Source of the DNA: Stenomitos frigidus ULC18
Lineage (GTDB): Bacteria; Cyanobacteriota; Cyanobacteriia; Leptolyngbyales; Leptolyngbyaceae
Direction of reading: 5' to 3'
DNA length: 64,000 bases
Assembly (NCBI RefSeq): GCF_003003795.1
Contig: NZ_PVWK01000121.1
Span: 1 to 64,000, forward strand
Shown piece after piece: positions 1 through 64,000 of this stretch (position 1 is its first letter; each line of letters opens with the position of its first letter). The position numbers and the translations under genes are program-made. A model generated the notes under the pieces. That model ran no database searches. It worked only from the letters and a program-made list of their open reading frames with translations, and was not told the origin of the DNA.

Positions 1-177
1 GTTAAGTCCGTTCCGCTTGCGCTTCACTTCCTCTCGACCGCTTAGCCAATATAACGGTAAACCAAGAAGCGTGTCAAGCAAAAAGCTGAAGATTTTTTGG
101 TGAGGCTGAAACCGCCTCCCTACAGCTATTTGCGTTGAGTTAATCTCTAAGATGTAGAGATTAAGAGCAAGTACATT

Positions 178-1038
178 GTGAGCATTAAAGCAGTTTTGCC
201 ATCGTGGTTCGTTTTACAGCCACTCTTGCTGAGTTGGCTGAGCGAGGATATTGGCAGAGGCGATCGCACCACCGCTTCGCTTTTTCCCCAGGATGCTCCC
301 CCTGGCAAGGCAACATGGATTGCAAAGGAAGTTGGCGTCATCGCTGGGCTACCAATAGCGGCAAACGTTTTTTCTCTCCTGCATGGGCAGGTTAGCTTTG
401 ATGCGAAGGTCGCTGAGGGGGACATTGCAGAGCAGGGACAGACGATCGCATCTATTACAGGGTCGCTAGACACTCTGCTGACAGGCGAACGAGTTGCGCT
501 CAACTTAACCATGCGATTGAGCGGTATTGCGACGTTAGCCCGCAAGTATGTCGAGCAGATTGCCGATTTGCCTGCGCAGTTGGTGGATACGCGCAAGACG
601 ACGCCAGGACTACGCTTGCTGGAAAAGTACGCAACCCAGGTTGGTGGAGCAGTCAACCATCGCATGGGATTGGATGACGGTGTGATGATCAAGGACAATC
701 ACATTGCAGCGGCTGGAGGGATTGGAGCAGCGATCGCGCAAATCCGCCCGTCAATCCCTTATCCCTTGACAATTGAGGTCGAGACAGAGAATTTGGAGCA
801 AGTTAAAGAAGCGTTGCAGCATGGAGCCGATATCATCATGTTGGATAATATGCCGCTTGAGCGCATGCACCAGGCCGTTGCTCTGATTCGCCAGACGAAT
901 GATCGCATCAAGATTGAGGCTTCTGGCAATATCACGCTAGAAACCATTCGCTCGGTAGCTGAGACTGGGGTGGACTACATTTCAAGCAGTGCACCAGTGA
1001 CGCGATCGACGTGGCTAGATATAAGTATGAGGCTGTAA
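178..1038 (+). CDS. nadC: Nicotinate-nucleotide pyrophosphorylase (carboxylating)
   Basis: The 286-residue product is full length for NadC (quinolinate phosphoribosyltransferase), which converts quinolinate and PRPP to nicotinate mononucleotide, CO2 and PPi in de novo NAD synthesis in the cytosol. The N-terminal EDIGRGDRTT (about residues 23-32), DTRKTTPGLR (from about 137) and KDNHI (about 172) are family motifs for substrate binding. The C-terminal barrel end has EASGNI followed by GVDYIS. The start is GTG at 178; the family usually begins near this AVLPSW stretch, so I keep it. It stands alone, with a convergent peptidase gene 30 bp downstream. Confidence 0.96.
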   Translation: MSIKAVLPSWFVLQPLLLSWLSEDIGRGDRTTASLFPQDAPPGKATWIAKEVGVIAGLPIAANVFSLLHGQVSFDAKVAEGDIAEQGQTIASITGSLDTLLTGERVALNLTMRLSGIATLARKYVEQIADLPAQLVDTRKTTPGLRLLEKYATQVGGAVNHRMGLDDGVMIKDNHIAAAGGIGAAIAQIRPSIPYPLTIEVETENLEQVKEALQHGADIIMLDNMPLERMHQAVALIRQTNDRIKIEASGNITLETIRSVAETGVDYISSSAPVTRSTWLDISMRL

Positions 1039-1068
1039 GCTAGCTGCTTTTTCCAACTGCACAGCCGC

Positions 1069-1923
1069 TCAAAGTCCCGTGAGAAGACCTGTAGGTTTGC
1101 CTTTAATGCTAGTGACCACTCTGCCCCAGCCAGCTTCACCACCCTGATCCCAAAAAATACTTTGCATCGTGTCGTAGGTGTAAGTGTCGTAGGCACCGCC
1201 AATACCAATGTCGTAGTTGTTGCTTGCTCCGTGACGGGTACCGTAGGGATCGTGAACCAACCAAACTTTATTGACCGGATCGTGCCCGACGATGATGCAA
1301 ATGTGACCAGAGGACTTGTAAGCAAAGCCAGCGATGACTGGAATCTCTGCTTTAAGCGACAGAAGTACATCTTTTGAGGAGAGGGTGTAGCTGAAATAGG
1401 ACTCAATGCCTAAATCTTTCAAGGCTTTCGTTTGAGCATCGTGATCAGTTGTGTCGCCGTATTTCGCAACCAGACGCATGTAAACGGACTCTGGTTCAGC
1501 AAGACGTTGTTCTTTTGCTTTGGTAGTCAGTTCGCCCTTGAGCAAGTAGTTTGCCAACATGGTGTTGCTCGTGGTGTTGCATTGCCGCCAGTCGTACCAA
1601 ATTTGACCATCCCTGACGATTTGTTCATTGCCTAACTGACTGGCATAGGGTACGTTCAGCTTCACCAACTGAGGGAGTTCATCGCCCTCAAGCTTAACGT
1701 GAGGATCGTAGGCATAAACTGACTGTAATTTACTGGTGCCGTCTTTAGCCGTTAACGGCGATGCTAGCTTCAAGAGAAGATGCTGGTTGCGATCGGGCGC
1801 AGATTCAGTCACAGCAAAGCTGCTGCCTTTGGAGACAAGGACTTTTTCGGAATCAGCTAAATCGCTTGATCCTAAAAGGCGCTTTTTGAAAAATGTATCG
1901 GTTTTAACAGTGATTTTGAGCAT
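1069..1923 (-). CDS. C39-like cysteine peptidase domain protein
   Basis: The 284-residue protein has an N-terminal SH3-like beta region (about residues 1-80). A papain-like peptidase C39 family 2 domain follows. A candidate nucleophile Cys lies in WRQCNTTSNTM, a His in SGHICIIVGHD and an Asp in VHDPYG, so the three expected catalytic residues are present in order. No signal peptide or membrane segment is visible, so a cytosolic location is inferred unless export is non-classical. Related proteins act as hydrolases or transamidases of unknown substrate. The gene is convergent with nadC and has a long upstream spacer. Family assignment is firm; function is unknown. Confidence 0.8.
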   Translation of the reverse strand: MLKITVKTDTFFKKRLLGSSDLADSEKVLVSKGSSFAVTESAPDRNQHLLLKLASPLTAKDGTSKLQSVYAYDPHVKLEGDELPQLVKLNVPYASQLGNEQIVRDGQIWYDWRQCNTTSNTMLANYLLKGELTTKAKEQRLAEPESVYMRLVAKYGDTTDHDAQTKALKDLGIESYFSYTLSSKDVLLSLKAEIPVIAGFAYKSSGHICIIVGHDPVNKVWLVHDPYGTRHGASNNYDIGIGGAYDTYTYDTMQSIFWDQGGEAGWGRVVTSIKGKPTGLLTGL

Positions 1924-2330
1924 AGTGATAAATGTTAGTAGGCTTAGTTAGTCGCCAAGACTGCCTCTTGACTGCGATCGTTCAATCAATCTAAACGATC
2001 GCTGATTGCGCTCTTGAGTTAGCTCATAGCTCTAAGATTATCAGGAAGTCATTTGTATTCTTTAAGCACTAATTAAAGATCTGTCGCCTCGAAGCAGTGA
2101 CGACAAGTTCACAAAGTCAGCAGAAACGCTGAGCTTAAAATTCCCATTTCTACGCACCAGGCAACAATGGCATGGCAGCTTTTTCTGATTGATCATAACG
2201 GTTCAGGATACTGGCAGCTTGTGTCGTGAAAGAAGGGGAAATGGTCTGAGAAGCTGCGATCGAGCATCCAAGAAGAGTACGCTGGATTGGACACTGCCAA
2301 ATTTGCTACTCGAATTACGTTTTGTTTGTT
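1924..2330. other. Spacer between divergent peptidase and argS genes
   Basis: About 400 bases without a supportable gene. It must hold the two divergent promoters. I see CGATCG palindromes but no hairpin with a T-run and no recognised riboswitch. Confidence 0.5.
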
Positions 2331-4091
2331 ATGAATTCTACGATCGCCCAACTGAAAAATCGTTTTGCACAGGCATTAACAGCCGCTTTTGGTGCGGCTT
2401 ATGGAGCCACTGATCCCATTCTCGTACCTGCCAGCAATCCCAAGTTTGGCGATTATCAGGCGAATGTGTCGCTGTCGTTAGCAAAGCCGCTTGGTAAAGC
2501 ACCACGAGCGATCGCTGAGGAGATTGTGCAGCAGCTTGACGTGGCTGATCTGTGTGAAACGCCAACAGTTGCGGGACCTGGCTTTATTAATCTGACGCTG
2601 AAAACAAGTTATTTAGAGTCACAGATCAAAGCCATTCAGTCTGATCCGCGACTAGGAGTGGCACCGATTGCCCACCCTCAGCGTGTGATTGTGGATTATC
2701 CTAGCCCCAACATTGCGAAAGAGATGCATGTGGGACATTTGCGTCCTGCCATTATCGGAGACTGCATTGCCCGAATTCTAGAGTTTATTGGGCATGATGT
2801 CTTACGCATTAGCCACATCGGCGATTGGGGCACTCCGTTTGGGATGTTGATTGCCTACTTGCGTGCAGCCTATCCAGAAGCACTGACAGCGAATGAGTCC
2901 CTGGATTTGGGCGACCTGTCAACGTTTTATCGACAGGCAAAACAGCGGTTTGATGCAAACGAAGGATTTCGTGAAGCGGCGCGGTTGTCCGTGGTGCAGC
3001 TTCAGGCAGGCGATGAGGAAACGCTGCGTGCCTGGAAAATTGTGTGTGAACTGTCCAGCCGCTCCTATCGCGTCATCTATGACCTCATGGGTATTGCCCA
3101 CGTCCTTGAGCGTGGGGAATCGTTTTACAATCCCCTACTGGAAAGTGTGGTTGAAGATTTAAAGGCAACAGGATTACTGGTAGAGGATAACGGCGCACAG
3201 TGCGTCTTTCTGGAAGGCTTTACGAATAAAGAAGGCAAGCCACTACCGCTGATTGTACAAAAGTCGGATGGTGGCTACAACTATGCCACAACCGACCTGG
3301 CGGCGATTCGCTATCGAGTGAAGGAGGACAAAGTACAGCGGGTTATCTATCCGGTGGGGATGGAGCAAACGAATCACTTTGCCCAGATTTTTCAAGTAGG
3401 ACGACGGGCAGGCTGGATTACAGAGGCAGTGGAGTTTATCCATGCACCGTTTGGACTGGTGCTGGGGGAAGACAACAAGAAACTGAAGACGCGATCGGGC
3501 GAAGCGGTACGACTTCAGGATTTGCTAGACGAAGCGATCGCCCATGCTCGCACTGATCTTGAAGCGCGACTGAAAGAAGAAGAGCGGCAAGAGACGGCGG
3601 ACTTTATTGCCCATGCGTCTCAAGTAACGGGCATTAGCGCGATTAAGTACGCAGACTTAAGCCAGAATCGCACTAGTAACTACATCTTCAGCTACGACAA
3701 AATGCTCTCGCTGCAAGGGAATACGGCTCCTTACATGCTGTATGCCTATGTCCGCGTGCAAGGTATTAGCCGGAAAGGTCAGATCGATTTTGAGCAGTTG
3801 GGCGCTAATGCTGCGATCGTGCTGAAAGATGAATCCGAGCTAACGCTGGCAAAACACCTCCTGCAACTGGATGAAATCCTGGCACAGATTGATCAGGATC
3901 TGTTGCCAAATCGGCTCTGCCAATACCTGTTTGAGCTGAGTCAGAAGTTCAATCGGTTTTATGAGCAGTGTCCAATTTTGGATGCTGATGAACCATTACG
4001 AACCTCGCGGCTGATTTTGGCTGATTTGACAGCACGATCGCTCAAGCTAGGACTCTCTCTACTCGGTATTCCTGTGCTGGAACGAATGTAG
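2331..4091 (+). CDS. argS: Arginyl-tRNA synthetase
   Basis: This class I synthetase charges tRNA-Arg with arginine using ATP. The 586-residue product has the N-terminal additional domain (about 1-115). The HIGH-type signature appears as HVGH (about 133-136) in [18 protein letters not shown] degenerate KMSKS-like loop (KKLKTRSGE, about 383) and a C-terminal DALR anticodon-binding domain ending [11 protein letters not shown] complete it. I chose ATG at 2331 rather than an in-frame TTG nine bases upstream because MNSTIAQL matches the usual family start. It is monocistronic and convergent with the small secreted-protein gene. Confidence 0.97.
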
Positions 4092-4114
4092 AAGCCTGGG
4101 AATCAGGAGTCGAA

Positions 4115-4498
4115 CTACTTTAAACCCTGATTCAAGCGATTAGGTGTAGAAAAGGGCTGGACTGGTTTGATGGTTGGGTTTCCTAGCCCACCGTTGGGGC
4201 TGTTAGGAACCAGGAAACTACCAGAGGAATTAATCGTCCTGCCATTCGTGGTGATAAGGCTGCCATCCGGGTAGTAATAGGTGTTGGAGCCATTTGCACC
4301 TGGCATAGTGACGCTGGGATTAACAACCGTTCCAGTAGGGGTAACGATCGCGCCACCCTGATAAATGCGTGTGCCCGATGGGTGGCTAAGCAAGTTACCA
4401 GTATTCCCAGAATTTGTGGGTGCGACCTGAGCATTCACGGCTGTTGTGATGAGACCAGCAAACACACTCAACAAACTACGCAAAAGCAGAATTTTCAT
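4115..4498 (-). CDS. Small predicted secreted protein
   Basis: The 127-residue product begins with a Sec-type signal peptide (KILLLRSLLSVFAGLITTAVNA, likely cleaved after VNA near residue 23). The mature part is rich in Gly, Ser, Thr, Asn and Pro, with turn-like repeats such as YYPDGSLITTNGR. That suggests a short beta-rich periplasmic or surface protein. I do not recognise a named family. It is divergent from the ferritin-like gene, sharing the spacer from 4499. Coding is supported by the clear signal peptide and an ATG start. Confidence 0.65.
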   Translation of the reverse strand: MKILLLRSLLSVFAGLITTAVNAQVAPTNSGNTGNLLSHPSGTRIYQGGAIVTPTGTVVNPSVTMPGANGSNTYYYPDGSLITTNGRTINSSGSFLVPNSPNGGLGNPTIKPVQPFSTPNRLNQGLK

Positions 4499-4614
4499 GC
4501 GGAATTTTAGTGAACCGCCTTGATCTTAGATCAACTGCTGTATCTACAACCGTTCATCAAAAGGGGGAGCTGGAGCCAATTCACATTCATCGCTTTGACA
4601 CAGGTGTGAGAACT

Positions 4615-5580
4615 ATGACTGACACAGCACAGCACAAAGGGTACGAGAGAGAAATCGCAATCCAGCCTGATTCTCATCCTGGCTACGTTCAAGTGCAACG
4701 CCAACTTCGCGCTTTAATTGATCGCCATCTTTCAAACGAACATCTTCACGATCGCCTGCAAGATTTACCCATTCAATTTGCTAATCCACAGCCACGTCCC
4801 TGGCAACCGATCGATTGGCACGCGATCGAGCGCCACCAAATTGTAGACATTGATCCCAATGTCTTTTTAGCGATTCTTGTAGGAGCGATCGATACTGAAG
4901 CCCCCATTCGGCAATACACACAGACCAGTCGGCAATATCTAGAAGAGCTGCATCCCCAGCTTGCCCGCTTTGTCGGAGGCACGATCGCGTCAAACGGTAC
5001 ATTGCTGGAACCAGGCTTGTGGGAAAAAGAAGAGCGCCAGCATACGCCATCTCTGCTCAAAATCTATGCTCAACTAACAGGCGAAAAAGTTACGCCAACG
5101 CCCCGCGAAGCACGATCGTACCAGCCATCTGATAGCCCTCGTCTGGATCTCTATCGGCACGGTCTGCATCGCATTGCCACCGAATATGGTGCGACTTGCC
5201 TCTACCTCTGGTTAATGGCACACACGACTGGAGCTTTACGCACCGTCCTGGAAGAATTGACGCAGGACGAAATCAACCACATGACCAAATTCTGGGGTTT
5301 TGGCATCTGGGCCTATCCTGAAGCATCGCCACTTTGGGTTTGCCGCACTTTGTTGCAAACGACAAACGGTCGCCCAACCTATAGCCGCGATCGCAGCAGT
5401 CTTGTTGGAACCTTACATCGCATGACAGGAGTCCTCCACTGGCCAGACTGGACTTGGACGAACCGCGCAACCTTTGCATACACATGCACCTGCATCTTGC
5501 AACGCTTGTGGGGTTGGAGCAATAGCCTGACTCCGGAGTATTTGGCAGGGTTGTTTGAAGAGAAAACGGACGGGGAATAG
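4615..5580 (+). CDS. Ferritin-like domain protein
   Basis: The predicted 321-residue protein resembles cyanobacterial ferritin-like helical proteins. Candidate metal ligands occur in EKEERQH and in LEELTQDEINH, two E/H-rich helices spaced as in diiron carboxylate proteins. The substrate is unknown. The frame stays open up to a GTG at 4510, but that start would overlap the promoter of the divergent gene. The ATG at 4615 (MTDTAQHKGYERE) begins the conserved-looking part, so I prefer it. A GAGTTTT tandem repeat starts right at the stop codon. Function remains an inference from the fold. Confidence 0.7.
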   Translation: MTDTAQHKGYEREIAIQPDSHPGYVQVQRQLRALIDRHLSNEHLHDRLQDLPIQFANPQPRPWQPIDWHAIERHQIVDIDPNVFLAILVGAIDTEAPIRQYTQTSRQYLEELHPQLARFVGGTIASNGTLLEPGLWEKEERQHTPSLLKIYAQLTGEKVTPTPREARSYQPSDSPRLDLYRHGLHRIATEYGATCLYLWLMAHTTGALRTVLEELTQDEINHMTKFWGFGIWAYPEASPLWVCRTLLQTTNGRPTYSRDRSSLVGTLHRMTGVLHWPDWTWTNRATFAYTCTCILQRLWGWSNSLTPEYLAGLFEEKTDGE

Positions 5581-5605
5581 AGTTTTGAGTTTTGAGTTTT
5601 GAGTT
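5580..5605. repeat. GAGTTTT heptamer tandem repeat
   Basis: About 3.7 tandem copies of GAGTTTT lie immediately after the ferritin-like gene. The same heptamer appears at 24881-24900 and inside radA at about 16206-16222. It fits the short tandemly repeated repetitive sequences typical of filamentous cyanobacteria. Confidence 0.85.
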
Positions 5606-5630
5606 AACCAGAACCGATACATCTACAGTT

Positions 5631-6002
5631 CTAGGGCTTCTGAGCAGGGGAATTCGGGAACGTCATATCAAAACTGTCCTTCTCATCATCGATTTTCCCT
5701 TGCCAGCGGTAGGTGCGTAGATTCACGCGTCCTTGAGCATTGAACTGGAGGCCTTCGGCTTCGAGGAGCGATCGCTGTAAATGATCGCTGCCATACCGCA
5801 CAGGCGATTCCGAAATCTCTCCCTTTGAGTTAATCACTCGATGCCAGGGGATGTCAGCTTCTGGCGCAACACGAAACAGTGCATAGCCTACTAGTCGTGC
5901 CCGTCCTGGTAAGTTTGCCAATTCTGCCACCTGCCCATAGGTTGCTACCTGACCGTAGGGAATTTGTTGCACGATCGCGTAGATAGCTTCGTAGGAAGAC
6001 AT
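5631..6002 (-). CDS. Alkyltransferase-like (ATL) DNA-binding protein, MGMT family
   Basis: The 123-residue protein is the MGMT C-terminal DNA-binding domain alone. The helix-turn-helix region includes IPYGQVATYGQVAELANLPGRARLVGYALF. The methyl-acceptor motif PCHRV is replaced by PWHRV (IPWHRVINSKG), so it lacks the reactive cysteine and cannot repair O6-alkylguanine directly. Known ATL proteins bind O6-alkylguanine and hand the lesion to nucleotide excision repair. The start is ATG at 6002. It is followed at about 60 bp by another DNA-metabolism gene in the same direction (upstream on this strand), which hints at co-transcription. Confidence 0.9.
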   Translation of the reverse strand: MSSYEAIYAIVQQIPYGQVATYGQVAELANLPGRARLVGYALFRVAPEADIPWHRVINSKGEISESPVRYGSDHLQRSLLEAEGLQFNAQGRVNLRTYRWQGKIDDEKDSFDMTFPNSPAQKP

Positions 6003-6061
6003 GGAGGAAAGGCTAAAGAGATAAAGGCTAAAAGCTAAGGACTCATTTTATCCTTCATACT

Positions 6062-6766
6062 TTAGCCTTCATACTTCTCTCTTCCCCCCTGCCGCCGCCA
6101 GAAGATGGCAACTCGTTCTTCCCACTGCTGCCAGTAGTACATAATAGTTTCCAAATCAAACCAAAAGACTTCGGCGGGCAGATCGGGGATAGCGATCGCC
6201 AACAGGGCATGGTGCAAGTTCAAATCGTAGTCTGGATAGGTGTGCTGCACGGCTCCCCAATAGGCAACGACTTGTAAGGGGTAGTCGTTCAGGCGCTCAA
6301 GCGAATGTTTGGGGCGATCGGCGGTTTTCCATTCGCAGAGACATGCAACGCCGTCATAACTGGCAACGCAATCGACCTTTCCGGCATAGCCAAGATCATG
6401 ATGAAAGACAGTCCCTTCGAGCAGTCGTACCTCATCGATCGCCAGGACAACAGGTTTGATGCTCTCCCAGTAAGGTTTGATCCCATCGGGACAGGTCACG
6501 ACTTCGCCTTGTAAATAGCGCTGCACGTGCTTGTGAGTGCCTGTACCGCGCCGACTGGCAGTGCTGCTAATGCGAGTGGCTTCCTCTGCGCCGACTCGTT
6601 CTTTCCAATGAGCCAGGGCATCTCGCTGCTGCTGCGATCGCGTCGCGTTGAGAATTGTGCTCACACTGGGCAAGCGATCGCCGCGATCGTTCACGTAATA
6701 TTGCCTACCGTTCTGCCGCTCTTGTTTCGCACTCAGCATAGGAAGCGCTTGAGAATCAGAAATCAT
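6062..6766 (-). CDS. PD-(D/E)XK exonuclease family protein (MGME1-like)
   Basis: The 234-residue protein carries a PD-(D/E)XK nuclease core. GYAGKVDCVASYDG supplies the acidic residue, and CLCEWKTADRPK supplies the E-x-K pair. The downstream helix contains YPLQVVAYWGAV, a QxxxY-type motif seen in RecB/Cas4/MGME1 relatives. N-terminal SVSTILNAT and GTGTHKHVQRYL also resemble MGME1-like exonucleases. It may trim single-stranded DNA ends; the substrate is inferred from family only. It lies between nth and the ATL gene, all on the minus strand, so a small DNA repair cluster is plausible. Confidence 0.75.
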   Translation of the reverse strand: MISDSQALPMLSAKQERQNGRQYYVNDRGDRLPSVSTILNATRSQQQRDALAHWKERVGAEEATRISSTASRRGTGTHKHVQRYLQGEVVTCPDGIKPYWESIKPVVLAIDEVRLLEGTVFHHDLGYAGKVDCVASYDGVACLCEWKTADRPKHSLERLNDYPLQVVAYWGAVQHTYPDYDLNLHHALLAIAIPDLPAEVFWFDLETIMYYWQQWEERVAIFWRRQGGREKYEG

Positions 6767-6865
6767 GACGTTGCAATGATGACAGTCTGCCTGGATTGTA
6801 GTCTTTCTGTACTGCTTTTACTGACACCCAACGTTAACCTTTTACTACTCCCTACTCCCCACTCT

Positions 6866-7561
6866 CTAACGATGAGACTGCACACCCACTTGCTGACACA
6901 TTGCAAGCAGCGGACAGGTCGAGCAACGCGGTAGCTCTCCGGTGCAAATGTGTTTGCCGAAGGGCACTAACCGTTCGTTGATTTCAATCCAGTAGCGCTG
7001 GGGTAACTTTGCTTCTAGCGCTTTCAGCGTTTTTTCGGGTGTGCGCGTTTGCACATAGCCCCAGCGGTTGGTCACGCGATGGACGTGGATATCCACGCTA
7101 ATCGACGGTTGCTTGCAGGCAATGCCCAGCGTGAGGTTGGCGCATTTAGGGCCGACGCCGGCAAACGAGACAAGCGTATCGAAATCGCACGGCAGCTCGT
7201 CACCATAGGTATCGACAATTTGACGAGCGATCGCCCAAATTTGGGGTGCCTTGGTTTCGTGGAAGGTAGAGTCACGAATGAGATCTTCAATCTCTTCAGT
7301 GGTCAGGCGCAACATTGCCACTGGAGTGCGGGCGCGATCGAGCAGCTTGATGGCAACTGGAAGCGAGGTTTCATCCCGCGTGCGAATGGAGATAATACAG
7401 GCAATGAGCTGCTCAAACGGTGATGTGTAGCCCAGTTCTGCCAACGCAAACATCGCTGCTTTCGGAAAAGGACGTACGGCATCCCGCAGCAGTTCTATTG
7501 CCTGATCAATCTCGAATGGTTGTTTTTGATCCACAGTGAGTCCAGTAAACGTCTCAGTCAA
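6866..7561 (-). CDS. nth: Endonuclease III (DNA glycosylase/AP lyase)
   Basis: The 231-residue protein has the helix-hairpin-helix GVGPKCAN with the catalytic Lys and, downstream, the catalytic Asp in SVDIHVHRV. The C-terminal 4Fe-4S ligands are C-x6-C-x2-C-x5-C (CTGELPRCSTCPLLAMC). It removes oxidised pyrimidines and nicks the abasic site in base excision repair. The start at 7561 is TTG. It is divergent from mtnP across about 90 bp. The Lys, Asp and cluster ligands are all intact, so it should be active. Confidence 0.93.
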   Translation of the reverse strand: MTETFTGLTVDQKQPFEIDQAIELLRDAVRPFPKAAMFALAELGYTSPFEQLIACIISIRTRDETSLPVAIKLLDRARTPVAMLRLTTEEIEDLIRDSTFHETKAPQIWAIARQIVDTYGDELPCDFDTLVSFAGVGPKCANLTLGIACKQPSISVDIHVHRVTNRWGYVQTRTPEKTLKALEAKLPQRYWIEINERLVPFGKHICTGELPRCSTCPLLAMCQQVGVQSHR

Positions 7562-7654
7562 GGCAAAGGTTCATCCATTATTCAGCCTTCATCCCTTATC
7601 CTTCATCCCTCCTCAAACAGGTAGAATATCTACGACCACAGTAAGGAACTCACC

Positions 7655-8527
7655 ATGTCTCAGGCAGCGATCGGCATTATTGGCGGCAGCGGACTCTACA
7701 AAATGGAGGCGCTGAAGGATGTAGAAGAGGTGACGATCAACACTCCCTTTGGCAAACCCTCTGATGCAATTATTTTGGGGACGATCGACGGCACACGGGT
7801 GGCCTTTCTAGCACGGCATGGCAGAAACCACCATCTCACACCCTCAGAACTGCCGTTTCGCGCCAATATCTATGCGATGAAAAGCTTGGGCGTGCAGTAT
7901 CTAATCTCCGCTTCAGCCGTTGGGTCACTCAAGCAAGAAGCCAAGCCATTGGATATGGTGGTACCCGATCAGTTTATCGATCGTACCAAAAACCGCGTTT
8001 CCACCTTCTTTGGCGATGGCATCGTTGCCCACATTGCCTTTGGCGATCCCGTCTGTCACAATCTGGCAGGCGTTCTCGCTGATGCAGTCGCCAGCCTCAA
8101 TCTTACCGATGTCACCCTGCATCGCGGCGGCACCTACGTCTGCATGGAAGGTCCTGCCTTTTCGACTAAAGCCGAATCCAACCTGTATCGCAGTTGGGAT
8201 GCAACCATCATCGGCATGACGAATCTGCCAGAGGCAAAGCTGGCGAGAGAGGCAGAGATTGCCTACGCCACCTTAGCGCTGGTCACTGACTACGACTGCT
8301 GGCACCCCGACCACGACAGCGTGACCGTCGATCTCGTCATTGCCAATCTTCAGCGCAATGCCGTCAATGCTCAAAAAGTGATTCAAGAAACCGTGCGTCG
8401 CCTCAGCGAAAATCCGCCTACATCGGATGCTCATTCAGCACTTAAGTACGCGATTCTCACGCCGCTGGATAAAGTTTCGGCTGCAACAAAGGAAAAGCTG
8501 AATTTGCTACTCAAAAAGTATCTTTAA
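7655..8527 (+). CDS. mtnP: S-methyl-5'-thioadenosine phosphorylase
   Basis: The 290-residue protein phosphorolyses methylthioadenosine, a by-product of polyamine and SAM metabolism, to adenine and methylthioribose-1-phosphate. GGSGLYKM (residues 10-17), [18 protein letters not shown] and [13 protein letters not shown] are phosphate- and nucleoside-binding motifs of the MtnP branch. It also has [15 protein letters not shown] and DYDCWH. The ATG start at 7655 follows AAGGAACTCACC, a plausible ribosome site. It is a single gene; the antitoxin gene starts 59 bp after its stop. Confidence 0.96.
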
Positions 8528-8586
8528 GGAATAGCAGAGTAAGCAATAAACAATTGGGCAACCTGAAAAGCTGTTGGAGGCAAAAT

Positions 8587-8823
8587 ATGCACCAGGTTAA
8601 TCTCAAGGAGGAGGCTTCCCAACTGGCAGCACTCATTGAAGAAGTCGCTAGCGGTGAAGAAGTTGTGATTACACGTAGCGATGGTACATCGTTTCAGATT
8701 GTGCAGCTTAATACTGCAAAACCTCGTCCTAAGTTTGGCAGCGCAAAGGGCTTGGTGAGCCTATCTGACGATTTTGATGCGCCCTTGGAGGATTTTGAGG
8801 ACTATGTTTTGCTGTGTCAATGA
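8587..8823 (+). CDS. Phd/YefM family antitoxin, apparently orphan
   Basis: The 78-residue protein begins MHQVNLKEEASQLAALIEEVASGEEVVITRSDG, the N-terminal DNA-binding fold of type II Phd/YefM antitoxins. I chose ATG at 8587 because GGAGG lies 6 bases before it; an upstream in-frame ATG at 8554 lacks this. These antitoxins normally neutralise a VapC or Doc toxin encoded just downstream. Here the frame ends in EDYVLLCQ, and no PIN-domain ORF follows in either frame up to 8880. The partner therefore seems lost or is encoded elsewhere. Confidence 0.85.
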   Translation: MHQVNLKEEASQLAALIEEVASGEEVVITRSDGTSFQIVQLNTAKPRPKFGSAKGLVSLSDDFDAPLEDFEDYVLLCQ

Positions 8824-8878
8824 GAACTCGCATTACCGATACTTCTCGGTGAGGTAGTTAGTGTAGTTCTCATCAGGA

Positions 8879-9085
8879 TCAAGATCTCCTGATGGTTGTT
8901 GACTCTGAGCAATCCCCCGGAAGGGGAGATAAGTTTCCCCGTTCTAGCACAAGAGAATTTTCCTGATTATGAACGCCTGAATCGGTATCAAATTCCAGGC
9001 TTCCAACGAGCTTTTCTGCCAGAAGCGTCCTGGATGCATGAGGGAGAGCGAGAAGTTCTTCGGTTAGCTGCTCAATCGATCGCAT
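8879..9085 (-). pseudogene. Decayed addiction-module antitoxin (PF09720-type) remnant
   Basis: The first 35 or so residues (MRSIEQLTEELLALPHASR, then TLLAEKLVGSLEF) match the putative addiction-module component family, which pairs with RelE-type toxins. After FDTD the expected sequence is replaced by unrelated residues ending RRS and a stop at 8879. A frameshift or deletion is likely. No RelE-like ORF is nearby. The frame is open further upstream to 9127, but the ATG at 9085 begins the conserved part. Confidence 0.6.
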
Positions 9086-9230
9086 AGATCCTCGCAGAAT
9101 AATAAGGGGTGTTTGTCGAGCGATCACCCATTTGACCTAGCTGCGACTTCTCACAAACTGATATTAACTCAAACTATATTAAAGAGCACTCACTTCTTTC
9201 CAACGGAATGTTCATTTAATAAGCGAAACC

Positions 9231-10229
9231 TCACTCAGAGGTTTGATCCAAAAACAACTCTTCAGAAGGAATCCAATTTCTTGCATAGTTATCAGCCATA
9301 ACTAACCAAGTAGAAATTCGTTCTTCGCTAGGCACAATCCTTCCCCAATATTCCTCAAAAAGTGCATCTTCAAGAGTTACAGCAGCAATTCGCATTTCAT
9401 TTTCTATATCAGCAAGTGCTCTCTTGAGATAATTCCCTCCTCTAGAACCGTCTGCTCTTAATGCAACGCTACCAGCAGAAAACAGATCACGAGCTTGCGG
9501 ACAGAGAACACCTCTATAAGTGAGCATATAACTTACAGCATCTGAGTATTTATCTTTAGCCCGCGATGGCTTTACTATTTGAGGGCATAGTATAGCTGCC
9601 TCAGCACGAAGTTGACGCTTCTCTTTCTGATCAAGGTTCATATAGATCTTGACCTGAAGAGGCAAAGAGTGTTCTTGTTCTTCTTTTTCCTCAAGCCACC
9701 ACAGTCGCTCCCCTCGCTTAAGACGTTTTCTTGCGTAAGCCCTTACATGGGTCATTTTTTGTTCGTCTGAAGCTTTGGAGAAAGCTGCATAGGTAGTCCC
9801 CATCCGCTCAAACAGGCTTTCTTCCGCAGTCATCTCGACCTCAAATCTTGGAACATGTGAGGTTCTGACATGCATAACGCAGTCGTCATACCTCCCCCAT
9901 CTAACTTCTGGCTCACCTCCCATTTTCCCAAAAATTAAGTAAATATGCTCAACAGATAAATCGCGCATACCTTCAAATATGCTGTTTGCGATGCTTCTCC
10001 ATGTATCGTTTGTTGTAAATTTAACCTCTATACCAAACTCACCTAGTGGTATATCAGGGAAGATATGAGGATGAGGTTCATAGTTAATGGTTAGACCCAT
10101 CGACGCAAGCGCATTCCTAACTTCGTCCTCAAATTGCTTTGAGGATGTAAACTTGCCACTTGTCATTATTGTTTGATTTAGTCGAGCTGTAACTTCTGAT
10201 ATGACAGCCTCGAATTCATCAATGTTCAT
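9231..10229 (-). CDS. Type II restriction endonuclease
   Basis: The 332-residue protein starts 11 bp inside the end of the C5-methyltransferase gene. It contains a probable PD-(D/E)XK core: PDIPLGEFGIEVKFTTNDTW supplies Asp, Glu and Lys (D...E-V-K), followed by a strand HIYLIFGKM. It should cleave unmodified DNA at the site protected by its partner. The recognition sequence cannot be read from the gene. AT-rich composition, rare HIP1 palindromes and codon use unlike neighbours indicate horizontal acquisition. The C-terminal half is unrecognised and may recognise DNA. Confidence 0.8.
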   Translation of the reverse strand: MNIDEFEAVISEVTARLNQTIMTSGKFTSSKQFEDEVRNALASMGLTINYEPHPHIFPDIPLGEFGIEVKFTTNDTWRSIANSIFEGMRDLSVEHIYLIFGKMGGEPEVRWGRYDDCVMHVRTSHVPRFEVEMTAEESLFERMGTTYAAFSKASDEQKMTHVRAYARKRLKRGERLWWLEEKEEQEHSLPLQVKIYMNLDQKEKRQLRAEAAILCPQIVKPSRAKDKYSDAVSYMLTYRGVLCPQARDLFSAGSVALRADGSRGGNYLKRALADIENEMRIAAVTLEDALFEEYWGRIVPSEERISTWLVMADNYARNWIPSEELFLDQTSE

Positions 10230-11238
10230 TTAGTGCAGCAAGTACAGCCTTGCCAATATGCCATGATAGAACGGGCGGAACAGCATTACCGATTTGCCTC
10301 TCTGTTTCTCGAAGCTTAGACTGAAAAATAAACTTATCCGGAAAAGACTGAATACGTGCCGCCTCCCGCATAGAAATTCTCCTTGTTTGATTGTAGTGGA
10401 ACTGTATGTTCCCGTGGCATTCTGCGCGTATTGTGTAGCCTGGTCTGTCGGCTTTCAAGCATCTGTCGCCTTGCTCGGGGCTTCGGTTTGCTTTGCTCCA
10501 AATATGATTTACTGATTCATCCTCTGGCATTTTCTCTAAGTCAGCTATCGCCTGTTGAGCTGTAATATGCTCACTTTTTGAAAGAACTGCCTTTGGAGGC
10601 TCAAAATTTATTCCTGGTTGTGTTCCTATAATAAAAACTCTATCTCTAGTTTGAGGAACTCCAAAGTCTGCTGCGTGATAGAGTTTGTAATCAACTTTGT
10701 AGCCAATGCTTGAAAAGTCTGATATAACTTTTTCCAAAGACACTTTGTTATTTTTCATAAGCAGTCCTTTCACATTTTCGGCTACAAATATTTTTGGTTC
10801 TAGCCTTCGTACTGCTTCAACCATTGCTTTGTAAAGCCCACTTCTACTACCGCCAACACCAGCCTGTTTACCATTTACAGATATATCTTGACAAGGAAAG
10901 CCACCAACAATTACGTCAGCAGTCTTAGGCATAGTACTCATTAGATCCCAAATATCACCACAAACTATTTCTTTACCAAGATTATGCTTGTAACTTCTGC
11001 AAGCAAACTCATTGATGTCATTTGCCCACACAATATCGAAAGCGAGGCGTTTATACCATTTATCTAAAAATCTAAACCCGCCAGATATACCTAAATCCAT
11101 ACCGCCGCAACCAGAGAAAAGAGAAACGACGCTTGCTCGCGCTGGTTTAATGCGAAGCACTCTTTGCACTTGCCGCGAACCACTCAATGGTAAAACATCA
11201 GCAAAGCTCGGCTTACCCATCCCTACGTCGTTCAACAT
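10219..11238 (-). CDS. DNA (cytosine-5) methyltransferase of an RM system
   Basis: The 339-residue enzyme has the ordered C5-methyltransferase motifs. Motif I is VVSLFSGCGGMDLG (SAM binding), motif IV GGFPCQDIS with the catalytic Cys, motif VI ENVKGLL, motif VIII QTRDRVFIIG and motif X QIGNAVPP. It transfers methyl to cytosine C5 and protects host DNA from the restriction enzyme encoded next. The ATG at 11238 is used. Overlap with the endonuclease gene (10219-10229) implies translational coupling, with the methyltransferase made first, as expected for safe establishment. Base composition again looks foreign. Confidence 0.95.
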   Translation of the reverse strand: MLNDVGMGKPSFADVLPLSGSRQVQRVLRIKPARASVVSLFSGCGGMDLGISGGFRFLDKWYKRLAFDIVWANDINEFACRSYKHNLGKEIVCGDIWDLMSTMPKTADVIVGGFPCQDISVNGKQAGVGGSRSGLYKAMVEAVRRLEPKIFVAENVKGLLMKNNKVSLEKVISDFSSIGYKVDYKLYHAADFGVPQTRDRVFIIGTQPGINFEPPKAVLSKSEHITAQQAIADLEKMPEDESVNHIWSKANRSPEQGDRCLKADRPGYTIRAECHGNIQFHYNQTRRISMREAARIQSFPDKFIFQSKLRETERQIGNAVPPVLSWHIGKAVLAALNEH

Positions 11239-11417
11239 GCTACTTAACTGAACCCACCTTACTTAATAGAGGCGATAATAGTACAAAAAGTGAGTCAGGG
11301 GGCAAAACCATCATTTATTTATACGCTCAAGAGCGACCCTCCTTAGAAAGCTAAATACTTACAGAATCGCGATTTTTTATGAATGCTATTCTTTACCCAA
11401 ACATAGCGATCGCCCCT

Positions 11418-13391
11418 TCACACCTTCACCACAACACCTTTACTTTCTACAGCCGATCGCCCCACAGCACACAAAGCATAGGTTCCTGACGGCAGGGTAG
11501 TTTTTGTCGTTGCAACGGGAAGAATCTGTTGCAATGTCCAGTTTGTACCGTTTTGCTGGTAGAGTGACCAGCCGCGAATGTCTTGGGTGGAGGCATTCCA
11601 GATCAGCGTCCCGTTGCTAGCGTGAACGCCAGTGGGGTTAGCGGGTGGCGTTGAGGTCAGCCAGGGCATAGAAGGAGGAAGGGCGCGGTTGGCGTAGGTT
11701 TCTGTGCGGAAGCGATCGCCAATCCCTTGATGATTTGCCGTTAGTGCTTTTGCGCTAAAAAACACGTTGCCCAGTGCCAGTTGAGGTGTGAGCTGCCGAG
11801 TCAGGTCAATCTGGTTCAGAATTTCGGACAGATCCCACTGGTTGCCGCTCAAGGCACCCAAATTGTTACCAGGGTAAAGATGTCGCTGTTTGGGGTTGTT
11901 GTCCGTCCACCAGCGCAGCAAGATGGGATAGCTTTGTGCCGTCGCATCAATCCGCCAGTAAAGCTGAGGCGAAAGGTAATCCACCCAACCTTCCTGCAAC
12001 CATTTGAGGGAATCGGCATAAAGCTGGTTGTAGGCATCCAGTCCCTGGATTTGCGGCGGCTGACCAGGACGATAAATACCAAACGGGCTGATGCCAAATT
12101 TGACGTGTGGTTTTGCGGCACGAATGCTCGTAAAAAGACGTTGAATGAGGCGATTCACATTGTCTCGTCGCCAGTCTGCCAGAGACAGCGAACCACCACC
12201 CGTTTTGTACGCCTGATAGGTTTTGTCATCGGGGAAGGTTTGTCCGGCGATCGGGTACGGGTAAAAATAATCATCCAGATGAATGCCATCCACATCGTAC
12301 CGACGCACCACATCGAGAATGACATTCGTGGTGCGGTCTTGCACCACCTTTGCGCCAGGGTCCATCCAAAGCTGCTTATCCCAGCGGTACACCACATCGG
12401 GGTTCGTCACCGCCATATGCGGGCTGACATTGACGATGCGTTCAGACGTGCGGGCGCGGTAGGGATTAAACCAGGCGTGCAGTTCAATATTGCGCTGATG
12501 GGCTTGAGCGATCGCAAACTCCAGGGGATCATAAAACGGGTCTGGTGCTTTGCCCTGTGTGCCCGTCAGCCAGAAACTCCAGGGTTCCAGCGACGATCGG
12601 TAAAGCGCATCGCCTTCGGGGCGCACCTGTAAGATCAGCGCATTCAAGTTCAACGCCTGCATGCGATCCAGAATGCCGATCAGTTCTGCCTGCTGCTGCT
12701 GAGTGGAAAGCCCTGCCTTAGAGGGAAAATCGCCATTCCAAACACAGGCAACCCAGGCAGCACGAAATTCTCGTGTGTGCGACACGCTTACTGTTTTCAC
12801 CCATGGCACGATCGCGCTGGAGTCGATCGCAGGTGCCTTCCCTAGCGCAACCAAACATTGATAGACAAAGGCGGCAATTTCAGCGCGAGTAGCAGGTTGG
12901 GTGGGTCGCAGTCGGCGCAAATCAGGATGGTTAACGACGATTTCGTTCGCCGTGGCTGCCGCGATCGCGTCGATCGCCCAACCCGCAATCTGAGCACTGT
13001 CTTGATAAAGCTCTGCTAGTGTCACAGAAGACTCCGACGGCAAACCCAGCCCACCGATTAACGCTGACAATGCCTGCACTCTCGGAATGTTTTCATTCGG
13101 GCGGAACTGCTGTCCCGGATAGCCGGTTAAAAAGCCACCTTCGTACGATCTACGAATGGCACCGGCTGCCCAATGAGTTGTCGGTACATCAACAAACGGC
13201 ACGTAGGGACGGGTAGCAGACGGGCTAAACGCCGCTTGCAAAACAGAGGCAAACTCTGCCCGACTCATCGCGCGTTCGGGACGAAACGACCCATCTTCAA
13301 AGCCGCGCATGATGTTGCGTTGCGCCAACCCTTCAATAAAGGGACGCGCCCAATGGGTTTGAGTATCAGGGAAACCAGAAGAAGCGACCAT
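11418..13391 (-). CDS. SLH-domain family 10 glycosyl hydrolase-like protein (GHL10/DUF187)
   Basis: The 657-residue protein starts with three SLH repeats (about residues 1-190; for example FIEGLAQRNIMRGFEDGSFRPE and GGFLTGYPGQQFRPNENI). A GHL10 TIM-barrel follows (about 208-530), with AAWVACVWNGDFPSKAG, HAWFNPYRAR, DGIHLDDYFYPYP and ISPFGIYRP. A fibronectin-like C-terminal tail ends it. SLH domains bind cell-wall polymers, so a cell-surface glycan hydrolase is inferred. No N-terminal signal peptide is visible before the first SLH repeat, which is odd for a surface protein. I chose ATG at 13391; a TTG at 13400 is also in frame. Confidence 0.87.
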   Translation of the reverse strand: MVASSGFPDTQTHWARPFIEGLAQRNIMRGFEDGSFRPERAMSRAEFASVLQAAFSPSATRPYVPFVDVPTTHWAAGAIRRSYEGGFLTGYPGQQFRPNENIPRVQALSALIGGLGLPSESSVTLAELYQDSAQIAGWAIDAIAAATANEIVVNHPDLRRLRPTQPATRAEIAAFVYQCLVALGKAPAIDSSAIVPWVKTVSVSHTREFRAAWVACVWNGDFPSKAGLSTQQQQAELIGILDRMQALNLNALILQVRPEGDALYRSSLEPWSFWLTGTQGKAPDPFYDPLEFAIAQAHQRNIELHAWFNPYRARTSERIVNVSPHMAVTNPDVVYRWDKQLWMDPGAKVVQDRTTNVILDVVRRYDVDGIHLDDYFYPYPIAGQTFPDDKTYQAYKTGGGSLSLADWRRDNVNRLIQRLFTSIRAAKPHVKFGISPFGIYRPGQPPQIQGLDAYNQLYADSLKWLQEGWVDYLSPQLYWRIDATAQSYPILLRWWTDNNPKQRHLYPGNNLGALSGNQWDLSEILNQIDLTRQLTPQLALGNVFFSAKALTANHQGIGDRFRTETYANRALPPSMPWLTSTPPANPTGVHASNGTLIWNASTQDIRGWSLYQQNGTNWTLQQILPVATTKTTLPSGTYALCAVGRSAVESKGVVVKV

Positions 13392-13444
13392 ACGCAGCAA
13401 TTTTTGAGTTCATTATCCTCCAAAGCTTGCGCAGAAACCTTCAC

Positions 13445-13511
13445 AGAAACCGGGTTTCTTACAAGACGATGCTGTTTAAACAAGCAGGTTGTTTTCAGAA
13501 ACCCGGTTTCT
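13445..13511. repeat. Paired AGAAACC(C/G)GGTTTCT palindromes, copy 1
   Basis: Two 15-base near-palindromes, AGAAACCGGGTTTCT at 13445-13459 and its inverted form AGAAACCCGGTTTCT at 13497-13511, flank a 37-base centre. The element lies between the nfi and GHL10 genes. The same arrangement recurs at 14836-14903. Confidence 0.85.
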
Positions 13512-13512
13512 A

Positions 13513-14235
13513 CTACAAATCTAGAGACATCTGTTGCGGCGATGATTCATCTGGCGGTGCTGGCTGGTCGATCGCTGGACCCGATGCCAACTTGTGAGCA
13601 TGGCGAGTCGTTTCCGGTAGCCGGTATTTGGTGGTGCAGCGCATGACATACGCGATCGCCGTTTCGAGACTCACCCGATGTCCCGGGGAAATATACAGCG
13701 GTTTGGTGCCGGGACGCGTTCTCAACGCCGCACCAATGGTTTCGCCTTTGTGAATCAGCGGTTGCCAACTGCCACGATCGTCCGCCAACTCGGCATGTTT
13801 GCCCACCAGCAGAGATTTTGCCACGCCGATCGCAGGCACATTTGCTAAAAGCCCGATATGGCAGGCAATCCCAAAACGACGAGGGTGAGCGATACCCTGA
13901 CCATCACACAGCAGCAAGTCTGGAATCACCGTAATCTTTGCCAGCGCATCCAGCACCGCAGGCACTTCCCGAAAGGAAAGGAAGCCGGGAATGTAGGGAA
14001 AGGTCGTGGGGCGACGGGCGATCGCCCGATCCTGCACTTGCAAATCGTCCAGATTGAGCACGGCGATCGCGGCACGAGTCACAGTGCCATCGCACTCAAA
14101 GCCCACATCGACACCCGCAACATGACGAATCGTGCTGAAGTCATCGATCGTCACAATATCCTTGCGGAGTGATTGCTGAATAGCGGTTGCCTCTTCTGCC
14201 GTTAGCACCCATTCGTGGCGTTGGATGATGTGCAT
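13513..14235 (-). CDS. nfi: Endonuclease V (deoxyinosine 3'-endonuclease)
   Basis: The 240-residue protein belongs to the endonuclease V family, which nicks DNA near deoxyinosine in repair of deaminated adenine. Acidic metal ligands appear in AGVDVGFECDG, REVPAVLDAL and LLCDGQGIAHPR. HIGLLANVPAIGVAKSLLVG and ISPGHRVSLETAI are further family blocks. The start is ATG at 14235. The coding region ends just after the repeat at 13445-13511 on this strand. It has no visible operon partner; the next upstream gene is a DUF2141 secreted protein. Confidence 0.94.
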   Translation of the reverse strand: MHIIQRHEWVLTAEEATAIQQSLRKDIVTIDDFSTIRHVAGVDVGFECDGTVTRAAIAVLNLDDLQVQDRAIARRPTTFPYIPGFLSFREVPAVLDALAKITVIPDLLLCDGQGIAHPRRFGIACHIGLLANVPAIGVAKSLLVGKHAELADDRGSWQPLIHKGETIGAALRTRPGTKPLYISPGHRVSLETAIAYVMRCTTKYRLPETTRHAHKLASGPAIDQPAPPDESSPQQMSLDL

Positions 14236-14331
14236 GGGGGAAAGAGGGGAGGAGTGAGGGGGGAGGAGTGAGGGGGAGGCAGGGGAAGCAGAGGAAGAAA
14301 GGCGAAAGATACAAGGTGTCGGGTGAATGGG

Positions 14332-14799
14332 CTACTTTGGGGGTGGGTACTTAATCTTAATTTTGATGGTTTCAGTCGCACCTGCCAGAAGGAAGACGCA
14401 GTCGCCATAGCGGGTGAGATCTTGGCGAGTGATGGGATTGTTGGAGAAGCCGTAGCCTTCGGTGGGGATGCCCTTAGTGTTGCGGTTGAGGACGCGATCG
14501 CCATTCAGATCTTGAAAGACAGCAATGGCATAGCTACCCGATGCAACATCTTTGAGCGTGATTTTGAGCGGATCTTCGGTAATCTTGATGCATCGACGTA
14601 CGACGGCATTCTTATCGTTGTCAGGAAAGTCGAAACTGCTGGAGAAAAGCTTGAAGCAGAGTTCACCTTTCTGATTTTTCAAGCCATCAATTTCAATGGT
14701 CAAGTTGCTTTTAAGTTCAGCGCTTGCGATCGGTGCCAGTATCAGGCTGGAAAGTGTTAGTAGGGCGATCGCGTCTATTCTAATTTTTAACTCAAACAT
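14332..14799 (-). CDS. DUF2141 family secreted protein
   Basis: The 155-residue product starts MFELKIRIDAIALLTLSSLI and has a signal peptide cleaved after about IASA. The mature domain (LTIEIDGLKNQKGELCFKLF, then GSYAIAVFQDLNGDRVLNRN, GIPTEGYGFSNNP) is the DUF2141 beta-sandwich, of unknown function. The ATG at 14799 gives a proper signal peptide; a GTG nine codons upstream only adds charged residues before it. Two Cys residues near the middle could form a disulfide after export. It lies next to the repeat at 14836-14903. Confidence 0.82.
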   Translation of the reverse strand: MFELKIRIDAIALLTLSSLILAPIASAELKSNLTIEIDGLKNQKGELCFKLFSSSFDFPDNDKNAVVRRCIKITEDPLKITLKDVASGSYAIAVFQDLNGDRVLNRNTKGIPTEGYGFSNNPITRQDLTRYGDCVFLLAGATETIKIKIKYPPPK

Positions 14800-14835
14800 G
14801 CCGATTCTCTTCACCCTCAAAGACACCTTCTTGAA

Positions 14836-14903
14836 AGAAACCGGGTTTCTGGATGCAACTTACATACTCAAACGACAATTGCTCATGGAGAAACCCGGTT
14901 TCT
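14836..14903. repeat. Paired AGAAACC(C/G)GGTTTCT palindromes, copy 2
   Basis: AGAAACCGGGTTTCT at 14836-14850 and AGAAACCCGGTTTCT at 14889-14903 are separated by 38 bases. Only the ends match copy 1; the centres differ, so the ends define the element. Confidence 0.85.
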
Positions 14904-14918
14904 GCGTCAGCTTGGTTG

Positions 14919-15140
14919 TTACTCTCCTCGCTGTCCGTTCCCACCGTACCGATCCTGAAGGGTTGCTCTTAACTCAGCAATGGCTTGAGCATTGGCGGCA
15001 ATTTGCTGAGCATTTTCCTGTTGAATCTGAACGGTTTCTTGCTGTCGTCGGGCAATCAGCAGCAGGATTTCGTTAATCTGGGCAATCGCAGCGTTATGAT
15101 GGGCGACGGTTTGTTCTAGTGAGGATGATTGATCGGTCAT
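14919..15140 (-). CDS. Small coiled-coil protein
   Basis: The 73-residue product is almost entirely helical, with a coiled-coil pattern (EQTVAHHNAAIAQINEILLL and then QQETVQIQQENAQQIAANAQ). It has no signal peptide, membrane segment or Cys. The ATG start at 15140 and proximity to radA on the same strand (44 bp downstream of its stop) suggest co-transcription with radA. I do not recognise a function. Similar short coiled-coil ORFs are common in cyanobacteria. Confidence 0.6.
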   Translation of the reverse strand: MTDQSSSLEQTVAHHNAAIAQINEILLLIARRQQETVQIQQENAQQIAANAQAIAELRATLQDRYGGNGQRGE

Positions 15141-15184
15141 AGCGTTACCGGCTCAAGATAGACCCATTTTAGGCGGTCTTGCCA

Positions 15185-16798
15185 TTAATCCGTTTCATCA
15201 TCAGTTTGATCTGTGGACTCATTAGTAGCCTTCTTGCCTGCCAGGGCGATCGCAATCGCATCCACGACTCTGGCAACGGGAAAAACCTCAATGCCAAGAT
15301 CCGGTAGCACCTGACCTTTGGGGACGATCGCCTGCTTGAAGCCCAATTTCGCCGCTTCCTTTAGCCGTAGCTCCATTTGCGAAACCGGACGTACTTGTCC
15401 ACCCAAACCCACTTCGCCAATTAGCACCATCCGTGGATCAACCACCCGATCGCGGAAGCTCGCTACCACCGCGATCGCCACGCCCAAATCAGCGGCAGGT
15501 TCTCCCACACTCAAGCCACCGGACGATGCAACATAGGCATCCAGTTTAGAAAGGGGAATCCCCACGCGCTTTTCTAACACTGCCAGAATTTGCAGGAGTC
15601 GATTATATTCAATTCCAGTCGTCGATCGTCGAGGTGAACTGTAGCTGGTCGGACTCACCAGCGCTTGCAACTCAACGACAATCGGGCGTGTCCCTTCGCA
15701 AGCAACGATCGTTGCGCTACCCGACGAGAACTCATCCCGATTGCCTAAAAAGAGTTCCGATGGATTGAGTACTTCCTGCAAGCCCTGATCCACCATCTCA
15801 AACACACCAATTTCGTGAGTTGCCCCAAAGCGATTTTTCACCGATCGCAGCAATCGATGGCTGGCGAAGCGATCGCCCTCAAAGTACAGCACCGTATCCA
15901 CCAGATGTTCCAGCACCTTGGGTCCCGCGATCGCCCCTTCCTTCGTCACATGCCCTACAATAAAGAGCGTAATATTCTGCCGCTTCGCCATCTGCATCAG
16001 CACCGACGTACATTCCCGCACCTGCGCCACTGACCCCGGAGCCGACGACAACGCACTGAAGTACAGCGCCTGAATACTGTCAATCACTGCTACATGAGGC
16101 TTCAGCGACTCCAACTCGGCGAGGATAGTGTCGAGGTCGGTTTCGGGCAAAAGGTAGAGTTGGGAAGATGGGGTGTCGGGTATCGGGTGTCGGGTGTCGG
16201 GAAGCGTTTTGAGTTTTGAGTTCCGAGCCGCGTCTGATTCCTGACCGCTGACCGCTGCTAACTCCTCTCCCCTGCTTCTCTGCCCCCGCTGCTCCCTTTG
16301 CTCTCCCCTCTCCCCTCTCCCCTCTCCTCCCCTCTCCTCCCCCACCCCCAACCGCTGCGCCCTCAACTTCACTTGCTGGGCAGACTCTTCGGCACAAACG
16401 TAGAGAGTGCGATAGGTTTGAGAGAGTCGATTGGCGGTTTGTAGCAGCAGGGTGGATTTGCCAATGCCTGGATCGCCACCAATCAGCACCAGGGAACCGG
16501 GGACGATGCCGCCACCGAGGACACGATCGAGTTCGCTATAGCCTGAAGACAAACGGGCTTGGGGATGATCGGAGATTTGCGCCAGCGTCAGGGCCGCTTT
16601 GGGTTGAGCAGGTGTTTGGCAAGTGCTACTAGAGCGCCCACCGAGGCGAGCAGCACCGGGACGGGCGGCTGTGTTTGTGACGGGTGCAACCTGTTCTTCG
16701 AGTGAGTTCCAGCTATTGCAGGCGGGGCATTTTCCAAAGTATTGAGAAGACTCTGCACCACATTGGTTACAAACGTAGTGCGATCGCAATTTGGGCAT
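15185..16798 (-). CDS. radA: DNA repair protein RadA with a repeat-derived insertion
   Basis: RadA (Sms) is an ATP-driven branch-migration factor in recombination. The 537-residue product has an N-terminal C4 zinc finger (CNQCGAESSQYFGKCPAC), Walker A GGDPGIGKST, the RadA motif KNRFG and a C-terminal Lon-like domain. The family is usually about 450-460 residues. The excess is an insert of about 60 residues (about 150-212) made of Arg/Gly/Glu repeats and other low-complexity sequence, placed just after RAQRLGV in the ATPase domain. Its DNA consists of intergenic-type tandem repeats. The frame is kept, so the protein may still fold. It is divergent from rpaB. Confidence 0.95.
   Translation of the reverse strand: MPKLRSHYVCNQCGAESSQYFGKCPACNSWNSLEEQVAPVTNTAARPGAARLGGRSSSTCQTPAQPKAALTLAQISDHPQARLSSGYSELDRVLGGGIVPGSLVLIGGDPGIGKSTLLLQTANRLSQTYRTLYVCAEESAQQVKLRAQRLGVGEERGGEGRGERGEQREQRGQRSRGEELAAVSGQESDAARNSKLKTLPDTRHPIPDTPSSQLYLLPETDLDTILAELESLKPHVAVIDSIQALYFSALSSAPGSVAQVRECTSVLMQMAKRQNITLFIVGHVTKEGAIAGPKVLEHLVDTVLYFEGDRFASHRLLRSVKNRFGATHEIGVFEMVDQGLQEVLNPSELFLGNRDEFSSGSATIVACEGTRPIVVELQALVSPTSYSSPRRSTTGIEYNRLLQILAVLEKRVGIPLSKLDAYVASSGGLSVGEPAADLGVAIAVVASFRDRVVDPRMVLIGEVGLGGQVRPVSQMELRLKEAAKLGFKQAIVPKGQVLPDLGIEVFPVARVVDAIAIALAGKKATNESTDQTDDETD
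16160..16350. repeat. Compound low-complexity repeats inside radA
   Basis: On the plus strand this segment holds TCGGGTG-type repeats (about 16171-16200), GAGTTTT repeats (about 16206-16222), a GACCGCTGACCGCTG stretch, and CTCCCCTCTCC repeats (to about 16345). These are the same kinds of sequence seen between genes in this window. Confidence 0.85.
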
Positions 16799-16997
16799 GT
16801 TTGATGATGAGATGTTAAGAGTATGTTCAGAAACGATCGCGCTAACAAGCTAAATATTAAGAAAGTCTGAAGCGCTTTGAGGGAGAGAATTTTAGCGGTT
16901 CAAACTGGGCTGCATCGGCTACTATCTTTGGGTACTATCTTTAATGATAAAGTACAGAAATTAATGATTCTAAAATTAGCTTAAGGAGTCTATCAAC

Positions 16998-17729
16998 TTG
17001 GAAAATCACAAAGAAAAGATATTAGTAGTTGATGACGAAGCAAGCATTCGCCGCATCTTAGAAACGCGCCTCTCAATGATTGGCTACGACGTGGTGACAG
17101 CCGCTGATGGTGAAGAAGCGCTCGACACCTTTCGTAATGCCGATCCTGACCTTGTGGTGCTGGATGTCATGATGCCCAAGCTCGATGGTTATGGGGTTTG
17201 CCAGGAGCTACGGAAAGAATCGGATGTGCCCATCATCATGTTAACGGCCCTGGGCGACGTTGCCGATCGCATCACCGGGTTAGAGCTGGGTGCCGATGAT
17301 TACGTCGTCAAACCCTTTTCGCCTAAAGAACTGGAAGCGCGCATTCGTTCGGTCCTCCGACGCGTCGAGAAAACAGGCACTACAGGCATTCCCAGCTCTG
17401 GTGTCATCCACATCAACAGCATTCGCATCGACACCAACAAGCGCCAGGTTTACAAAGGCGATGAGCGCATCCGTTTAACAGGGATGGAGTTTAGCTTACT
17501 GGAACTGCTGGTCAGCCGCTCTGGAGAAGCCTTCTCACGCTCAGAAATTCTGCAAGAAGTCTGGGGCTACACGCCTGAATGTCACGTTGATACACGCGTT
17601 GTGGATGTGCATATTTCTCGCCTCCGCGCCAAACTCGAAGATGACCCCAGCAATCCCGAACTCATACTGACGGCTCGTGGCACGGGCTACCTCTTCCAGC
17701 GCATTCTTGAACCCGGCGAGACCGAATAA
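16998..17729 (+). CDS. rpaB: OmpR-family response regulator RpaB
   Basis: The 243-residue protein has a receiver domain (about 1-120) with the phospho-acceptor Asp56 in LDVMMPKLDGYG. A winged-helix DNA-binding domain (about 135-235) has the motif VVDVHISRLRAKLEDDP. Its start NHKEKILVVDDEASIRRILE is characteristic of cyanobacterial RpaB (Ycf27). RpaB binds HLR1 sites to control high-light and photosynthesis genes, working with kinase NblS in other species. The start is TTG at 16998, preceded by AAGGAGT at good spacing. No NblS-like gene is adjacent. Confidence 0.95.
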   Translation: MENHKEKILVVDDEASIRRILETRLSMIGYDVVTAADGEEALDTFRNADPDLVVLDVMMPKLDGYGVCQELRKESDVPIIMLTALGDVADRITGLELGADDYVVKPFSPKELEARIRSVLRRVEKTGTTGIPSSGVIHINSIRIDTNKRQVYKGDERIRLTGMEFSLLELLVSRSGEAFSRSEILQEVWGYTPECHVDTRVVDVHISRLRAKLEDDPSNPELILTARGTGYLFQRILEPGETE

Positions 17730-17802
17730 GACCAGACGAGCGATAGGCTTGTATGCCTGGGCTTGTATGCTGGAGGAAGGAACGTCTAATGCTGGGGTGC
17801 CC

Positions 17803-18999
17803 ATGCAAATTTATTTGGACTACAGCGCCACCACGCCCACGCGACCGGAAGCGATCGCGGCAATGCAAGCTGCTTTGATCGATGAATGGGGAAATCCCTC
17901 TAGCCTCCATGCGTGGGGACAGCGCGCTGCGATCGTGGTGGAACGTGCCAGGGTGCAGGTTGCACGATTGCTAAATGCGCCTGCTGAAGCGATCGTTTTT
18001 ACCGCTGGTGGCACCGAAGCAGACAACTTGGCTGTGATGGGAGTGGTGCGTCAATATGCCACACCACAGCATGTAATTATTTCCAGTGTGGAGCATTCGG
18101 CAATCGCTGAGCCTGTATGCTGGCTAGAGCAATTGGGTTGGGACGTGACCCGCTTGCCTGTAGATACTCAGGGACGGGTCAATCCCCTGGATCTCCGGGC
18201 AGCGCTGCAAGCCAACACAGTTCTGGTGTCGATCATCTACGGTCAGAGCGAGGTCGGCACGTTACAGCCCATTCAAGCACTGGGGACGATCGCCCGTGCT
18301 CACGGTGCCCTGTTTCATACCGATGCCGTGCAGGTTGTTGGTCGGCTCCCCGTCGATGTGCAGCAATTACCCGTCGATCTACTGTCGTTGTCCAGCCATA
18401 AGCTTTACGGACCGCAGGGTGCAGGGGCGCTGTACGTGCGACCGGGTGTCACACTGTTGCCGCTCGTCGGTGGAGGCGGTCAAGAAGCCAAGCTGAGATC
18501 GGGAACGCAGGCTGTACCGGCGATCGCGGGTTTTGGGGTTGCAGCTGAATTAGCGGCGCAGGAAATGACGATCGAAACACCCCGCTTGATACGCTTGCGA
18601 AACCAACTGTTTGAGCAATTAGCCGATGTGCCTGGATTGCTGCCAACGGGTATCAGTGGCGCAACGTTGAAAGAGACACTATGGCATCGCCTACCGCACC
18701 ACACCAGTTTTTATCTCCAAAAGGCAGACGGCGAGACACTCAACGGTAAAACGCTGGTGCGCCAAATGAATCTCGCTGGCATTGGCATCAGCGCTGGGTC
18801 TGCCTGCCATAGCGGCAAGCTGTCTCCCAGCCCGATCTTGCAGGCAATGGGTTACAGCGATCGCGCGGCCAAAGCGGGCATCCGCCTGACGCTGGGGAAA
18901 CAGACAACTGAAGCTGATATCGATTGGACAGTAATGGTACTCAAGCAAGTGCTATCTCGACTCACACCAGAACTCTCTCTCTCCAGACTGTCTTACTGA
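17803..18999 (+). CDS. Cysteine desulfurase (NifS/IscS family)
   Basis: This PLP enzyme takes sulfur from cysteine for Fe-S clusters and thio-cofactors. The 398-residue product begins MQIYLDYSATTPTRPEA, with TAGGTEADNLAV, HTDAVQ, the PLP Lys in SLSSHKLYGPQG, and the catalytic Cys in ISAGSACHSG. I chose ATG at 17803; an in-frame ATG at 17767 would add 12 residues not typical of the family. It follows rpaB by 73 bp on the same strand and may be read through from it. Whether it is the main IscS cannot be told from this window. Confidence 0.92.
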   Translation: MQIYLDYSATTPTRPEAIAAMQAALIDEWGNPSSLHAWGQRAAIVVERARVQVARLLNAPAEAIVFTAGGTEADNLAVMGVVRQYATPQHVIISSVEHSAIAEPVCWLEQLGWDVTRLPVDTQGRVNPLDLRAALQANTVLVSIIYGQSEVGTLQPIQALGTIARAHGALFHTDAVQVVGRLPVDVQQLPVDLLSLSSHKLYGPQGAGALYVRPGVTLLPLVGGGGQEAKLRSGTQAVPAIAGFGVAAELAAQEMTIETPRLIRLRNQLFEQLADVPGLLPTGISGATLKETLWHRLPHHTSFYLQKADGETLNGKTLVRQMNLAGIGISAGSACHSGKLSPSPILQAMGYSDRAAKAGIRLTLGKQTTEADIDWTVMVLKQVLSRLTPELSLSRLSY

Positions 19000-19139
19000 T
19001 GATTACGATCGCGTATGGGTTCTCTAACGGTCGAGCAGGAATCTTTTTCGATTGTCTCAGAAAAATTCAGCGATCGCGGTTTCCAAGCTTTCTTTGCTTG
19101 GAGCGCTCCTTGATCAGTTCAGCCCCCAGGAAAGACCGG

Positions 19140-19865
19140 TTATCTTTTTTGAACAAGCAAGGCTTCATGAGAAAACTGTAAAAAGCGAGCAGGCAGACTG
19201 AGTATTGTTGACCGAAACTGTTTTATATCTCCTGATCTAAACACTTGACTTACTTTTCTAAATTGCTTGTCAAGTGGAATAAAATCCATGTGCTTAACAG
19301 GGTAGTACCATACTCGATCAAACTTGGAAAAGAGTTGCAAGGGTCGAACAGGGCCAATACCTGCAAACCAATTGATCAGCCTCAAATCGAAATAGAATAC
19401 ATAGCCTCCTGGAGGAAGAGCCTGGTAAATCTGCTCAACTATATGTCTGCGGCATTCCTCACCTTTAATGGATGAAAAGACAGTTGTTACCGAGATCCAA
19501 TTGAAACTGTGAGACGGGAATGGAATCGTTTCGCCATCATAGGCTAAATAGGAAATTCCGGGGTTCAACTTTTTTGCAAGCTCAATTGTACCTGGCCGTA
19601 GATCTAGACCCGTAAGCTGTCTTGGGGAAAGCCCTAAATCAATATACATCCGAGTACTTCGACCATTTCCACAGCCAAGATCTAAGACTTTGAGATCGCG
19701 AAGTGAAATCTGGCTCATCTCCAATGCCTGGGTCAGCGCATAAAAGACAGCAAGACGATAGGCTAGCTCATACTCATTTCCGAGAGGATTCCAACTATCG
19801 GTTTCTCCAGGTTCCAACGTTTCGTAATCAGTAACAATTTGAGATGTGTAGGCATTTTTAGGCAT
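19140..19865 (-). CDS. Class I SAM-dependent methyltransferase
   Basis: The 241-residue protein has a Rossmann-type methyltransferase fold. Motif I is KVLDLGCGNGRSTRMY (about residue 60), with an acidic residue after strand 2 (LTGLDLRPGTIELAKKL) and a motif FPSHSFNWISVTTVFSSI resembling the UbiE group. The acceptor is unknown. The start is ATG at 19865. It stands alone between spacers, convergent with the desulfurase. AT content is somewhat higher than in its neighbours, possibly indicating transfer. Confidence 0.82.
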   Translation of the reverse strand: MPKNAYTSQIVTDYETLEPGETDSWNPLGNEYELAYRLAVFYALTQALEMSQISLRDLKVLDLGCGNGRSTRMYIDLGLSPRQLTGLDLRPGTIELAKKLNPGISYLAYDGETIPFPSHSFNWISVTTVFSSIKGEECRRHIVEQIYQALPPGGYVFYFDLRLINWFAGIGPVRPLQLFSKFDRVWYYPVKHMDFIPLDKQFRKVSQVFRSGDIKQFRSTILSLPARFLQFSHEALLVQKR

Positions 19866-20307
19866 AAAAGCTCACGATATTCAGCAATACTATTCAGCGA
19901 CCGGTGCCGAAAATTTAAACTGTACGTCTCAACCGATTACGCTCTCATCTGTCACTTTTACAAAGCTTTGCAGGCCAAAGAGTTTCTCTTAAATGATCCT
20001 TTACTAAAGCAAAACTTTCACTAAAGCCTGATTCATGAGCGCAACAATAGAAGCTCTCTAAGCTTTCATAGCAGGTCATCGTTAGCCACCAGCTAACTAC
20101 CCGTATGATAGCGACCAAGTTGTAAAAATGCTTGTTTTCGTCGACACATTGCAAAGCAGACAATGCACTTTCTACAGCACATCACCTTAAGGTAATCCGT
20201 TCCCCGACTAACACGCATGGCAGCGCAAACTGTTGCGACCGCTTCAGTTCAACCATAGTCCGTTGCCTTCTCGTCAGTAGCGAAGATCAACGTCCTGAGT
20301 ACTTGCG
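19866..20307. other. Gene-free spacer
   Basis: About 440 bases. A 72-codon minus-strand frame (19945-20163) is present but shows no family resemblance and no ribosome site. I see no terminator hairpin here. Confidence 0.4.
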
Positions 20308-21579
20308 TTATTTCACCTGAGTAATGCGCCAACTCAGCTTCAAGTTAATCCAGAAGTTCCAGAGTGTAACCATGACGATCGCCAGAAAATTCGACAGGTA
20401 AGGATTGAAATGCAGCGCATTAAAGAACAGATTTAGGATCAGAATTTTAAGAATCAGCCCCATTAAGCAAATCAGGTTGAACTTAGCAAAACGCTTAATA
20501 ACCTGATGCCGCTTTTGCTGTTGTTGCGCCAGATCGCCAAACGTCCAGCGATCGTTCCAGACAAAATTATTGATAATCGCCAGTTCCGCAGCCACGATCG
20601 CGCTGCGGGTCAGCCCAAACCCCAACGTGCTATGTAGTAAATACAGTAGCCCCATATCCACAACCAGTCCGCTCAAGCCCACAAAAGCAAACCGAGCAAA
20701 CCGGATGAACGGAAAGTTTAGCTTCTGGCTCACGCGCCCCAGTCGTCCCAACGACACGCGCAAACGTAGTAGATGATAGATGTAGTCACGGTACTGCTTC
20801 CAGGTAACTTTGCTTTCCCCAGCTTCGCGCTCCTGGAACACATAGCCCACTTCCGCAATCTGCTCAATCTCGCCACGTCCAAGCACTTCCAGCAAAATTT
20901 TGTAGCCCAGCGGATGGAGCGATCGTCCCGCAATGGCACTGCGGCGCACCAGAAAGTAGCCGCTCATAGGATCAGACACACGACTCACGACATCGGGCAG
21001 CAACACCAGCCCCAGCAGTTGAGCACCCCGCGACAAAAACCGTCGCATCGCGCTCCAGGTACTAACACCACCGCCATCCGCATTGCGACTGGCCACCGCT
21101 AACGCGGCACCCTGCGTGATCGCAGCGAGAAGCTGCTGCAGCACTTCCGGTGGATGCTGCAAATCGCCATCAATGACCCCTAAAACCTCACCCCGCGAGA
21201 CCTGCCAGCCACGAATCACTGCCGTCGAAAGCCCTCGCTCCGCCTGGCGACGCATCACGCGCAAAAAGGGATAGCGAGACATTAGCGCCTGTGCTATCCG
21301 CCAGGTACCATCCGGGCTATCATCATCAACCACAATAATTTCGTAATCGTGGGGCAGCACAGCATCCAACTGCTGACTCAATAGCGCCACAATCCGCTCA
21401 ATGTTATGACTCTCGTTGTAGGTCGGTACTACCAAAGAGAAGCGTACTGCACCGATCGCGACTGCTTGACCCTCCGCTATACCGTCAAACGGCTGTGCCG
21501 ACAGCGATCGCCGTGGCACCTGCAATAGCCCTGAAAGTTCAGGCAGAAGCTGATTGTAGCCAGTTGTCACCATAGACAT
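20308..21579 (-). CDS. GT2 glycosyltransferase fused to GtrA-like membrane domain
   Basis: The 423-residue protein combines a dolichol-phosphate mannosyltransferase-type GT2 domain (about 48-270) with a four-helix GtrA-like domain (about 298-415). The GT2 part has VVPTYNESHNI, VDDDSPDGTW, GVIDGDLQHPPEVL and DPMSGYFLVRR. The GtrA part starts RFARFAFVGLSGLVVDMGLLY. Such fusions make or move polyprenyl-phosphate sugars at the plasma membrane for cell-surface glycans. The ATG at 21579 is used; an ATG two codons later is equivalent. No sugar-pathway neighbours are present. Confidence 0.9.
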   Translation of the reverse strand: MSMVTTGYNQLLPELSGLLQVPRRSLSAQPFDGIAEGQAVAIGAVRFSLVVPTYNESHNIERIVALLSQQLDAVLPHDYEIIVVDDDSPDGTWRIAQALMSRYPFLRVMRRQAERGLSTAVIRGWQVSRGEVLGVIDGDLQHPPEVLQQLLAAITQGAALAVASRNADGGGVSTWSAMRRFLSRGAQLLGLVLLPDVVSRVSDPMSGYFLVRRSAIAGRSLHPLGYKILLEVLGRGEIEQIAEVGYVFQEREAGESKVTWKQYRDYIYHLLRLRVSLGRLGRVSQKLNFPFIRFARFAFVGLSGLVVDMGLLYLLHSTLGFGLTRSAIVAAELAIINNFVWNDRWTFGDLAQQQQKRHQVIKRFAKFNLICLMGLILKILILNLFFNALHFNPYLSNFLAIVMVTLWNFWINLKLSWRITQVK

Positions 21580-22026
21580 TTTGAGTTGATTAGTTTGGAT
21601 ATCAGCACAGAAGCAGCAGTGTTATGAGCTGCTAGTCATTGACGAGCCGAATACGGAACAGCCGCAGGTGACGATTGCTGAACCATTAATCTTGCTTATA
21701 AAACAAAATCACTGCCCTTCTTGCCTCTCACCAGGTTTACACAGAGCGGTCATTGTGTAAATCTTCTGTAAAGTGAGCACTGTCCTCCTTAGACGCAAGA
21801 GGCCCAGGAATGTGCCCCATGTCGATCGCGCGACTGAATCATCATTGAGAAGAGTCGTCAGCTTTCAGCTATGAACGCCAGCTTAGCGACTGACCGTTAA
21901 GTCCCTCCTACCGATATAGCTGCTGTCCAGAAGCACTTTCAGCACTGAATCTTAGCCTCCAAAAACGTTTGGCGCATGTGCTAGCGTTGGCGTATTAACT
22001 AGGCTTACCCTCGCCAACCCGTAGCA
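21580..22026. other. Gene-free spacer between divergent genes
   Basis: About 450 bases separate the divergent GT2-GtrA and MuiA-family genes and must hold both promoters. No ORF of interest or strong hairpin is visible. Confidence 0.4.
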
Positions 22027-23682
22027 ATGGACACACTCGCAACACCCAATGCAGCCGTCATTCCGTTAGAAACTCGCATCACAGCCGTTACTGTTTACAC
22101 CCACCAGGCACTCGTCACGCGGCGCGGCAGACTGACCCTAACAGGCCAAGAGCAAACGCTAATGCTTGACGCATTGCCTTTGACCCTGCAACCAGAATCA
22201 GTGCGAGCGGCGGGTACCGGTACGGTTGCAGTTAGGCTGTTAGGCGTACAGACAGAACGCCAGTTTGCCACAGAACCAGTCGCCGATCGGGTCGCCCAGC
22301 TCACGGCACAAATTGAACAGTTGGTGGACGAACAACGCTCTGTGCAGGACAAACTCGCAGCCGCAAACCTACAGCGAAACTTTATTCAAACCCTGAGTGA
22401 AAAAGCCGCCGATCGCTTTTCCCGCAGTCTCGCCCAACAACAGGTAAGCCTCGCTGAAACGCGTAACTTGCTGAACTTTCTGGGACAGCGCTATGGCGAT
22501 GCATCGGACGCAATCGCTCAGCACGATCGTGAACACACTCAACTGCAAAAACAGATTCAAGCGCTGTACCAGCAACTGCAACAAATTCAAACGCCACGCC
22601 CACAGGAAAGCTACCGGCTGGCGGTAAACATTGCGCCCTCAGGAGCGGGAGAGTTTGAACTGGAGGTATCCTACGTATGCGATCGCGCTAGTTGGCAACC
22701 GCTCTACGATGTGCGCGTCAACAGCACTGATCATCGTGTTCACCTGACCTACCTTGCAGACGTAAAGCAAACCACTGGTGAAGACTGGAGCGCCATTGCC
22801 CTGACGCTCTCAACCGCTAAACCTGGGCTCGGAACCCTGCCGCCCAAACTATCGCCCTGGTATGTGGATGTGTTTAGCCCTTTACCAACACCAGCGCCCA
22901 TGATGTCCCGCCAACGTGCCGTTGCTTCAGCCGCACCAGGCAGTAATGATGAGGATCACTATAAGCTGCTTGCAGATACGGCCATGAATGAAACGGCTTT
23001 TGGCTCCGCTGCAATGCAGGAATTGCTGGTTGCGGAAGCACCCGCTGCGCAAATCACAAACGAAGGTGGCATTGTCACTTTTTCGATCGATGGCAACAAC
23101 AACATTCCTACTGACGGTACATTTCATAAGATCACGATCTTCAGCGATGATTACCCGTCACGTCTGGAATACGTCGCCATACCCAAGCTTGTGAGTTTTG
23201 CGTATCTGCAAGCCGTTGTCACTAATCCACCGGACGGTGCAACGCTGTTACCGGGTCAGGCAAATATCTTCCGCGACAACCGTTTTGTCGGCACCACATT
23301 GCTAGAAAATATTGCTCCTGGTCAGGAGTTTAAGCTCAACCTGGGCATTGACGAAGGGCTGAGAATTACCCGCGATCTGATTGAACGCAAAGTTGATAAG
23401 CAACTCATTGGCAGTCAGCGGCGCATTACCTACGCCTATCGCCTCAGCGTGATCAATCTACGCGATCAAGAAGCATCACTCGTCCTGACCGAACAGCTTC
23501 CGGTGAGCCGCAATGAGCAAATCAAAGTCCGCCTGAACCGCACAAGCCCACAAATTCAGGTTGGCGAAATGGGACTTTTGGCATGGTCACTGCAGCTACA
23601 ACCCAAAGGGCAGCAGGAAATTTCCTATCAGTTCACGGTGGAACACGCACCTGCGCTGACCGTTGTCGGTTTGGACGTATAG
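22027..23682 (+). CDS. Mucoidy inhibitor MuiA family protein (DUF4139/DUF4140)
   Basis: The 551-residue protein has an N-terminal DUF4140 domain (ITAVTVYTHQALVTRRGRLTL), a coiled-coil of about 100 residues (about 90-190), and a C-terminal DUF4139 beta domain with YVCDRASWQPLYDVRV and TGEDWSAIALTLSTAKPG. The family is named for a gene that suppresses mucoid growth in enterobacteria; its biochemical role is unknown. No signal peptide is seen. The start ATG at 22027 has no in-frame rival. It is a single gene followed by a short repeat-bearing spacer. Confidence 0.85.
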   Translation: MDTLATPNAAVIPLETRITAVTVYTHQALVTRRGRLTLTGQEQTLMLDALPLTLQPESVRAAGTGTVAVRLLGVQTERQFATEPVADRVAQLTAQIEQLVDEQRSVQDKLAAANLQRNFIQTLSEKAADRFSRSLAQQQVSLAETRNLLNFLGQRYGDASDAIAQHDREHTQLQKQIQALYQQLQQIQTPRPQESYRLAVNIAPSGAGEFELEVSYVCDRASWQPLYDVRVNSTDHRVHLTYLADVKQTTGEDWSAIALTLSTAKPGLGTLPPKLSPWYVDVFSPLPTPAPMMSRQRAVASAAPGSNDEDHYKLLADTAMNETAFGSAAMQELLVAEAPAAQITNEGGIVTFSIDGNNNIPTDGTFHKITIFSDDYPSRLEYVAIPKLVSFAYLQAVVTNPPDGATLLPGQANIFRDNRFVGTTLLENIAPGQEFKLNLGIDEGLRITRDLIERKVDKQLIGSQRRITYAYRLSVINLRDQEASLVLTEQLPVSRNEQIKVRLNRTSPQIQVGEMGLLAWSLQLQPKGQQEISYQFTVEHAPALTVVGLDV

Positions 23683-23959
23683 CTATCAGTGGTCAGCGAT
23701 CAGCTTTCAGTCCCATCTGCTCGCTTCATTTAAAACGGCTATATCTAGCGGTGTGCTCTAAACGCGATCGAGCCTCAACATGAAGTTCATCTGGCTTGGG
23801 GGCTGGTTTTGCGCTCGTTCCTGTAAAATAGCGTCAACATTCGTTGGCTCCACATTTGTCTGGTGTCAGTGAATGCAAAGAGCAACTACCAGAAGACATT
23901 CGACGATTAGATACTTGACTTATCAGACATTCGCTTATCAGATATTGGGCAACGAATCT

Positions 23960-24865
23960 ATGCAAGCACAGCGGCAATGGCACCTCAGTGGATTGATTGG
24001 GTTAATAATGCTCGGTAGTAATTTGCTGCTCTCACCAGCGATCGGTCTAGCACGGCCAGCCGTTCAGGTTGCTCAAGCGGCTCAAACCGCAGAAAGCGCT
24101 ATCAATCAAGGTATTCAGTACATTCAGCAAGGGAAGTTGAGTGATGCGATCGATGCTTTTCGTCGCGCTACTCAGCTCGATCCCCGCATGTCTGCCGCTC
24201 ATTACAACCTGGGGCTCGCACTGCGCCAGCAGGGACAGCTACAGCCTGCAGCCAATGCTTTTTATCAAGCGACGCAGACCGACCCCACCTTTGCCCTTGC
24301 CTATGCCAATTTGGGTGCCGCACTGCTAGAAGGAAACAACCTGCCTCAAGCCAGAGATTATTTGCAGCGTGCCGTCGAACTCAATCCCAAGCTAGGGTTG
24401 GCTCACTATAACTTAGGGCTCGTGTTAGAACGTCAGGGGAGTTTTGATCAGGCAATCAGTACCTACAGAACGGCGATCGGGCTTAGTCCCACAGCACCTG
24501 AACCGGCTTATCACTTAGGGTTGGTCTACAACCAACAGCGCAAGCCCAAGGAAGCCCGCGCGGCCTTCGAGCAAGCCATCAAAATCGATCCTAATTACGC
24601 CGAAGCTCACTACAATCTTGGGTCGCTACTCTTTACCCAGGGTGATTTGAACGGAGCCTTGAATGCCTTTCGGCGATCGGCACAAGCCAACTCCAACTAC
24701 GCCAACGCCTACTACGCGGCTGGCCTGGTCTTTATGCGTCAAAACAAATTTGACGACGCGCAGAAGGTCTTGACCTACGCCAAAGATTTATATGCAAAAC
24801 AGGGCAATAGCCCCTGGGCAACGAAAGCTGAACAACAGTTGCAAAAAGCGAAAGCAGGACGGTAG
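23960..24865 (+). CDS. Secreted tetratricopeptide repeat protein
   Basis: The 301-residue product has a signal peptide (HLSGLIGLIMLGSNLLLSPA, cleavage near residue 25-30) and then about six TPR units. Each has the pattern A-x-Y-N-L-G-x-x-L...A-x2-x-x-A-x-x-x-(N/D)-P; for example AHYNLGLALRQQGQL and AHYNLGSLLFTQGDL. TPRs form protein-binding solenoids; the partner is unknown and the location is predicted to be periplasmic. I chose ATG at 23960 because it gives a clean signal peptide; the frame is open to 23873. GAGTTTT repeats follow the stop. Confidence 0.82.
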   Translation: MQAQRQWHLSGLIGLIMLGSNLLLSPAIGLARPAVQVAQAAQTAESAINQGIQYIQQGKLSDAIDAFRRATQLDPRMSAAHYNLGLALRQQGQLQPAANAFYQATQTDPTFALAYANLGAALLEGNNLPQARDYLQRAVELNPKLGLAHYNLGLVLERQGSFDQAISTYRTAIGLSPTAPEPAYHLGLVYNQQRKPKEARAAFEQAIKIDPNYAEAHYNLGSLLFTQGDLNGALNAFRRSAQANSNYANAYYAAGLVFMRQNKFDDAQKVLTYAKDLYAKQGNSPWATKAEQQLQKAKAGR

Positions 24866-24880
24866 GAGAGGGGAAGGAGT

Positions 24881-24900
24881 GAGTTTTGAGTTTTGAGTTG
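24881..24900. repeat. GAGTTTT tandem repeat
   Basis: About 2.7 copies of GAGTTTT lie between the convergent TPR and kinase genes, the same unit as at 5580-5605. Confidence 0.8.
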
Positions 24901-24953
24901 GAAGCAGTGAACGTTGCCCAATCTCTAGACTCGTGCCATCGGCCTCCTGCCTT

Positions 24954-27900
24954 CTAGTGCCGAGCATGGGGACTTGGTTCTGGTGTTACCGCAAAGGTTA
25001 GAACCGTTTCATCCACACCTTTGAGCCGCAGTGGGCTGAATTTGGTGATTTCGTCTTGTTCTAAGTAGTCTGCGACCGCAGCAGAAACCAGGATGCAATC
25101 GGGTTCAGCGGCTTCTTGAATGCGGGAGGCGATGTTGACGCTGGGGCCGATCGCGGTGTAGTCCGATCGCTCTGCGCCGCCAAACATCCCAACCACAGCA
25201 GTGCCCTGGTGAATGCCACAGCGGAACTGTACCTGGCTGATACCTTGCTCTTGCCAACGTTTGTTGAGTAGGTGGAGCGAGCGCTGCATTTGTCGGGCAG
25301 CAGCGATCGCACGGCGCACTTGTTCGTTAGGCGTCATCTCTTCGGGTGAGCCAAACAGTGCCAAAATCGCATCGCCCATGAATTTATCAACCGTGCCGCC
25401 ATTGTCAAACACAGCGCGGGTCATTTCAGCGAGGTATTCGTTCAACAGTTCGGCGACGCGACGCGATCGCAGCGTGTTAGACAATTGTGTAAAGCCAATG
25501 ATGTCGCTAAACAACACGGTGACCATGCGCGGTTCAGGACGGAGATCAAGCACTAGTTCGCCCCGTGCGGCACGTTGTACCAGCGATGGCGGCAGAAAGC
25601 GCTTGAGAACAGATTCAGTCAAATAGGTATTCAGTTCGGCGACCCGCTGTTCGTTCGCTTTCAGTGCCAGCAGGTTACGGACTTCTGCCAGGAGTTCGCG
25701 ATCGCTAAACGGTTTCGACAGATACGCATCAGCTCCCCGCTCGACGCCCTCAATGCGCGTGTCCTCGTCAGCTTTCGCAGTCAGCAGAATAATGGGAATG
25801 CCCTTCAGATCGTCATCCTCACGAATCATCCGAATCATATCCAGACCCGACACCATCGGCATCATCAAATCGGTCACAATTAATTGCGGGCGATGCTTTT
25901 GTGCGCTCTGAAACCCTTCAGCCCCGTTGCGAGCCGTCCAAATCCGATAGCCCTGTTCGCGCAAAATGGTTGAAACGTAGGTACGCAAATCTGGGTTGTC
26001 ATCCACGATGAGGATGCGTGAAGCATCGGCTTTTGTGGGCGATCCAGCGAGCAATCCATCTTCTCCACTCTGATCTTCGTACAGCTCCATTTCGACATCG
26101 GCCAACTCCACGGAGGCACGGCTGGGCTGAGCTTCGCTTTGCACTTCGATCAGTTGCTGCGGCGGTAAATGCGTCATCCCTGTTTGCAGCCAAACCGTAA
26201 AGGTTGTGCCTGAGCCATAAACAGACTCGACTGAAATTTGCCCACCATGCAGATCAACCAGTTCCTTCACCAGTGCCAGTCCCAAGCCGCTACCTTCGTA
26301 GCTGCGGTTCGCTGATCCCTCTGCCTGTCGAAAGCGCTCAAACAAGTGCGGCATCTGGTCAGGGCGAATGCCAATGCCAGTGTCTGTCACTTTAAGTAAG
26401 CAGTGATCGCCAGCAGGCTGAAGCATCACGGTAATCGTGCCGCCTTCTGGCGTAAACTTCATCGCGTTTGACAAGAGGTTGTACAGTACCTTGTCAAATT
26501 TTTCTAGATCAAGATACACCTGTGGACAGGAAGTGAGGCGAGTCGTAAGCACGATGCCTTTTTTCTCGCAGTAAGGCCGGAAGGAATCTACCGTCTGACT
26601 GACAAATTCCACCAGGTCACACGGACGAAAACTAGGCTGCATGCGTCCAGCATCCAAGCGCTGGAGATCGAGGAGTTGGTTGACCAACCGCAGCAAACGA
26701 CGCGAGTTTCGTAGCGCCACGGTTGCCTGGTCGTGGGACAACCCTTGCTGTTGGGCGATCGCTGACTCCAACGGCCCAATCATCAGCGTCAACGGTGTGC
26801 GAAACTCGTGAGAAATATTTTGAAAGAACTCTGTTTTTTGTTGATCTAGCTCTAAGAGTTGCTCTGCTTGCTGACGGGTTTTCTGATACAGGCGAGACTG
26901 GTGCACCGCGATCGCTGCTTGCACCGCCACCGCTTGCGCCAGCTCAATCTCTGAAGGCTGCCAGCGACGCGATTGACGGTTCTGACGCAGAGAAATGCTG
27001 CCAATAATCTGACCATCCAGGATCAACGGCACCACCAGCAACGCCCGGGCTGGGTTGCGAAATGGCTGTTCAGAAACCGTCATCATCGGATCCTGCTCCA
27101 AGTCACTGATCACGACAGGCTGTTGCGTGAGCAGCAGCTGTTTAAGTACAGGATTGCCTTCGATCGGCACAGTGGATTGAGGCAGCAGACGTGGTGCCCC
27201 ATCGCCCTCTGGTGACGGCTGCTGCATCTTTGGCGGTAAGGCATCAGCGGCGCTCAGAGCATTCTGTTCATGGGGTGTAGAAGTTATTGCCCAACCGCTA
27301 TGAGCTGCATCGTGCAACCCAACCAACTGCACAAACTCATCTTCCCGCGTCCACAGCGACAAGGCACATCCATCGGCATGGAGGGCTTGCCCAAGCTGCT
27401 GTGTAATCGCCGCAAAAATTTCTTGGGGATCAAGGCTAGAACGAATGGCCGTGGTAATGGTGTTAATTAACGCTTCTCGTTTAGCCAGTGCACGCACCTG
27501 CTCATAAGTACGGGCTTGAAAAAGTGCCAGCGCGGCTTGGTCTGCCACTAACCGCAGGAGTTGCACTTCATCTTCCTGCCAGAAGCGCGGTTCGTCACAT
27601 TGATGGAGCGCCAGCATTGCCATCAACTCCTGCTGGCACACCAACGGCACAATCAAGCTAGAGTGTATCCCTGCAGCCGCATAGACTTGCTGTCGTTGTT
27701 GGAGTTCAGGCGCATCACCTTGCCAGCGATCGTGCGTTTCAACGTCCTGAATCACCTCAATCTCACGAGTCTCCCAAACAGTCCGTGCCAGCATTGTCTT
27801 TTGCTTGGCTAATTGAGAGGCGTCAGCTACTGCTGATTGTTCATTGACATAAACGAACCAATCGTCATCCATCAGCCCATCCTGCAAGGGACGCACGACG

Positions 27901-28442
27901 CAGCTGCTGACCTCCAAAATGTGACCGACCGTTTCCCCGATCGTATGCAGAATTTGACGGTAGCTGAGATCGCTACGAATGGTACTTGTGACTGCATTGA
28001 GAAGTGACTCTTGCCGCAGCGATCGTCGCAGTTCGCGCGTCCGTGTTTTAAGTACGTTATGCGTATCCGCCGCTTGACGCACAACCCCCTTCAGTTCATC
28101 GTCATCCCAGGGCTTTGTGACATACTTAAACACTTTGCCAGAGTTAATGGCCTCGACCAGATCCTCAACATCTGTATACCCCGTCAAGATAATCCGCATA
28201 ATGTCGGGGTACTGCGTTGCCGTCAGACTCAAAAACTCTGTTCCGCTCATCAGCGGCATACGCTGATCTGAGATGATCACCGCAATATCGCCTTCCTTGG
28301 ACAACAGATCGAGAGCAATGGGCCCATTCTCAGCTCTCAAAACCTTGAATTCACGGTGGAATGTACGGTATAGCAAATCCAAATTGTCTGGTTCGTCATC
28401 GACGACCAAGAGCTTGGGCTTGTGGTCTGAAGGAGTTTTCAT
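24954..28442 (-). CDS. Hybrid sensor kinase with two receivers and an adenylate/guanylate cyclase
   Basis: The 1162-residue protein joins six modules: receiver 1 (about 8-125; VISDQRMPLMSG), GAF (about 155-320), GAF (about 335-540), histidine kinase HisKA with FFQNISHEFRTPL (about 545) plus HATPase (to about 755), receiver 2 (about 806-918; VTDLMMPMVSG), and a class III cyclase (about 970-1147). The cyclase has VLFSDIIGFTQLS, KFMGDAIL and DYTAIGPSVNIASR, so metal-binding and base-recognition positions look intact. The design links phosphorelay to cyclic nucleotide output in one chain. I chose ATG at 28442, directly before the first receiver. The ligand is unknown. Confidence 0.93.
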   Translation of the reverse strand: MKTPSDHKPKLLVVDDEPDNLDLLYRTFHREFKVLRAENGPIALDLLSKEGDIAVIISDQRMPLMSGTEFLSLTATQYPDIMRIILTGYTDVEDLVEAINSGKVFKYVTKPWDDDELKGVVRQAADTHNVLKTRTRELRRSLRQESLLNAVTSTIRSDLSYRQILHTIGETVGHILEVSSCVVRPLQDGLMDDDWFVYVNEQSAVADASQLAKQKTMLARTVWETREIEVIQDVETHDRWQGDAPELQQRQQVYAAAGIHSSLIVPLVCQQELMAMLALHQCDEPRFWQEDEVQLLRLVADQAALALFQARTYEQVRALAKREALINTITTAIRSSLDPQEIFAAITQQLGQALHADGCALSLWTREDEFVQLVGLHDAAHSGWAITSTPHEQNALSAADALPPKMQQPSPEGDGAPRLLPQSTVPIEGNPVLKQLLLTQQPVVISDLEQDPMMTVSEQPFRNPARALLVVPLILDGQIIGSISLRQNRQSRRWQPSEIELAQAVAVQAAIAVHQSRLYQKTRQQAEQLLELDQQKTEFFQNISHEFRTPLTLMIGPLESAIAQQQGLSHDQATVALRNSRRLLRLVNQLLDLQRLDAGRMQPSFRPCDLVEFVSQTVDSFRPYCEKKGIVLTTRLTSCPQVYLDLEKFDKVLYNLLSNAMKFTPEGGTITVMLQPAGDHCLLKVTDTGIGIRPDQMPHLFERFRQAEGSANRSYEGSGLGLALVKELVDLHGGQISVESVYGSGTTFTVWLQTGMTHLPPQQLIEVQSEAQPSRASVELADVEMELYEDQSGEDGLLAGSPTKADASRILIVDDNPDLRTYVSTILREQGYRIWTARNGAEGFQSAQKHRPQLIVTDLMMPMVSGLDMIRMIREDDDLKGIPIILLTAKADEDTRIEGVERGADAYLSKPFSDRELLAEVRNLLALKANEQRVAELNTYLTESVLKRFLPPSLVQRAARGELVLDLRPEPRMVTVLFSDIIGFTQLSNTLRSRRVAELLNEYLAEMTRAVFDNGGTVDKFMGDAILALFGSPEEMTPNEQVRRAIAAARQMQRSLHLLNKRWQEQGISQVQFRCGIHQGTAVVGMFGGAERSDYTAIGPSVNIASRIQEAAEPDCILVSAAVADYLEQDEITKFSPLRLKGVDETVLTFAVTPEPSPHARH

Positions 28443-29714
28443 GCGCCGCTCTCCAAAAGTGAGGGCAGCTGGGCAACCCATCGTTGATCAGCACAGACTT
28501 GTCCCAACATTAGCGTTGGGTGCTCCCGATTGACGTGATCGTCCTGTTCTATCGTGTGTCGTCTCTTGACTGCCTGCATGTCACTACTACTTTCAAAGGA
28601 CTGTACGTAAGTATTTTTACGTACACATTTGTTTTGAGGCTTGAGAATTTGAGCGCCAGCCGTGCTCAACAGACATTTCAACGCGATGAGAGGACACAGA
28701 TAACCACACAGAATGAAGCAGAAAGCGCTCAAAATCGTCCTCTGAAAACGGCAGCAGTATGAAGGCAACCAACTAGTGCGATAGTACTCCAACTCTAAGT
28801 CAGCAAAACTCATTGACGAGACCTCACTTAGGTTGCCCTTGATGAAACGTTTTTTAACGTCCGATCGTGAACTGTCGTCGCCACCAGCACACGCACCATC
28901 AGCTTAAGGCAAGGTCAAGAGGTAGTGTCAGCGCCAGGCCGTGAAGTAGATTTTGACTCCAGCGCCTAATTTTGAGCAACATCAACATTGGAACCCCCGA
29001 AAAGCCAAAGTAGTCTAAAAGGCAATTGTCTTAGCCTGTTTCTGATTGTTTCCTACGTTCACCGCACCCATCACAATGCTGCTCAAATTGGTTCGATCAA
29101 CCTGGTTGCCACAACACAGCTAGCTCATAGTTCCTGACATAGATGCACTTCTCACATGCTAGTTTCTCTAGCAGGATTTTTGTATGCCGCTGACAGCGAT
29201 TTTTATTTATGTTGCCCCTATAGCCCTCTAATATCCCATGCCTGTGTCAGATGACCACCCCAAGTTGACCACGAAAGCAGGCTACGAACCGCCATAACGG
29301 TCACCATGAACGCCTGAGACATCATATGTACCTGCAGAGTTTAGTGCCTGCAAGTGATCAATGGCTATAAGTCAATCGCATGACCAAAGACTAACCTATC
29401 CAGACAAAGCGGCCGAGACAAGCACTGGAAGCCACACCTGCAAAAATGTCCGACTCATCCAGTGTGCAACAAGCAGCCCGTCTAAGAGAGGCTAAGCTCA
29501 AAGAAAATTAATGAGACAGATCGGGCATAATAATCATGAATAAGATTAATCCTTTCTTTTAGAGGTTCCGATCGCAGCAGCCATTGACTCAACTAAACGC
29601 CACGTTTAAATTTTAGCCTGCTAGATTTGTGTCGTTTTAGCGGTTGGGGTTTATAACGGTATCGCACATGCTTCGGCAAATCTTTGTTCCTTCCGCTTGG
29701 AGTCTTCCCTAGTC
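28443..29714. other. Long gene-free spacer between divergent genes
   Basis: About 1.27 kb lie between the divergent kinase/cyclase and nrdR genes. Short frames on the minus strand (to 28813) are not convincing. No repeat array, tRNA or riboswitch was recognised. It is the longest spacer in the window. Confidence 0.4.
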
Positions 29715-30251
29715 ATGCGGTGTCCCTTCTGCCAATACACTGATAACCGTGTTCTTGAATCGCGCTCAGCGGAAGCGGGTCAAAGCGTGCGGCGGCGGCG
29801 GGAATGTCTGCGCTGTGAACGCCGCTTCACCACGTATGAGCGCATTGAATACGTCCCCATCACAGTCATCAAACGGGATGGCGATCGTGAGTCGTTCGAT
29901 CGCTTCAAGCTATTACGTGGCATCGTGCGCGCCTGCGAAAAAACTGGTATTTCTTCTGTGCAGCTTGAAAATTTGGTTGACGAAATCGAGGCAGAACTAC
30001 AGCAGCGAGCCGTTCGCGAAGTCCACAGTTACGAGATCGGTGAATTGGTGCTCCAGAGTTTGCGCAGCTTGAGTGAAGTTGCCTATATTCGGTTTGCGTC
30101 GGTCTACCGCAAATTCCAAGGCATTCGCGATTTTGTTGATACCCTCAATCATCTCCGCAGCGACACTAATCAGGAGCAAACAAATCAAGTGCAGGGGGAG
30201 GCAAGTCAACTTGAAAAAGCTGACGATGCCTCAATGTTTGCCTCGTCATAA
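29715..30251 (+). CDS. nrdR: Transcriptional repressor NrdR
   Basis: The 178-residue protein starts [17 protein letters not shown], the zinc ribbon with CxxC pairs (CPFC and CLRC). An ATP-cone domain follows ([24 protein letters not shown]). NrdR senses ATP/dATP and represses ribonucleotide reductase genes by binding NrdR boxes. I chose ATG at 29715; a TTG at 29697 is in frame but places extra residues before the zinc ribbon. Its C-terminal tail after about residue 150 is Gln/Glu-rich and probably disordered. It lies 391 bp before rpsA on the same strand. Confidence 0.95.
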
Positions 30252-30642
30252 AATCCACGCTGGACTATCAGACAGCCATAGCGCCGCAAAGCTTACTCAC
30301 CCTAACCCACTCCTGCACTTGCGTACTGCAAACCACGCTGGAGAGATGTCTACTACTCTGTACAGTCCTTTATATGATTCGCTATGCTGGACTAGTGGTC
30401 TCTGTTCGGCGTTCAATCCGTTTGCTTGCCTTAACAACCAAGCAGACTGGAGCGATCGAGAAAGAGTATGCCCAGTAACCTCACATAGGTTATCATGGTT
30501 CTTCTGAGCTATTAATTTGTCCAAATTTAGCTCTCCTACCACTTGTTGGGGGAGACGTGGGTGTAGGCCGCACAGTCCCAATGTGCGTATACATCGACAG
30601 GAGGCAAAATCTTACGGAGATAACTACCAGGAAACGATTCGC
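30252..30642. other. Spacer upstream of rpsA
   Basis: About 390 bases without a supported gene. The rpsA frame is open to 30517, but that part is not conserved-like. The stretch probably carries a long rpsA leader. Confidence 0.4.
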
Positions 30643-31617
30643 ATGGTCAATCAGGAAACGACAGAAATAGATGTTGGCTTTACCCACGAGGATTTCGCTG
30701 CCCTACTCGATAAGTACGACTATCACTTCAGCCCAGGTGATGTTGTCGCTGGCACAGTGTTTAGTCTTGAGCCAAGGGGCGCACTGATTGACATTGGCGC
30801 GAAAACGGCTGCTTATATTCCGATTCAGGAAATGTCAATCAATCGGATTGATGGTCCTGAAGAAGTGTTGCAATCAAACGAAACTCGCGAGTTTTTCATT
30901 CTGGCTGACGAAAACGAAGACGGTCAGCTAACGCTTTCCATTCGACGCATTGAATACATGCGCGCTTGGGAACGGGTGCGCCAGCTTCAAGCAGAAGATG
31001 CAACGGTGCGCTCCAGCGTCTTTGCGACCAATCGAGGGGGTGCATTGGTACGCATTGAGGGCTTGCGCGGCTTCATTCCTGGCTCTCATATCAGTACCCG
31101 CAAACCGAAGGAAGATTTGGTTGGCGAAGAGCTGCCGCTGAAGTTTTTGGAAGTCGATGAAGAACGGAATCGACTGGTTCTTAGCCATCGTCGTGCGCTG
31201 GTTGAGCGTAAGATGAACCGCTTGGAAGTTGGTGAAGTAGTCATTGGTACCGTTCGCGGGATCAAACCATATGGTGCCTTTATTGATATTGGGGGCGTTA
31301 GTGGTCTGCTTCACATCTCCGAAATCTCTCACGATCACATCGATACGCCTCACAGCGTTTTCAACGTGAACGATGAAGTAAAAGTGATGATCATTGATTT
31401 GGACGCGGAACGGGGTCGCATTTCACTGTCCACTAAGCAACTGGAACCTGAGCCTGGTGATATGGTGAAGAATCCTCAAGTTGTGTATGACAAGGCAGAG
31501 GAAATGGCCGCTAAGTACCGTGAACAGGTACTTGCAGCTCAACAGCAACAACAGCAAACGATCGCTGTGGCGATTCCAGAAGGCGAATTAGAGGAACTGC
31601 CCTCTGCAGTCGAATAA
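30643..31617 (+). CDS. rpsA: 30S ribosomal protein S1
   Basis: The 324-residue protein has three S1 RNA-binding repeats (about 30-100, 115-185 and 198-270; for example GDVVAGTVFSLEPRGALIDIG and GEVVIGTVRGIKPYGAFIDIG). This short three-repeat form is normal for cyanobacteria and chloroplasts, whereas E. coli S1 has six. S1 helps mRNA bind the 30S subunit. The start is ATG at 30643 (MVNQETTEIDVGF); longer frames reach 30517. A polyglutamine stretch precedes the C-terminal tail. Two hairpins follow the stop codon. Confidence 0.95.
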   Translation: MVNQETTEIDVGFTHEDFAALLDKYDYHFSPGDVVAGTVFSLEPRGALIDIGAKTAAYIPIQEMSINRIDGPEEVLQSNETREFFILADENEDGQLTLSIRRIEYMRAWERVRQLQAEDATVRSSVFATNRGGALVRIEGLRGFIPGSHISTRKPKEDLVGEELPLKFLEVDEERNRLVLSHRRALVERKMNRLEVGEVVIGTVRGIKPYGAFIDIGGVSGLLHISEISHDHIDTPHSVFNVNDEVKVMIIDLDAERGRISLSTKQLEPEPGDMVKNPQVVYDKAEEMAAKYREQVLAAQQQQQQTIAVAIPEGELEELPSAVE

Positions 31618-31643
31618 TTCGATTCGCGCAGTTTCAATTTGTC

Positions 31644-31679
31644 GAGGGATGGAGAGGCAGCAGTGCCTCTCCATCCCTC
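31644..31679 (+). other. Perfect 16-bp hairpin after rpsA
   Basis: The arms at 31644-31659 and 31664-31679 are exact reverse complements with a GCAG loop. There is no T-run directly after it; the next hairpin supplies one. It may protect the mRNA 3' end or be a processing site. Confidence 0.75.
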
Positions 31680-31681
31680 AG

Positions 31682-31706
31682 AGAGGAGGGTAACCTCCTC
31701 TTTTTT
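31682..31706 (+). terminator. Intrinsic terminator of rpsA
   Basis: An 8-bp stem AGAGGAGG/CCTCCTCT with loop GTAA is followed by TTTTTT, the standard rho-independent layout, 65 bases after the rpsA stop. Confidence 0.9.
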
Positions 31707-31746
31707 GTGACCATTTCTTTTTTGTTCTCTTACTGGAAGCACTCCC

Positions 31747-32490
31747 TTGGCTACCATTCAGTGCGGCAACGTTCAATTCCAGGCGATTAAGGCAGTATTG
31801 TTCGACAAAGACGGTACGCTAGCAGATTCCCAGACCTTTTTGCGCCACTTAGGTCGGAAGCGATCGCGCTTAATTGACGCGCAAGTTCCTGGCGTGCAAG
31901 AGCCTTTACTGATGGCGTTTGGGCTCGATGGAGATCAGTTGAATTCAGCAGGGCTCCTGGCAGTTGGCACACGCTATGAAAATGAAATCGCTGCGGCAGC
32001 CTATGTGGCAGAGACGGGGCGTGATTGGGTTCAATCGTTAAGCCTGGTACGATCGGCCTTTGCCGAAGCAGACAAAGTCTTTCAGCGCAAAGCAGATAAC
32101 ACACCGTTATTTGAGGGCGTACGTGAGGTTTTGCGAGCCCTGTCAGAGACTGGTATCTCGGTTGGTATTGTGTCTGCCGACACGACTGAAAATGTCAAAG
32201 ATTTTGTGGAACGCTACGAACTGGGGGCCTGGGTACAGGTCAGTTTAGGAGTGGATCGCGGTCCTGGGAAACCCGATCCAACCGTTTTCCATCAAGCTTG
32301 TGCAGCCCTAAACGTTTTACCCGAAAATGTGCTGGCGATCGGTGATTCTGCTGCAGATATTGAAATGGCAAAAGCAGCAAAGGCAGCAGGCTGTGTTGCC
32401 GTCACATGGGGATGGACTCAGCCCACACAGCTTCATCAAGCAGACGCGCTGATATCGCACTTAACGGAAATTCAACTTTTCAAGGGCTAG
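31747..32490 (+). CDS. HAD-superfamily phosphatase
   Basis: The 247-residue protein has HAD motif I FDKDGTLADS (catalytic Asp pair near residue 20), motif II in GIVSADT, and motifs III/IV in GKPDPTVF and AIGDSAADIEMAKAA. It should hydrolyse a small phosphorylated metabolite; phosphoglycolate phosphatase-like enzymes are the closest type, but the substrate cannot be read. The cap domain is helical (about 25-110). The start is TTG at 31747, 41 bases after the rpsA terminator, so it has its own promoter or depends on read-through. Confidence 0.88.
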   Translation: MATIQCGNVQFQAIKAVLFDKDGTLADSQTFLRHLGRKRSRLIDAQVPGVQEPLLMAFGLDGDQLNSAGLLAVGTRYENEIAAAAYVAETGRDWVQSLSLVRSAFAEADKVFQRKADNTPLFEGVREVLRALSETGISVGIVSADTTENVKDFVERYELGAWVQVSLGVDRGPGKPDPTVFHQACAALNVLPENVLAIGDSAADIEMAKAAKAAGCVAVTWGWTQPTQLHQADALISHLTEIQLFKG

Positions 32491-32830
32491 TACTTAGTTA
32501 AGTTGCCGGAGCATAAATGAGCCATCACTTGCTCATCCTACGTAGGAGGACAAGGCATCACCGACCTAAAGAGGTACAATCTTTTTCAACAATCGCCTTC
32601 ATAGGTAGAGGCAGGGAGGAGAGCGTCATCCCCCATTGCTCTCAAAGACGATGCTTCCGCCGTTGTTGCAATTCCTACCCACTCGTGTGAGTTTTTCCGG
32701 TCAAGTACAGATGCTATAATCTGCTGAACTTACTCTAAACTTTACGAGACCTAGCACAACTTCTACAAGTTGACTATCTACGGTCAGCTTATAGTCATCT
32801 TAACAGTCGTTAGCCAGAGAGGATTGACGC
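32491..32830. other. Spacer upstream of metK
   Basis: About 340 bases. It contains a TCCTACGTAGGA palindrome at about 32536-32547. I see no SAM riboswitch pattern, although metK would be a typical target. Confidence 0.45.
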
Positions 32831-34090
32831 TTGTCCCGACGTTATCTTTTTACTTCTGAGTCCGTTACTGAAGGTCACCCTGACAAAATCTGTGACCAAA
32901 TTTCAGACACCATTCTAGACACCCTCTTGGCCCAAGATCCTAAAAGCCGGGTTGCGGCTGAGGTCGTTGTTAATACGGGACTCGTGCTGATTACAGGTGA
33001 AATCAGCTCTACGGCCAAGGTCAATTATATTGATTTGGCTAGGCAAAAAATCGCTGAAATTGGCTATTCTGGTGCTGATAGCGGTTTCTCAGCACATAGC
33101 TGCGCTGTATTGGTCGCGCTGGATGCCCAGTCACCAGATATTGCACAGGGTGTCGACGCTGCGCATGAAACCCGTGAGCAGGCAAGTGATGAAGACCTTG
33201 ACTTGATTGGTGCTGGCGATCAGGGCATTATGTTCGGCTTTGCCTGTAATGAGACGCCTGAGTTGATGCCGCTACCCATCTCTCTAGCGCATCGGGTTTC
33301 GCGTCGACTGGCGACCGTCCGCAAAACAGGTCAACTCCCTTACCTGCGTCCCGATGGTAAAACGCAGGTGACGGTTTTATACGAAGACAATCGGCCGATC
33401 GGGATTGACACCATTCTCGTTTCAACTCAGCACACGCCAACGATTGGCAACATTACGGATGAAGCAGCCGTTCAAGCCAAGATCAAGGAAGATCTGTGGT
33501 CGTTGGTCGTGCAGCCTGTCTTTATCGACATTGATGTGAAGCCTGACAGCAACACTCGCTTTCTGGTCAACCCAACCGGTAAATTTGTCATTGGCGGTCC
33601 TCAAGGTGATTCAGGGCTGACAGGGCGCAAGATCATTGTCGATACCTATGGTGGGTATTCTCGTCACGGTGGCGGTGCTTTCTCAGGCAAAGATCCAACC
33701 AAGGTCGATCGCAGCGCTGCCTATGCTAGCCGCTATGTCGCCAAAAATGTTGTGGCAGCTGGCTTAGCAGACCGATGTGAAGTGCAGCTTAGCTATGCGA
33801 TCGGGGTAGCTCGTCCAGTTAGCATCATGATTGACACCTTTGGGACAGGCAAAATCAGCGACGATCGACTGCTAGAGCTAGTCAAAGAGCACTTTGAATT
33901 GCGCCCTGCTGGCATCATCCAAACCTTCAATTTGTGCCATCTTCCAGGAGAGCGCAATGGTCGCTTCTATCAGGATGTTGCAGCCTATGGTCATATGGGT
34001 CGCACCGATCTAGATCTGCCCTGGGAGCAATTGGATAAAGCGCCACTTTTGCAAGCCGCTTTGAAGGACTCACTGTCGCTTAAGCATTAG
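32831..34090 (+). CDS. metK: S-adenosylmethionine synthetase
   Basis: The 419-residue enzyme makes SAM from methionine and ATP. The signatures are [14 protein letters not shown] (residues 13-26), [12 protein letters not shown] (about 126) and [16 protein letters not shown] (about 277), which hold the ATP and metal ligands. All family blocks are intact and length is normal. The start at 32831 is TTG ([12 protein letters not shown]), preceded by CCAGAGAGGATTGACGC with an AGAGG-type ribosome site. A terminator hairpin follows the gene. Confidence 0.97.
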
Positions 34091-34134
34091 ATGTAAGCAG
34101 CTCTAAAGCTGTCGGTTATTGATAGGCTTTTTTC

Positions 34135-34157
34135 TAGCGGCTGCTCATCAGCCGCTA
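34135..34157 (+). terminator. Intrinsic terminator of metK
   Basis: A 9-bp stem TAGCGGCTG/CAGCCGCTA with a CTCAT loop is followed by TTTCTTTT, 44 bases after the metK stop. Confidence 0.8.
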
Positions 34158-34225
34158 TTTCTTTTGCAAACTTTTTTGGCACGACAACTGCGATCGCCAT
34201 TTTTATATAGCTGTTGTCACAAAGC

Positions 34226-34299
34226 TTAGGACATTGGGATCAAAGGGGGAGTGGGGGCGTGCCCCCAGCCAGGGGTTCCACCCCTGCACCCCGTCCTAA
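34226..34299. repeat. 74-bp TTAGGAC/GTCCTAA hairpin element, copy 1
   Basis: The element is bounded by inverted TTAGGAC and GTCCTAA, and contains GGGGGCGTGCCCCC and AGGGGTTCCACCCCT hairpins. Homology to copy 2 (54797-54870) extends to about 34205-34320. AT-rich TATAGC-type ends flank it. Confidence 0.88.
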
Positions 34300-34442
34300 C
34301 CAGCATGGCTATAGCCATATCACCCAATTGGAATACTAAATGGACAGTTTTCAGCTCGTAATCGTGAGGGGTTTGAGTTTTCAGCTAAGCCAGTCACAAT
34401 AGTTGTCTGAGTGCATTCAAGATCAAGCTGGAAGTAGAGCAA

Positions 34443-34592
34443 ATGCAGGGAAAGCAGATGATGGTTGTGTTGATCGCTCAAGGCATCTATGAGGAAGCAA
34501 ATTTTGGGATAGGCATTTCACCGTCTCTACTGGCAAGCGGTGTCTCAGAAAAGATGCTTATGGGTTCAAAAAGAGAGACGATCGTGATATGA
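34443..34592 (+). CDS. Unrecognised short ORF, possibly a gene remnant
   Basis: A 49-codon ATG frame (MQGKQMMVVLIAQGIYEEA) overlaps the next short frame by ATGA at 34589. There is no family resemblance and no clear ribosome site. It lies in a 777-bp spacer between metK and panC-cmk. The two overlapping frames together could be the remains of a toxin-antitoxin-like pair or chance ORFs. Confidence 0.2.
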   Translation: MQGKQMMVVLIAQGIYEEANFGIGISPSLLASGVSEKMLMGSKRETIVI

Positions 34593-34699
34593 ATCAAGCG
34601 ATCGATATTCCAGCAAAATTCATCTTTGAAGGACCTGCTGCCAGTCCACGGGAATTTAAATTGTTGGGCAAGACGAAAAGATGCGAGGTGTGCAACTAG
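34589..34699 (+). CDS. Unrecognised short ORF overlapping the previous one
   Basis: A 36-codon frame starting MNQAIDIPAKFIFEGPA begins at an ATGA overlap with the preceding frame. Length and lack of a domain make it doubtful. It is listed because the overlap geometry is that of coupled genes. Confidence 0.2.
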   Translation: MNQAIDIPAKFIFEGPAASPREFKLLGKTKRCEVCN

Positions 34700-34867
34700 A
34701 TGTCTTTTTGCGAACGTATCAATTGAGTGATGGCCGTTTGATCGCGTCCGCTACAAAACTGAAAACACAGTGCAACTAACGGAAAGCTGGTGAACAGTCG
34801 AGGTCCCCAGATGCGGTTTTAGCGATTGCAACCATGCCTAGAATCAGTCCTGCGCCCCAGCGATCGT

Positions 34868-36619
34868 TCACTCTCGATAAAGTCGTACAATCCAATCGAC
34901 CACTTCAACAATACTGAGATTGTCAGTTTGAATTTCGATCGCATCCTCAGCCTGACGTAAGGGAGCAAGCGCACGAGTGCTGTCTTTGAGATCGCGATCA
35001 TAAATTGACTGTTCTAGCTCATCCAGGCTGATTTCGTCCTTGCCCTGGTTCTTTAGATCTTGCTGCCGACGACGTGCCCGTTCCTGTACAGAAGCGGTCA
35101 AGAAAAGCTTGAGTTCCGCATCAGGAAAAACATACGTGCCAATGTCTCGACCATCGATGACGATGCCGCCATTTTTCCCATACCGTCGTTGCTGGCGCAC
35201 CAGTTCCTTGCGGACGATCGGTTGAGCCGCGATCGCAGACACATTGGATGTCACTTCCAGGCTCCGAATTTCCTGCGTCACGTCTTGACCATTGATAGAG
35301 ACACTGATAGATGTAGCTTGTTTTTCCATGAGAGTTGGCTGACCGCTAAGCTCAATCTCACACTGACTCACCAGTTCCGCAATGCTGGGTTCATCGTCAA
35401 CGGCAAGACCAGACTGCAGCACGAGCCAGGTCAACGCACGATACATCGCACCTGTGTCTAGATACAGTAAATCGAGCACCTGCGCCACTTGGCGAGCAAC
35501 CGTCGATTTTCCAGCCCCAGCAGGGCCGTCAATCGCCACAATAGGCTTACGGCTGGACAAAAGGATGTTGTCAATCAGGCGAGTCGAACCGATGCGACCC
35601 GCGATCGCCAGTAAGCCAGTTTCCTCAATCATTTCCAAAGGCTCCAACGTGGATGGATGAACTAATTCAATATATTCTGGGTCGATCGTCGACACGCTTT
35701 GCAGTTCCGTTTTAACCATATTAATCAACACATCAGCCGATCGTTCGCCTGCTCGAAACACCTGCGCAGCCTGACTCAAACCCCGATAAAGCACAATCGC
35801 CTGCGCGCGCTGCTCTGGGGTTAAATACTGATTCCGCGAACTATAAGCCAGACCGCTCGGCTCGCGCACAATGGGACAGCCCACGATCGCCACGGGTAAA
35901 TTTAAGTCCTCAACCAATCGCTGAATAATCGCCAACTGCTGGGCGTCTTTCTGCCCAAAATACGCTCGCTGCGGTTGTACAATGCTGAGCAGCTTCGTCA
36001 CGATCGTCGCCACACCTTGAAAGTGCCCGCTTCGCGATCGACCACACAATACAGATGTCATTGGTTCGGGCGGAATCACTTGCGTGGGCGAGGATTGAGC
36101 GCTAGGGGATTTTGTATCAGCTTGGGTATTCCAGAAACGTGAAGCGTCTCCAAAGGAAATAGTTTGAGCTTCAAGTTCTAACATCTGACTTCCGTCTTCT
36201 GTCTTCTGGCTCCCACCTTCTGCCTTCTGGCTGCTAACTGCTGACGGCTGACGGCTGGCAGCTGATTGCTGTCTCCCCACTCCCATCTCTTCCACACTAG
36301 GCGCAAAGATCACATCCACTCCCGCCTGCTCACACAATGCCTGATCCTGCTCTAACATGCGAGGATACTGCTGAAAATCTTCGGTTGGGCCGAATTGCAG
36401 AGGGTTAACAAAAATACTCACCACAACCAGCTTATTCTCTTGTCGTGCTTTTTGGATCAGGCTCAAATGTCCTGCATGGAGCGATCCCATTGTCGGAACC
36501 AAGCCGATCGAGACCTCAGGCAATGATTCACCTGTCATGAAGCGATCAAAGAGAGGTTGACCGGAACGATAGCGATTGAGATAACAACGTAAGCCGGCAA
36601 CGGTTTTGAACAAACGCAC
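34868..36619 (-). CDS. panC-cmk: Bifunctional pantothenate synthetase/cytidylate kinase
   Basis: The N-terminal half is pantoate-beta-alanine ligase (VPTMGSLHAGHLSLI, and GQKDAQQLAIIQRL). The C-terminal half is CMP kinase with the P-loop GPAGAGKST (about 365) and DGRDIGTYVFPDAELK. This fusion is typical of cyanobacteria. Between VDVIFAPSVEEM and VIPPEPMTSVL lies an extra stretch of about 70 residues (about 110-185), rich in Gln/Ser, derived from tandem repeats. The frame is kept. I chose GTG at 36619 (MRLFKTVAGLRCYL) with GGGGG before it; a TTG at 36631 is also in frame. Confidence 0.93.
   Translation of the reverse strand: MRLFKTVAGLRCYLNRYRSGQPLFDRFMTGESLPEVSIGLVPTMGSLHAGHLSLIQKARQENKLVVVSIFVNPLQFGPTEDFQQYPRMLEQDQALCEQAGVDVIFAPSVEEMGVGRQQSAASRQPSAVSSQKAEGGSQKTEDGSQMLELEAQTISFGDASRFWNTQADTKSPSAQSSPTQVIPPEPMTSVLCGRSRSGHFQGVATIVTKLLSIVQPQRAYFGQKDAQQLAIIQRLVEDLNLPVAIVGCPIVREPSGLAYSSRNQYLTPEQRAQAIVLYRGLSQAAQVFRAGERSADVLINMVKTELQSVSTIDPEYIELVHPSTLEPLEMIEETGLLAIAGRIGSTRLIDNILLSSRKPIVAIDGPAGAGKSTVARQVAQVLDLLYLDTGAMYRALTWLVLQSGLAVDDEPSIAELVSQCEIELSGQPTLMEKQATSISVSINGQDVTQEIRSLEVTSNVSAIAAQPIVRKELVRQQRRYGKNGGIVIDGRDIGTYVFPDAELKLFLTASVQERARRRQQDLKNQGKDEISLDELEQSIYDRDLKDSTRALAPLRQAEDAIEIQTDNLSIVEVVDWIVRLYRE
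36080..36300. repeat. Repeat-derived insert inside panC-cmk
   Basis: The plus strand has CTTCTGTCTTCTGGCTCCCACCTTCTGCC-like repeats (about 36190-36230), then CTGACGGCTGACGGCTGGCAGCTGA (about 36240-36265). Both resemble the intergenic tandem repeats at 54527 and 23690. Confidence 0.8.
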
Positions 36620-36804
36620 CGCAACCCCCAAAATGACTGATATTTTGTTGAGAAGGCAAAGGCCTCACACCCCAAACCTAAATTTCACCTGTTAAGCGTA
36701 TCAACAAGACTGCTATTGCTGCTACTCAAAACGAGTTTCAGTACGCCTGTCCATTTTGGCGAAGCGCGTTAGGATGTCGTCTGTAGGCTCTTCTTCAGAT
36801 AGCT

Positions 36805-37557
36805 ATGGACTTTTTCACGCAAGTATTACATCTGGTTGGTTCAGGTGCGGCTGCATTCATCACAGCTCGTAATATGCGTGACCCGCTCACGCGCCCAAAC
36901 ACGCTGGCAAGCCTGCAACTAGCGGAGTCTGGCTCTGTTCCTTATTTAGAGGCGTTGCGCGATCGTGCCTCTGCTGAAGGTGATACCTGGCTAGCAGAGA
37001 AACTCACCTGCCACGCTAACGATGAGCGTCGCCATGGACAAATCTTCGCCAATGCCCTGAAACAATTGAATAAGCAGGTGATTGATTTTAAGAAAGCACC
37101 GCAAGCAGCAGAAAAGTCCGGTGAGTCAAAGCGCAATCCCTTTTTTGATGCCTACTTTGAGGGATACTCGCAGGGAGAGTTGAAGCCAGAGGCGATCGAC
37201 TGGATTGCCTTTCTGGCAAGCACCTACATTCTGGAACTGGATGCCAGCAAAGATTTTGTGCGGATGGCAAATGTGTTGCCAGAAGATGAGCCTGTGAGCG
37301 CCAAGCTCAAAAAAGGCATTCTCAGCGTCGCCAGTGATGAAACCGGACACGCTGCCTATCTGCGAGAAGCACTAGAGCGGCGTTTAATGGTTAGAGAAGT
37401 AGATGCCGTCATCGACTCTTGGCGTACACGCAAAGTGAACGCCATACTCGCGATGGTCAGCAGCTTCATCCAAAAGAGCAGCAAATCTCCGTCTCTCGTT
37501 CAGGATGGCGTGCCATCTGAGCTGTCAGCAACTCCAGAACCCGCTCTGGCAGCATAA
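36805..37557 (+). CDS. Ferritin-like diiron protein
   Basis: The 250-residue protein is helical, with two diiron-type motifs: LTCHANDERRHGQIF (about 66-80) and SVASDETGHAAYLREAL (about 174-190), giving E-x2-H pairs. Related cyanobacterial proteins are annotated as ferritin-like, with unknown oxidase or storage function. The last 40 residues are low in structure (SSKSPSLVQDGVPSELSATP). The start is ATG at 36805. A perfect 28-bp palindrome lies 9 bases after the stop. The next gene is an alpha/beta hydrolase in the same direction. Confidence 0.75.
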   Translation: MDFFTQVLHLVGSGAAAFITARNMRDPLTRPNTLASLQLAESGSVPYLEALRDRASAEGDTWLAEKLTCHANDERRHGQIFANALKQLNKQVIDFKKAPQAAEKSGESKRNPFFDAYFEGYSQGELKPEAIDWIAFLASTYILELDASKDFVRMANVLPEDEPVSAKLKKGILSVASDETGHAAYLREALERRLMVREVDAVIDSWRTRKVNAILAMVSSFIQKSSKSPSLVQDGVPSELSATPEPALAA

Positions 37558-37566
37558 TTGATGTTC

Positions 37567-37594
37567 GTAGGAACGTTGCATGCAACGTTCCTAC
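37567..37594. repeat. 28-bp perfect palindrome GTAGGAACG...CGTTCCTAC
   Basis: Each strand reads GTAGGAACGTTGCA then TGCAACGTTCCTAC. It sits right after the ferritin-like gene, with no T-run. A related GTAGGGGCG...CGCCCCTAC hairpin is at 60931-60958. Confidence 0.85.
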
Positions 37595-37679
37595 AGACGG
37601 AAACTAATTCCTGAAAGCCTTTAGCGATAGGCATCAACGCTAAAATACGAGAGGTGATTCTGATTCTTCTCTCTAAATA

Positions 37680-38570
37680 ATGCAAGCTCCTTCAATTTCG
37701 CTGCCAAAGCCTGGTCAGTATTGGCAATGGCAACAGCAGCCTATCTACTATGTCAAAGCTGGAACGAAACAAGCGGAACGTCCACCGCTGCTTTTGATTC
37801 ATGGGTTTGGTGCCTCTACAGATCACTGGCGCAAGACGATCGCGGGCTTGAGCGAGGACTTTGAAGTCTGGGCGATCGACCTTTTAGGGTTTGGTCGATC
37901 GGCAAAGCCCGATCGTGCTTATAGTGGCGATTTATGGCGTGACCAACTCCACGACTTCATTACTCAAGTAATTGGTCAACCAGTCGTGCTTGTGGGTAAC
38001 TCTTTAGGTGGCTACGCGGCCCTCTGTGTCGCAGCCCAACGCCCTGAGTCAGCAGCAGGGCTGGTACTCATCAACAGCGCTGGCCCCTTCACAGACATTC
38101 AAGGCACAACGAAACCTGATCCAGTACGCGAAGTGATGGGCAAAGTCGTCCAAACGCTGTTTCGACAAGATTGGGCAAGTTTCCTTTTGTTTCAGTACGT
38201 GCGCCAGAAAGCACTGATCCGCAAGACTTTGGAAAAGGTCTACTTAGATCAAGACGCGGTCACAGAGCAGTTGGTCGAGGAAATCTATCAGCCATCCTGC
38301 GATCCCGGCGCACCCAAAGTGTTTGCCTCAGTGTTTCGTACGCCTCAAGGGGAAAAGGTTGATCGTCTGCTTGGCCAGATCACCAGCCCTTTGTTGATGC
38401 TTTGGGGTGAAGCAGATCCCTGGATCAATGCCAGAGAGCGAGGCGAAAAGTTCCGTCAGTATCATCCTCAACTGACCGAGTACTATTTGCGTGCCGGTCA
38501 CTGTCCCCATGATGAGATCCCCGACCAGGTGAACCAGCTGCTGCGATCGTGGGTGATGGCCGATCGTTAA
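37680..38570 (+). CDS. Alpha/beta hydrolase
   Basis: The 296-residue protein has the hydrolase signatures LLLIHGFGAST (oxyanion, about 38-48), VGNSLGGYAAL with nucleophile Ser (about 105), an acidic residue in LWGEADPW, and the catalytic His in AGHCPHDEIP. All three triad positions are present. Close cyanobacterial relatives act on chlorophyll-derived or lipid esters, but the substrate is not readable here. The start is ATG at 37680. It may be in one unit with the ferritin-like gene 122 bp upstream. Confidence 0.88.
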   Translation: MQAPSISLPKPGQYWQWQQQPIYYVKAGTKQAERPPLLLIHGFGASTDHWRKTIAGLSEDFEVWAIDLLGFGRSAKPDRAYSGDLWRDQLHDFITQVIGQPVVLVGNSLGGYAALCVAAQRPESAAGLVLINSAGPFTDIQGTTKPDPVREVMGKVVQTLFRQDWASFLLFQYVRQKALIRKTLEKVYLDQDAVTEQLVEEIYQPSCDPGAPKVFASVFRTPQGEKVDRLLGQITSPLLMLWGEADPWINARERGEKFRQYHPQLTEYYLRAGHCPHDEIPDQVNQLLRSWVMADR

Positions 38571-38669
38571 ACAGAGCAACGAACTTCAAAGCAACACGCA
38601 TGCCTTTTAGAGCATGACGAAGAACCATTTGTAGGAGGCGAGACAAGTCACAGCCCCTGCAAACGGTCT

Positions 38670-39509
38670 TCAGTTTTTGAGACCGGTAGTCGCAATGCCT
38701 CGGATAAACTGCCGTTGCCCAACCAAAAAGAGCAGTATGACTGGAAGCGTAGCAATCACGACAGCTGCCATCAATAGCGACCAACTGCTGGTGAATTGCT
38801 CTTGAAATTCAGCGAGGGCTAGCTGCACGGTTTGCAGTTCGGGTCGGGTCGTAAACACGAGTGGTTTGAACAGATCATTCCATTCGCCAATAAATGTGAA
38901 CAGAAACAATGTAACCAGCGCTGGACGGGCCAGTGGGAACATGACTCGCCAAAGAATCTGTAGACGATTTGCGCCGTCGATCGCCGCGGCTTCCTCCAAT
39001 TCCACTGGAATCGTCTGAAAGTATTGTTTCAGTAGAAAAATACCAAAGCCATTGGCGATCGTAGGCAAGATCAAGGCTCCGTAGGTATTGATCAAATGTC
39101 CCCACTTCAAGACTAGAAAAATGGGAATGGCCAGCATCTGAAACGGAATCACCAGCGTAGCCAGAATGATCAGCAAAAGCGCCTGTCTCCCACGAAAGTG
39201 CAAGCGTGCTAGGGCATACCCCGCTAGAGCAGACGTCACAATCTGGCCGCCAGTAACCACCAGTGCTACCAGTGTAGAATTCGCAAAGGCCAGCAGAAAG
39301 TTTCCCTGGAGCCACGCCTGATGATAGTTTTGCCAGGTCCAACCAGTGTCACCCATCAGTCCATCGGAGGGTAAAAAAGAGGTGACAGCCACTACGCCCA
39401 AGGGCAGCAGCATAAATCCAGCACCAGCGAAGAGAAAAGCAACGCTAGCAGGCGCAAGTAAGCCGATCGCGCCATGATCTAAAAATGGTCTAGTTTTTTC
39501 TTGGGCCAT
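38670..39509 (-). CDS. Carbohydrate ABC transporter permease (MalG-like), unlinked
   Basis: The 279-residue membrane protein has about six transmembrane helices and the permease EAA loop VELEEAAAIDGANRLQILWRVMFPLARPA, which contacts the ATPase. It should form a sugar-import channel with a second permease, a binding protein and an ATPase; none is encoded within this window. The partner genes must be elsewhere. I chose ATG at 39509; a TTG at 39533 adds eight residues. It is convergent with the alpha/beta hydrolase. Confidence 0.87.
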   Translation of the reverse strand: MAQEKTRPFLDHGAIGLLAPASVAFLFAGAGFMLLPLGVVAVTSFLPSDGLMGDTGWTWQNYHQAWLQGNFLLAFANSTLVALVVTGGQIVTSALAGYALARLHFRGRQALLLIILATLVIPFQMLAIPIFLVLKWGHLINTYGALILPTIANGFGIFLLKQYFQTIPVELEEAAAIDGANRLQILWRVMFPLARPALVTLFLFTFIGEWNDLFKPLVFTTRPELQTVQLALAEFQEQFTSSWSLLMAAVVIATLPVILLFLVGQRQFIRGIATTGLKN

Positions 39510-39851
39510 GTCTAAAGACCGTAAACGATGCAACAGCTAAGACAACCTGGCAAAAGGAAGAGTCGCTGACTGAAAATGGCGATCAAAAGCCGCTGACAGC
39601 CTACATTTTCTCTATCAAAAGCTGTCCGCCTTAACTGCCTTAAAGCATAAACTGCGGCGGAGAGGAGTTTTACAGCATTATTTGCGTGAGCGGGAACGGA
39701 ATCTTTGGCTAATTGGTCGATCCCCTTCAGGAAAGAGCTAAAGTGATATAGGCACGAATTTAACCATTTCGTTGCAATGCACCAAATTTCTTACCTTGAT
39801 CGTCCTATGCCGAAATACTATCGGCTGCATTCTTGAGGAGACAATAGACTT
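39510..39851. other. Spacer between permease and ado genes
   Basis: About 340 bases between divergent genes, so it must carry the ado promoter. TTGAGGAGACAATAG at about 39834-39848 is a strong ribosome site for ado. I see no other structure. Confidence 0.5.
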
Positions 39852-40547
39852 ATGCCGCAGCTTGAGGCTAGTGCAGCAATTGATTTTTACAGTGAAACCT
39901 ACAAAGACGCTTACAGCCGCATTAATGCGATCGTGATCGAGGGAGAGCAGGAAGCCAACGAAAACTATATCAGGCTTGCTGACTTGCTTCCAGATCACAA
40001 CGATCAATTGCTGAGCCTAGCAAAAATGGAGCATCGTCATAAAAAAGGCTTTGAAGCCTGTGGACGCAATCTCAAGGTGACGCCCGACTTAAAGTTTGCC
40101 CGCGAGTTCTTCTCCAAACTGCACGAAAACTTTCAGTCTGCCGCTGCTCAGAACAACGTTGTGACCTGTTTATTGATTCAGTCGCTGATCATTGAATGCT
40201 TTGCGATCGCAGCTTACAACATCTATATTCCCGTCGCTGACGACTTTGCCCGCAAGATTACCGAAGGCGTTGTCAAAGAGGAATATAGCCACCTCAACTT
40301 TGGCGAAGAGTGGTTGAAAGCGCACTTCGAGACAGCCAAAGCCGAACTAGAGACGGCCAATCGTCAAAATCTACCGTTGGTCTGGCAAATGCTGAATCAG
40401 GTAGAGAAGGATGCTCATGTTCTAGGCATGGAGAAAGAGTCGCTTGTTGAAGATTTTATGATCCAATACGGAGAAGCATTGGAAAACATTGGTTTCAGCA
40501 CGCGCGAAATCATGCGGATGTCGGCGCTGGGTCTTTCGGCAGCCTAG
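39852..40547 (+). CDS. ado: Aldehyde-deformylating oxygenase
   Basis: The 231-residue ferritin-like diiron enzyme converts fatty aldehydes to alkanes and formate. The N-terminal [27 protein letters not shown], then [18 protein letters not shown], supply Glu and His metal ligands, and [15 protein letters not shown] and [16 protein letters not shown] supply the second pair. Length and motifs match characterised cyanobacterial ADO. The ATG at 39852 follows GAGGAG closely. Acyl-ACP reductase lies downstream on the same strand, completing the two-step alkane pathway; the gap of 338 bp suggests a separate promoter for it. Confidence 0.97.
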
Positions 40548-40885
40548 CGGCTCCTCAAGACGCAGGACTCCTTGTTAGTTCTTGTGAACTGGGCTCCAAA
40601 GAGTGGCTTTCGGTACGAAGAGGCTGCTTTAAGCTGAGTCGCCAAGAGAGATCCTCCACATTCAGCCTCGTATTTGTTCCAAACTCAAGCTCATTAGGGA
40701 GTTGGCGGCGATCGCTGTCAACTCCTATTACTGCAGATAATCACTAGCATGACTGTTTTTATTGACCGATCGCTCAATTCGAAAGTGAATTGGTATTTTT
40801 GGGCACGATCTGGTCATGCTCTTTGAAGTTTGCTCATCATTGAATCCGTTTCCATCAAAATTCTCTAAGTTTTGCAGAGTAGTTC
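40548..40885. other. Spacer between ado and aar
   Basis: About 340 bases with no ORF worth calling. Its length suggests an internal promoter for aar rather than a single tight operon. Confidence 0.45.
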
Positions 40886-41905
40886 ATGTTTGGTTTAATC
40901 GGTCATCTCACTAGCCTAGAGCACGCTCAATCAGTCGCCGAAGAATTGGGGTACCCCGAGTACGCCAATCAAGGTCTTGACTTTTGGTGTAGTGCCCCGC
41001 CGCAAATCGTCGATACCATCAAAGTCACAAGTGTGACAGGTCAGACCATTGAAGGTCGCTATGTCGAATCTTGCTTTCTCCCCGAAATGTTAGCGGCTCG
41101 CCGCATCAAAGCTGCTACTCGCAAAATCGTCAATGCGATGGCCCACGCTCAAAAGCATGGTATCAACATCACAGCACTTGGCGGTTTCTCCTCTATCATC
41201 TTTGAAAACTTCAATTTGCAGCAGATTCGACAAGTCCGTAATGTCATGCTGGAGTTTGAGCGCTTTACCACCGGTAATACTCACACCGCTTACATCATCT
41301 GCCGCCAAGTTGAGCAGGCCTCACAAGCGCTAGGCATCAATCTCTCTACAGCAACCGTTGCCGTTTGTGGCGCGACTGGCGATATTGGTAGTGCTGTTTG
41401 CCGTTGGCTCAACACTCGCACTGATGTAGCGGAACTCCTGCTCATTGCCCGCAATCAGGAACGACTGCAAGCCTTACAAGATGAGCTTGGCCGTGGCAAA
41501 ATTCTAGATTTACAGACAGCACTGCCGCAAGCAGACATTGTTGTTTGGGTCGCCAGTATGCCTAAAGGCGTAGAGATTGACGCAGCAACCTTAAAACAGC
41601 CCTGTCTGTTGATTGATGGTGGTTATCCGAAAAACTTGGCGACCAAAGTTCAAGGAGAGAGCGTTTGTGTTTTGAATGGCGGTATCGTAGAGCATTCTCT
41701 CGATATTGACTGGCGTATCATGAAAATTGTCAACATGGACATTCCAGCTCGTCAACTCTTTGCTTGTTTTGCTGAGTCAATGCTTCTTGAATTCGAAAAA
41801 TGGCACACCAATTTTTCCTGGGGGCGTAACCATATTACGGTGGAAAAGATGGAGCAAATTGGCGCAGTTTCAGTTAAGCATGGGTTTAGACCACTGCTCG
41901 TTTAG
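40886..41905 (+). CDS. aar: Long-chain acyl-ACP reductase (aldehyde-forming)
   Basis: The 339-residue enzyme reduces fatty acyl-ACP to the aldehyde used by ADO. It has the NADPH Rossmann motif [17 protein letters not shown] (about 154-170). The cysteine reported as catalytic in this family lies in [10 protein letters not shown] and falls at residue 294 here, the same number as in Synechococcus AAR. The N-terminal [20 protein letters not shown] is typical. The start is ATG at 40886. In many cyanobacteria accA follows; here the next gene is an acetyltransferase on the other strand. Confidence 0.97.
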
Positions 41906-42110
41906 TGGGTGTTTGGCATCCTGAGCAAAGACATTCCTACCTATTCGTTTTTGTACAGAAAGAGGCAGGAGTAGTCATGCTTCTCTTAGACTATTTTGCC
42001 TGCAAGCAAAGCGACAAGGAGCTCTCTAGTAGCGCGTCTTGATCAAACGTGCAAATTTGTTTTCATTCGTAGCTAGAATTCAGCATCAACAGAAACCGAT
42101 TAACAGCAGA

Positions 42111-42677
42111 CTATTGAGAAAGACGAGCGAGCCGCTTGTGCATCAGCAGCTTCTGGGGTTGTCTGAAAAACCAGCAATACCAGAGGGAGTCAGTTTGCTT
42201 GGATTGATAGCCCGCTTTAGTATAAAGCTGCCTAGCCTGATGGTTATCTTCTAACACATGCAGGTAGAGATCTTGGAAACCCAGATCTAAAGCGATGGTC
42301 TCACAGCGACGCAAAAGAGTCTGCGCGACTCCTTGTCTACGAGCCTCCAAGCGCACAGCTAAATTTGAGAGATAAGGATAGGGCAGGCTACGAAATTGAA
42401 ACGGGCTTGTCGAACGGAAGGTAATTTCAACGGTTCCCACCAGATCAGATTCACCATCTAGCAGAGTCACTACAGCAACAAGACACACGTAGTCAGATGC
42501 TAAAGATGAGCGCAAGCGGTGACGCAAGTCTTCATACACGCCAAGCCGAAGGACGGGCTGAAAAAAACGCATGAGACCAGTGCGAGGGTAAAAGCTATCG
42601 GAAAGAACCTCAACAAGGTTTGCTAAATCGTTTAAGCGAGCAGAACGAACAATGAGGTCGGGCGATTTCAGAAACAC
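42111..42677 (-). CDS. GNAT family N-acetyltransferase
   Basis: The 188-residue protein has the GNAT fold. The acetyl-CoA loop is in LEARRQGVAQTLLRRCETIAL (R/Q-x-x-G-x-A), preceded by LPYPYLSNLAV and followed by LYLHVLEDNHQARQLYTKAGY, the typical beta-strand pair. The acceptor is unknown. The start is GTG at 42677, with GGAG just upstream. It lies after psbT on the same strand but is separated by a hairpin terminator, so it is probably independent. It is convergent with aar. Confidence 0.87.
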   Translation of the reverse strand: MFLKSPDLIVRSARLNDLANLVEVLSDSFYPRTGLMRFFQPVLRLGVYEDLRHRLRSSLASDYVCLVAVVTLLDGESDLVGTVEITFRSTSPFQFRSLPYPYLSNLAVRLEARRQGVAQTLLRRCETIALDLGFQDLYLHVLEDNHQARQLYTKAGYQSKQTDSLWYCWFFRQPQKLLMHKRLARLSQ

Positions 42678-42758
42678 TCCGTCAATGCTGTTAACTATGG
42701 TTCAAGAAAAACATAAAGCGAGAAGATTAAGGTCGTTGCACTTTTGATTCTTTCAGAC

Positions 42759-42800
42759 TAAAATCCCACAGCTTTAGCGCTCTAAGACTGTGGGATTTTA
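42759..42800 (-). terminator. Intrinsic terminator of psbB-psbT
   Basis: A 13-bp perfect stem TAAAATCCCACAG/CTGTGGGATTTTA with a 16-base loop lies 131 bases after psbT. Both arms carry A/T runs, so it can act in either direction. Confidence 0.82.
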
Positions 42801-42931
42801 TGCTTTTCTGTGTGTGAACAGATAAATTTTGTTTGCATGTTTGTGCACATTCAGCTGTCAGATTATATCAACCATCAAGCTTACCGAGCCATCTATGCAG
42901 TGACATAAGAGTCTTACAACACGGTCACGAA

Positions 42932-43027
42932 TTACTTACCGATGCGGGGCGGCTCCCGAAAGGCAATCGCAAAAAAGAGAACGCCGATCGCTAGAGTAAG
43001 GATCAAAATGTAAGCAACGCTTTCCAT
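42932..43027 (-). CDS. psbT: Photosystem II protein PsbT
   Basis: This 31-residue single-helix membrane subunit reads [20 protein letters not shown], then [11 protein letters not shown]. It sits at the PSII dimer interface and helps stabilise the acceptor side. It is in the expected place 144 bp downstream of psbB on the same strand, so the two are likely co-transcribed up to the hairpin at 42759-42800. It was found by translating the spacer; its length and sequence match PsbT closely. Confidence 0.95.
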
Positions 43028-43171
43028 CGTAAAATCTCTCAACCATTTGCTAAGGATAGTCTATCAACCAAGGCTAGAAAGGGGTCAACAACTTTTTACT
43101 AACGCTTAGCAAAGCTAACGTTCAACAGTATAAGTTGCTTACCCCTCCTTGAGAATGCCACAACAAAAGCT

Positions 43172-44704
43172 CTAGATCGCTTCTTTGCGACGGGTGCTCT
43201 TGTCACCCACCTTCTGGAAGAAGCCCCACTCTACTTGCTCTTCAGACAGGTCTGGATCGACACCCGCAAAGACATCACGGAAGATGGTGCGAGTACCGTG
43301 CCAAATATGACCAAAGAAGAAGAGAAGTGCAAAGACTGCATGACCAAAGGTAAACCAGCCGCGCGGGCTAGTGCGGAAGACACCATCTGAATTCAACGTT
43401 TCACGATCGAACTCGAATGGTTCGCCTAACTGACTAGCGCGAGCATAGCGCTTCACCGTTGCTGGGTTCTTAAATGTCTGACCATTCAATGCCCCGCCGT
43501 AGAAGCTAACAGTCACACCATTCTGCTCAAAGCTATACTTTGACTCTGCCTTACGGAACGGAATGTCTGCTCGTACAATCCCATCTTTGTCAGTCAAGAC
43601 AACAGGGAAGTTCTCAAAGAAGTTGGGCAAGCGACGTACCGACAGTTCTCGACCTTCACTATCTTTGAAAACAGGGTGACCCAACCAAGATTGAGCAATT
43701 CCGTCTCCCTTATTCATCTGACCAGTGCGGAACAAACCACCCTTAGCAGGGCTGTTGCCCACATAGTCATAGAACGCTAGTTTCTCAGGAACGGCCGCAT
43801 AAGCATCGGTCAAACTGTCGCCACTAGCTAAACTCGACTGCACGCGACGCTCGATCTCTTGCTTGAAGAAACCGCTGTCCCACTGATAGCGCGTTGGACC
43901 GAACAGTTCGATCGGTGTCGTAGCACTACCAAACCACATCGTACCTGCAACAATAAACGCTGCAAAGAAAACGGCGGCGATACTGCTAGACAGCACCGTT
44001 TCAATATTCCCCATCCGTAGTGCCTTGTACAGGCGTTCTGGTGGTCGAACACTCAAGTGGAATAGGCCCGCGATAATGCCAACAATGCCCGCAGCAATGT
44101 GATGTGCCACAACGCCCCCTGGATTGAAGGGGTTGAATCCTGCTGGTCCCCATTCGGGCGCGACCGGTTGAACGCTACCAGTCAGACCATATGGATCAGA
44201 AACCCACATGCCAGGGCCAAAAAGGCCAGTTAAGTGAAACGCACCAAAACCGAAACAGAGTAGACCGGACAAGAACAGATGGATGCCAAACATTTTTGGC
44301 AAGTCCAGTGCAGGCTCACCCGTGCGAGGATCTCTAAAAAGCTCCAGATCCCAGTAAACCCAGTGCCAACAAGCAGCTAAAAACAACAGACCGGAAAGGA
44401 TAATGTGTGCAGCAGCAACACCCTCAAACGACCAAAAGCCAGTGTCAACACCAGTTTCACCAGTGATGCTCCAACCGCTCCAGGAACCAGTAACACCCAA
44501 ACGTGCCATGAATGGCAGTACAAACATGCCCTGCCGCCAGATCGGATTTAAAACTGGATCGCTAGGATCAAAAATTGCTAGTTCGTAGAGTGCCATCGAA
44601 CCTGCCCAGCCCGCCACCAGTGCAGTGTGCATCAGGTGCGTTGCAATCAGCCGCCCGGGATCATTGATAAGGACAGTATGTACTCGGTACCAGGGTAGTC
44701 CCAT
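43172..44704 (-). CDS. psbB: Photosystem II CP47 chlorophyll-binding protein
   Basis: The 510-residue protein is full length for CP47, the inner antenna of PSII. It begins [19 protein letters not shown] and has six transmembrane helices with chlorophyll-ligand His pairs, for example [24 protein letters not shown] and [13 protein letters not shown] large lumenal loop lies between helices 5 and 6. The C-terminal [20 protein letters not shown] faces the stroma side. The ATG at 44704 follows AAGGAGGAGCGTAG. It is divergent from ferredoxin-psbM across 533 bp and followed by psbT. Confidence 0.99.
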
Positions 44705-45237
44705 TGACTACGCTCCTCCTTGTGAATAGCTCTAGTTCAACGTATTCCTAAACATTTTATTAAAGCGCCGGACATTGGTAAATGTACCAGGTCTGAGGCT
44801 ACTTCAACTCTGCACTCCTCAATCTGGTCTCCAGTTCGACCTTCAAATAGAGTCGAATCGCAATCTACCAGCCGTGTTTATGAAAATGAAAGCGTATAAA
44901 GAAGTGTAACCAGTGTGAGAACCGATTGCAAGCAAAGGATGACTCTGCCAGAGTTTTGAGGGAATTGGACGCGTTTTTGTGAACTTGTGTAACAGACACA
45001 GTCCATCCCCCGCTCGAAGTAGCGCGGAAATTTTAGAGGCGGCAAAGTCGGTAGGCTGTGAACACTTGAATCATTCAGGTCCGTCGCGTTTAGGAGCATT
45101 GGCAAGAAGGCTCTTTTGGCCTCCGTGCTTGACTTCTCTGTCGGAGTAAGGAACAAATGGGATGCAAACCGACATGCCAAGCGCGCCCCGTTTCGTTTGC
45201 CAATAGCGCCACTGCTCTCTTAAAGGAAATCAAGTCA
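44705..45237. other. Divergent promoter region of psbB and ferredoxin
   Basis: About 530 bases. It must hold two promoters, including the strong psbB one and a long leader. I cannot assign boxes with confidence. A minus-strand frame at 44878-45180 looks non-coding. Confidence 0.5.
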
Positions 45238-45543
45238 ATGACTACCATCAAATTTTTAAAGGAAGATCGAGAAGTTGTTGTGGCAGATGGCGCAAACCTA
45301 AGACTTAAAGCCATAGAGAACCGTATTGATATTTATACTTTTGTCGGAAAAATGACGAATTGCGGTGGCTACGGTCAATGTGGCACCTGCATTGTTGAAA
45401 TTGTCGATGGGATGGAGAATCTTTCACCGCCCACTGAGACCGAAAAAAAGAAGCTGAAGAAGAAGCCTGCAACCTACCGTTTAGCCTGTCAAACCCTTGT
45501 TAACGGCGCTGTTACGGTCAAGACTAAGCCGTCTGCCAAATAA
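45238..45543 (+). CDS. 2Fe-2S ferredoxin
   Basis: The 101-residue protein carries plant-type cluster ligands with unusual spacing: C-x5-C-x2-C ([18 protein letters not shown]) and a distal Cys in YRLACQT. It should transfer electrons, but the partner is unknown. The frame is open upstream to 45157, but ATG at 45238 with AAAGGAAATCAAGTCA before it gives the natural N-terminus [11 protein letters not shown] ferredoxin next to psbB and psbM is a conserved cyanobacterial arrangement. A Lys-rich stretch (KKKLKKK) lies before the last Cys. Confidence 0.92.
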
Positions 45544-45719
45544 TTCTTCACCGTACTCTCAGCCGCCACAACAGCTTTCCGAAGAAATAATGTCTAAAGA
45601 GAAATAAGCTTTAGAACGATTCGAAAGGCTCAACCAGGTTTTACACGCTGCAGGGGGCGATCGCACAGTGGTATTCTATTTGTGTCGATGCAGCGCTATC
45701 TAAAAATTAGGCAAGTCTT

Positions 45720-45836
45720 ATGCAAGTCAACGATCTAGGATTTATTGCAAGCATCCTCTTTGTATTGGTTCCAGCAGTTTTTCTGCTCATCCTTTACATT
45801 CAAACGGCAAGCAGTAATGCCAATAAAGATTCCTAA
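45720..45836 (+). CDS. psbM: Photosystem II protein PsbM
   Basis: This 38-residue single-helix PSII subunit reads [20 protein letters not shown], then [18 protein letters not shown]. It lies at the PSII dimer interface. The ATG at 45720 is found only by reading the spacer. It is 176 bp downstream of the ferredoxin gene on the same strand; co-transcription is possible. A terminator-type hairpin follows at 45988-46015. Confidence 0.96.
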
Positions 45837-45987
45837 GCAATGCTACCCAGCATTCTTTACCCTTTAAGCGTTGGAGGCATTTACCTCTAGCGCTTTCTGT
45901 TTATGAGGCCGATCGATTTCGTTAGTCTGAGGCTTGACCAATTGAAGGGATAGCTTTTTACTGAGGATCTGCATCTAAAGACCCTCT

Positions 45988-46015
45988 TTTTCTCAGCAAC
46001 GTGGTGCTGAGAAAA
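45988..46015. terminator. Bidirectional hairpin terminator
   Basis: An 11-bp stem TTTTCTCAGCA/TGCTGAGAAAA with loop ACGTGG lies between psbM and the convergent 46036 gene. The arms hold T- and A-runs, so it can serve both genes. Confidence 0.78.
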
Positions 46016-46035
46016 GTTGATTGCGCATAAATGCC

Positions 46036-46407
46036 CTAGTCGATCGTCTCGTCTACGGGTGCCACAGGCGATAGGGTTGTAAACATCGCGCCCATATCCT
46101 CATCCGAGAGATCTTGAAAATTGCTGAGCAAGGCCCTTAGCTTCATACGATGAATATAAGGCCAGCCACCAGACGTCTCAATGTCTTTCAAAAGACTGTA
46201 TAGCGCCTGGCGGTTGTCAGGTAAGGAATCCTGAAAAAGGCTATCGCGGATCTCCTGGTGTAAGCCTTCTAACATCCTCAGTAGTGACAGCAAAGCCAAG
46301 CTTTCCCCCTGCCGAGCATTGGCTAAATTTCGAATGGTGTCGCCAAGAGACTTTAGCTTCGATTCAAATTCAAGCTGTTCTGTCTTAGAACGATCGCGAT
46401 TGCTCAT
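46036..46407 (-). CDS. Conserved cyanobacterial protein of unknown function
   Basis: The 123-residue protein is predicted all-helical, with no signal peptide or membrane segment. The N-terminal KTEQLEFESKLKSLGDTIRNL looks like a coiled coil, followed by LLSLLRMLEGLHQEIRDSLF and SGGWPYIHRMKLRALLSNFQ. I do not recognise the family. I chose ATG at 46407; a TTG at 46410 is one codon upstream. It shares the 46408-46845 spacer with psbO, from which it is divergent. Confidence 0.7.
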   Translation of the reverse strand: MSNRDRSKTEQLEFESKLKSLGDTIRNLANARQGESLALLSLLRMLEGLHQEIRDSLFQDSLPDNRQALYSLLKDIETSGGWPYIHRMKLRALLSNFQDLSDEDMGAMFTTLSPVAPVDETID

Positions 46408-46845
46408 CAAAGTGTATCCCTGTAAACGCCATCAGCCCATTTGGCCAGAGTTTAGCTCTAGCGTACTCTGGCACAGTCAATAAAAACATCCTGAACAGGC
46501 TGCCCTTCACTTACCCGCGACTCTCAATGGACAACGACTGTCGCCATCACACCAATTTTGTTGCTGAAGTCAAAGTAAAGGTTACATTGCCATGTAAAAT
46601 GCAGGATGAAACCTTTGTTAAATCATTCCGGGGACATGAGAACTTAGTCAAGTGTAGGCGTGGTTCAATCTGTCTCTTCGAAAATCGGGCATTGTCTCAG
46701 ATACTTAGCGTCTGGGCTTTCTTGGAGCGTGCCTGCTGTCATCTTTGTTGAAAGGGCAACCCTCCTGCCTTATGAACGAAGACCATTGAAACCCGGCTCT
46801 GGATTGCACTGGCAAAAAAATATTTACGTTGATATTGAGGTTTTC
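46408..46845. other. Divergent spacer upstream of psbO
   Basis: About 440 bases. It must include the strong psbO promoter. Frames at 46527-46751 look non-coding. No riboswitch was recognised. Confidence 0.45.
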
Positions 46846-47676
46846 ATGAGGTACCGCGCTTTAACCGTTGCACTTCTGGCACTTTGCTTTAGCCTGTTGA
46901 CCGCTTTTTCTACAAGCCCAGCGTTTGCTAAAGAAGCTCTAACCTACGATCAGATTCGAGGTACAGGTTTGGCTAACAGTTGCCCTCAGTTAGAAGAAAC
47001 GTCTCGTGGATCGATTCCGATCGATCCTGACAAGTCCTACTCCCTCACCTCTCTTTGCTTGCAGCCGACAAGCTTCCTGGTCAAGGAAGAATCTGCTAAC
47101 AAGCGACAAAAAGCAGAATTCGTTTCCGCTAAATTAATGACCCGCTACACCTCCAGTATCGAGTCGGTAGAGGGCAAGCTAAACGTCAATCCTGACGGGA
47201 GCCTGACATTTGTTGAACAAGACGGTATTGACTTCCAAGCCATTACCGTTCAGCTTCCCGGTGGTGAGCGTGTGCCATTTCTCTTCACCATCAAGAATTT
47301 GGTTGCTACAACAGAGCCAGGGACAACCAGCATCAGTACATCAACTGATTTTGAGGGCGTCTTTAAGGTACCCTCATACCGAACCTCTAACTTCCTCGAC
47401 CCCAAAGGGCGTGGTTTGACTGCTGGCTATGACAATGCGGTTGGCCTTCCTGGACAAGCGGACGACGAAGAATTAGCAAAAGAAAACACCAAACAGTTTC
47501 AGCTCGATAAGGGCAAAATTTCACTTCGGGTTGCCAAAATTGACAATGTGACAGGTGAAATTGCGGGCACGTTTGAAAGTGAACAGCCGTCTGAAACCGA
47601 TATGGGTTCTAAAAAGGCAAGCGATATCAAGATTCGTGGTCTTTTCTATGCTCGCGTTGAGCAAACGGCAGTGTAG
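46846..47676 (+). CDS. psbO: Photosystem II manganese-stabilising protein PsbO
   Basis: The 276-residue precursor has a signal peptide ending near AFA (about residue 28) for export to the thylakoid lumen. The mature protein begins KEALTYDQIRGTGLANSCPQ. Cys in NSCPQ and in SLCLQP form the known disulfide. DGIDFQAITVQLPGGERVPFLF, GRGLTAGYDNAVGLP and IKIRGLFYARVE are PsbO blocks. It caps and stabilises the oxygen-evolving Mn4Ca cluster. I chose ATG at 46846; longer frames go to 46660. It is followed by a terminator. Confidence 0.98.
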   Translation: MRYRALTVALLALCFSLLTAFSTSPAFAKEALTYDQIRGTGLANSCPQLEETSRGSIPIDPDKSYSLTSLCLQPTSFLVKEESANKRQKAEFVSAKLMTRYTSSIESVEGKLNVNPDGSLTFVEQDGIDFQAITVQLPGGERVPFLFTIKNLVATTEPGTTSISTSTDFEGVFKVPSYRTSNFLDPKGRGLTAGYDNAVGLPGQADDEELAKENTKQFQLDKGKISLRVAKIDNVTGEIAGTFESEQPSETDMGSKKASDIKIRGLFYARVEQTAV

Positions 47677-47863
47677 GCGTGTGAATCTACTTAGGTGTCT
47701 CTATGTGTTTGCGCTGAACGTGCACCAGCAGTTCATCACTACCGCAGCGTACTCATCAATTGTTTGACTGGGTATCGGTCTTGAAGGCACTTCACTCCTG
47801 GCCCAAAAAACGGCAGTTCAAAGGGTACTACTATCTTTTGATCCAATCGCTATCTTTCATTTT

Positions 47864-47888
47864 AAGGGGGCTTCATGCCCCTTTTTTT
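47864..47888 (+). terminator. Intrinsic terminator of psbO
   Basis: AAGGGGGCTTCATGCCCCTTTTTTT forms a 6-7 bp G/C stem followed by a T-run, about 190 bases after the psbO stop. Confidence 0.8.
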
Positions 47889-48059
47889 GTGCATAAACAC
47901 TGAATCTTCAGTCTGGAAAATTAAGCGTACAGTTAGCCGCTTGAAGCAGACTTCGTAAAAATTAGTTTTTGCTCCCTTACATTTCCGTAGAATTAGTGAG
48001 TTCGTGGTACGTTGCTGAGGGAGTGACGACTGTGTAGAATGCTTCTTGAATAATGGTGC

Positions 48060-48300
48060 TCCAGCACTTGGTAAAAACCCGGCCTTGAGGCGGTTTCACA
48101 GACACCCTAAGTCCGTAAGAATGCCGTTGCTAGGAGCCTACAGGAACGGATAAGGTTGGTTTGTAACGGTAGGACGTTAGCACAATGTTTGGTGACGCTG
48201 AATGCGCTGCCCCTGACCACACCACTTTGGTACGTTCTATTGAACACTTGAGTGCTCCCAGTTCGTTACCAGTCCTTTGAAGAGCCCCTGTCCCCGATGT
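48060..48300 (+). ncRNA. Possible structured leader or RNA between psbO and sigF
   Basis: The spacer shows adjacent inverted repeats: CCGTT (48124-48128) with AACGG (48145-48149), an inner TAGG/CCTA (48131-48140), and TAACG (48164-48168) with CGTTA (48175-48179). GAAC/GTTC pairs lie around 48242-48264. No ORF covers it. It may be a long sigF 5' leader or a small RNA; I do not recognise a known family. Confidence 0.3.
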
Positions 48301-48410
48301 CTGCTTTAAACCCGGTATCTGCCTTTAATCAGTGTGCCCTTGCTGAACATCAAACAAGACTGAAGTTTGAATAGTCCTGATGTCACTTGCTCTACCGACT
48401 GAAATTCGTC

Positions 48411-49187
48411 ATGCTTACGACAGCTAACTGTGAATTAAAAAGCGAGAGTTTGCAGCTTTTGCGAGCCTATCAACAATCACCTTGTCCTCAGGTTCGTAAT
48501 CAATTGGTGGAACTCAATATTGGCTTAGTCAGAAAAGAAGCTCATCACTGGATTAACCAGTGCAACGAGTGCTACGAGGATTTGCTTCAGGTTGGCTCGA
48601 TTGGTTTAATTCGAGCGATCGAGCGGTTCGATCTATCCAAAGGACACGCCTTCAGTTCGTTTGCCATCCCTTATATTCGGGGTGAAATTCAGCATTACCT
48701 GCGTGATAAAAGCCCTTCTGTGCGTATTCCCCGCCGTTGGCAAGCGCTAGAGCGGCAGGCCGTATTGGCAGTACGAGAGTTACAAGTCAAGCTGAAGCGT
48801 CAACCGATCGATTCAGAAATCGCAGCGGCGATCGACATTAGCTTAGCTGAGTGGCAAGAGATTAAGCTCGCTTGCCGCAACCGCGCCATGCTCAGTTTAG
48901 ATGCACCCATCCGCGATGAGGAAGAAGGGGCGTCGTCGCTGGGTGAACTGATGCCAGATACCCAGTATCGGAGCTTTCAGCTAGCGCAAGAAGATCAACT
49001 ACGGTTGCAGCAGGCGTTAGTCCAGTTGGAGAAACGAACTCGTGAAATTTTGGAGTTTGTCTTTCTTCATGACTTAACCCAGAAAGAGACTGCTGATCGA
49101 CTCGGTATCAGTGCTGTAACGGTTTCTCGTCGAGTCAAAAAAGGATTAGAGTCACTTCAGCATCTCATGGTAGGGGCTGAGGACTAA
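48411..49187 (+). CDS. sigF: RNA polymerase sigma factor SigF (group 3)
   Basis: The 258-residue protein has sigma region 2 (VRNQLVELNIGLVRKEAHHW, and DLLQVGSIGLIRAIERFDLS), region 3 and region 4 (LTQKETADRLGISAVTVSRRVKKGLESL). It matches the cyanobacterial SigF type, which controls motility, pili and some stress genes in other species. ATG at 48411 is preferred over a TTG at 48387. psbO immediately upstream is a gene order I recall from other cyanobacteria. Its own terminator follows at 49215-49252. Confidence 0.9.
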   Translation: MLTTANCELKSESLQLLRAYQQSPCPQVRNQLVELNIGLVRKEAHHWINQCNECYEDLLQVGSIGLIRAIERFDLSKGHAFSSFAIPYIRGEIQHYLRDKSPSVRIPRRWQALERQAVLAVRELQVKLKRQPIDSEIAAAIDISLAEWQEIKLACRNRAMLSLDAPIRDEEEGASSLGELMPDTQYRSFQLAQEDQLRLQQALVQLEKRTREILEFVFLHDLTQKETADRLGISAVTVSRRVKKGLESLQHLMVGAED

Positions 49188-49214
49188 CCGTTCTAAGCCA
49201 ATTGCAGCATTGAT

Positions 49215-49252
49215 CAAGAGCGGCAGAACATGATTAAGTTCTGCCGCTCTTG
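49215..49252 (+). terminator. Terminator hairpin of sigF
   Basis: A 15-bp perfect stem (CAAGAGCGGCAGAAC/GTTCTGCCGCTCTTG) with an 8-base loop lies 27 bases after the sigF stop and is followed by a short GTTTT run. Confidence 0.82.
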
Positions 49253-49319
49253 GTTTTCAAGCAAGTTTCGCTCCGACGAACGCTCAAGCTGCTTTCATTC
49301 TCATTCCTAAGCGGCAGCC

Positions 49320-52300
49320 TTAGGTTGTCAGCGGGAGCGTAAACCAAAAGGTAGCACCCTCACCTGGCGTACTGCTCACACCAATTTGTCCACCATGAGC
49401 AGTGATAATTTGTCGGCAAAGATAGAGACCCAAACCGATGCCAGTAGAGCGACGAGCACGGGTACCACGAGCGTAGCGTTCGAAAAGGGAATCGCACTCG
49501 CTGGCAGTCATACCCACCCCATTGTCCTGAACATTACAGCGGATGAGATCGTCCTCGATCGCAACCGTTAAAGTCAGCTGTAATCCGGGCGGATTGTGCT
49601 TGAGGGCGTTCGTGAGGAGGTTCTCAAACACACGCCGAATCAGCGCCGGATCAGCAGTGGCGGGTAGCAGATCAAACGGCACTTGATTGATCAGCGTTGC
49701 CTGGTTCTCGACCAGTAGAGGTTCTAGATCGTCCACGATCGCCCGTACCAGATTACCCAGATGTAGCTGTTCGCAGTTTAGATTGATGCCCCCTGCTTCG
49801 CTGGAATGCGCCTCTAGCAAAGAATTGATCATCTTGAGCTGGCGATCGCTGCTTTGTAGCATCCGGTCCAAGACAGAGCGGGAAATGGCGACCGTAGCGC
49901 CCGGTTTATGCTGCAGATTTTTGAGCACCATCATCGTACCCATCACGGGTGTCCGCAAATCATGAGAAACGGCGTTCAGAAAGTCGTCTTTGGTTTGGCT
50001 AAGTTCCTGGAGTTCTTGCATGTTCTGCTGTAGTTGAGCGGTACGTTCCTGCACCTGATGTTCGAGACTGGCGGCAAGCGTCTGCACTTGCTGATAGAGC
50101 CCTGCTTGCTGGATGGCGATCGCTACCTGCACCGCTAATTGCTCTAAGAGCTGCACCTCAAAGGCGGCCCAAGGGCGTGGGTTGTCACACTGATTGGCAA
50201 TTAACACGCCGAAAAATTCGTCGCCAAGGATGATGGGCACCCCCAGACTGGCTTTGATATGACAGCGCGTGTAATAATCTGCCAGCAAAGGCGATACGGT
50301 AGCGGTAGCGGTGTCATCAATCGCCTGCACTTGCCCTTGAGCAAAGAGTGCCCGAATTTCGCGCAGGTACATATCATCAGCGATCCATGTAAGGATCGAA
50401 CCCCACGCCGGAGCGGCAGACTCTGCAACCACTTTGCCCTGCCATGCCGCATCAATCTGGCCGATAAAGACGCGATCGACCTGCAGGAATTGACGAACCT
50501 CAGCAACGGTCGTTGTAAGGATTTGATCCAGATTGAGCGATCGTCGGATGCGGAGGGCAATCAACCCTAATAGACGATCGCGTTCAGCATTTGCCTGTAA
50601 TTGTGCGATCGCTCGCTTCTTCTGCGTAATGTCACGCACGATGGCTAGCACTTCATCCTTGCCGCTCACCACTAAACGGGCTTCATAATCACGCAGTTCA
50701 CCCCGATTGTGCAGTTGATATTCAAAAATTTGGATTTCACCTGTTTCCAATGTGCGCTCGATATACGCCATACGCTGTTCGGCTGCGGCAAGAGGCAGTA
50801 CCTCGTAGACAGTTTTGCCAATCATGTGACTAGGTGATATCACAAAATCGCTTTCCTGATCGGCTTTGCAGTCCAAGTAAACGCCATCTCGACGAATGCG
50901 AAACATCATGTCGGGAATGGCGTTTAAAAACGCTAGATTTCGCGCTTCACTGATTTGGAGTGCTTCTTCTGTACGCTTACGATCGGTGATGTCGATTGTG
51001 ACCGTCTGCAAGCAAGAGATGCCTTTGAGGTGAATGATTTCCGCAGAAAGGAGAGCTACCCCTATTTCACCGGATTTGCGACGAAATTTCATTTCCAGGT
51101 TATGTATTGACCCAGAGGCTTGAAGCGTCTGCAACATCTGGGCACGTGCTGCCGGGTCAACCCACAGATCTAGCTCTGAGATCGTGAGCCCAATGATTTC
51201 TTCTCTCTGATAGCCTGTAACGTCTAGAAAGCTATCGTTGATATCAATGATGCGAGACAAAGCGGCTGGCTGCAGCGTCGTCAGGGTGATGGCGGTGGGG
51301 CTGGAACGGAAGGCGATTGAAAACTTCTCTTCTGATTCGCGTAAGGCTTGCTCTGATCGCTTCCGTTCAGTAATGTCTAGAATGTAGCCTTCGTAATGGG
51401 TCAGGTGCCCCTGTTCGCTGCAAATCAAGCTGCAAAAGTCATAAACCCAGCGCACCTCTCCATCGGCGGTGATGATGCGGTAATCCTGCTCGATCGCTGT
51501 TAAGTGTACGGCGCTACCAGCCTCTACTTCTGCGGACACTCTAGCGGCATCATCAGGATGGATAATGTCGCCATAAAGGAGGCTCCGACTGGTGAAGTCT
51601 TCTGGTTGGTAGCCAAACTGGCTGACGTTGGCAGAAACATACTCGACTGGGAAGCCTGTTTGCGCCAGCCAACGAAAAACCACGACTGGACCTTCTGCAA
51701 ACAGTCGTCGCGCGCGATCGCTAGCTTGTTCGGCGCGCCTACGTTCGGTGACATCGGTTAGAACAGCTAAGGAGCGAATGATGGAGCCGTCCGCATCCCA
51801 TTCGGCGATTGCAGATAGCAACACATCCATAATTTCGCCATTCTTTTTCACGAATTGATAGGGCACATCCTTGCACACGCCCGTTGCAAAGTACTCCGGC
51901 AGCACGACGGTTTCGGCGTAGTGGCGCGATGCTGGCGTCATTAGCTCCACCGCTTGACGACCCAACACTTCGCTACGTGTATAGCCCAGAGACGACAACC
52001 AGTAATCGCTTACACTGATCAAACAACCATGACAGTCGATCGACTGCAGCATGGCAGGCGTATTGGTGTAGAGCGATCGATAGCGATATTCGCGTTCGCG
52101 TAGTGCCTCCTCGGTGCGCTTACGCGCGGTGATATCCCGCTCAATCCCCAAGACTTCAGAGGGGCCACTCACGACTAAACGGACTTCATAGTCACGCAGT
52201 TCCCCTGCAGCGGTTTCCCAGGCTGTAGGAATCTGGTACTCCAAAGTTTGCAGTGTGCCTGAGTCGAGGGTACGGGCAATCGCATCCAGGCACCTTTGAG

Positions 52301-52598
52301 CCAAATCAGGCGGCAGAAACTCGCGCAGATTGGTGCCCACGATCGCCTCGCGGCTAAACCCGTGTTCAGTGTCCTCTGGAGTGCCTTTGAAATCCAGGCT
52401 GTCGCCATTGCGGTTAACGAGAAACACGCGATCGGGTAATGCCTGCAAGATGGCTTCATACCAGATCTGTCGCGGTGGCGGTGGCGGAGTTTCTGGTGGT
52501 GCCAGAGAACCCGCCAGGACACTGAGAAGACGCTCAAAGGCTGCCTCATCTCGACAGCAGTCCCGAATTGTCTGTAAGTCAGCTGTGTCAAGAATCAT
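49320..52598 (-). CDS. Multi-PAS/GAF sensor histidine kinase
   Basis: The 1092-residue cytosolic kinase has about five PAS domains (starting near residues 45, 170, 303, 427 and 553), a GAF domain (about 672-840), HisKA (about 873, DDFLNAVSHDLRTPV with the phospho-acceptor His) and a HATPase domain ending with FENLLTNALKHNPPG and GIGLGLYLCRQI. PAS-associated C-terminal motifs such as LTDVTERRRAEQ and LDITERKRSEQ separate the units. No transmembrane segment is seen. The signal is unknown and no response regulator is adjacent. I chose ATG at 52598 over a TTG at 52613. Confidence 0.93.
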   Translation of the reverse strand: MILDTADLQTIRDCCRDEAAFERLLSVLAGSLAPPETPPPPPRQIWYEAILQALPDRVFLVNRNGDSLDFKGTPEDTEHGFSREAIVGTNLREFLPPDLAQRCLDAIARTLDSGTLQTLEYQIPTAWETAAGELRDYEVRLVVSGPSEVLGIERDITARKRTEEALREREYRYRSLYTNTPAMLQSIDCHGCLISVSDYWLSSLGYTRSEVLGRQAVELMTPASRHYAETVVLPEYFATGVCKDVPYQFVKKNGEIMDVLLSAIAEWDADGSIIRSLAVLTDVTERRRAEQASDRARRLFAEGPVVVFRWLAQTGFPVEYVSANVSQFGYQPEDFTSRSLLYGDIIHPDDAARVSAEVEAGSAVHLTAIEQDYRIITADGEVRWVYDFCSLICSEQGHLTHYEGYILDITERKRSEQALRESEEKFSIAFRSSPTAITLTTLQPAALSRIIDINDSFLDVTGYQREEIIGLTISELDLWVDPAARAQMLQTLQASGSIHNLEMKFRRKSGEIGVALLSAEIIHLKGISCLQTVTIDITDRKRTEEALQISEARNLAFLNAIPDMMFRIRRDGVYLDCKADQESDFVISPSHMIGKTVYEVLPLAAAEQRMAYIERTLETGEIQIFEYQLHNRGELRDYEARLVVSGKDEVLAIVRDITQKKRAIAQLQANAERDRLLGLIALRIRRSLNLDQILTTTVAEVRQFLQVDRVFIGQIDAAWQGKVVAESAAPAWGSILTWIADDMYLREIRALFAQGQVQAIDDTATATVSPLLADYYTRCHIKASLGVPIILGDEFFGVLIANQCDNPRPWAAFEVQLLEQLAVQVAIAIQQAGLYQQVQTLAASLEHQVQERTAQLQQNMQELQELSQTKDDFLNAVSHDLRTPVMGTMMVLKNLQHKPGATVAISRSVLDRMLQSSDRQLKMINSLLEAHSSEAGGINLNCEQLHLGNLVRAIVDDLEPLLVENQATLINQVPFDLLPATADPALIRRVFENLLTNALKHNPPGLQLTLTVAIEDDLIRCNVQDNGVGMTASECDSLFERYARGTRARRSTGIGLGLYLCRQIITAHGGQIGVSSTPGEGATFWFTLPLTT

Positions 52599-53029
52599 CG
52601 CCAATTCCTGCAAGTAACGCGTCTGCTTATTTACTGCTTCTATCCCATCTTGCTGTTAAAACCTGAGATGAACTCATTTTCAAAGGAAGAATTTAGGCTC
52701 GTTGGCTTATTGCAGCACTGTACCAGACGTGCATAAACCCATTCTTTAAAGAGCATGAGAAAATAATCGTGCATTTGTGCGGGGAACGGGTATCATCACG
52801 GTCAACTTTCCGTCGCAGCTCTTTGCCAGTTTTAACAGCAACTAATTGCATAACCATTCGTCTTCAATTTTAGAAGGAGAGAAGACACTCTCGATCGTGA
52901 GACTTGAAATCACGGCTTTTGTGCTGAAAATCGAAGCTTTTCGCTGAATTTCCTTCAAAGGAACCTTCAGGCTCCCTCAAGGTCTATAAATCTAACGAAT
53001 CATCAATGTATCGCTTGGAGATCTTTCCC
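52599..53029. other. Divergent spacer upstream of SLH porin-like gene
   Basis: About 430 bases between divergent genes. It contains a TTCAAAGGAACCTTCAGG stretch, but I cannot assign promoter boxes. It has no ORF of interest. Confidence 0.4.
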
Positions 53030-54256
53030 ATGTCTTATGTCAATGCGTGGAAATCTGGGACGGCCCTTTTGGTTGCTCTTGGGATGACTGCGGGAACCGG
53101 GGCACCGATCGTCATAATGGCTCCCGCGTCTGCCCAAACCACGTTTCCAGACGTACCTTCCAGCTACTGGGCAAGCGGCTTTATTCAAGAACTGGTCACT
53201 CGGGGCATCATCGCTGGGTTTCCGGATGGATCTTTTCGTCCTGAAGAGCCAGTAACGCGTGCTCAGTTCGCCTCTATTATTCGCAAAGCCTTTAACAAAA
53301 CTCCCATTCGCAATCCGGTGCAGTTTACGGATATTCCGGCTGGCTTCTGGGCAGCGGATGCGATTCAAGCGGCCTACACGACTGGCTTCTTGGCAGGCTA
53401 CCCTGGCAATACCTTTAGGCCGAGCGAAAATATTCCTCGCGCCCAAGTGCTAGTCTCACTCGCCAACGGTTTGAACTATACCGCTAGCGGTTCGGTCGAT
53501 AGTGTGCTGGTTGCATACAATGACGCTGCTAGCATTCCCGACTACGCTCGTCCTAGCATTGCGGCAGCGACTCAAAAGCAGATTGTCGTCAACTACCCCG
53601 ATGTGAAGACGCTGGGTCCGAATCAGACGGCAACCCGGGCTGAAGTCGCAGCGTTTGTGTATCAAGCGTTGGTCAGCGCCGGGCAAGCATCGGCAATCAA
53701 TTCACCGTACATTGTTGGAGCAGTACCACAAGGAATCCGCATTCCGGCTGGCACAGCGCTCCCTTTACGTTACGAAAAAGCAGACAAAATTCTGCTTGCT
53801 AAAAACGAACCCAATCCCGCACCACTGACCTTAAAAGTGTCGCAGAACATTGTTGATGCCCAAGGAAAGGTGCTGATTCCAGTCAATAGCGACGTGAATG
53901 GGCAACTGCAAACGACCCAGGGCGGTGCCCAGTTTGTTGCCAGCCAGATTGTGCTGCCAGATGGTACGCAGTTACCTGTGAGCGCCAATTCTGAGTTGAT
54001 TACCAAAACGGAGACGATCCGCAAAGGCGCCAATGTTGGCAGAATTATCGCTGGTACCGTTGTCGGAGCTGGCGCAGCGGCTGGCATTGCTGGAGTCACG
54101 GGCGATCGCACCATCAAGGCTGAGGAAGTTCTGCCCGGTGCAGCCGTTGGTGCGCTTGCCGGATTCTTCCTTGGCAAAGACAAAGTAGAGCTGCTGGTGA
54201 TCAACCCCAATACGGATTTGAACTTGACGCTGACATCCGATCTGGTGATTCGCTAG
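53030..54256 (+). CDS. SLH-domain protein with C-terminal glycine-zipper region
   Basis: The 408-residue protein has a signal peptide (SGTALLVALGMTAGTGAP, cleaved near AQ). Three SLH repeats follow (FIQELVTRGIIAGFPDGSFRPE, GFLAGYPGNTFRPSENI and a third ending about 235). Next is a beta-rich region, then a Gly/Ala-rich hydrophobic segment IIAGTVVGAGAAAGIAGVTG that resembles a glycine zipper. SLH repeats anchor to cell-wall polymers, so an envelope role is inferred. ATG at 53030 follows TTGGAGATC; ATG at 53006 is an alternative. Confidence 0.85.
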   Translation: MSYVNAWKSGTALLVALGMTAGTGAPIVIMAPASAQTTFPDVPSSYWASGFIQELVTRGIIAGFPDGSFRPEEPVTRAQFASIIRKAFNKTPIRNPVQFTDIPAGFWAADAIQAAYTTGFLAGYPGNTFRPSENIPRAQVLVSLANGLNYTASGSVDSVLVAYNDAASIPDYARPSIAAATQKQIVVNYPDVKTLGPNQTATRAEVAAFVYQALVSAGQASAINSPYIVGAVPQGIRIPAGTALPLRYEKADKILLAKNEPNPAPLTLKVSQNIVDAQGKVLIPVNSDVNGQLQTTQGGAQFVASQIVLPDGTQLPVSANSELITKTETIRKGANVGRIIAGTVVGAGAAAGIAGVTGDRTIKAEEVLPGAAVGALAGFFLGKDKVELLVINPNTDLNLTLTSDLVIR

Positions 54257-54526
54257 AACGTGTGGTAGTCAGTAGTAAGGAGTCGGTGGTTAGTAGTCAG
54301 TGGTTAGAGGGTTAAGAGCTGGTAGCAAAGACAGTATCTTCAGCTTGATGTAAGGACACATCTAAGCCTAAGGGCTTTGTTTGTAGCCTTTTGCACTCCT
54401 TCTAAAATCACTGGCTACAGGTTCGCCTGTGAAGCCAACAGCCTTAACTCCTGGATTCTGACTCCTAAATTCTGCTGCAATTAATAGCTAACTAAGGGGT
54501 GTAAAGCAATAACGTCATGGACTGTA

Positions 54527-54582
54527 GCGGTCAGCCATCAGCGGTCAGCCATCAGCGATCAGCCATCAGCGGTCAGCCGTTA
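54527..54582. repeat. 14-bp tandem repeat, four units
   Basis: Four copies of GCGGTCAGCCATCA run head to tail: two exact, one with a single change (GCGATCAGCCATCA) and one diverged at the end (GCGGTCAGCCGTTA). Related CAGCGATCAGC sequences occur at about 23690-23710. Confidence 0.92.
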
Positions 54583-54796
54583 GAGAAAAGCTGATAGCTG
54601 GTAGCTAATCCAAACGTATGCAGTTATCCCTCTTTAATCACTCTAGGCAGATGAAAAGATGAAAGCTATGCTGTGTAGCAGTTTCGCTCCTCTGATACTT
54701 ATTGACAGGCTTATTGAAAAAGAGGCACTAGGCAGGGCTTTTAGAATTCACTCCAGCGAAAGTGACAGAAGAGGGTTATGGCGATCGTCACAACGT

Positions 54797-54870
54797 TTAG
54801 GACATGGGGATGAAAGGGGGGTGGGGGCGTTGCCCCCAGCCAGGGGTTCCACCCCTGCACCCCGTCCTAA
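54797..54870. repeat. 74-bp TTAGGAC/GTCCTAA hairpin element, copy 2
   Basis: The ends TTAGGAC and GTCCTAA, the GGGGGCGTTGCCCCC stem and AGGGGTTCCACCCCT loop match copy 1 (34226-34299) almost base for base. Shared flanks run roughly from GTCACAA to CTATAT. Confidence 0.88.
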
Positions 54871-54904
54871 CCCATCTGTCTATTGCTATATTTTTTAACA
54901 AGTC

Positions 54905-56395
54905 CTAAGCGATCGCCAGTCGCACAACAACCGTTGTACCGGGGCCTTGTGCGGTCATAGTATTTGTTGCATCCGTCTGCACCCAGCTTCTCCGCGCAGG
55001 GCTAAACACATCAATTTCACCCTGCATTTGTGTGACTAAAGCACGCGCGATCGACAATCCTAGACCACTGCCAGGAATAGCGGTTTGGGCCTGAACACCC
55101 CGATAACGCCGCTCAAAGAGATGCAGCAGGTCTTGAGGTGGAATGCCTGGCCCCGTATCTGTGATGGCAATTTCTGCTGCCTGTCGTCTGTCGTCTGCAG
55201 TTTGACCCTTTACGTTTCCCACGCTCGCCTGCACTAGCACCAGCCCGCCAGTGGGAGTGTACTTTAAGGCATTGTCGATCGCATTGCTCAAGACTTCCCG
55301 CAGCATCTGAGCCTCTGCCTGCACCGGCGGCAGATCGTCGGGAATATCGGTAAGTAGTTTGAGGTCACGCTCTTGGGCAATCGCACTTGCCGCAGCTAGC
55401 AGTGGCTCCAGTACTGCCGCTAGTTGGCAAGGCACTAAAGACAAGGGGGTGCTTGACAGAAAACCGGCCGCTGGTAAAAGAGGCAACCGTTGTGCGTCTT
55501 GTTGAAGGATGGGGCTAGCAGCGGCAGCAGGATCGTCCAGTTGCCGCTGCACAGCAGGGGGCAACGCCAGTGGCGGCACAGTAACGGCTTCGGTTCCCGC
55601 TACAGCCAATTCAAGCTGCTGGGCAAGGTCACGCAAACGCGCTGTTTCACGCACAAGACTGGCAGCAATCTCACGATTACCATCCTCTGGTAACAATCGT
55701 TTGAGAATTAACTTGCCAAAGGTCTGAAGCGTGGTCAGAGAGTTACGAAACTGATGCAGCAAATTATCTAGTAAATCATGCTGCTGTTCTTGAAGCTGCT
55801 GCTGCTGGCGATGGTCTTGTTTTAACCACTGATAGCGCTGATCGAGCACACATGCGATCGCCAACGTCTCAGCAATCTGATGAATTTGCGTTTGCTCCCA
55901 CTCCGTCCAGGGGCGATCGTTGCGTTCGGTGACCAGTAGACCCAGGACCACATCTTCGTGCATCAGCGGCAAAACAACCCGGCGCTCAGCGACGATTGCC
56001 GCACGTCCTGCGTTACTTGCATCGGCCTGTGGAGTGCGATCGGCATCAGCCTTAAACCAATCCGATGCGGTTTCAGGCAAGGGAGGCGTTGTTTGGCGGT
56101 GCGGCAAGCCTGGAAGTTGTTTAGCTTGAGGCAGGGTAGGCTGATCATCAGCCAGGAGACGAGGGCTGGCGTTAATTGTGTCAGTTGCAGACATGAGCGA
56201 TCGCGGCATCCCCTGTGCCTGCCAATCAAGAGCCGACTCTGGATACGCCATGATCGGTATCAGCTGTGTCTCGGCACCTTCTGACAGCTCCTGTGTGAGA
56301 TATACAACGCTCAAAGATGCACCTAACGCTTGGGTCAGGAGTATAATCTGAGCCCGACAAAGGGCAATGAATTCTGAACTAGTCAGCATCAACAT
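54905..56395 (-). CDS. GAF-containing sensor histidine kinase
   Basis: The 496-residue protein has an N-terminal GAF-like sensor (about 30-190, with VVLPLMHEDVVLGLLVTERN), a dimerisation region with the likely phospho-acceptor in LLDNLLHQFRNSLTTLQ (about 216), and a C-terminal HATPase (AQMLREVLSNAIDNALKYT; GSGLGLSIARAL). A short Asp/Arg-rich stretch (GQTADDRRQAAE) interrupts the ATPase domain before ITDTGPGIPP. No membrane segment is seen. I chose ATG at 56395 over the frame limit at 56446. Signal and partner regulator are unknown. Confidence 0.85.
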   Translation of the reverse strand: MLMLTSSEFIALCRAQIILLTQALGASLSVVYLTQELSEGAETQLIPIMAYPESALDWQAQGMPRSLMSATDTINASPRLLADDQPTLPQAKQLPGLPHRQTTPPLPETASDWFKADADRTPQADASNAGRAAIVAERRVVLPLMHEDVVLGLLVTERNDRPWTEWEQTQIHQIAETLAIACVLDQRYQWLKQDHRQQQQLQEQQHDLLDNLLHQFRNSLTTLQTFGKLILKRLLPEDGNREIAASLVRETARLRDLAQQLELAVAGTEAVTVPPLALPPAVQRQLDDPAAAASPILQQDAQRLPLLPAAGFLSSTPLSLVPCQLAAVLEPLLAAASAIAQERDLKLLTDIPDDLPPVQAEAQMLREVLSNAIDNALKYTPTGGLVLVQASVGNVKGQTADDRRQAAEIAITDTGPGIPPQDLLHLFERRYRGVQAQTAIPGSGLGLSIARALVTQMQGEIDVFSPARRSWVQTDATNTMTAQGPGTTVVVRLAIA

Positions 56396-56950
56396 GAATC
56401 GACGTTTAAGAGTAGTCGATAGCCACTCCTCCCTACTTGTCCTCAAGCATAGCTCGGTTATCTACGCCTCAAACACTCTATCCAGGGATGTAAGGAATTC
56501 CTTAAATGAGGCGATTGATGCAGGGCAATCATAGCTGTGAGGCCTCATGATGAAACGCTTAGGCCCGATCGCTTACACAGGCCCCTCCATATCGTTCTTC
56601 TTTCTACAATGCCGACGCGTTTGAAGCAATACCTGGCAAAGAGCAAACGGAAGGCCCTGAGTTCAAATATTGATGTTTCTTTGATGTTTTTTTCGAAGCT
56701 GCGGTTGCTATGCTTTGGGTAGACTAAGGCTCGTTAATCACGAAGGCTGCTTAAAGAGCCATGATACAAGCTACTCTTTTCAGGCTAGAACGCTCTGACT
56801 GTATGGTATCGCTTAATTTCTGCCCAAGGGAAGATTTAATGTTTGTATCAATGGGTTAAAAGAAGTTGAAATTTTAGTCCCGAATCGATATACTTGCGTC
56901 GTCTTTGTAACTATCACTACACTTGATCGACAACAAAGGGGGTAACGGGA
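56396..56950. other. Gene-free divergent spacer
   Basis: About 555 bases before the DUF3155 gene. Frames here have no domain resemblance. I see no hairpin terminator or repeat. Confidence 0.4.
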
Positions 56951-57268
56951 TTGGCAAGGAGACGTAAGCGGAAAAGCCGTCGACGGCAGGAAGGTCGGAG
57001 AATTCTGGAAAATGTGCCTCAATTTAGCATCGAATGCGGAGAGGACAAACCAGTCACAGCAGCCCGAAAATTCATCCACTCAGAAGGCATTGCGCCGCCA
57101 GCTCTGCTGCTAGTAAAGCGCAATGAGCACACCACGGATCGGTACTTCTGGGCAGAGAAGGGGTTGTTTGGGGCACAATACGTTGAAGAAAACCATTTTC
57201 TGTTCCCTAGTTTAAAACTGTCGGATGAAGAAGCTGATGAGCTTCCAGTGGTGGCGCAGAGCTGTTGA
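56951..57268 (+). CDS. DUF3155 protein
   Basis: The 105-residue protein starts with a basic stretch (ARRRKRKSRRRQEGRRIL) that may bind nucleic acid. DUF3155 core blocks PVTAARKFIHSEGIAPPALL and DRYFWAEKGLFGAQYVEENHF follow. The function is unknown; the family is mostly cyanobacterial. The start is TTG at 56951, because the conserved N-terminus begins there and no ATG fits. A hairpin terminator follows at 57357-57388. Confidence 0.85.
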   Translation: MARRRKRKSRRRQEGRRILENVPQFSIECGEDKPVTAARKFIHSEGIAPPALLLVKRNEHTTDRYFWAEKGLFGAQYVEENHFLFPSLKLSDEEADELPVVAQSC

Positions 57269-57356
57269 AGTCCGGATGACAGTTTTAAAAATTGACAGTG
57301 AGTATTTTCTTACTCTCACAATATTCAAGACCTCGATAAACGAAGCATTGAATCAA

Positions 57357-57388
57357 AAACCCCGCTTGAAAGCTTTCAGGCGGGGTTT
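57357..57388 (+). terminator. Intrinsic terminator of the DUF3155 gene
   Basis: AAACCCCGC pairs with GCGGGGTTT, and the inner TGAAAG/CTTTCA extends the stem to about 16 bp. GGCTTTTAC follows, so the T-run is weak. Confidence 0.75.
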
Positions 57389-57478
57389 GGCTTTTACAAC
57401 GAGCTTATGCACAAGCTTGAATCAACATGCGGCAGTAGCGTTATAACCTTGCTCCTACCCAACGCACCTGCACGCGGC

Positions 57479-58009
57479 TTAAAGCAGCGTTAAGGGAAGG
57501 TTTCGCTGCAGTGCTGCTAATTCATCACGATGCGCTGTCACCGTGACAATGCTGACTGTGCCCTGCTCTGAAGCGCCCTCCTTTTCAACCTGAAGCACCA
57601 CCTGCTCAGGCCGTGCAGCCCCACGCCAGTAAAATAACCCAGCCACTGGAGACAACAACGTTAGCCCTAGCAGAGCCTCAGAGAAACCAGGAAAGAGAAT
57701 AGACAGCATCAGTGCAAGGCAGAGGAAACCGATCGCAGCCAGCAGGGTCAAAAAGGTAGCCATTAGCAGGCTGGGTCTGACAACTCCCTCAAACGTCGCT
57801 TGAAGCTGTGTCGCATCGGTTGCCGCAAGGCGGTAGGCGCGTTGCGTAAAATAAGCCTGCAGCTGGTTTAGCAGCGCTACCGCTGACTGCTCTGAGCCAA
57901 GCCTGATCACTTCGATGCGATCCTTGACCGAAGCCCGAATAAAAAATACCAGCCCTACCGACATCAAAAGTGTCAGCACAAAGGTTGATGGCAGAACGGA
58001 AGCATTCAT
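57479..58009 (-). CDS. Cofactor assembly of complex C subunit B (CCB-type) membrane protein
   Basis: The 176-residue membrane protein has an N-terminal helix (STFVLTLLMSVGLVFFIRAS) followed by VKDRIEVIRLGSEQSA, the signature of the CCB2/CCB4-like group. Two more helices lie near residues 80-130. In chloroplasts this group helps attach heme ci to cytochrome b6 of the cytochrome b6f complex; that role is inferred here. The start is ATG at 58009. It is separated from the PadR gene upstream on its strand by a hairpin. Confidence 0.8.
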   Translation of the reverse strand: MNASVLPSTFVLTLLMSVGLVFFIRASVKDRIEVIRLGSEQSAVALLNQLQAYFTQRAYRLAATDATQLQATFEGVVRPSLLMATFLTLLAAIGFLCLALMLSILFPGFSEALLGLTLLSPVAGLFYWRGAARPEQVVLQVEKEGASEQGTVSIVTVTAHRDELAALQRNLPLTLL

Positions 58010-58078
58010 TTTCAGGACTCTTGCTTAAAACAGTCTACCTATCTAGTTTATGTCTAAGTGATGCGAACCCAATCAAAA

Positions 58079-58106
58079 TAGGGGAGTGTTAGCATTCACT
58101 CCCCTA
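58079..58106 (-). terminator. Terminator hairpin of the PadR gene
   Basis: TAGGGGAGTG pairs with CACTCCCCTA around an 8-base loop. On the minus strand it is followed by TTTTGATT, 115 bases after the PadR stop. Confidence 0.72.
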
Positions 58107-58220
58107 GATCATTGCAACTAAAGCTCAATCAACTGGTATCTAAAGGTGCTCGAAAACTGAAACGCCACACGCTTGATCGCACAGTCAGCAATAGCCACAT
58201 TGAAACAGACACATTGAATG

Positions 58221-58613
58221 CTAATTGTGGCTTGGAGCTAACCCATTTGAGTGAACCACAGTACTGTGATTTCTGACATAGTCGTACCACAACCGGGTAA
58301 GGTCTTGCGCCTGCTGTGCCATTTCGGACTTGATCTGGTACATACGGCGAGGGCGACCGCGGCCTTCAACCTTTTTCCAATAGCCCTCAATAATCTGCTC
58401 CTCCTCCAAGAATTTCAGCGCGCTGTACAGTACGGTGTCAGAGAGACGGTAGGTTGGATACTCGGTCTCCAACAGGTTAATCAACTCTGTACCGTATGAA
58501 TCGCCACGCGACAGAACGGCAAGGACATAACAGACCGCCAACTCTTTGTTGAGGTAGAACGGTGGTGGCGCTTGGAAAAACTGATAAATATCGTCAAACT
58601 TCATCTTTCCCAT
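58221..58613 (-). CDS. PadR-family transcriptional regulator
   Basis: The 130-residue protein has the PadR winged helix. LAVCYVLAVLSRGDSYGTEL is helix 1-2, TVLYSALKFLEEEQIIEGYW is the recognition helix and wing start, and GRGRPRRMYQI is the wing. The short C-terminal helix gives dimerisation in this family. The ligand and targets are unknown. I chose ATG at 58613 (MGKMKFDDIYQFF); ATG at 58604 is equally possible and a TTG at 58673 is unlikely. It has a long upstream spacer that may hold its own operator. Confidence 0.87.
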   Translation of the reverse strand: MGKMKFDDIYQFFQAPPPFYLNKELAVCYVLAVLSRGDSYGTELINLLETEYPTYRLSDTVLYSALKFLEEEQIIEGYWKKVEGRGRPRRMYQIKSEMAQQAQDLTRLWYDYVRNHSTVVHSNGLAPSHN

Positions 58614-59327
58614 CCAGACATTACGAGTTAGTTCATTTTCACTGCAAAGAGTCGCAGGGTGAACAGAGGACAATATACCTAGCCTAGCAATGACACCCTA
58701 AGGGGCTACATCATCCGAAAGCATTAAATTATTACCGAAGTAGAAATTTAATGCCGTTGGGTGCTCGTTCCTGTTTCTGCTCGTAACCAGCTCGATCGCC
58801 TAGTTAGTTAAACCTGGGTGAGCCATTAAACCTACGTACGCTAAGGTCAAGAATGAGAAACCTTAACTATTCCAGCAACCTTCAGAAGCTCTCACCCCTA
58901 TGGCTACTAAGAATGGAATCCTAAGAATGGAATCTCACTTCGTAGATCAAGCATCACCAGGCAATAAACTGAGCGATTCGATAAAGTCTCAGTGTGAGAG
59001 CACACCTAGACAAGGTGTAATACTGAGAAAGGCTAGACTCCGTAGCCAGTTACAAGCGCTGTAGATCTCTACACCCTAATTCTAGATCTTAATTTGAATA
59101 TCGTCCCCTAAAAAAGAAATAAGTTTCGCTTTCCAAAGTTAAGACATGAGACGTAATTGTTGGCTTGAGGGGTGACAGCTACGAAAGTGACCAATGCTAG
59201 AGAAAAAATCTGATCGGCTGGCAGGCTTTATTCAGGGTATCGCTACGTTGACGAGCCAGCTGACAAATCCGCCAAGATTGATGCCTCTACCAGTGAGCGT
59301 TCAGCTCCCTTTTAGCCAAGCTTCAGG
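58614..59327. other. Gene-free spacer with nested hairpins
   Basis: About 710 bases. Inverted repeats TCTCAGT/ACTGAGA (58987-58993 with 59022-59028), inner ACACCT/AGGTGT (59002-59018) and GGCTA/TAGCC (59031-59047) form adjacent hairpins. No ORF is convincing here. Confidence 0.45.
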
Positions 59328-60005
59328 CTACTTAACTAACCCTGATCGCAATGCGACCACAGCAGCCTGGACACGATCGTCCACCGCAAGCTTGTTCATA
59401 ATGCCTCGGATATGAGTTTTGACCGTGTTGGGGCTAAGGTAAAGGGTTGCTGCAATCTCAGGATTACTTTGACCTTCAACCATGAGTTGCAGTACCTCCT
59501 GCTCTCGATTAGACAAATGACCGATGGTACCGGTGGGTGTCGGCGGTTTAAGATGTTCGACCACACGACGGGCAATTTGTGGGTCTAAATACGTTGCACC
59601 TTCTTGGGCAGCCGCGATCGCAGCCAACAGGCGTTCCACATTAGTGCCCTTAATACAGTAGGCATCTGCACCACTGGAAAGGGCTGCAATCACCTCAGTT
59701 TCAGTTGTATGTGACGTCAGCATCACAATCCGCACAGAGGGCAGCGCTGCTTTAATCTGCTGCGTCGCTGCGATACCATCCAACCGTGGCAGTCCAATAT
59801 CCATGACAATCACGTCAGGCTTCAGCTTCAGTGCGGCCTCAACACCCAAATAGCCATCACTGGCTTGCCCAACCACAGTCAGTTGAGGGTAGTCTTCTAA
59901 ACATTGCTCTAAGCCTAGCTGCATCATTGGGTCATCTTCGACGATGAGAATTCGCAAAGGAGGAAGGTTCGCAGCGGGGCTATGCGGTTGAATCTCGTCA
60001 GGCAT
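59328..60005 (-). CDS. NarL/FixJ-type response regulator
   Basis: The 225-residue protein has a receiver domain (LRILIVEDDPMMQLGL at the start and the phospho-acceptor Asp in DVIVMDIGLPRLDG) and a LuxR-type HTH (LSNREQEVLQLMVEGQSNPE, and SPNTVKTHIRGIMNKL). It should bind DNA after phosphorylation. No kinase is encoded next to it, though two large kinases lie within 11 kb. The start is ATG at 60005. The 18-residue N-terminal tail is Pro-rich. Confidence 0.92.
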   Translation of the reverse strand: MPDEIQPHSPAANLPPLRILIVEDDPMMQLGLEQCLEDYPQLTVVGQASDGYLGVEAALKLKPDVIVMDIGLPRLDGIAATQQIKAALPSVRIVMLTSHTTETEVIAALSSGADAYCIKGTNVERLLAAIAAAQEGATYLDPQIARRVVEHLKPPTPTGTIGHLSNREQEVLQLMVEGQSNPEIAATLYLSPNTVKTHIRGIMNKLAVDDRVQAAVVALRSGLVK

Positions 60006-60201
60006 AAAAGCACCTCAAATTTGATAGGGAAGTGACTTAGGACATCTAGCTAGAGGAGCTTGTAGAGGCAGATTTTGCTAATTGCATCCTATGGTAAACG
60101 AAAAACCTGCTTGCGCTGGACAGGAAAGTGGGAAGGGAAAAGCAGCAGATGATCGCCCCTCCTAGCCTGAAGACGCCTTACCATGAGAGACTAAGAGCAC
60201 T

Positions 60202-60795
60202 ATGCTTTCAGGCATTTGCATTATGTTTGGCAAGTCAGGTTCCACGTCGCCCACTCTAAAGGAAATCGCTAAAACCTTTCGGATGACAGGGTGGATCAGC
60301 CTTTGGATTCAGCTAGTGCTAACGGTAGTGTCGAGCATTATTCTGATTTTTGCTGGCGCGTTGAGCCGTTCTGGTGGTGCCAATCAAAATAGCCCAACGA
60401 CTGGGATCGGCGTACTGGTGACCATTTTTGGCATTGCAGTGCTGGTCTTTAATATGTACTGGGCGCTGTTCCGCTACATCCCGATCGGGCGCAAGCTAGA
60501 CGGCGTGGCTGCCAACCGCCCTCGCAAATCCGATACGATTCAAGTGCTGCGTATGGGACTCATTGCCAGCCTGATTGGTATTTTGCTCTCTCTGTTGGGC
60601 GCAGAGGCAACGGTGGGCTTGCTGGCAGCGAAAGCGTTCAATCAAGGCATTGGTGGCTTCGTCAACACAGATCCGTCAAAGTTTATTCAACCCCTCGACA
60701 TTTTGGTTGTTCAAGCCAGCATCAACGTCATTTTGGCGCAGTTTTTTGGCATTACCGCATCGCTCTGGTTGCTGAACCGCATGAGTAAGCAGTAG
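60202..60795 (+). CDS. DUF3611 family membrane protein
   Basis: The 197-residue protein has four predicted transmembrane helices (near residues 34-54, 70-95, 118-140 and 168-190). It matches the DUF3611 family of cyanobacteria and plastids, including SLKEIAKTFRMTGWISLWIQ-like and VLRMGLIASLIGILLSLLGAEA blocks. Function is unknown. ATG at 60202 is listed; ATG at 60223 (MFGKSGST) is a credible alternative. It is divergent from the NarL regulator. Confidence 0.85.
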   Translation: MLSGICIMFGKSGSTSPTLKEIAKTFRMTGWISLWIQLVLTVVSSIILIFAGALSRSGGANQNSPTTGIGVLVTIFGIAVLVFNMYWALFRYIPIGRKLDGVAANRPRKSDTIQVLRMGLIASLIGILLSLLGAEATVGLLAAKAFNQGIGGFVNTDPSKFIQPLDILVVQASINVILAQFFGITASLWLLNRMSKQ

Positions 60796-60930
60796 ACAAG
60801 AAAGGATAAAAGATGAAGGATAAAGGATAAGTTTTGAATACAGAATAAGCCTTTGCGCCCTTCTGCTTTTAGCCTTCATACTTTATCCTTTAGGATCGTG
60901 GATTAAATAAAATCGACAAATTATTTGCAG

Positions 60931-60958
60931 GTAGGGGCGTACGGCCGTGCGCCCCTAC
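60931..60958. repeat. 28-bp GTAGGGGCG...CGCCCCTAC hairpin
   Basis: Arms GTAGGGGCG and CGCCCCTAC pair, with an inner ACGGCCGT palindrome and one T-G wobble pair. It is related in form to the palindrome at 37567-37594 and lies between the DUF3611 and DUF2949 genes. Confidence 0.82.
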
Positions 60959-61013
60959 GGGAAATGCCGGAGTTATTAAATTCTTGTTCCTTAGCCTTTT
61001 TCTAACAACCGCC

Positions 61014-61220
61014 TTACCCTTCCAACCAGTCAAAGATTTGCTCTAACTGCTCTAGAGAAACCAGGCCATACTGCCAGAGAATCATCGGCAATGGCCCAGG
61101 GTCTTGCTCGGAGTGACGGAGTGCCATTGCGATCGCCGTGGTGGAGAGAGCAAGTTCTTTTTGAAGAAAATTGATGAGCTGAGTATTGCTACGGTCGGAT
61201 TGCACGGCTAGACTTTTCAC
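61014..61220 (-). CDS. DUF2949 protein
   Basis: The 68-residue protein has the DUF2949 pattern: QLINFLQKELALSTTAIAMAL, RHSEQDPGPLPMILWQYGLVSL, then EQLEQIFDWLE. It is a small helical protein of unknown function found in cyanobacteria. The start is GTG at 61220. It is convergent with the DUF3611 gene. Confidence 0.82.
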   Translation of the reverse strand: MKSLAVQSDRSNTQLINFLQKELALSTTAIAMALRHSEQDPGPLPMILWQYGLVSLEQLEQIFDWLEG

Positions 61221-61258
61221 CCCTGAATGTTGAGTTACCTGACTGTTGAATTGCTTGA

Positions 61259-61396
61259 GCGATCGCCCCAGTTAAGGCTCCAGCGTGGCGCTATGCTACT
61301 GAAGAGAAACTGAGAAGGCATCATCCACCGGGGCCACCCGATCGAGTGATATTTGCTGATGGCAATCGTGGTTTTACGTATTTGCAACTCACTTAA
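61259..61396 (+). pseudogene. Start-less 45-codon frame, possible small-protein remnant
   Basis: After a TGA at 61256-61258 a frame opens and reads APAWRYATEEKLRRHHPPGP, then PDRVIFADGNRGFTYLQLT and a stop. The composition looks coding, but there is no ATG, GTG or TTG before the block. A frameshift, an unusual start or a chance frame are all possible. No family was recognised. Confidence 0.3.
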
Positions 61397-61714
61397 ACCA
61401 CAATCTTCAGTCAATGAACAGAGAGTTTTTCTGAGTCGTGAGGTCGCAATGGGCGATCGGCCCCACGCTTGGCGTTAAAACCAACAAAAAACAACGCCCA
61501 GCTCTACATATAGGGTTATGAGCGATTATGAAGATTTGTCAGTGATGTCTTCGATTGTTAATTAACCCTAACGCCTCAAGCCTTGCAGACGGCCTCGCAC
61601 TCTTGAGGTTTCGGCAATACTCATTCAAGATGGCGTGAACACCGACCCTAGCGATCGCGCCGACTTCTCTACAATGACGTTAGTAACGTATACCGAACGA
61701 CTATCGAGGGGACT
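61397..61714. other. Spacer upstream of clpB
   Basis: About 320 bases upstream of clpB. I looked for a CIRCE element (TTAGCACTC-N9-GAGTGCTAA) and did not find one. No other structure stands out. Confidence 0.45.
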
Positions 61715-64000
61715 ATGCAGCCAACCAACCCCAATCAATTTACCGAAAAAGCCTGGGAGGCGATCGCGCGCACGCAGGAGGTCGTGAAGCAGTCTCAGCA
61801 ACAGCAGATTGAATCGGAACATCTGATGAAAGCGCTGTTAGAGCAGGACGGACTCACCAGCAGCATCCTTAATAAGCTTGGCGTAGATGTCAAGCTCGTT
61901 CGCGATCGTACAGATGACTTTATTCGTAAGCAGCCAAAGGTTTCTGGCAACAGCACGTCTATTTATTTAGGACGCAGCTTAGATACTCTGCTCGATCGCG
62001 CCGATGGCTACCGCAAACAGCTAGGTGACGAGTTTATTTCAGTGGAGCATCTGTTGCTGGGTTATGCCAATGACGATCGCTTTGGTAAAGGATTGCTGGC
62101 GGAACTTAAACTAGATGAAACCAAACTCAGAAATGCGATCGACCAGATTCGAGGAAGTCAAAAGGTGACAGACCAAAACCCGGAAGGCAAGTACGAGTCC
62201 TTGGAGAAATATGGACGCGACCTGACGCAGTTTGCCCGTGAAGGCAAGCTTGACCCTGTGATTGGGCGCGATGACGAAATTCGCCGCACCATCCAGATCT
62301 TGTCTCGTCGCACCAAAAATAATCCCGTGCTGATTGGTGAACCTGGTGTAGGTAAAACCGCGATCGCTGAGGGGCTGGCGCAGCGGATTGTGAGTGGTGA
62401 CGTACCAGAGTCTTTGCGCGATCGCAAACTCATTGCGCTCGATATGGGGGCGCTGATTGCTGGAGCCAAATATCGAGGTGAATTTGAGGAACGTCTGAAA
62501 GCCGTCCTTAAAGAAGTCACGGAGTCGAAAGGGCAACTCATCCTCTTTATCGACGAAATTCATACCGTTGTCGGGGCTGGAGCCACGCAGGGCGCAATGG
62601 ACGCAGGTAACTTGCTCAAGCCCATGCTGGCTCGTGGTGAACTGCGCTGTATTGGTGCCACAACGCTGGATGAGTATCGGAAATACATTGAGAAAGATGC
62701 GGCGTTAGAACGTCGCTTCCAGCAAGTGTATGTGGATCAGCCGAGCGTCGAAGATTCGATCTCAATTTTGCGTGGCTTGCGGGAGCGTTACGAACTACAT
62801 CATGGGGTTAATATTTCTGACAATGCGTTGATTGCAGCCGCAACGTTATCCGCACGTTATATTGCCGATCGCTTCCTGCCTGACAAGGCAATCGACCTGA
62901 TCGACGAAGCCGCTGCCAAGCTGAAGATGGAAAAAACCTCGAAACCCGAAGAGCTAGATGAGGTTGATCGCAAAATCTTGCAGCTTGAGATGGAACGGTT
63001 GTCGTTGCAAAAAGAAACGGACTCCGCCTCGCGCGATCGCTTGGAGCGACTCGATCGTGAATTAGCCGACCTGAAGGAAACCCAAAGCACTCTCAATGCG
63101 CAATGGCAAGCAGAGAAAGGCGTGATGGATCAGATCCAGACCCTTAAAGAGGAAATGGATCAGCTCAACATTCAGATTCAGCAAGCAGAACGGGATTATG
63201 ATCTGAACCGTGCTGCTGAGCTGAAGTATGGCAAGTTAGCAGGTCTCAATCGCCAACTGCAAGAAGCGGAAGCGAAACTTTCCTCAACGCAATCAAGCGG
63301 CAAGTCGCTGTTGCAAAAGGAAGTGACTGAATCTGACATTGCCGAAATCATCTCCAAGTGGACGGGTATTCCCATCAGCAAGCTGGTGGAATCGGAGATG
63401 CAGAAGCTCTTGCACCTGGAAGACGACTTGCACAAACGTGTGATTGGTCAGCAAGAAGCGGTTACGGCTGTGGCAGATGCCATTCAGCGATCGCGTGCTG
63501 GCTTAGCCGATCCCAACCGTCCCACTGCCAGCTTTATCTTCCTGGGTCCTACAGGTGTGGGTAAAACCGAGTTAGCGAAAGCCCTTGCCGCTTATCTGTT
63601 TGATACCGAAGAAGCGATGGTACGCATTGACATGTCTGAGTACATGGAGAAGCACACCGTCTCGCGCTTGATTGGTGCGCCTCCCGGCTATGTGGGCTAC
63701 GACGAAGGCGGGCAGTTGACCGAAGCAATCCGTCGTCGTCCCTATGCGGTGATTCTGTTCGACGAAATTGAGAAAGCGCATCCAGATGTCTTTAACGTGA
63801 TGCTGCAAATTCTGGATGACGGGCGCGTGACCGATGCTCAGGGGCACAAGGTGGACTTCAAAAACACCGTCATTATCATGACCAGCAACGTCGGTTCGCA
63901 GTTCATCCTGGATCTTGCAGGTGACGATAACCGCTACGACGAGATGCGATCGCGGGTGATGGATGCCATGCGCACTAGCTTCCGCCCCGAATTTCTCAAC
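61715..64000 (+). CDS. clpB: ATP-dependent disaggregase ClpB, cut by the window end
   Basis: 762 residues are present before the edge; full ClpB is about 870. The order is: N domain with [23 protein letters not shown]1 Walker [14 protein letters not shown] (about residue 208) and Walker [16 protein letters not shown], the coiled-coil M domain (about 400-530), and NBD2 Walker [13 protein letters not shown] (about 610) with [16 protein letters not shown]. ClpB rescues aggregated proteins with DnaK. Cyanobacteria usually have two copies; which one this is cannot be told. The start is ATG at 61715. Confidence 0.97.

Follow-up and report, generated by a model that had tools for sequence, protein, structure and literature searches.

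The genome of Stenomitos frigidus ULC18 (G000; 6.98 Mb, 167 contigs) carries a radA gene with tandem heptad repeats inside its coding sequence, and the question is how such DNA came to lie in a core recombination gene and what keeps that gene open. The window referred to below is the whole stretch of DNA that was analysed, 64,000 nucleotides of one contig. An earlier note on this DNA had reported about 60 extra residues after the motif RAQRLGV. The exact figure is 60 residues, starting directly after that motif, and the reading frame is unbroken in the ORF translation. The gene, the insert and the repeat modules in gene order are as follows.

15185 to 16798, minus strand: intact radA (sms), 537 aa (TIGR00416 profile match, ORF list, conserved residues).
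16163 to 16342, minus strand: in-frame repeat insert, 180 nt, RadA residues 153-212, 60 aa (alignments, including that to 5lkm).
16301 to 16343, minus strand: module 1, G-rich GAGAGGG heptads (CTCTCCC on the plus strand), 6 copies, 81% (TRF).
16241 to 16259, minus strand: module 2, GTCAGCG heptads (CTGACCG on the plus strand), about 2.5 copies (read from the sequence).
16206 to 16223, minus strand: module 3, AAAACTC heptads (GAGTTTT on the plus strand), about 2.5 copies (read from the sequence; motif search with 1 mismatch).
16171 to 16201, minus strand: last module, C-rich GACACCC heptads (GGGTGTC on the plus strand), 4.4 copies, 91% (TRF).

In a profile search, RadA residues 1-515 match TIGR00416 with 665 bits (cut-off 403). 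A structure search with the second AlphaFold2 model returned 5lkm, 8rxc and Lon domains, as expected of a RadA with its Lon-like C-terminal domain, the best matches being RadA structures. Residues C10, C13, C24, C27, G108, P110-T116 and K321-G325 are invariant in an alignment of 28 RadA sequences, and we take these to be the Cys4 zinc motif, Walker A and KNRFG. The proposal that short repeats can enter a core recombination gene without breaking it is thus borne out, as the repeats are in frame in a normal-scoring RadA. Judging from the sequence, a full-length and active protein is probably made. Inteins have a nucleophile at their first residue and at the residue that follows the insert. These hallmarks are absent here: the first residue is Gly, the next residue after the insert is Gln, and no separate domain match was found inside.

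The alignment to the solved structure 5lkm ends at residue 151 and restarts at 212, with 3 residues between these points in the solved chain. The insert replaces a 3-residue turn. The AlphaFold2 model places it between helix 140-149 and strand 214-217, with pLDDT values below 50 for residues 167-208, compared with 94 and 93 for the blocks 141-150 and 211-220, and it is predicted to be disordered. Modelling with 28 cyanobacterial RadAs alone gave a pLDDT of 54; 64 more diverse sequences gave 84.5, and this second model was used.

The insert DNA had been described as made of repeat types that occur between genes elsewhere in the window. This is correct for GAGTTTT (matches at 5580 and 24881), which forms two intergenic arrays.

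5578 to 5606, unstranded: intergenic GAGTTTT array (TRF, gene positions).
24879 to 24900, unstranded: intergenic GAGTTTT array (TRF, gene positions).

It is not correct for TCGGGTG and CTCCCC, which in the window are found only in coding inserts; the CTCCCC type is limited to the radA insert and one weak match at 36273 inside panC-cmk. Allowing up to 1 mismatch, TCGGGTGTCGGG occurs 4 times in the window, always within the radA insert (0.20 expected). Allowing up to 2, CTCCCCTCTCCCCT occurs 5 times, 4 of them within the insert (0.30 expected), and none of 100 shuffles matched the count of either. The 12-mer multiplicity of the insert exceeds that of 1989 of 2000 coding tiles, and 17 of 424 intergenic tiles are equally high, a result that is supportive, not decisive. 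Arrays of the GTCAGCG type are also present in the inserts of PurH, CimA and others. Two arrays with a 14-nt period, GTAGTCAGTGGTTA and AGCGGTCAGCCATC, lie at 54265-54307 and 54526-54578 of the window, the second of which also scored as a 7-nt array.

Beyond the window, we counted 95 lag-7 arrays in 864 kb, versus 0, 0, 7, 1, 7, 0, 1 and 4 at lags 4, 5, 6, 8, 9, 10, 11 and 12. This sample (the window plus 40 stretches of 20 kb, 12% of the genome) was not chosen blind, as the contigs were known beforehand from repeat-match lists; the first 20 stretches were set at fixed 60-kb steps and the second 20 were placed by hand. At a stricter threshold, no arrays occur in three first-order Markov simulations, versus 24 in the real sequence (first sample, 464 kb). 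Of these arrays, 70 are intergenic, 7 lie at gene edges and the other 18 are internal to 10 of the 694 genes called, giving densities of 0.38 per kb between genes versus 0.027 per kb inside; genes were called with a simple script based on codon hexamers rather than with a published gene finder. Two of these 10 genes are supplied by the hand-placed stretch C73:220001-240000 (L192), which was known to hold matches. Without this stretch and the window, the remaining 780 kb hold 62 arrays between genes, 10 inside genes and 7 at edges, with 6 genes affected, all from the first 20 stretches. Extrapolation to the whole genome suggests about 50 genes with internal arrays. Tandem units of 7 nt, dispersal and enrichment between genes are the features that define STRRs, and all are present here.

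The arrays combine into composites, usually ordered on one strand as G-rich heptads, AAAACTC heptads and C-rich heptads. In the decided cases among 37 intergenic AAAACTC composites, C tracts prevail on the downstream side in 35 versus 1 and G tracts on the upstream side in 21 versus 9. No orientation preference was detected for intergenic composites relative to neighbouring genes (19 of 37 for either neighbour), and the first impression that composites adjoin the start codons of co-oriented genes was dropped after this result. Several composites contain a hairpin-forming segment of about 24 nt between AAAACTC units (AAAACTC..TCTAGCGTAGCGGCGCAAAGCGCTACTC), for which no copy number is given, since a regular expression found 2 of the copies visible by eye. 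Such a hairpin was not seen in the radA insert of this genome, though visible by eye in several other composites.

As 7 and 3 are coprime, three or more heptad units make up one 21-nt cycle that translates into the same seven residues whichever frame is read. Stop-freedom is thus set by strand alone: AAAACTC is open and GAGTTTT closed, and AAAGGCT is closed on both strands. None of the 15 arrays whose units are closed on both strands lies inside a gene, versus 18 of the 80 others, so a coding filter by strand is suggestive only (Fisher two-sided p = 0.066). The closed heptad AAGGCTA is present in the untranslated RNase P RNA of genome G004. Matches to rnpB are 471-496 nt long in the genus (that of G004 starts at a contig end) versus 379-436 nt in the other eight genomes, and period 7 is strongest in G007 of the family and in G000, G003, G005 and G006 of the genus; this evidence is from the sequences themselves, not their alignment. 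The rnpB heptads (L329, L332-L337) lie in a variable region, and some are complementary, e.g., AAGGCTA and TAGCCTT in G004.

RadA is not the only core enzyme with a repeat-filled loop. A second case in the window is PanC-CMK.

34871 to 36631, minus strand: bifunctional panC-cmk, 587 aa (NF010004, 772 bits, cut-off 524).
36062 to 36283, minus strand: variable loop of PanC-CMK with heptads, in frame, 222 nt (loop comparison).

CimA and ThiO in the L192 stretch have internal arrays, as do PheT, PurH, a SNF2 helicase, an nSTAND1 protein, a weak geranylgeranyl-reductase-family match and a protein with DinB and FGE-sulfatase domains (presumably EgtB-like) in other stretches. Repeat-directed searches identified arrays in Mfd, a hydantoinase/oxoprolinase, a KAS III plus haem-oxygenase-like protein, a TPR protein, MutS and an SbcC-like protein. 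Two of these, SbcC and Mfd, are truncated at the locus ends and score below NCBIfam cut-offs. We do not claim enrichment of DNA repair genes (radA, mfd, mutS, sbcC), because mfd, mutS and sbcC came from the repeat-directed searches. In mfd (L129), the hairpin within the AAAACTC array apparently contains a further palindrome, a nested insertion that keeps the frame, and a similar nested palindrome lies between the KAS III-like and haem-oxygenase-like domains of L135.

Loops were measured in 20 genomes each for PheT, PanC-CMK and Mfd, in 12 each for CimA and ThiO and in 14 for MutS. Outside the genus, loops without period 7 are short, mostly 8 residues in PheT (9 of 13), 15-21 residues in PanC-CMK (45-63 nt in 12 genomes) and 5-16 in MutS. 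Most genus members have heptad composites in the same loops, and these differ from one another. Occupation is not universal, as G003 is below threshold in PheT, PanC, CimA and MutS, and G002 has no period 7 in ThiO; the ThiO loop of G004 reaches z 3.7 in one scoring and is below 3.5 in the seven-gene count described next. Outside the genus, period 7 at these sites is found in G010 (PheT, PanC, Mfd) and G037 (CimA, MutS).

With RadA included, the loops of seven genes (RadA, PheT, PanC-CMK, Mfd, CimA, ThiO, MutS) are in frame in 139 of 139 cases, these being non-independent through shared ancestry, though their contents differ. If length were free, about one third of loops would be in frame. All 53 loops with a lag-7 z of at least 3.5 are in frame and stop-free. 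For this count RadA loops shorter than 40 nt and loci without a G label were dropped (41 RadA loops kept), 2 of 14 CimA and 2 of 14 ThiO loci lacked a usable anchor, the RadA loop of G010 was taken from its open frame, and z-scores were obtained from random shuffles. Coding loops with repeats show the G-then-C order seen between genes (50 and 52 of 53), and loops without period 7 lean the same way (37 and 46 of 60), so polarity inside coding loops is not diagnostic alone.

We consider it highly probable that STRR-type composites recurrently colonise permissive, disordered loops and that selection keeps the alleles of the right length and strand. The RadA stretch would then be a 7-nt STRR composite in an old permissive loop that links a helix of the RecA-like ATPase core to the strand after it. 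Composites scattered through the genome would grow, shrink and recombine with one another, and would spread to other sites by copying, in some cases at least as whole units. An open-strand composite could enter a loop in any phase, since a heptad array reads the same in all frames and its stop-freedom depends on strand alone, and selection would only have to hold the overall length divisible by three. In RadA and no fewer than six further housekeeping enzymes, the loop is occupied in most of the genus and its contents turn over.

Evidence for copying comes from two adjacent, unrelated genes and from a third gene on another contig.

L192, 5553 to 7364, minus strand: cimA (citramalate synthase), with composite in frame.
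L192, 8389 to 9585, plus strand: thiO, with composite in frame.

These two genes have 134 bp in common at 90% identity, including a non-repeat spacer; the shared composite is on opposite genomic strands and in the same coding sense. A third copy is in frame in the sbcC-like gene (L273; 81% over 135 bp), and mutS has a more distant copy (71%), in a search that scored 40 of 487 candidates. The identity of 81-90% over about 134 bp in cimA, thiO and sbcC indicates that the composite can be copied as a unit. For 25 of the 42 genus loops, the best match belongs to another gene's loop, in the same genome for 9 and in another genome for 16. The other 17, two ties included, match their own orthologue best, so part of the loop content is inherited. 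The sharing among cimA, thiO and sbcC and the 25 cross-gene matches favour copying or recombination over independent growth, and from them we infer a copying mechanism. For radA, 40 of 431 candidates were scored, and none was a full-length sibling of the composite; within the same 40, parts of it (23-94 bases) occur in at least 32 other places in the genome. By sequence comparison the radA composite is assembled from modules seen elsewhere. The suggestion in the earlier note of mobile-like spread is thus supported by the composite common to three unrelated genes, but not by radA itself.

The lack of a full-length copy among these 40 is one reason to weigh expansion in place, by which a native, low-complexity RadA loop with one G-rich and one C-rich end would have grown into heptads by polymerase slippage, without incoming DNA. 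The native edge codons (RLGVGEE, PSNLYLL) are G-rich and C-rich, and loops without period 7 share the G-then-C lean. We regard expansion in place as unlikely, if still worth considering. The loop units belong to the same heptad families as those between genes, AAAACTC and GTCAGCG would be unlikely products of the native RadA edges, the non-repeat spacer travels with the composite in three unrelated genes, and more than half of the genus loops (the 25 of 42) best match the loop of another gene.

A bolder form of the colonisation reading, which we hold to be doubtful, is that the composite (G-rich heptads, AAAACTC heptads often with a hairpin between them, C-rich heptads) is a minute mobile element, free of stops on one strand whatever the frame, that has its homes in loops and spacers and keeps supplying core enzymes with disordered loops, and that slippage in genes such as mutS acts as a reversible mutator switch. 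In the mutS gene of this genome (L309, G000 C92:49605-51995), a run of 8.7 perfect AAAACTC units stands in frame a short way ahead of Walker A, which makes it a candidate for frame-switching mismatch repair. This array, and the fact that 7 is not a multiple of 3, would also fit phase variation, in which the arrays are contingency switches and one unit gained or lost shifts the frame. This explanation is improbable. The longest perfect run in radA is no more than 3.9 copies; some off alleles might be expected at switching loci, yet every one of the 139 loops is in the on frame; and the median coding array in the sample, at 3.4 copies, barely exceeds the intergenic one (3.1). We rejected radA as a phase-variable contingency locus on its 3.9 perfect copies and the 0 off-frame loops among 139, in a sample with one genome per species.

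The cyanobacterial RadA loop is 12-243 nt long (4-81 residues) in 69 of 71 loci measured, and is thus old and variable. From a set of 58 genomes, RadA was taken from all but G014, G035, G038, G041, G044, G047, G048 and G049, and one genome is present twice among the 69 loci (L006, L031). The two loci outside the 69 are those of G004 (L017) and G023 (L025), each with a contig end; the G004 gene, read separately, is in frame through a 150-nt loop (z 10.7). Loop length is a multiple of 3 in 68 of the 69, the exception being L179 (G010), which reads in frame through the repeat loop and changes frame beyond it, near query residue 264, through either an assembly error or a real lesion. The radA match in G014 falls in two overlapping pieces. 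Flagged stops in RadA of G002, G017, G037 and G046 and in CimA of G004 and G008 are natural frame ends. RadA from a record titled Bifidobacterium breve (a MAG; L049) is 56% identical to this cyanobacterial RadA and ranks among Synechococcus records; the record is probably mislabelled.

Strong period 7 (z 6.9-14) is present in the RadA loops of G000, G001, G003, G004, G005 and G006 in this genus of Leptolyngbyaceae and of G010, G019, G030 and G032 in the family; the signal is decayed in G002 (z 3.8) and moderate in G027 and G034. All six same-genus relatives carry a repeat-bearing loop at the same site (five strong, G002 decayed). The repeat site is therefore old, which contradicts a recent single insertion into radA. 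The repeat content of the RadA loop correlates with the genome load of one heptad (rho 0.50, 36 genomes), with a rho of 0.26 outside the genus (p = 0.16, 30 genomes); G050 and G021 have many AAAACTC arrays in the genome and no lag-7 signal in the RadA loop.

According to the earlier note, close relatives with the same insert and residue-level selection would make it an old domain rather than a recent repeat. The site is indeed common to relatives, but the residues and repeat types differ. Heptads in the RadA loop are GGGAGTC and CACCCCA in G001, GGCAGGA in G005, and GGGAGTC and CCCCATT in G006 (L005), together with an 8-nt tandem repeat, GGGGACAA, in about 4-5 copies. The radA flanks are under strong purifying selection (dN/dS 0.014-0.032 in 21 pairs of seven RadAs). 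Over aligned columns of these seven proteins, identity is 92-99% in the flanks versus 26-71% in the loop. These values indicate that the gene is not a pseudogene and that the loop is not a conserved domain. An old, lineage-specific functional domain of RadA kept by residue selection is thus largely refuted and very improbable: all six relatives in the genus do have a long loop, and loop length varies among the cyanobacteria examined, but loop identity is far below that of the flanks, the heptad types differ per species without residue-level conservation, and the same repeat peptides are found in unrelated enzymes.

An assembly or contamination artefact can be dismissed: repeats may trouble assemblers, since two drafts have contig ends at or near the loop (contig C224 of G004 starts 9 residues ahead of the loop, and radA of G023 is divided over two contigs, the start of C288 and C299, with the break between residues 156 and 199), but RadA loops with z of at least 3.5, all in frame, are found in 12 genomes of six genera, including the single-contig genomes G019, G027 and G030.

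Elements of this system are familiar. STRRs and small dispersed repeats (SDRs) in cyanobacteria, with hairpins embedded in the heptad arrays of Nostoc, were reportedly described by Elhai and colleagues in 2008. Cyanobacterial SDRs are hairpins of 21-27 nt placed within heptad arrays. The repeats analysed here resemble these in their tandem 7-nt units, dispersal, mostly intergenic location and, in several composites read by eye, embedded short hairpins, and differ in lying in frame in conserved core-enzyme loops across a genus, in their polarity and in copying between genes. For the RNase P RNA of cyanobacteria, STRRs are said to have been described by Vioque in 1997. In this genus too a needed RNA gene has repeats, and its RNA also carries the translation-closed heptad AAGGCTA.

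G-rich heptamer repeats of Nostoc 7120 form 89 arrays, of which 68% are intergenic and the others, by implication, lie within genes (Rehm et al., 2015; PMC4692102). The accessible text of that report concerns one heptad type and treats neither frame at orthologous loops nor copying between genes. Heptanucleotide TAACTGA repeats occur in cyanobacteria and others, according to the available part of another source (PMC4679880). Rickettsia palindromic elements (RPEs) are dispersed and in frame in unrelated, presumably functional genes (Ogata, 2000; PMC10969869, PMC3733652). As far as the text of these sources extends, RPEs are palindromic and about 150 bp long, unlike the direct-heptad mosaics seen here, which turn over at fixed sites. 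Intragenic REPs occur in many core genes, repair genes included, and in recB at about the same site in two Xanthomonas (PMC3733652). In the portion of that source available, REPs are palindromes of 20-40 bp discussed with tyrosine transposases, and heptads are not mentioned. We read the radA insert by eye and found direct heptads and no apparent dominant palindrome. Filing it as an RPE or REP was rejected on the absence of a palindromic unit, although it works like an RPE.

Heptad STRRs, embedded small repeats, intragenic heptads, rnpB STRRs, RPEs and REPs are thus already known. Among the open-licence papers listed by our searches we found no earlier report of heptad composites in RadA or other cyanobacterial core proteins. 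New, as a combination not found in the literature searched, are in-frame composites in fixed core-enzyme loops across a genus, their turnover, a proposed coding filter that acts on strand only, and copying as units between genes.

Annotators who meet peptides such as KTQNSKL, GSRESGV or HPTPHTP in cyanobacterial proteins are probably looking at repeat DNA rather than at domains. The loops provide a testable system for the coexistence of selfish repeats and proteins, in which one can ask what loops are tolerant, by what means the frame is policed and in what way composites are copied. In these bacteria, non-coding repeats act as a continuing supply of protein sequence for housekeeping genes, at sites traceable from species to species.
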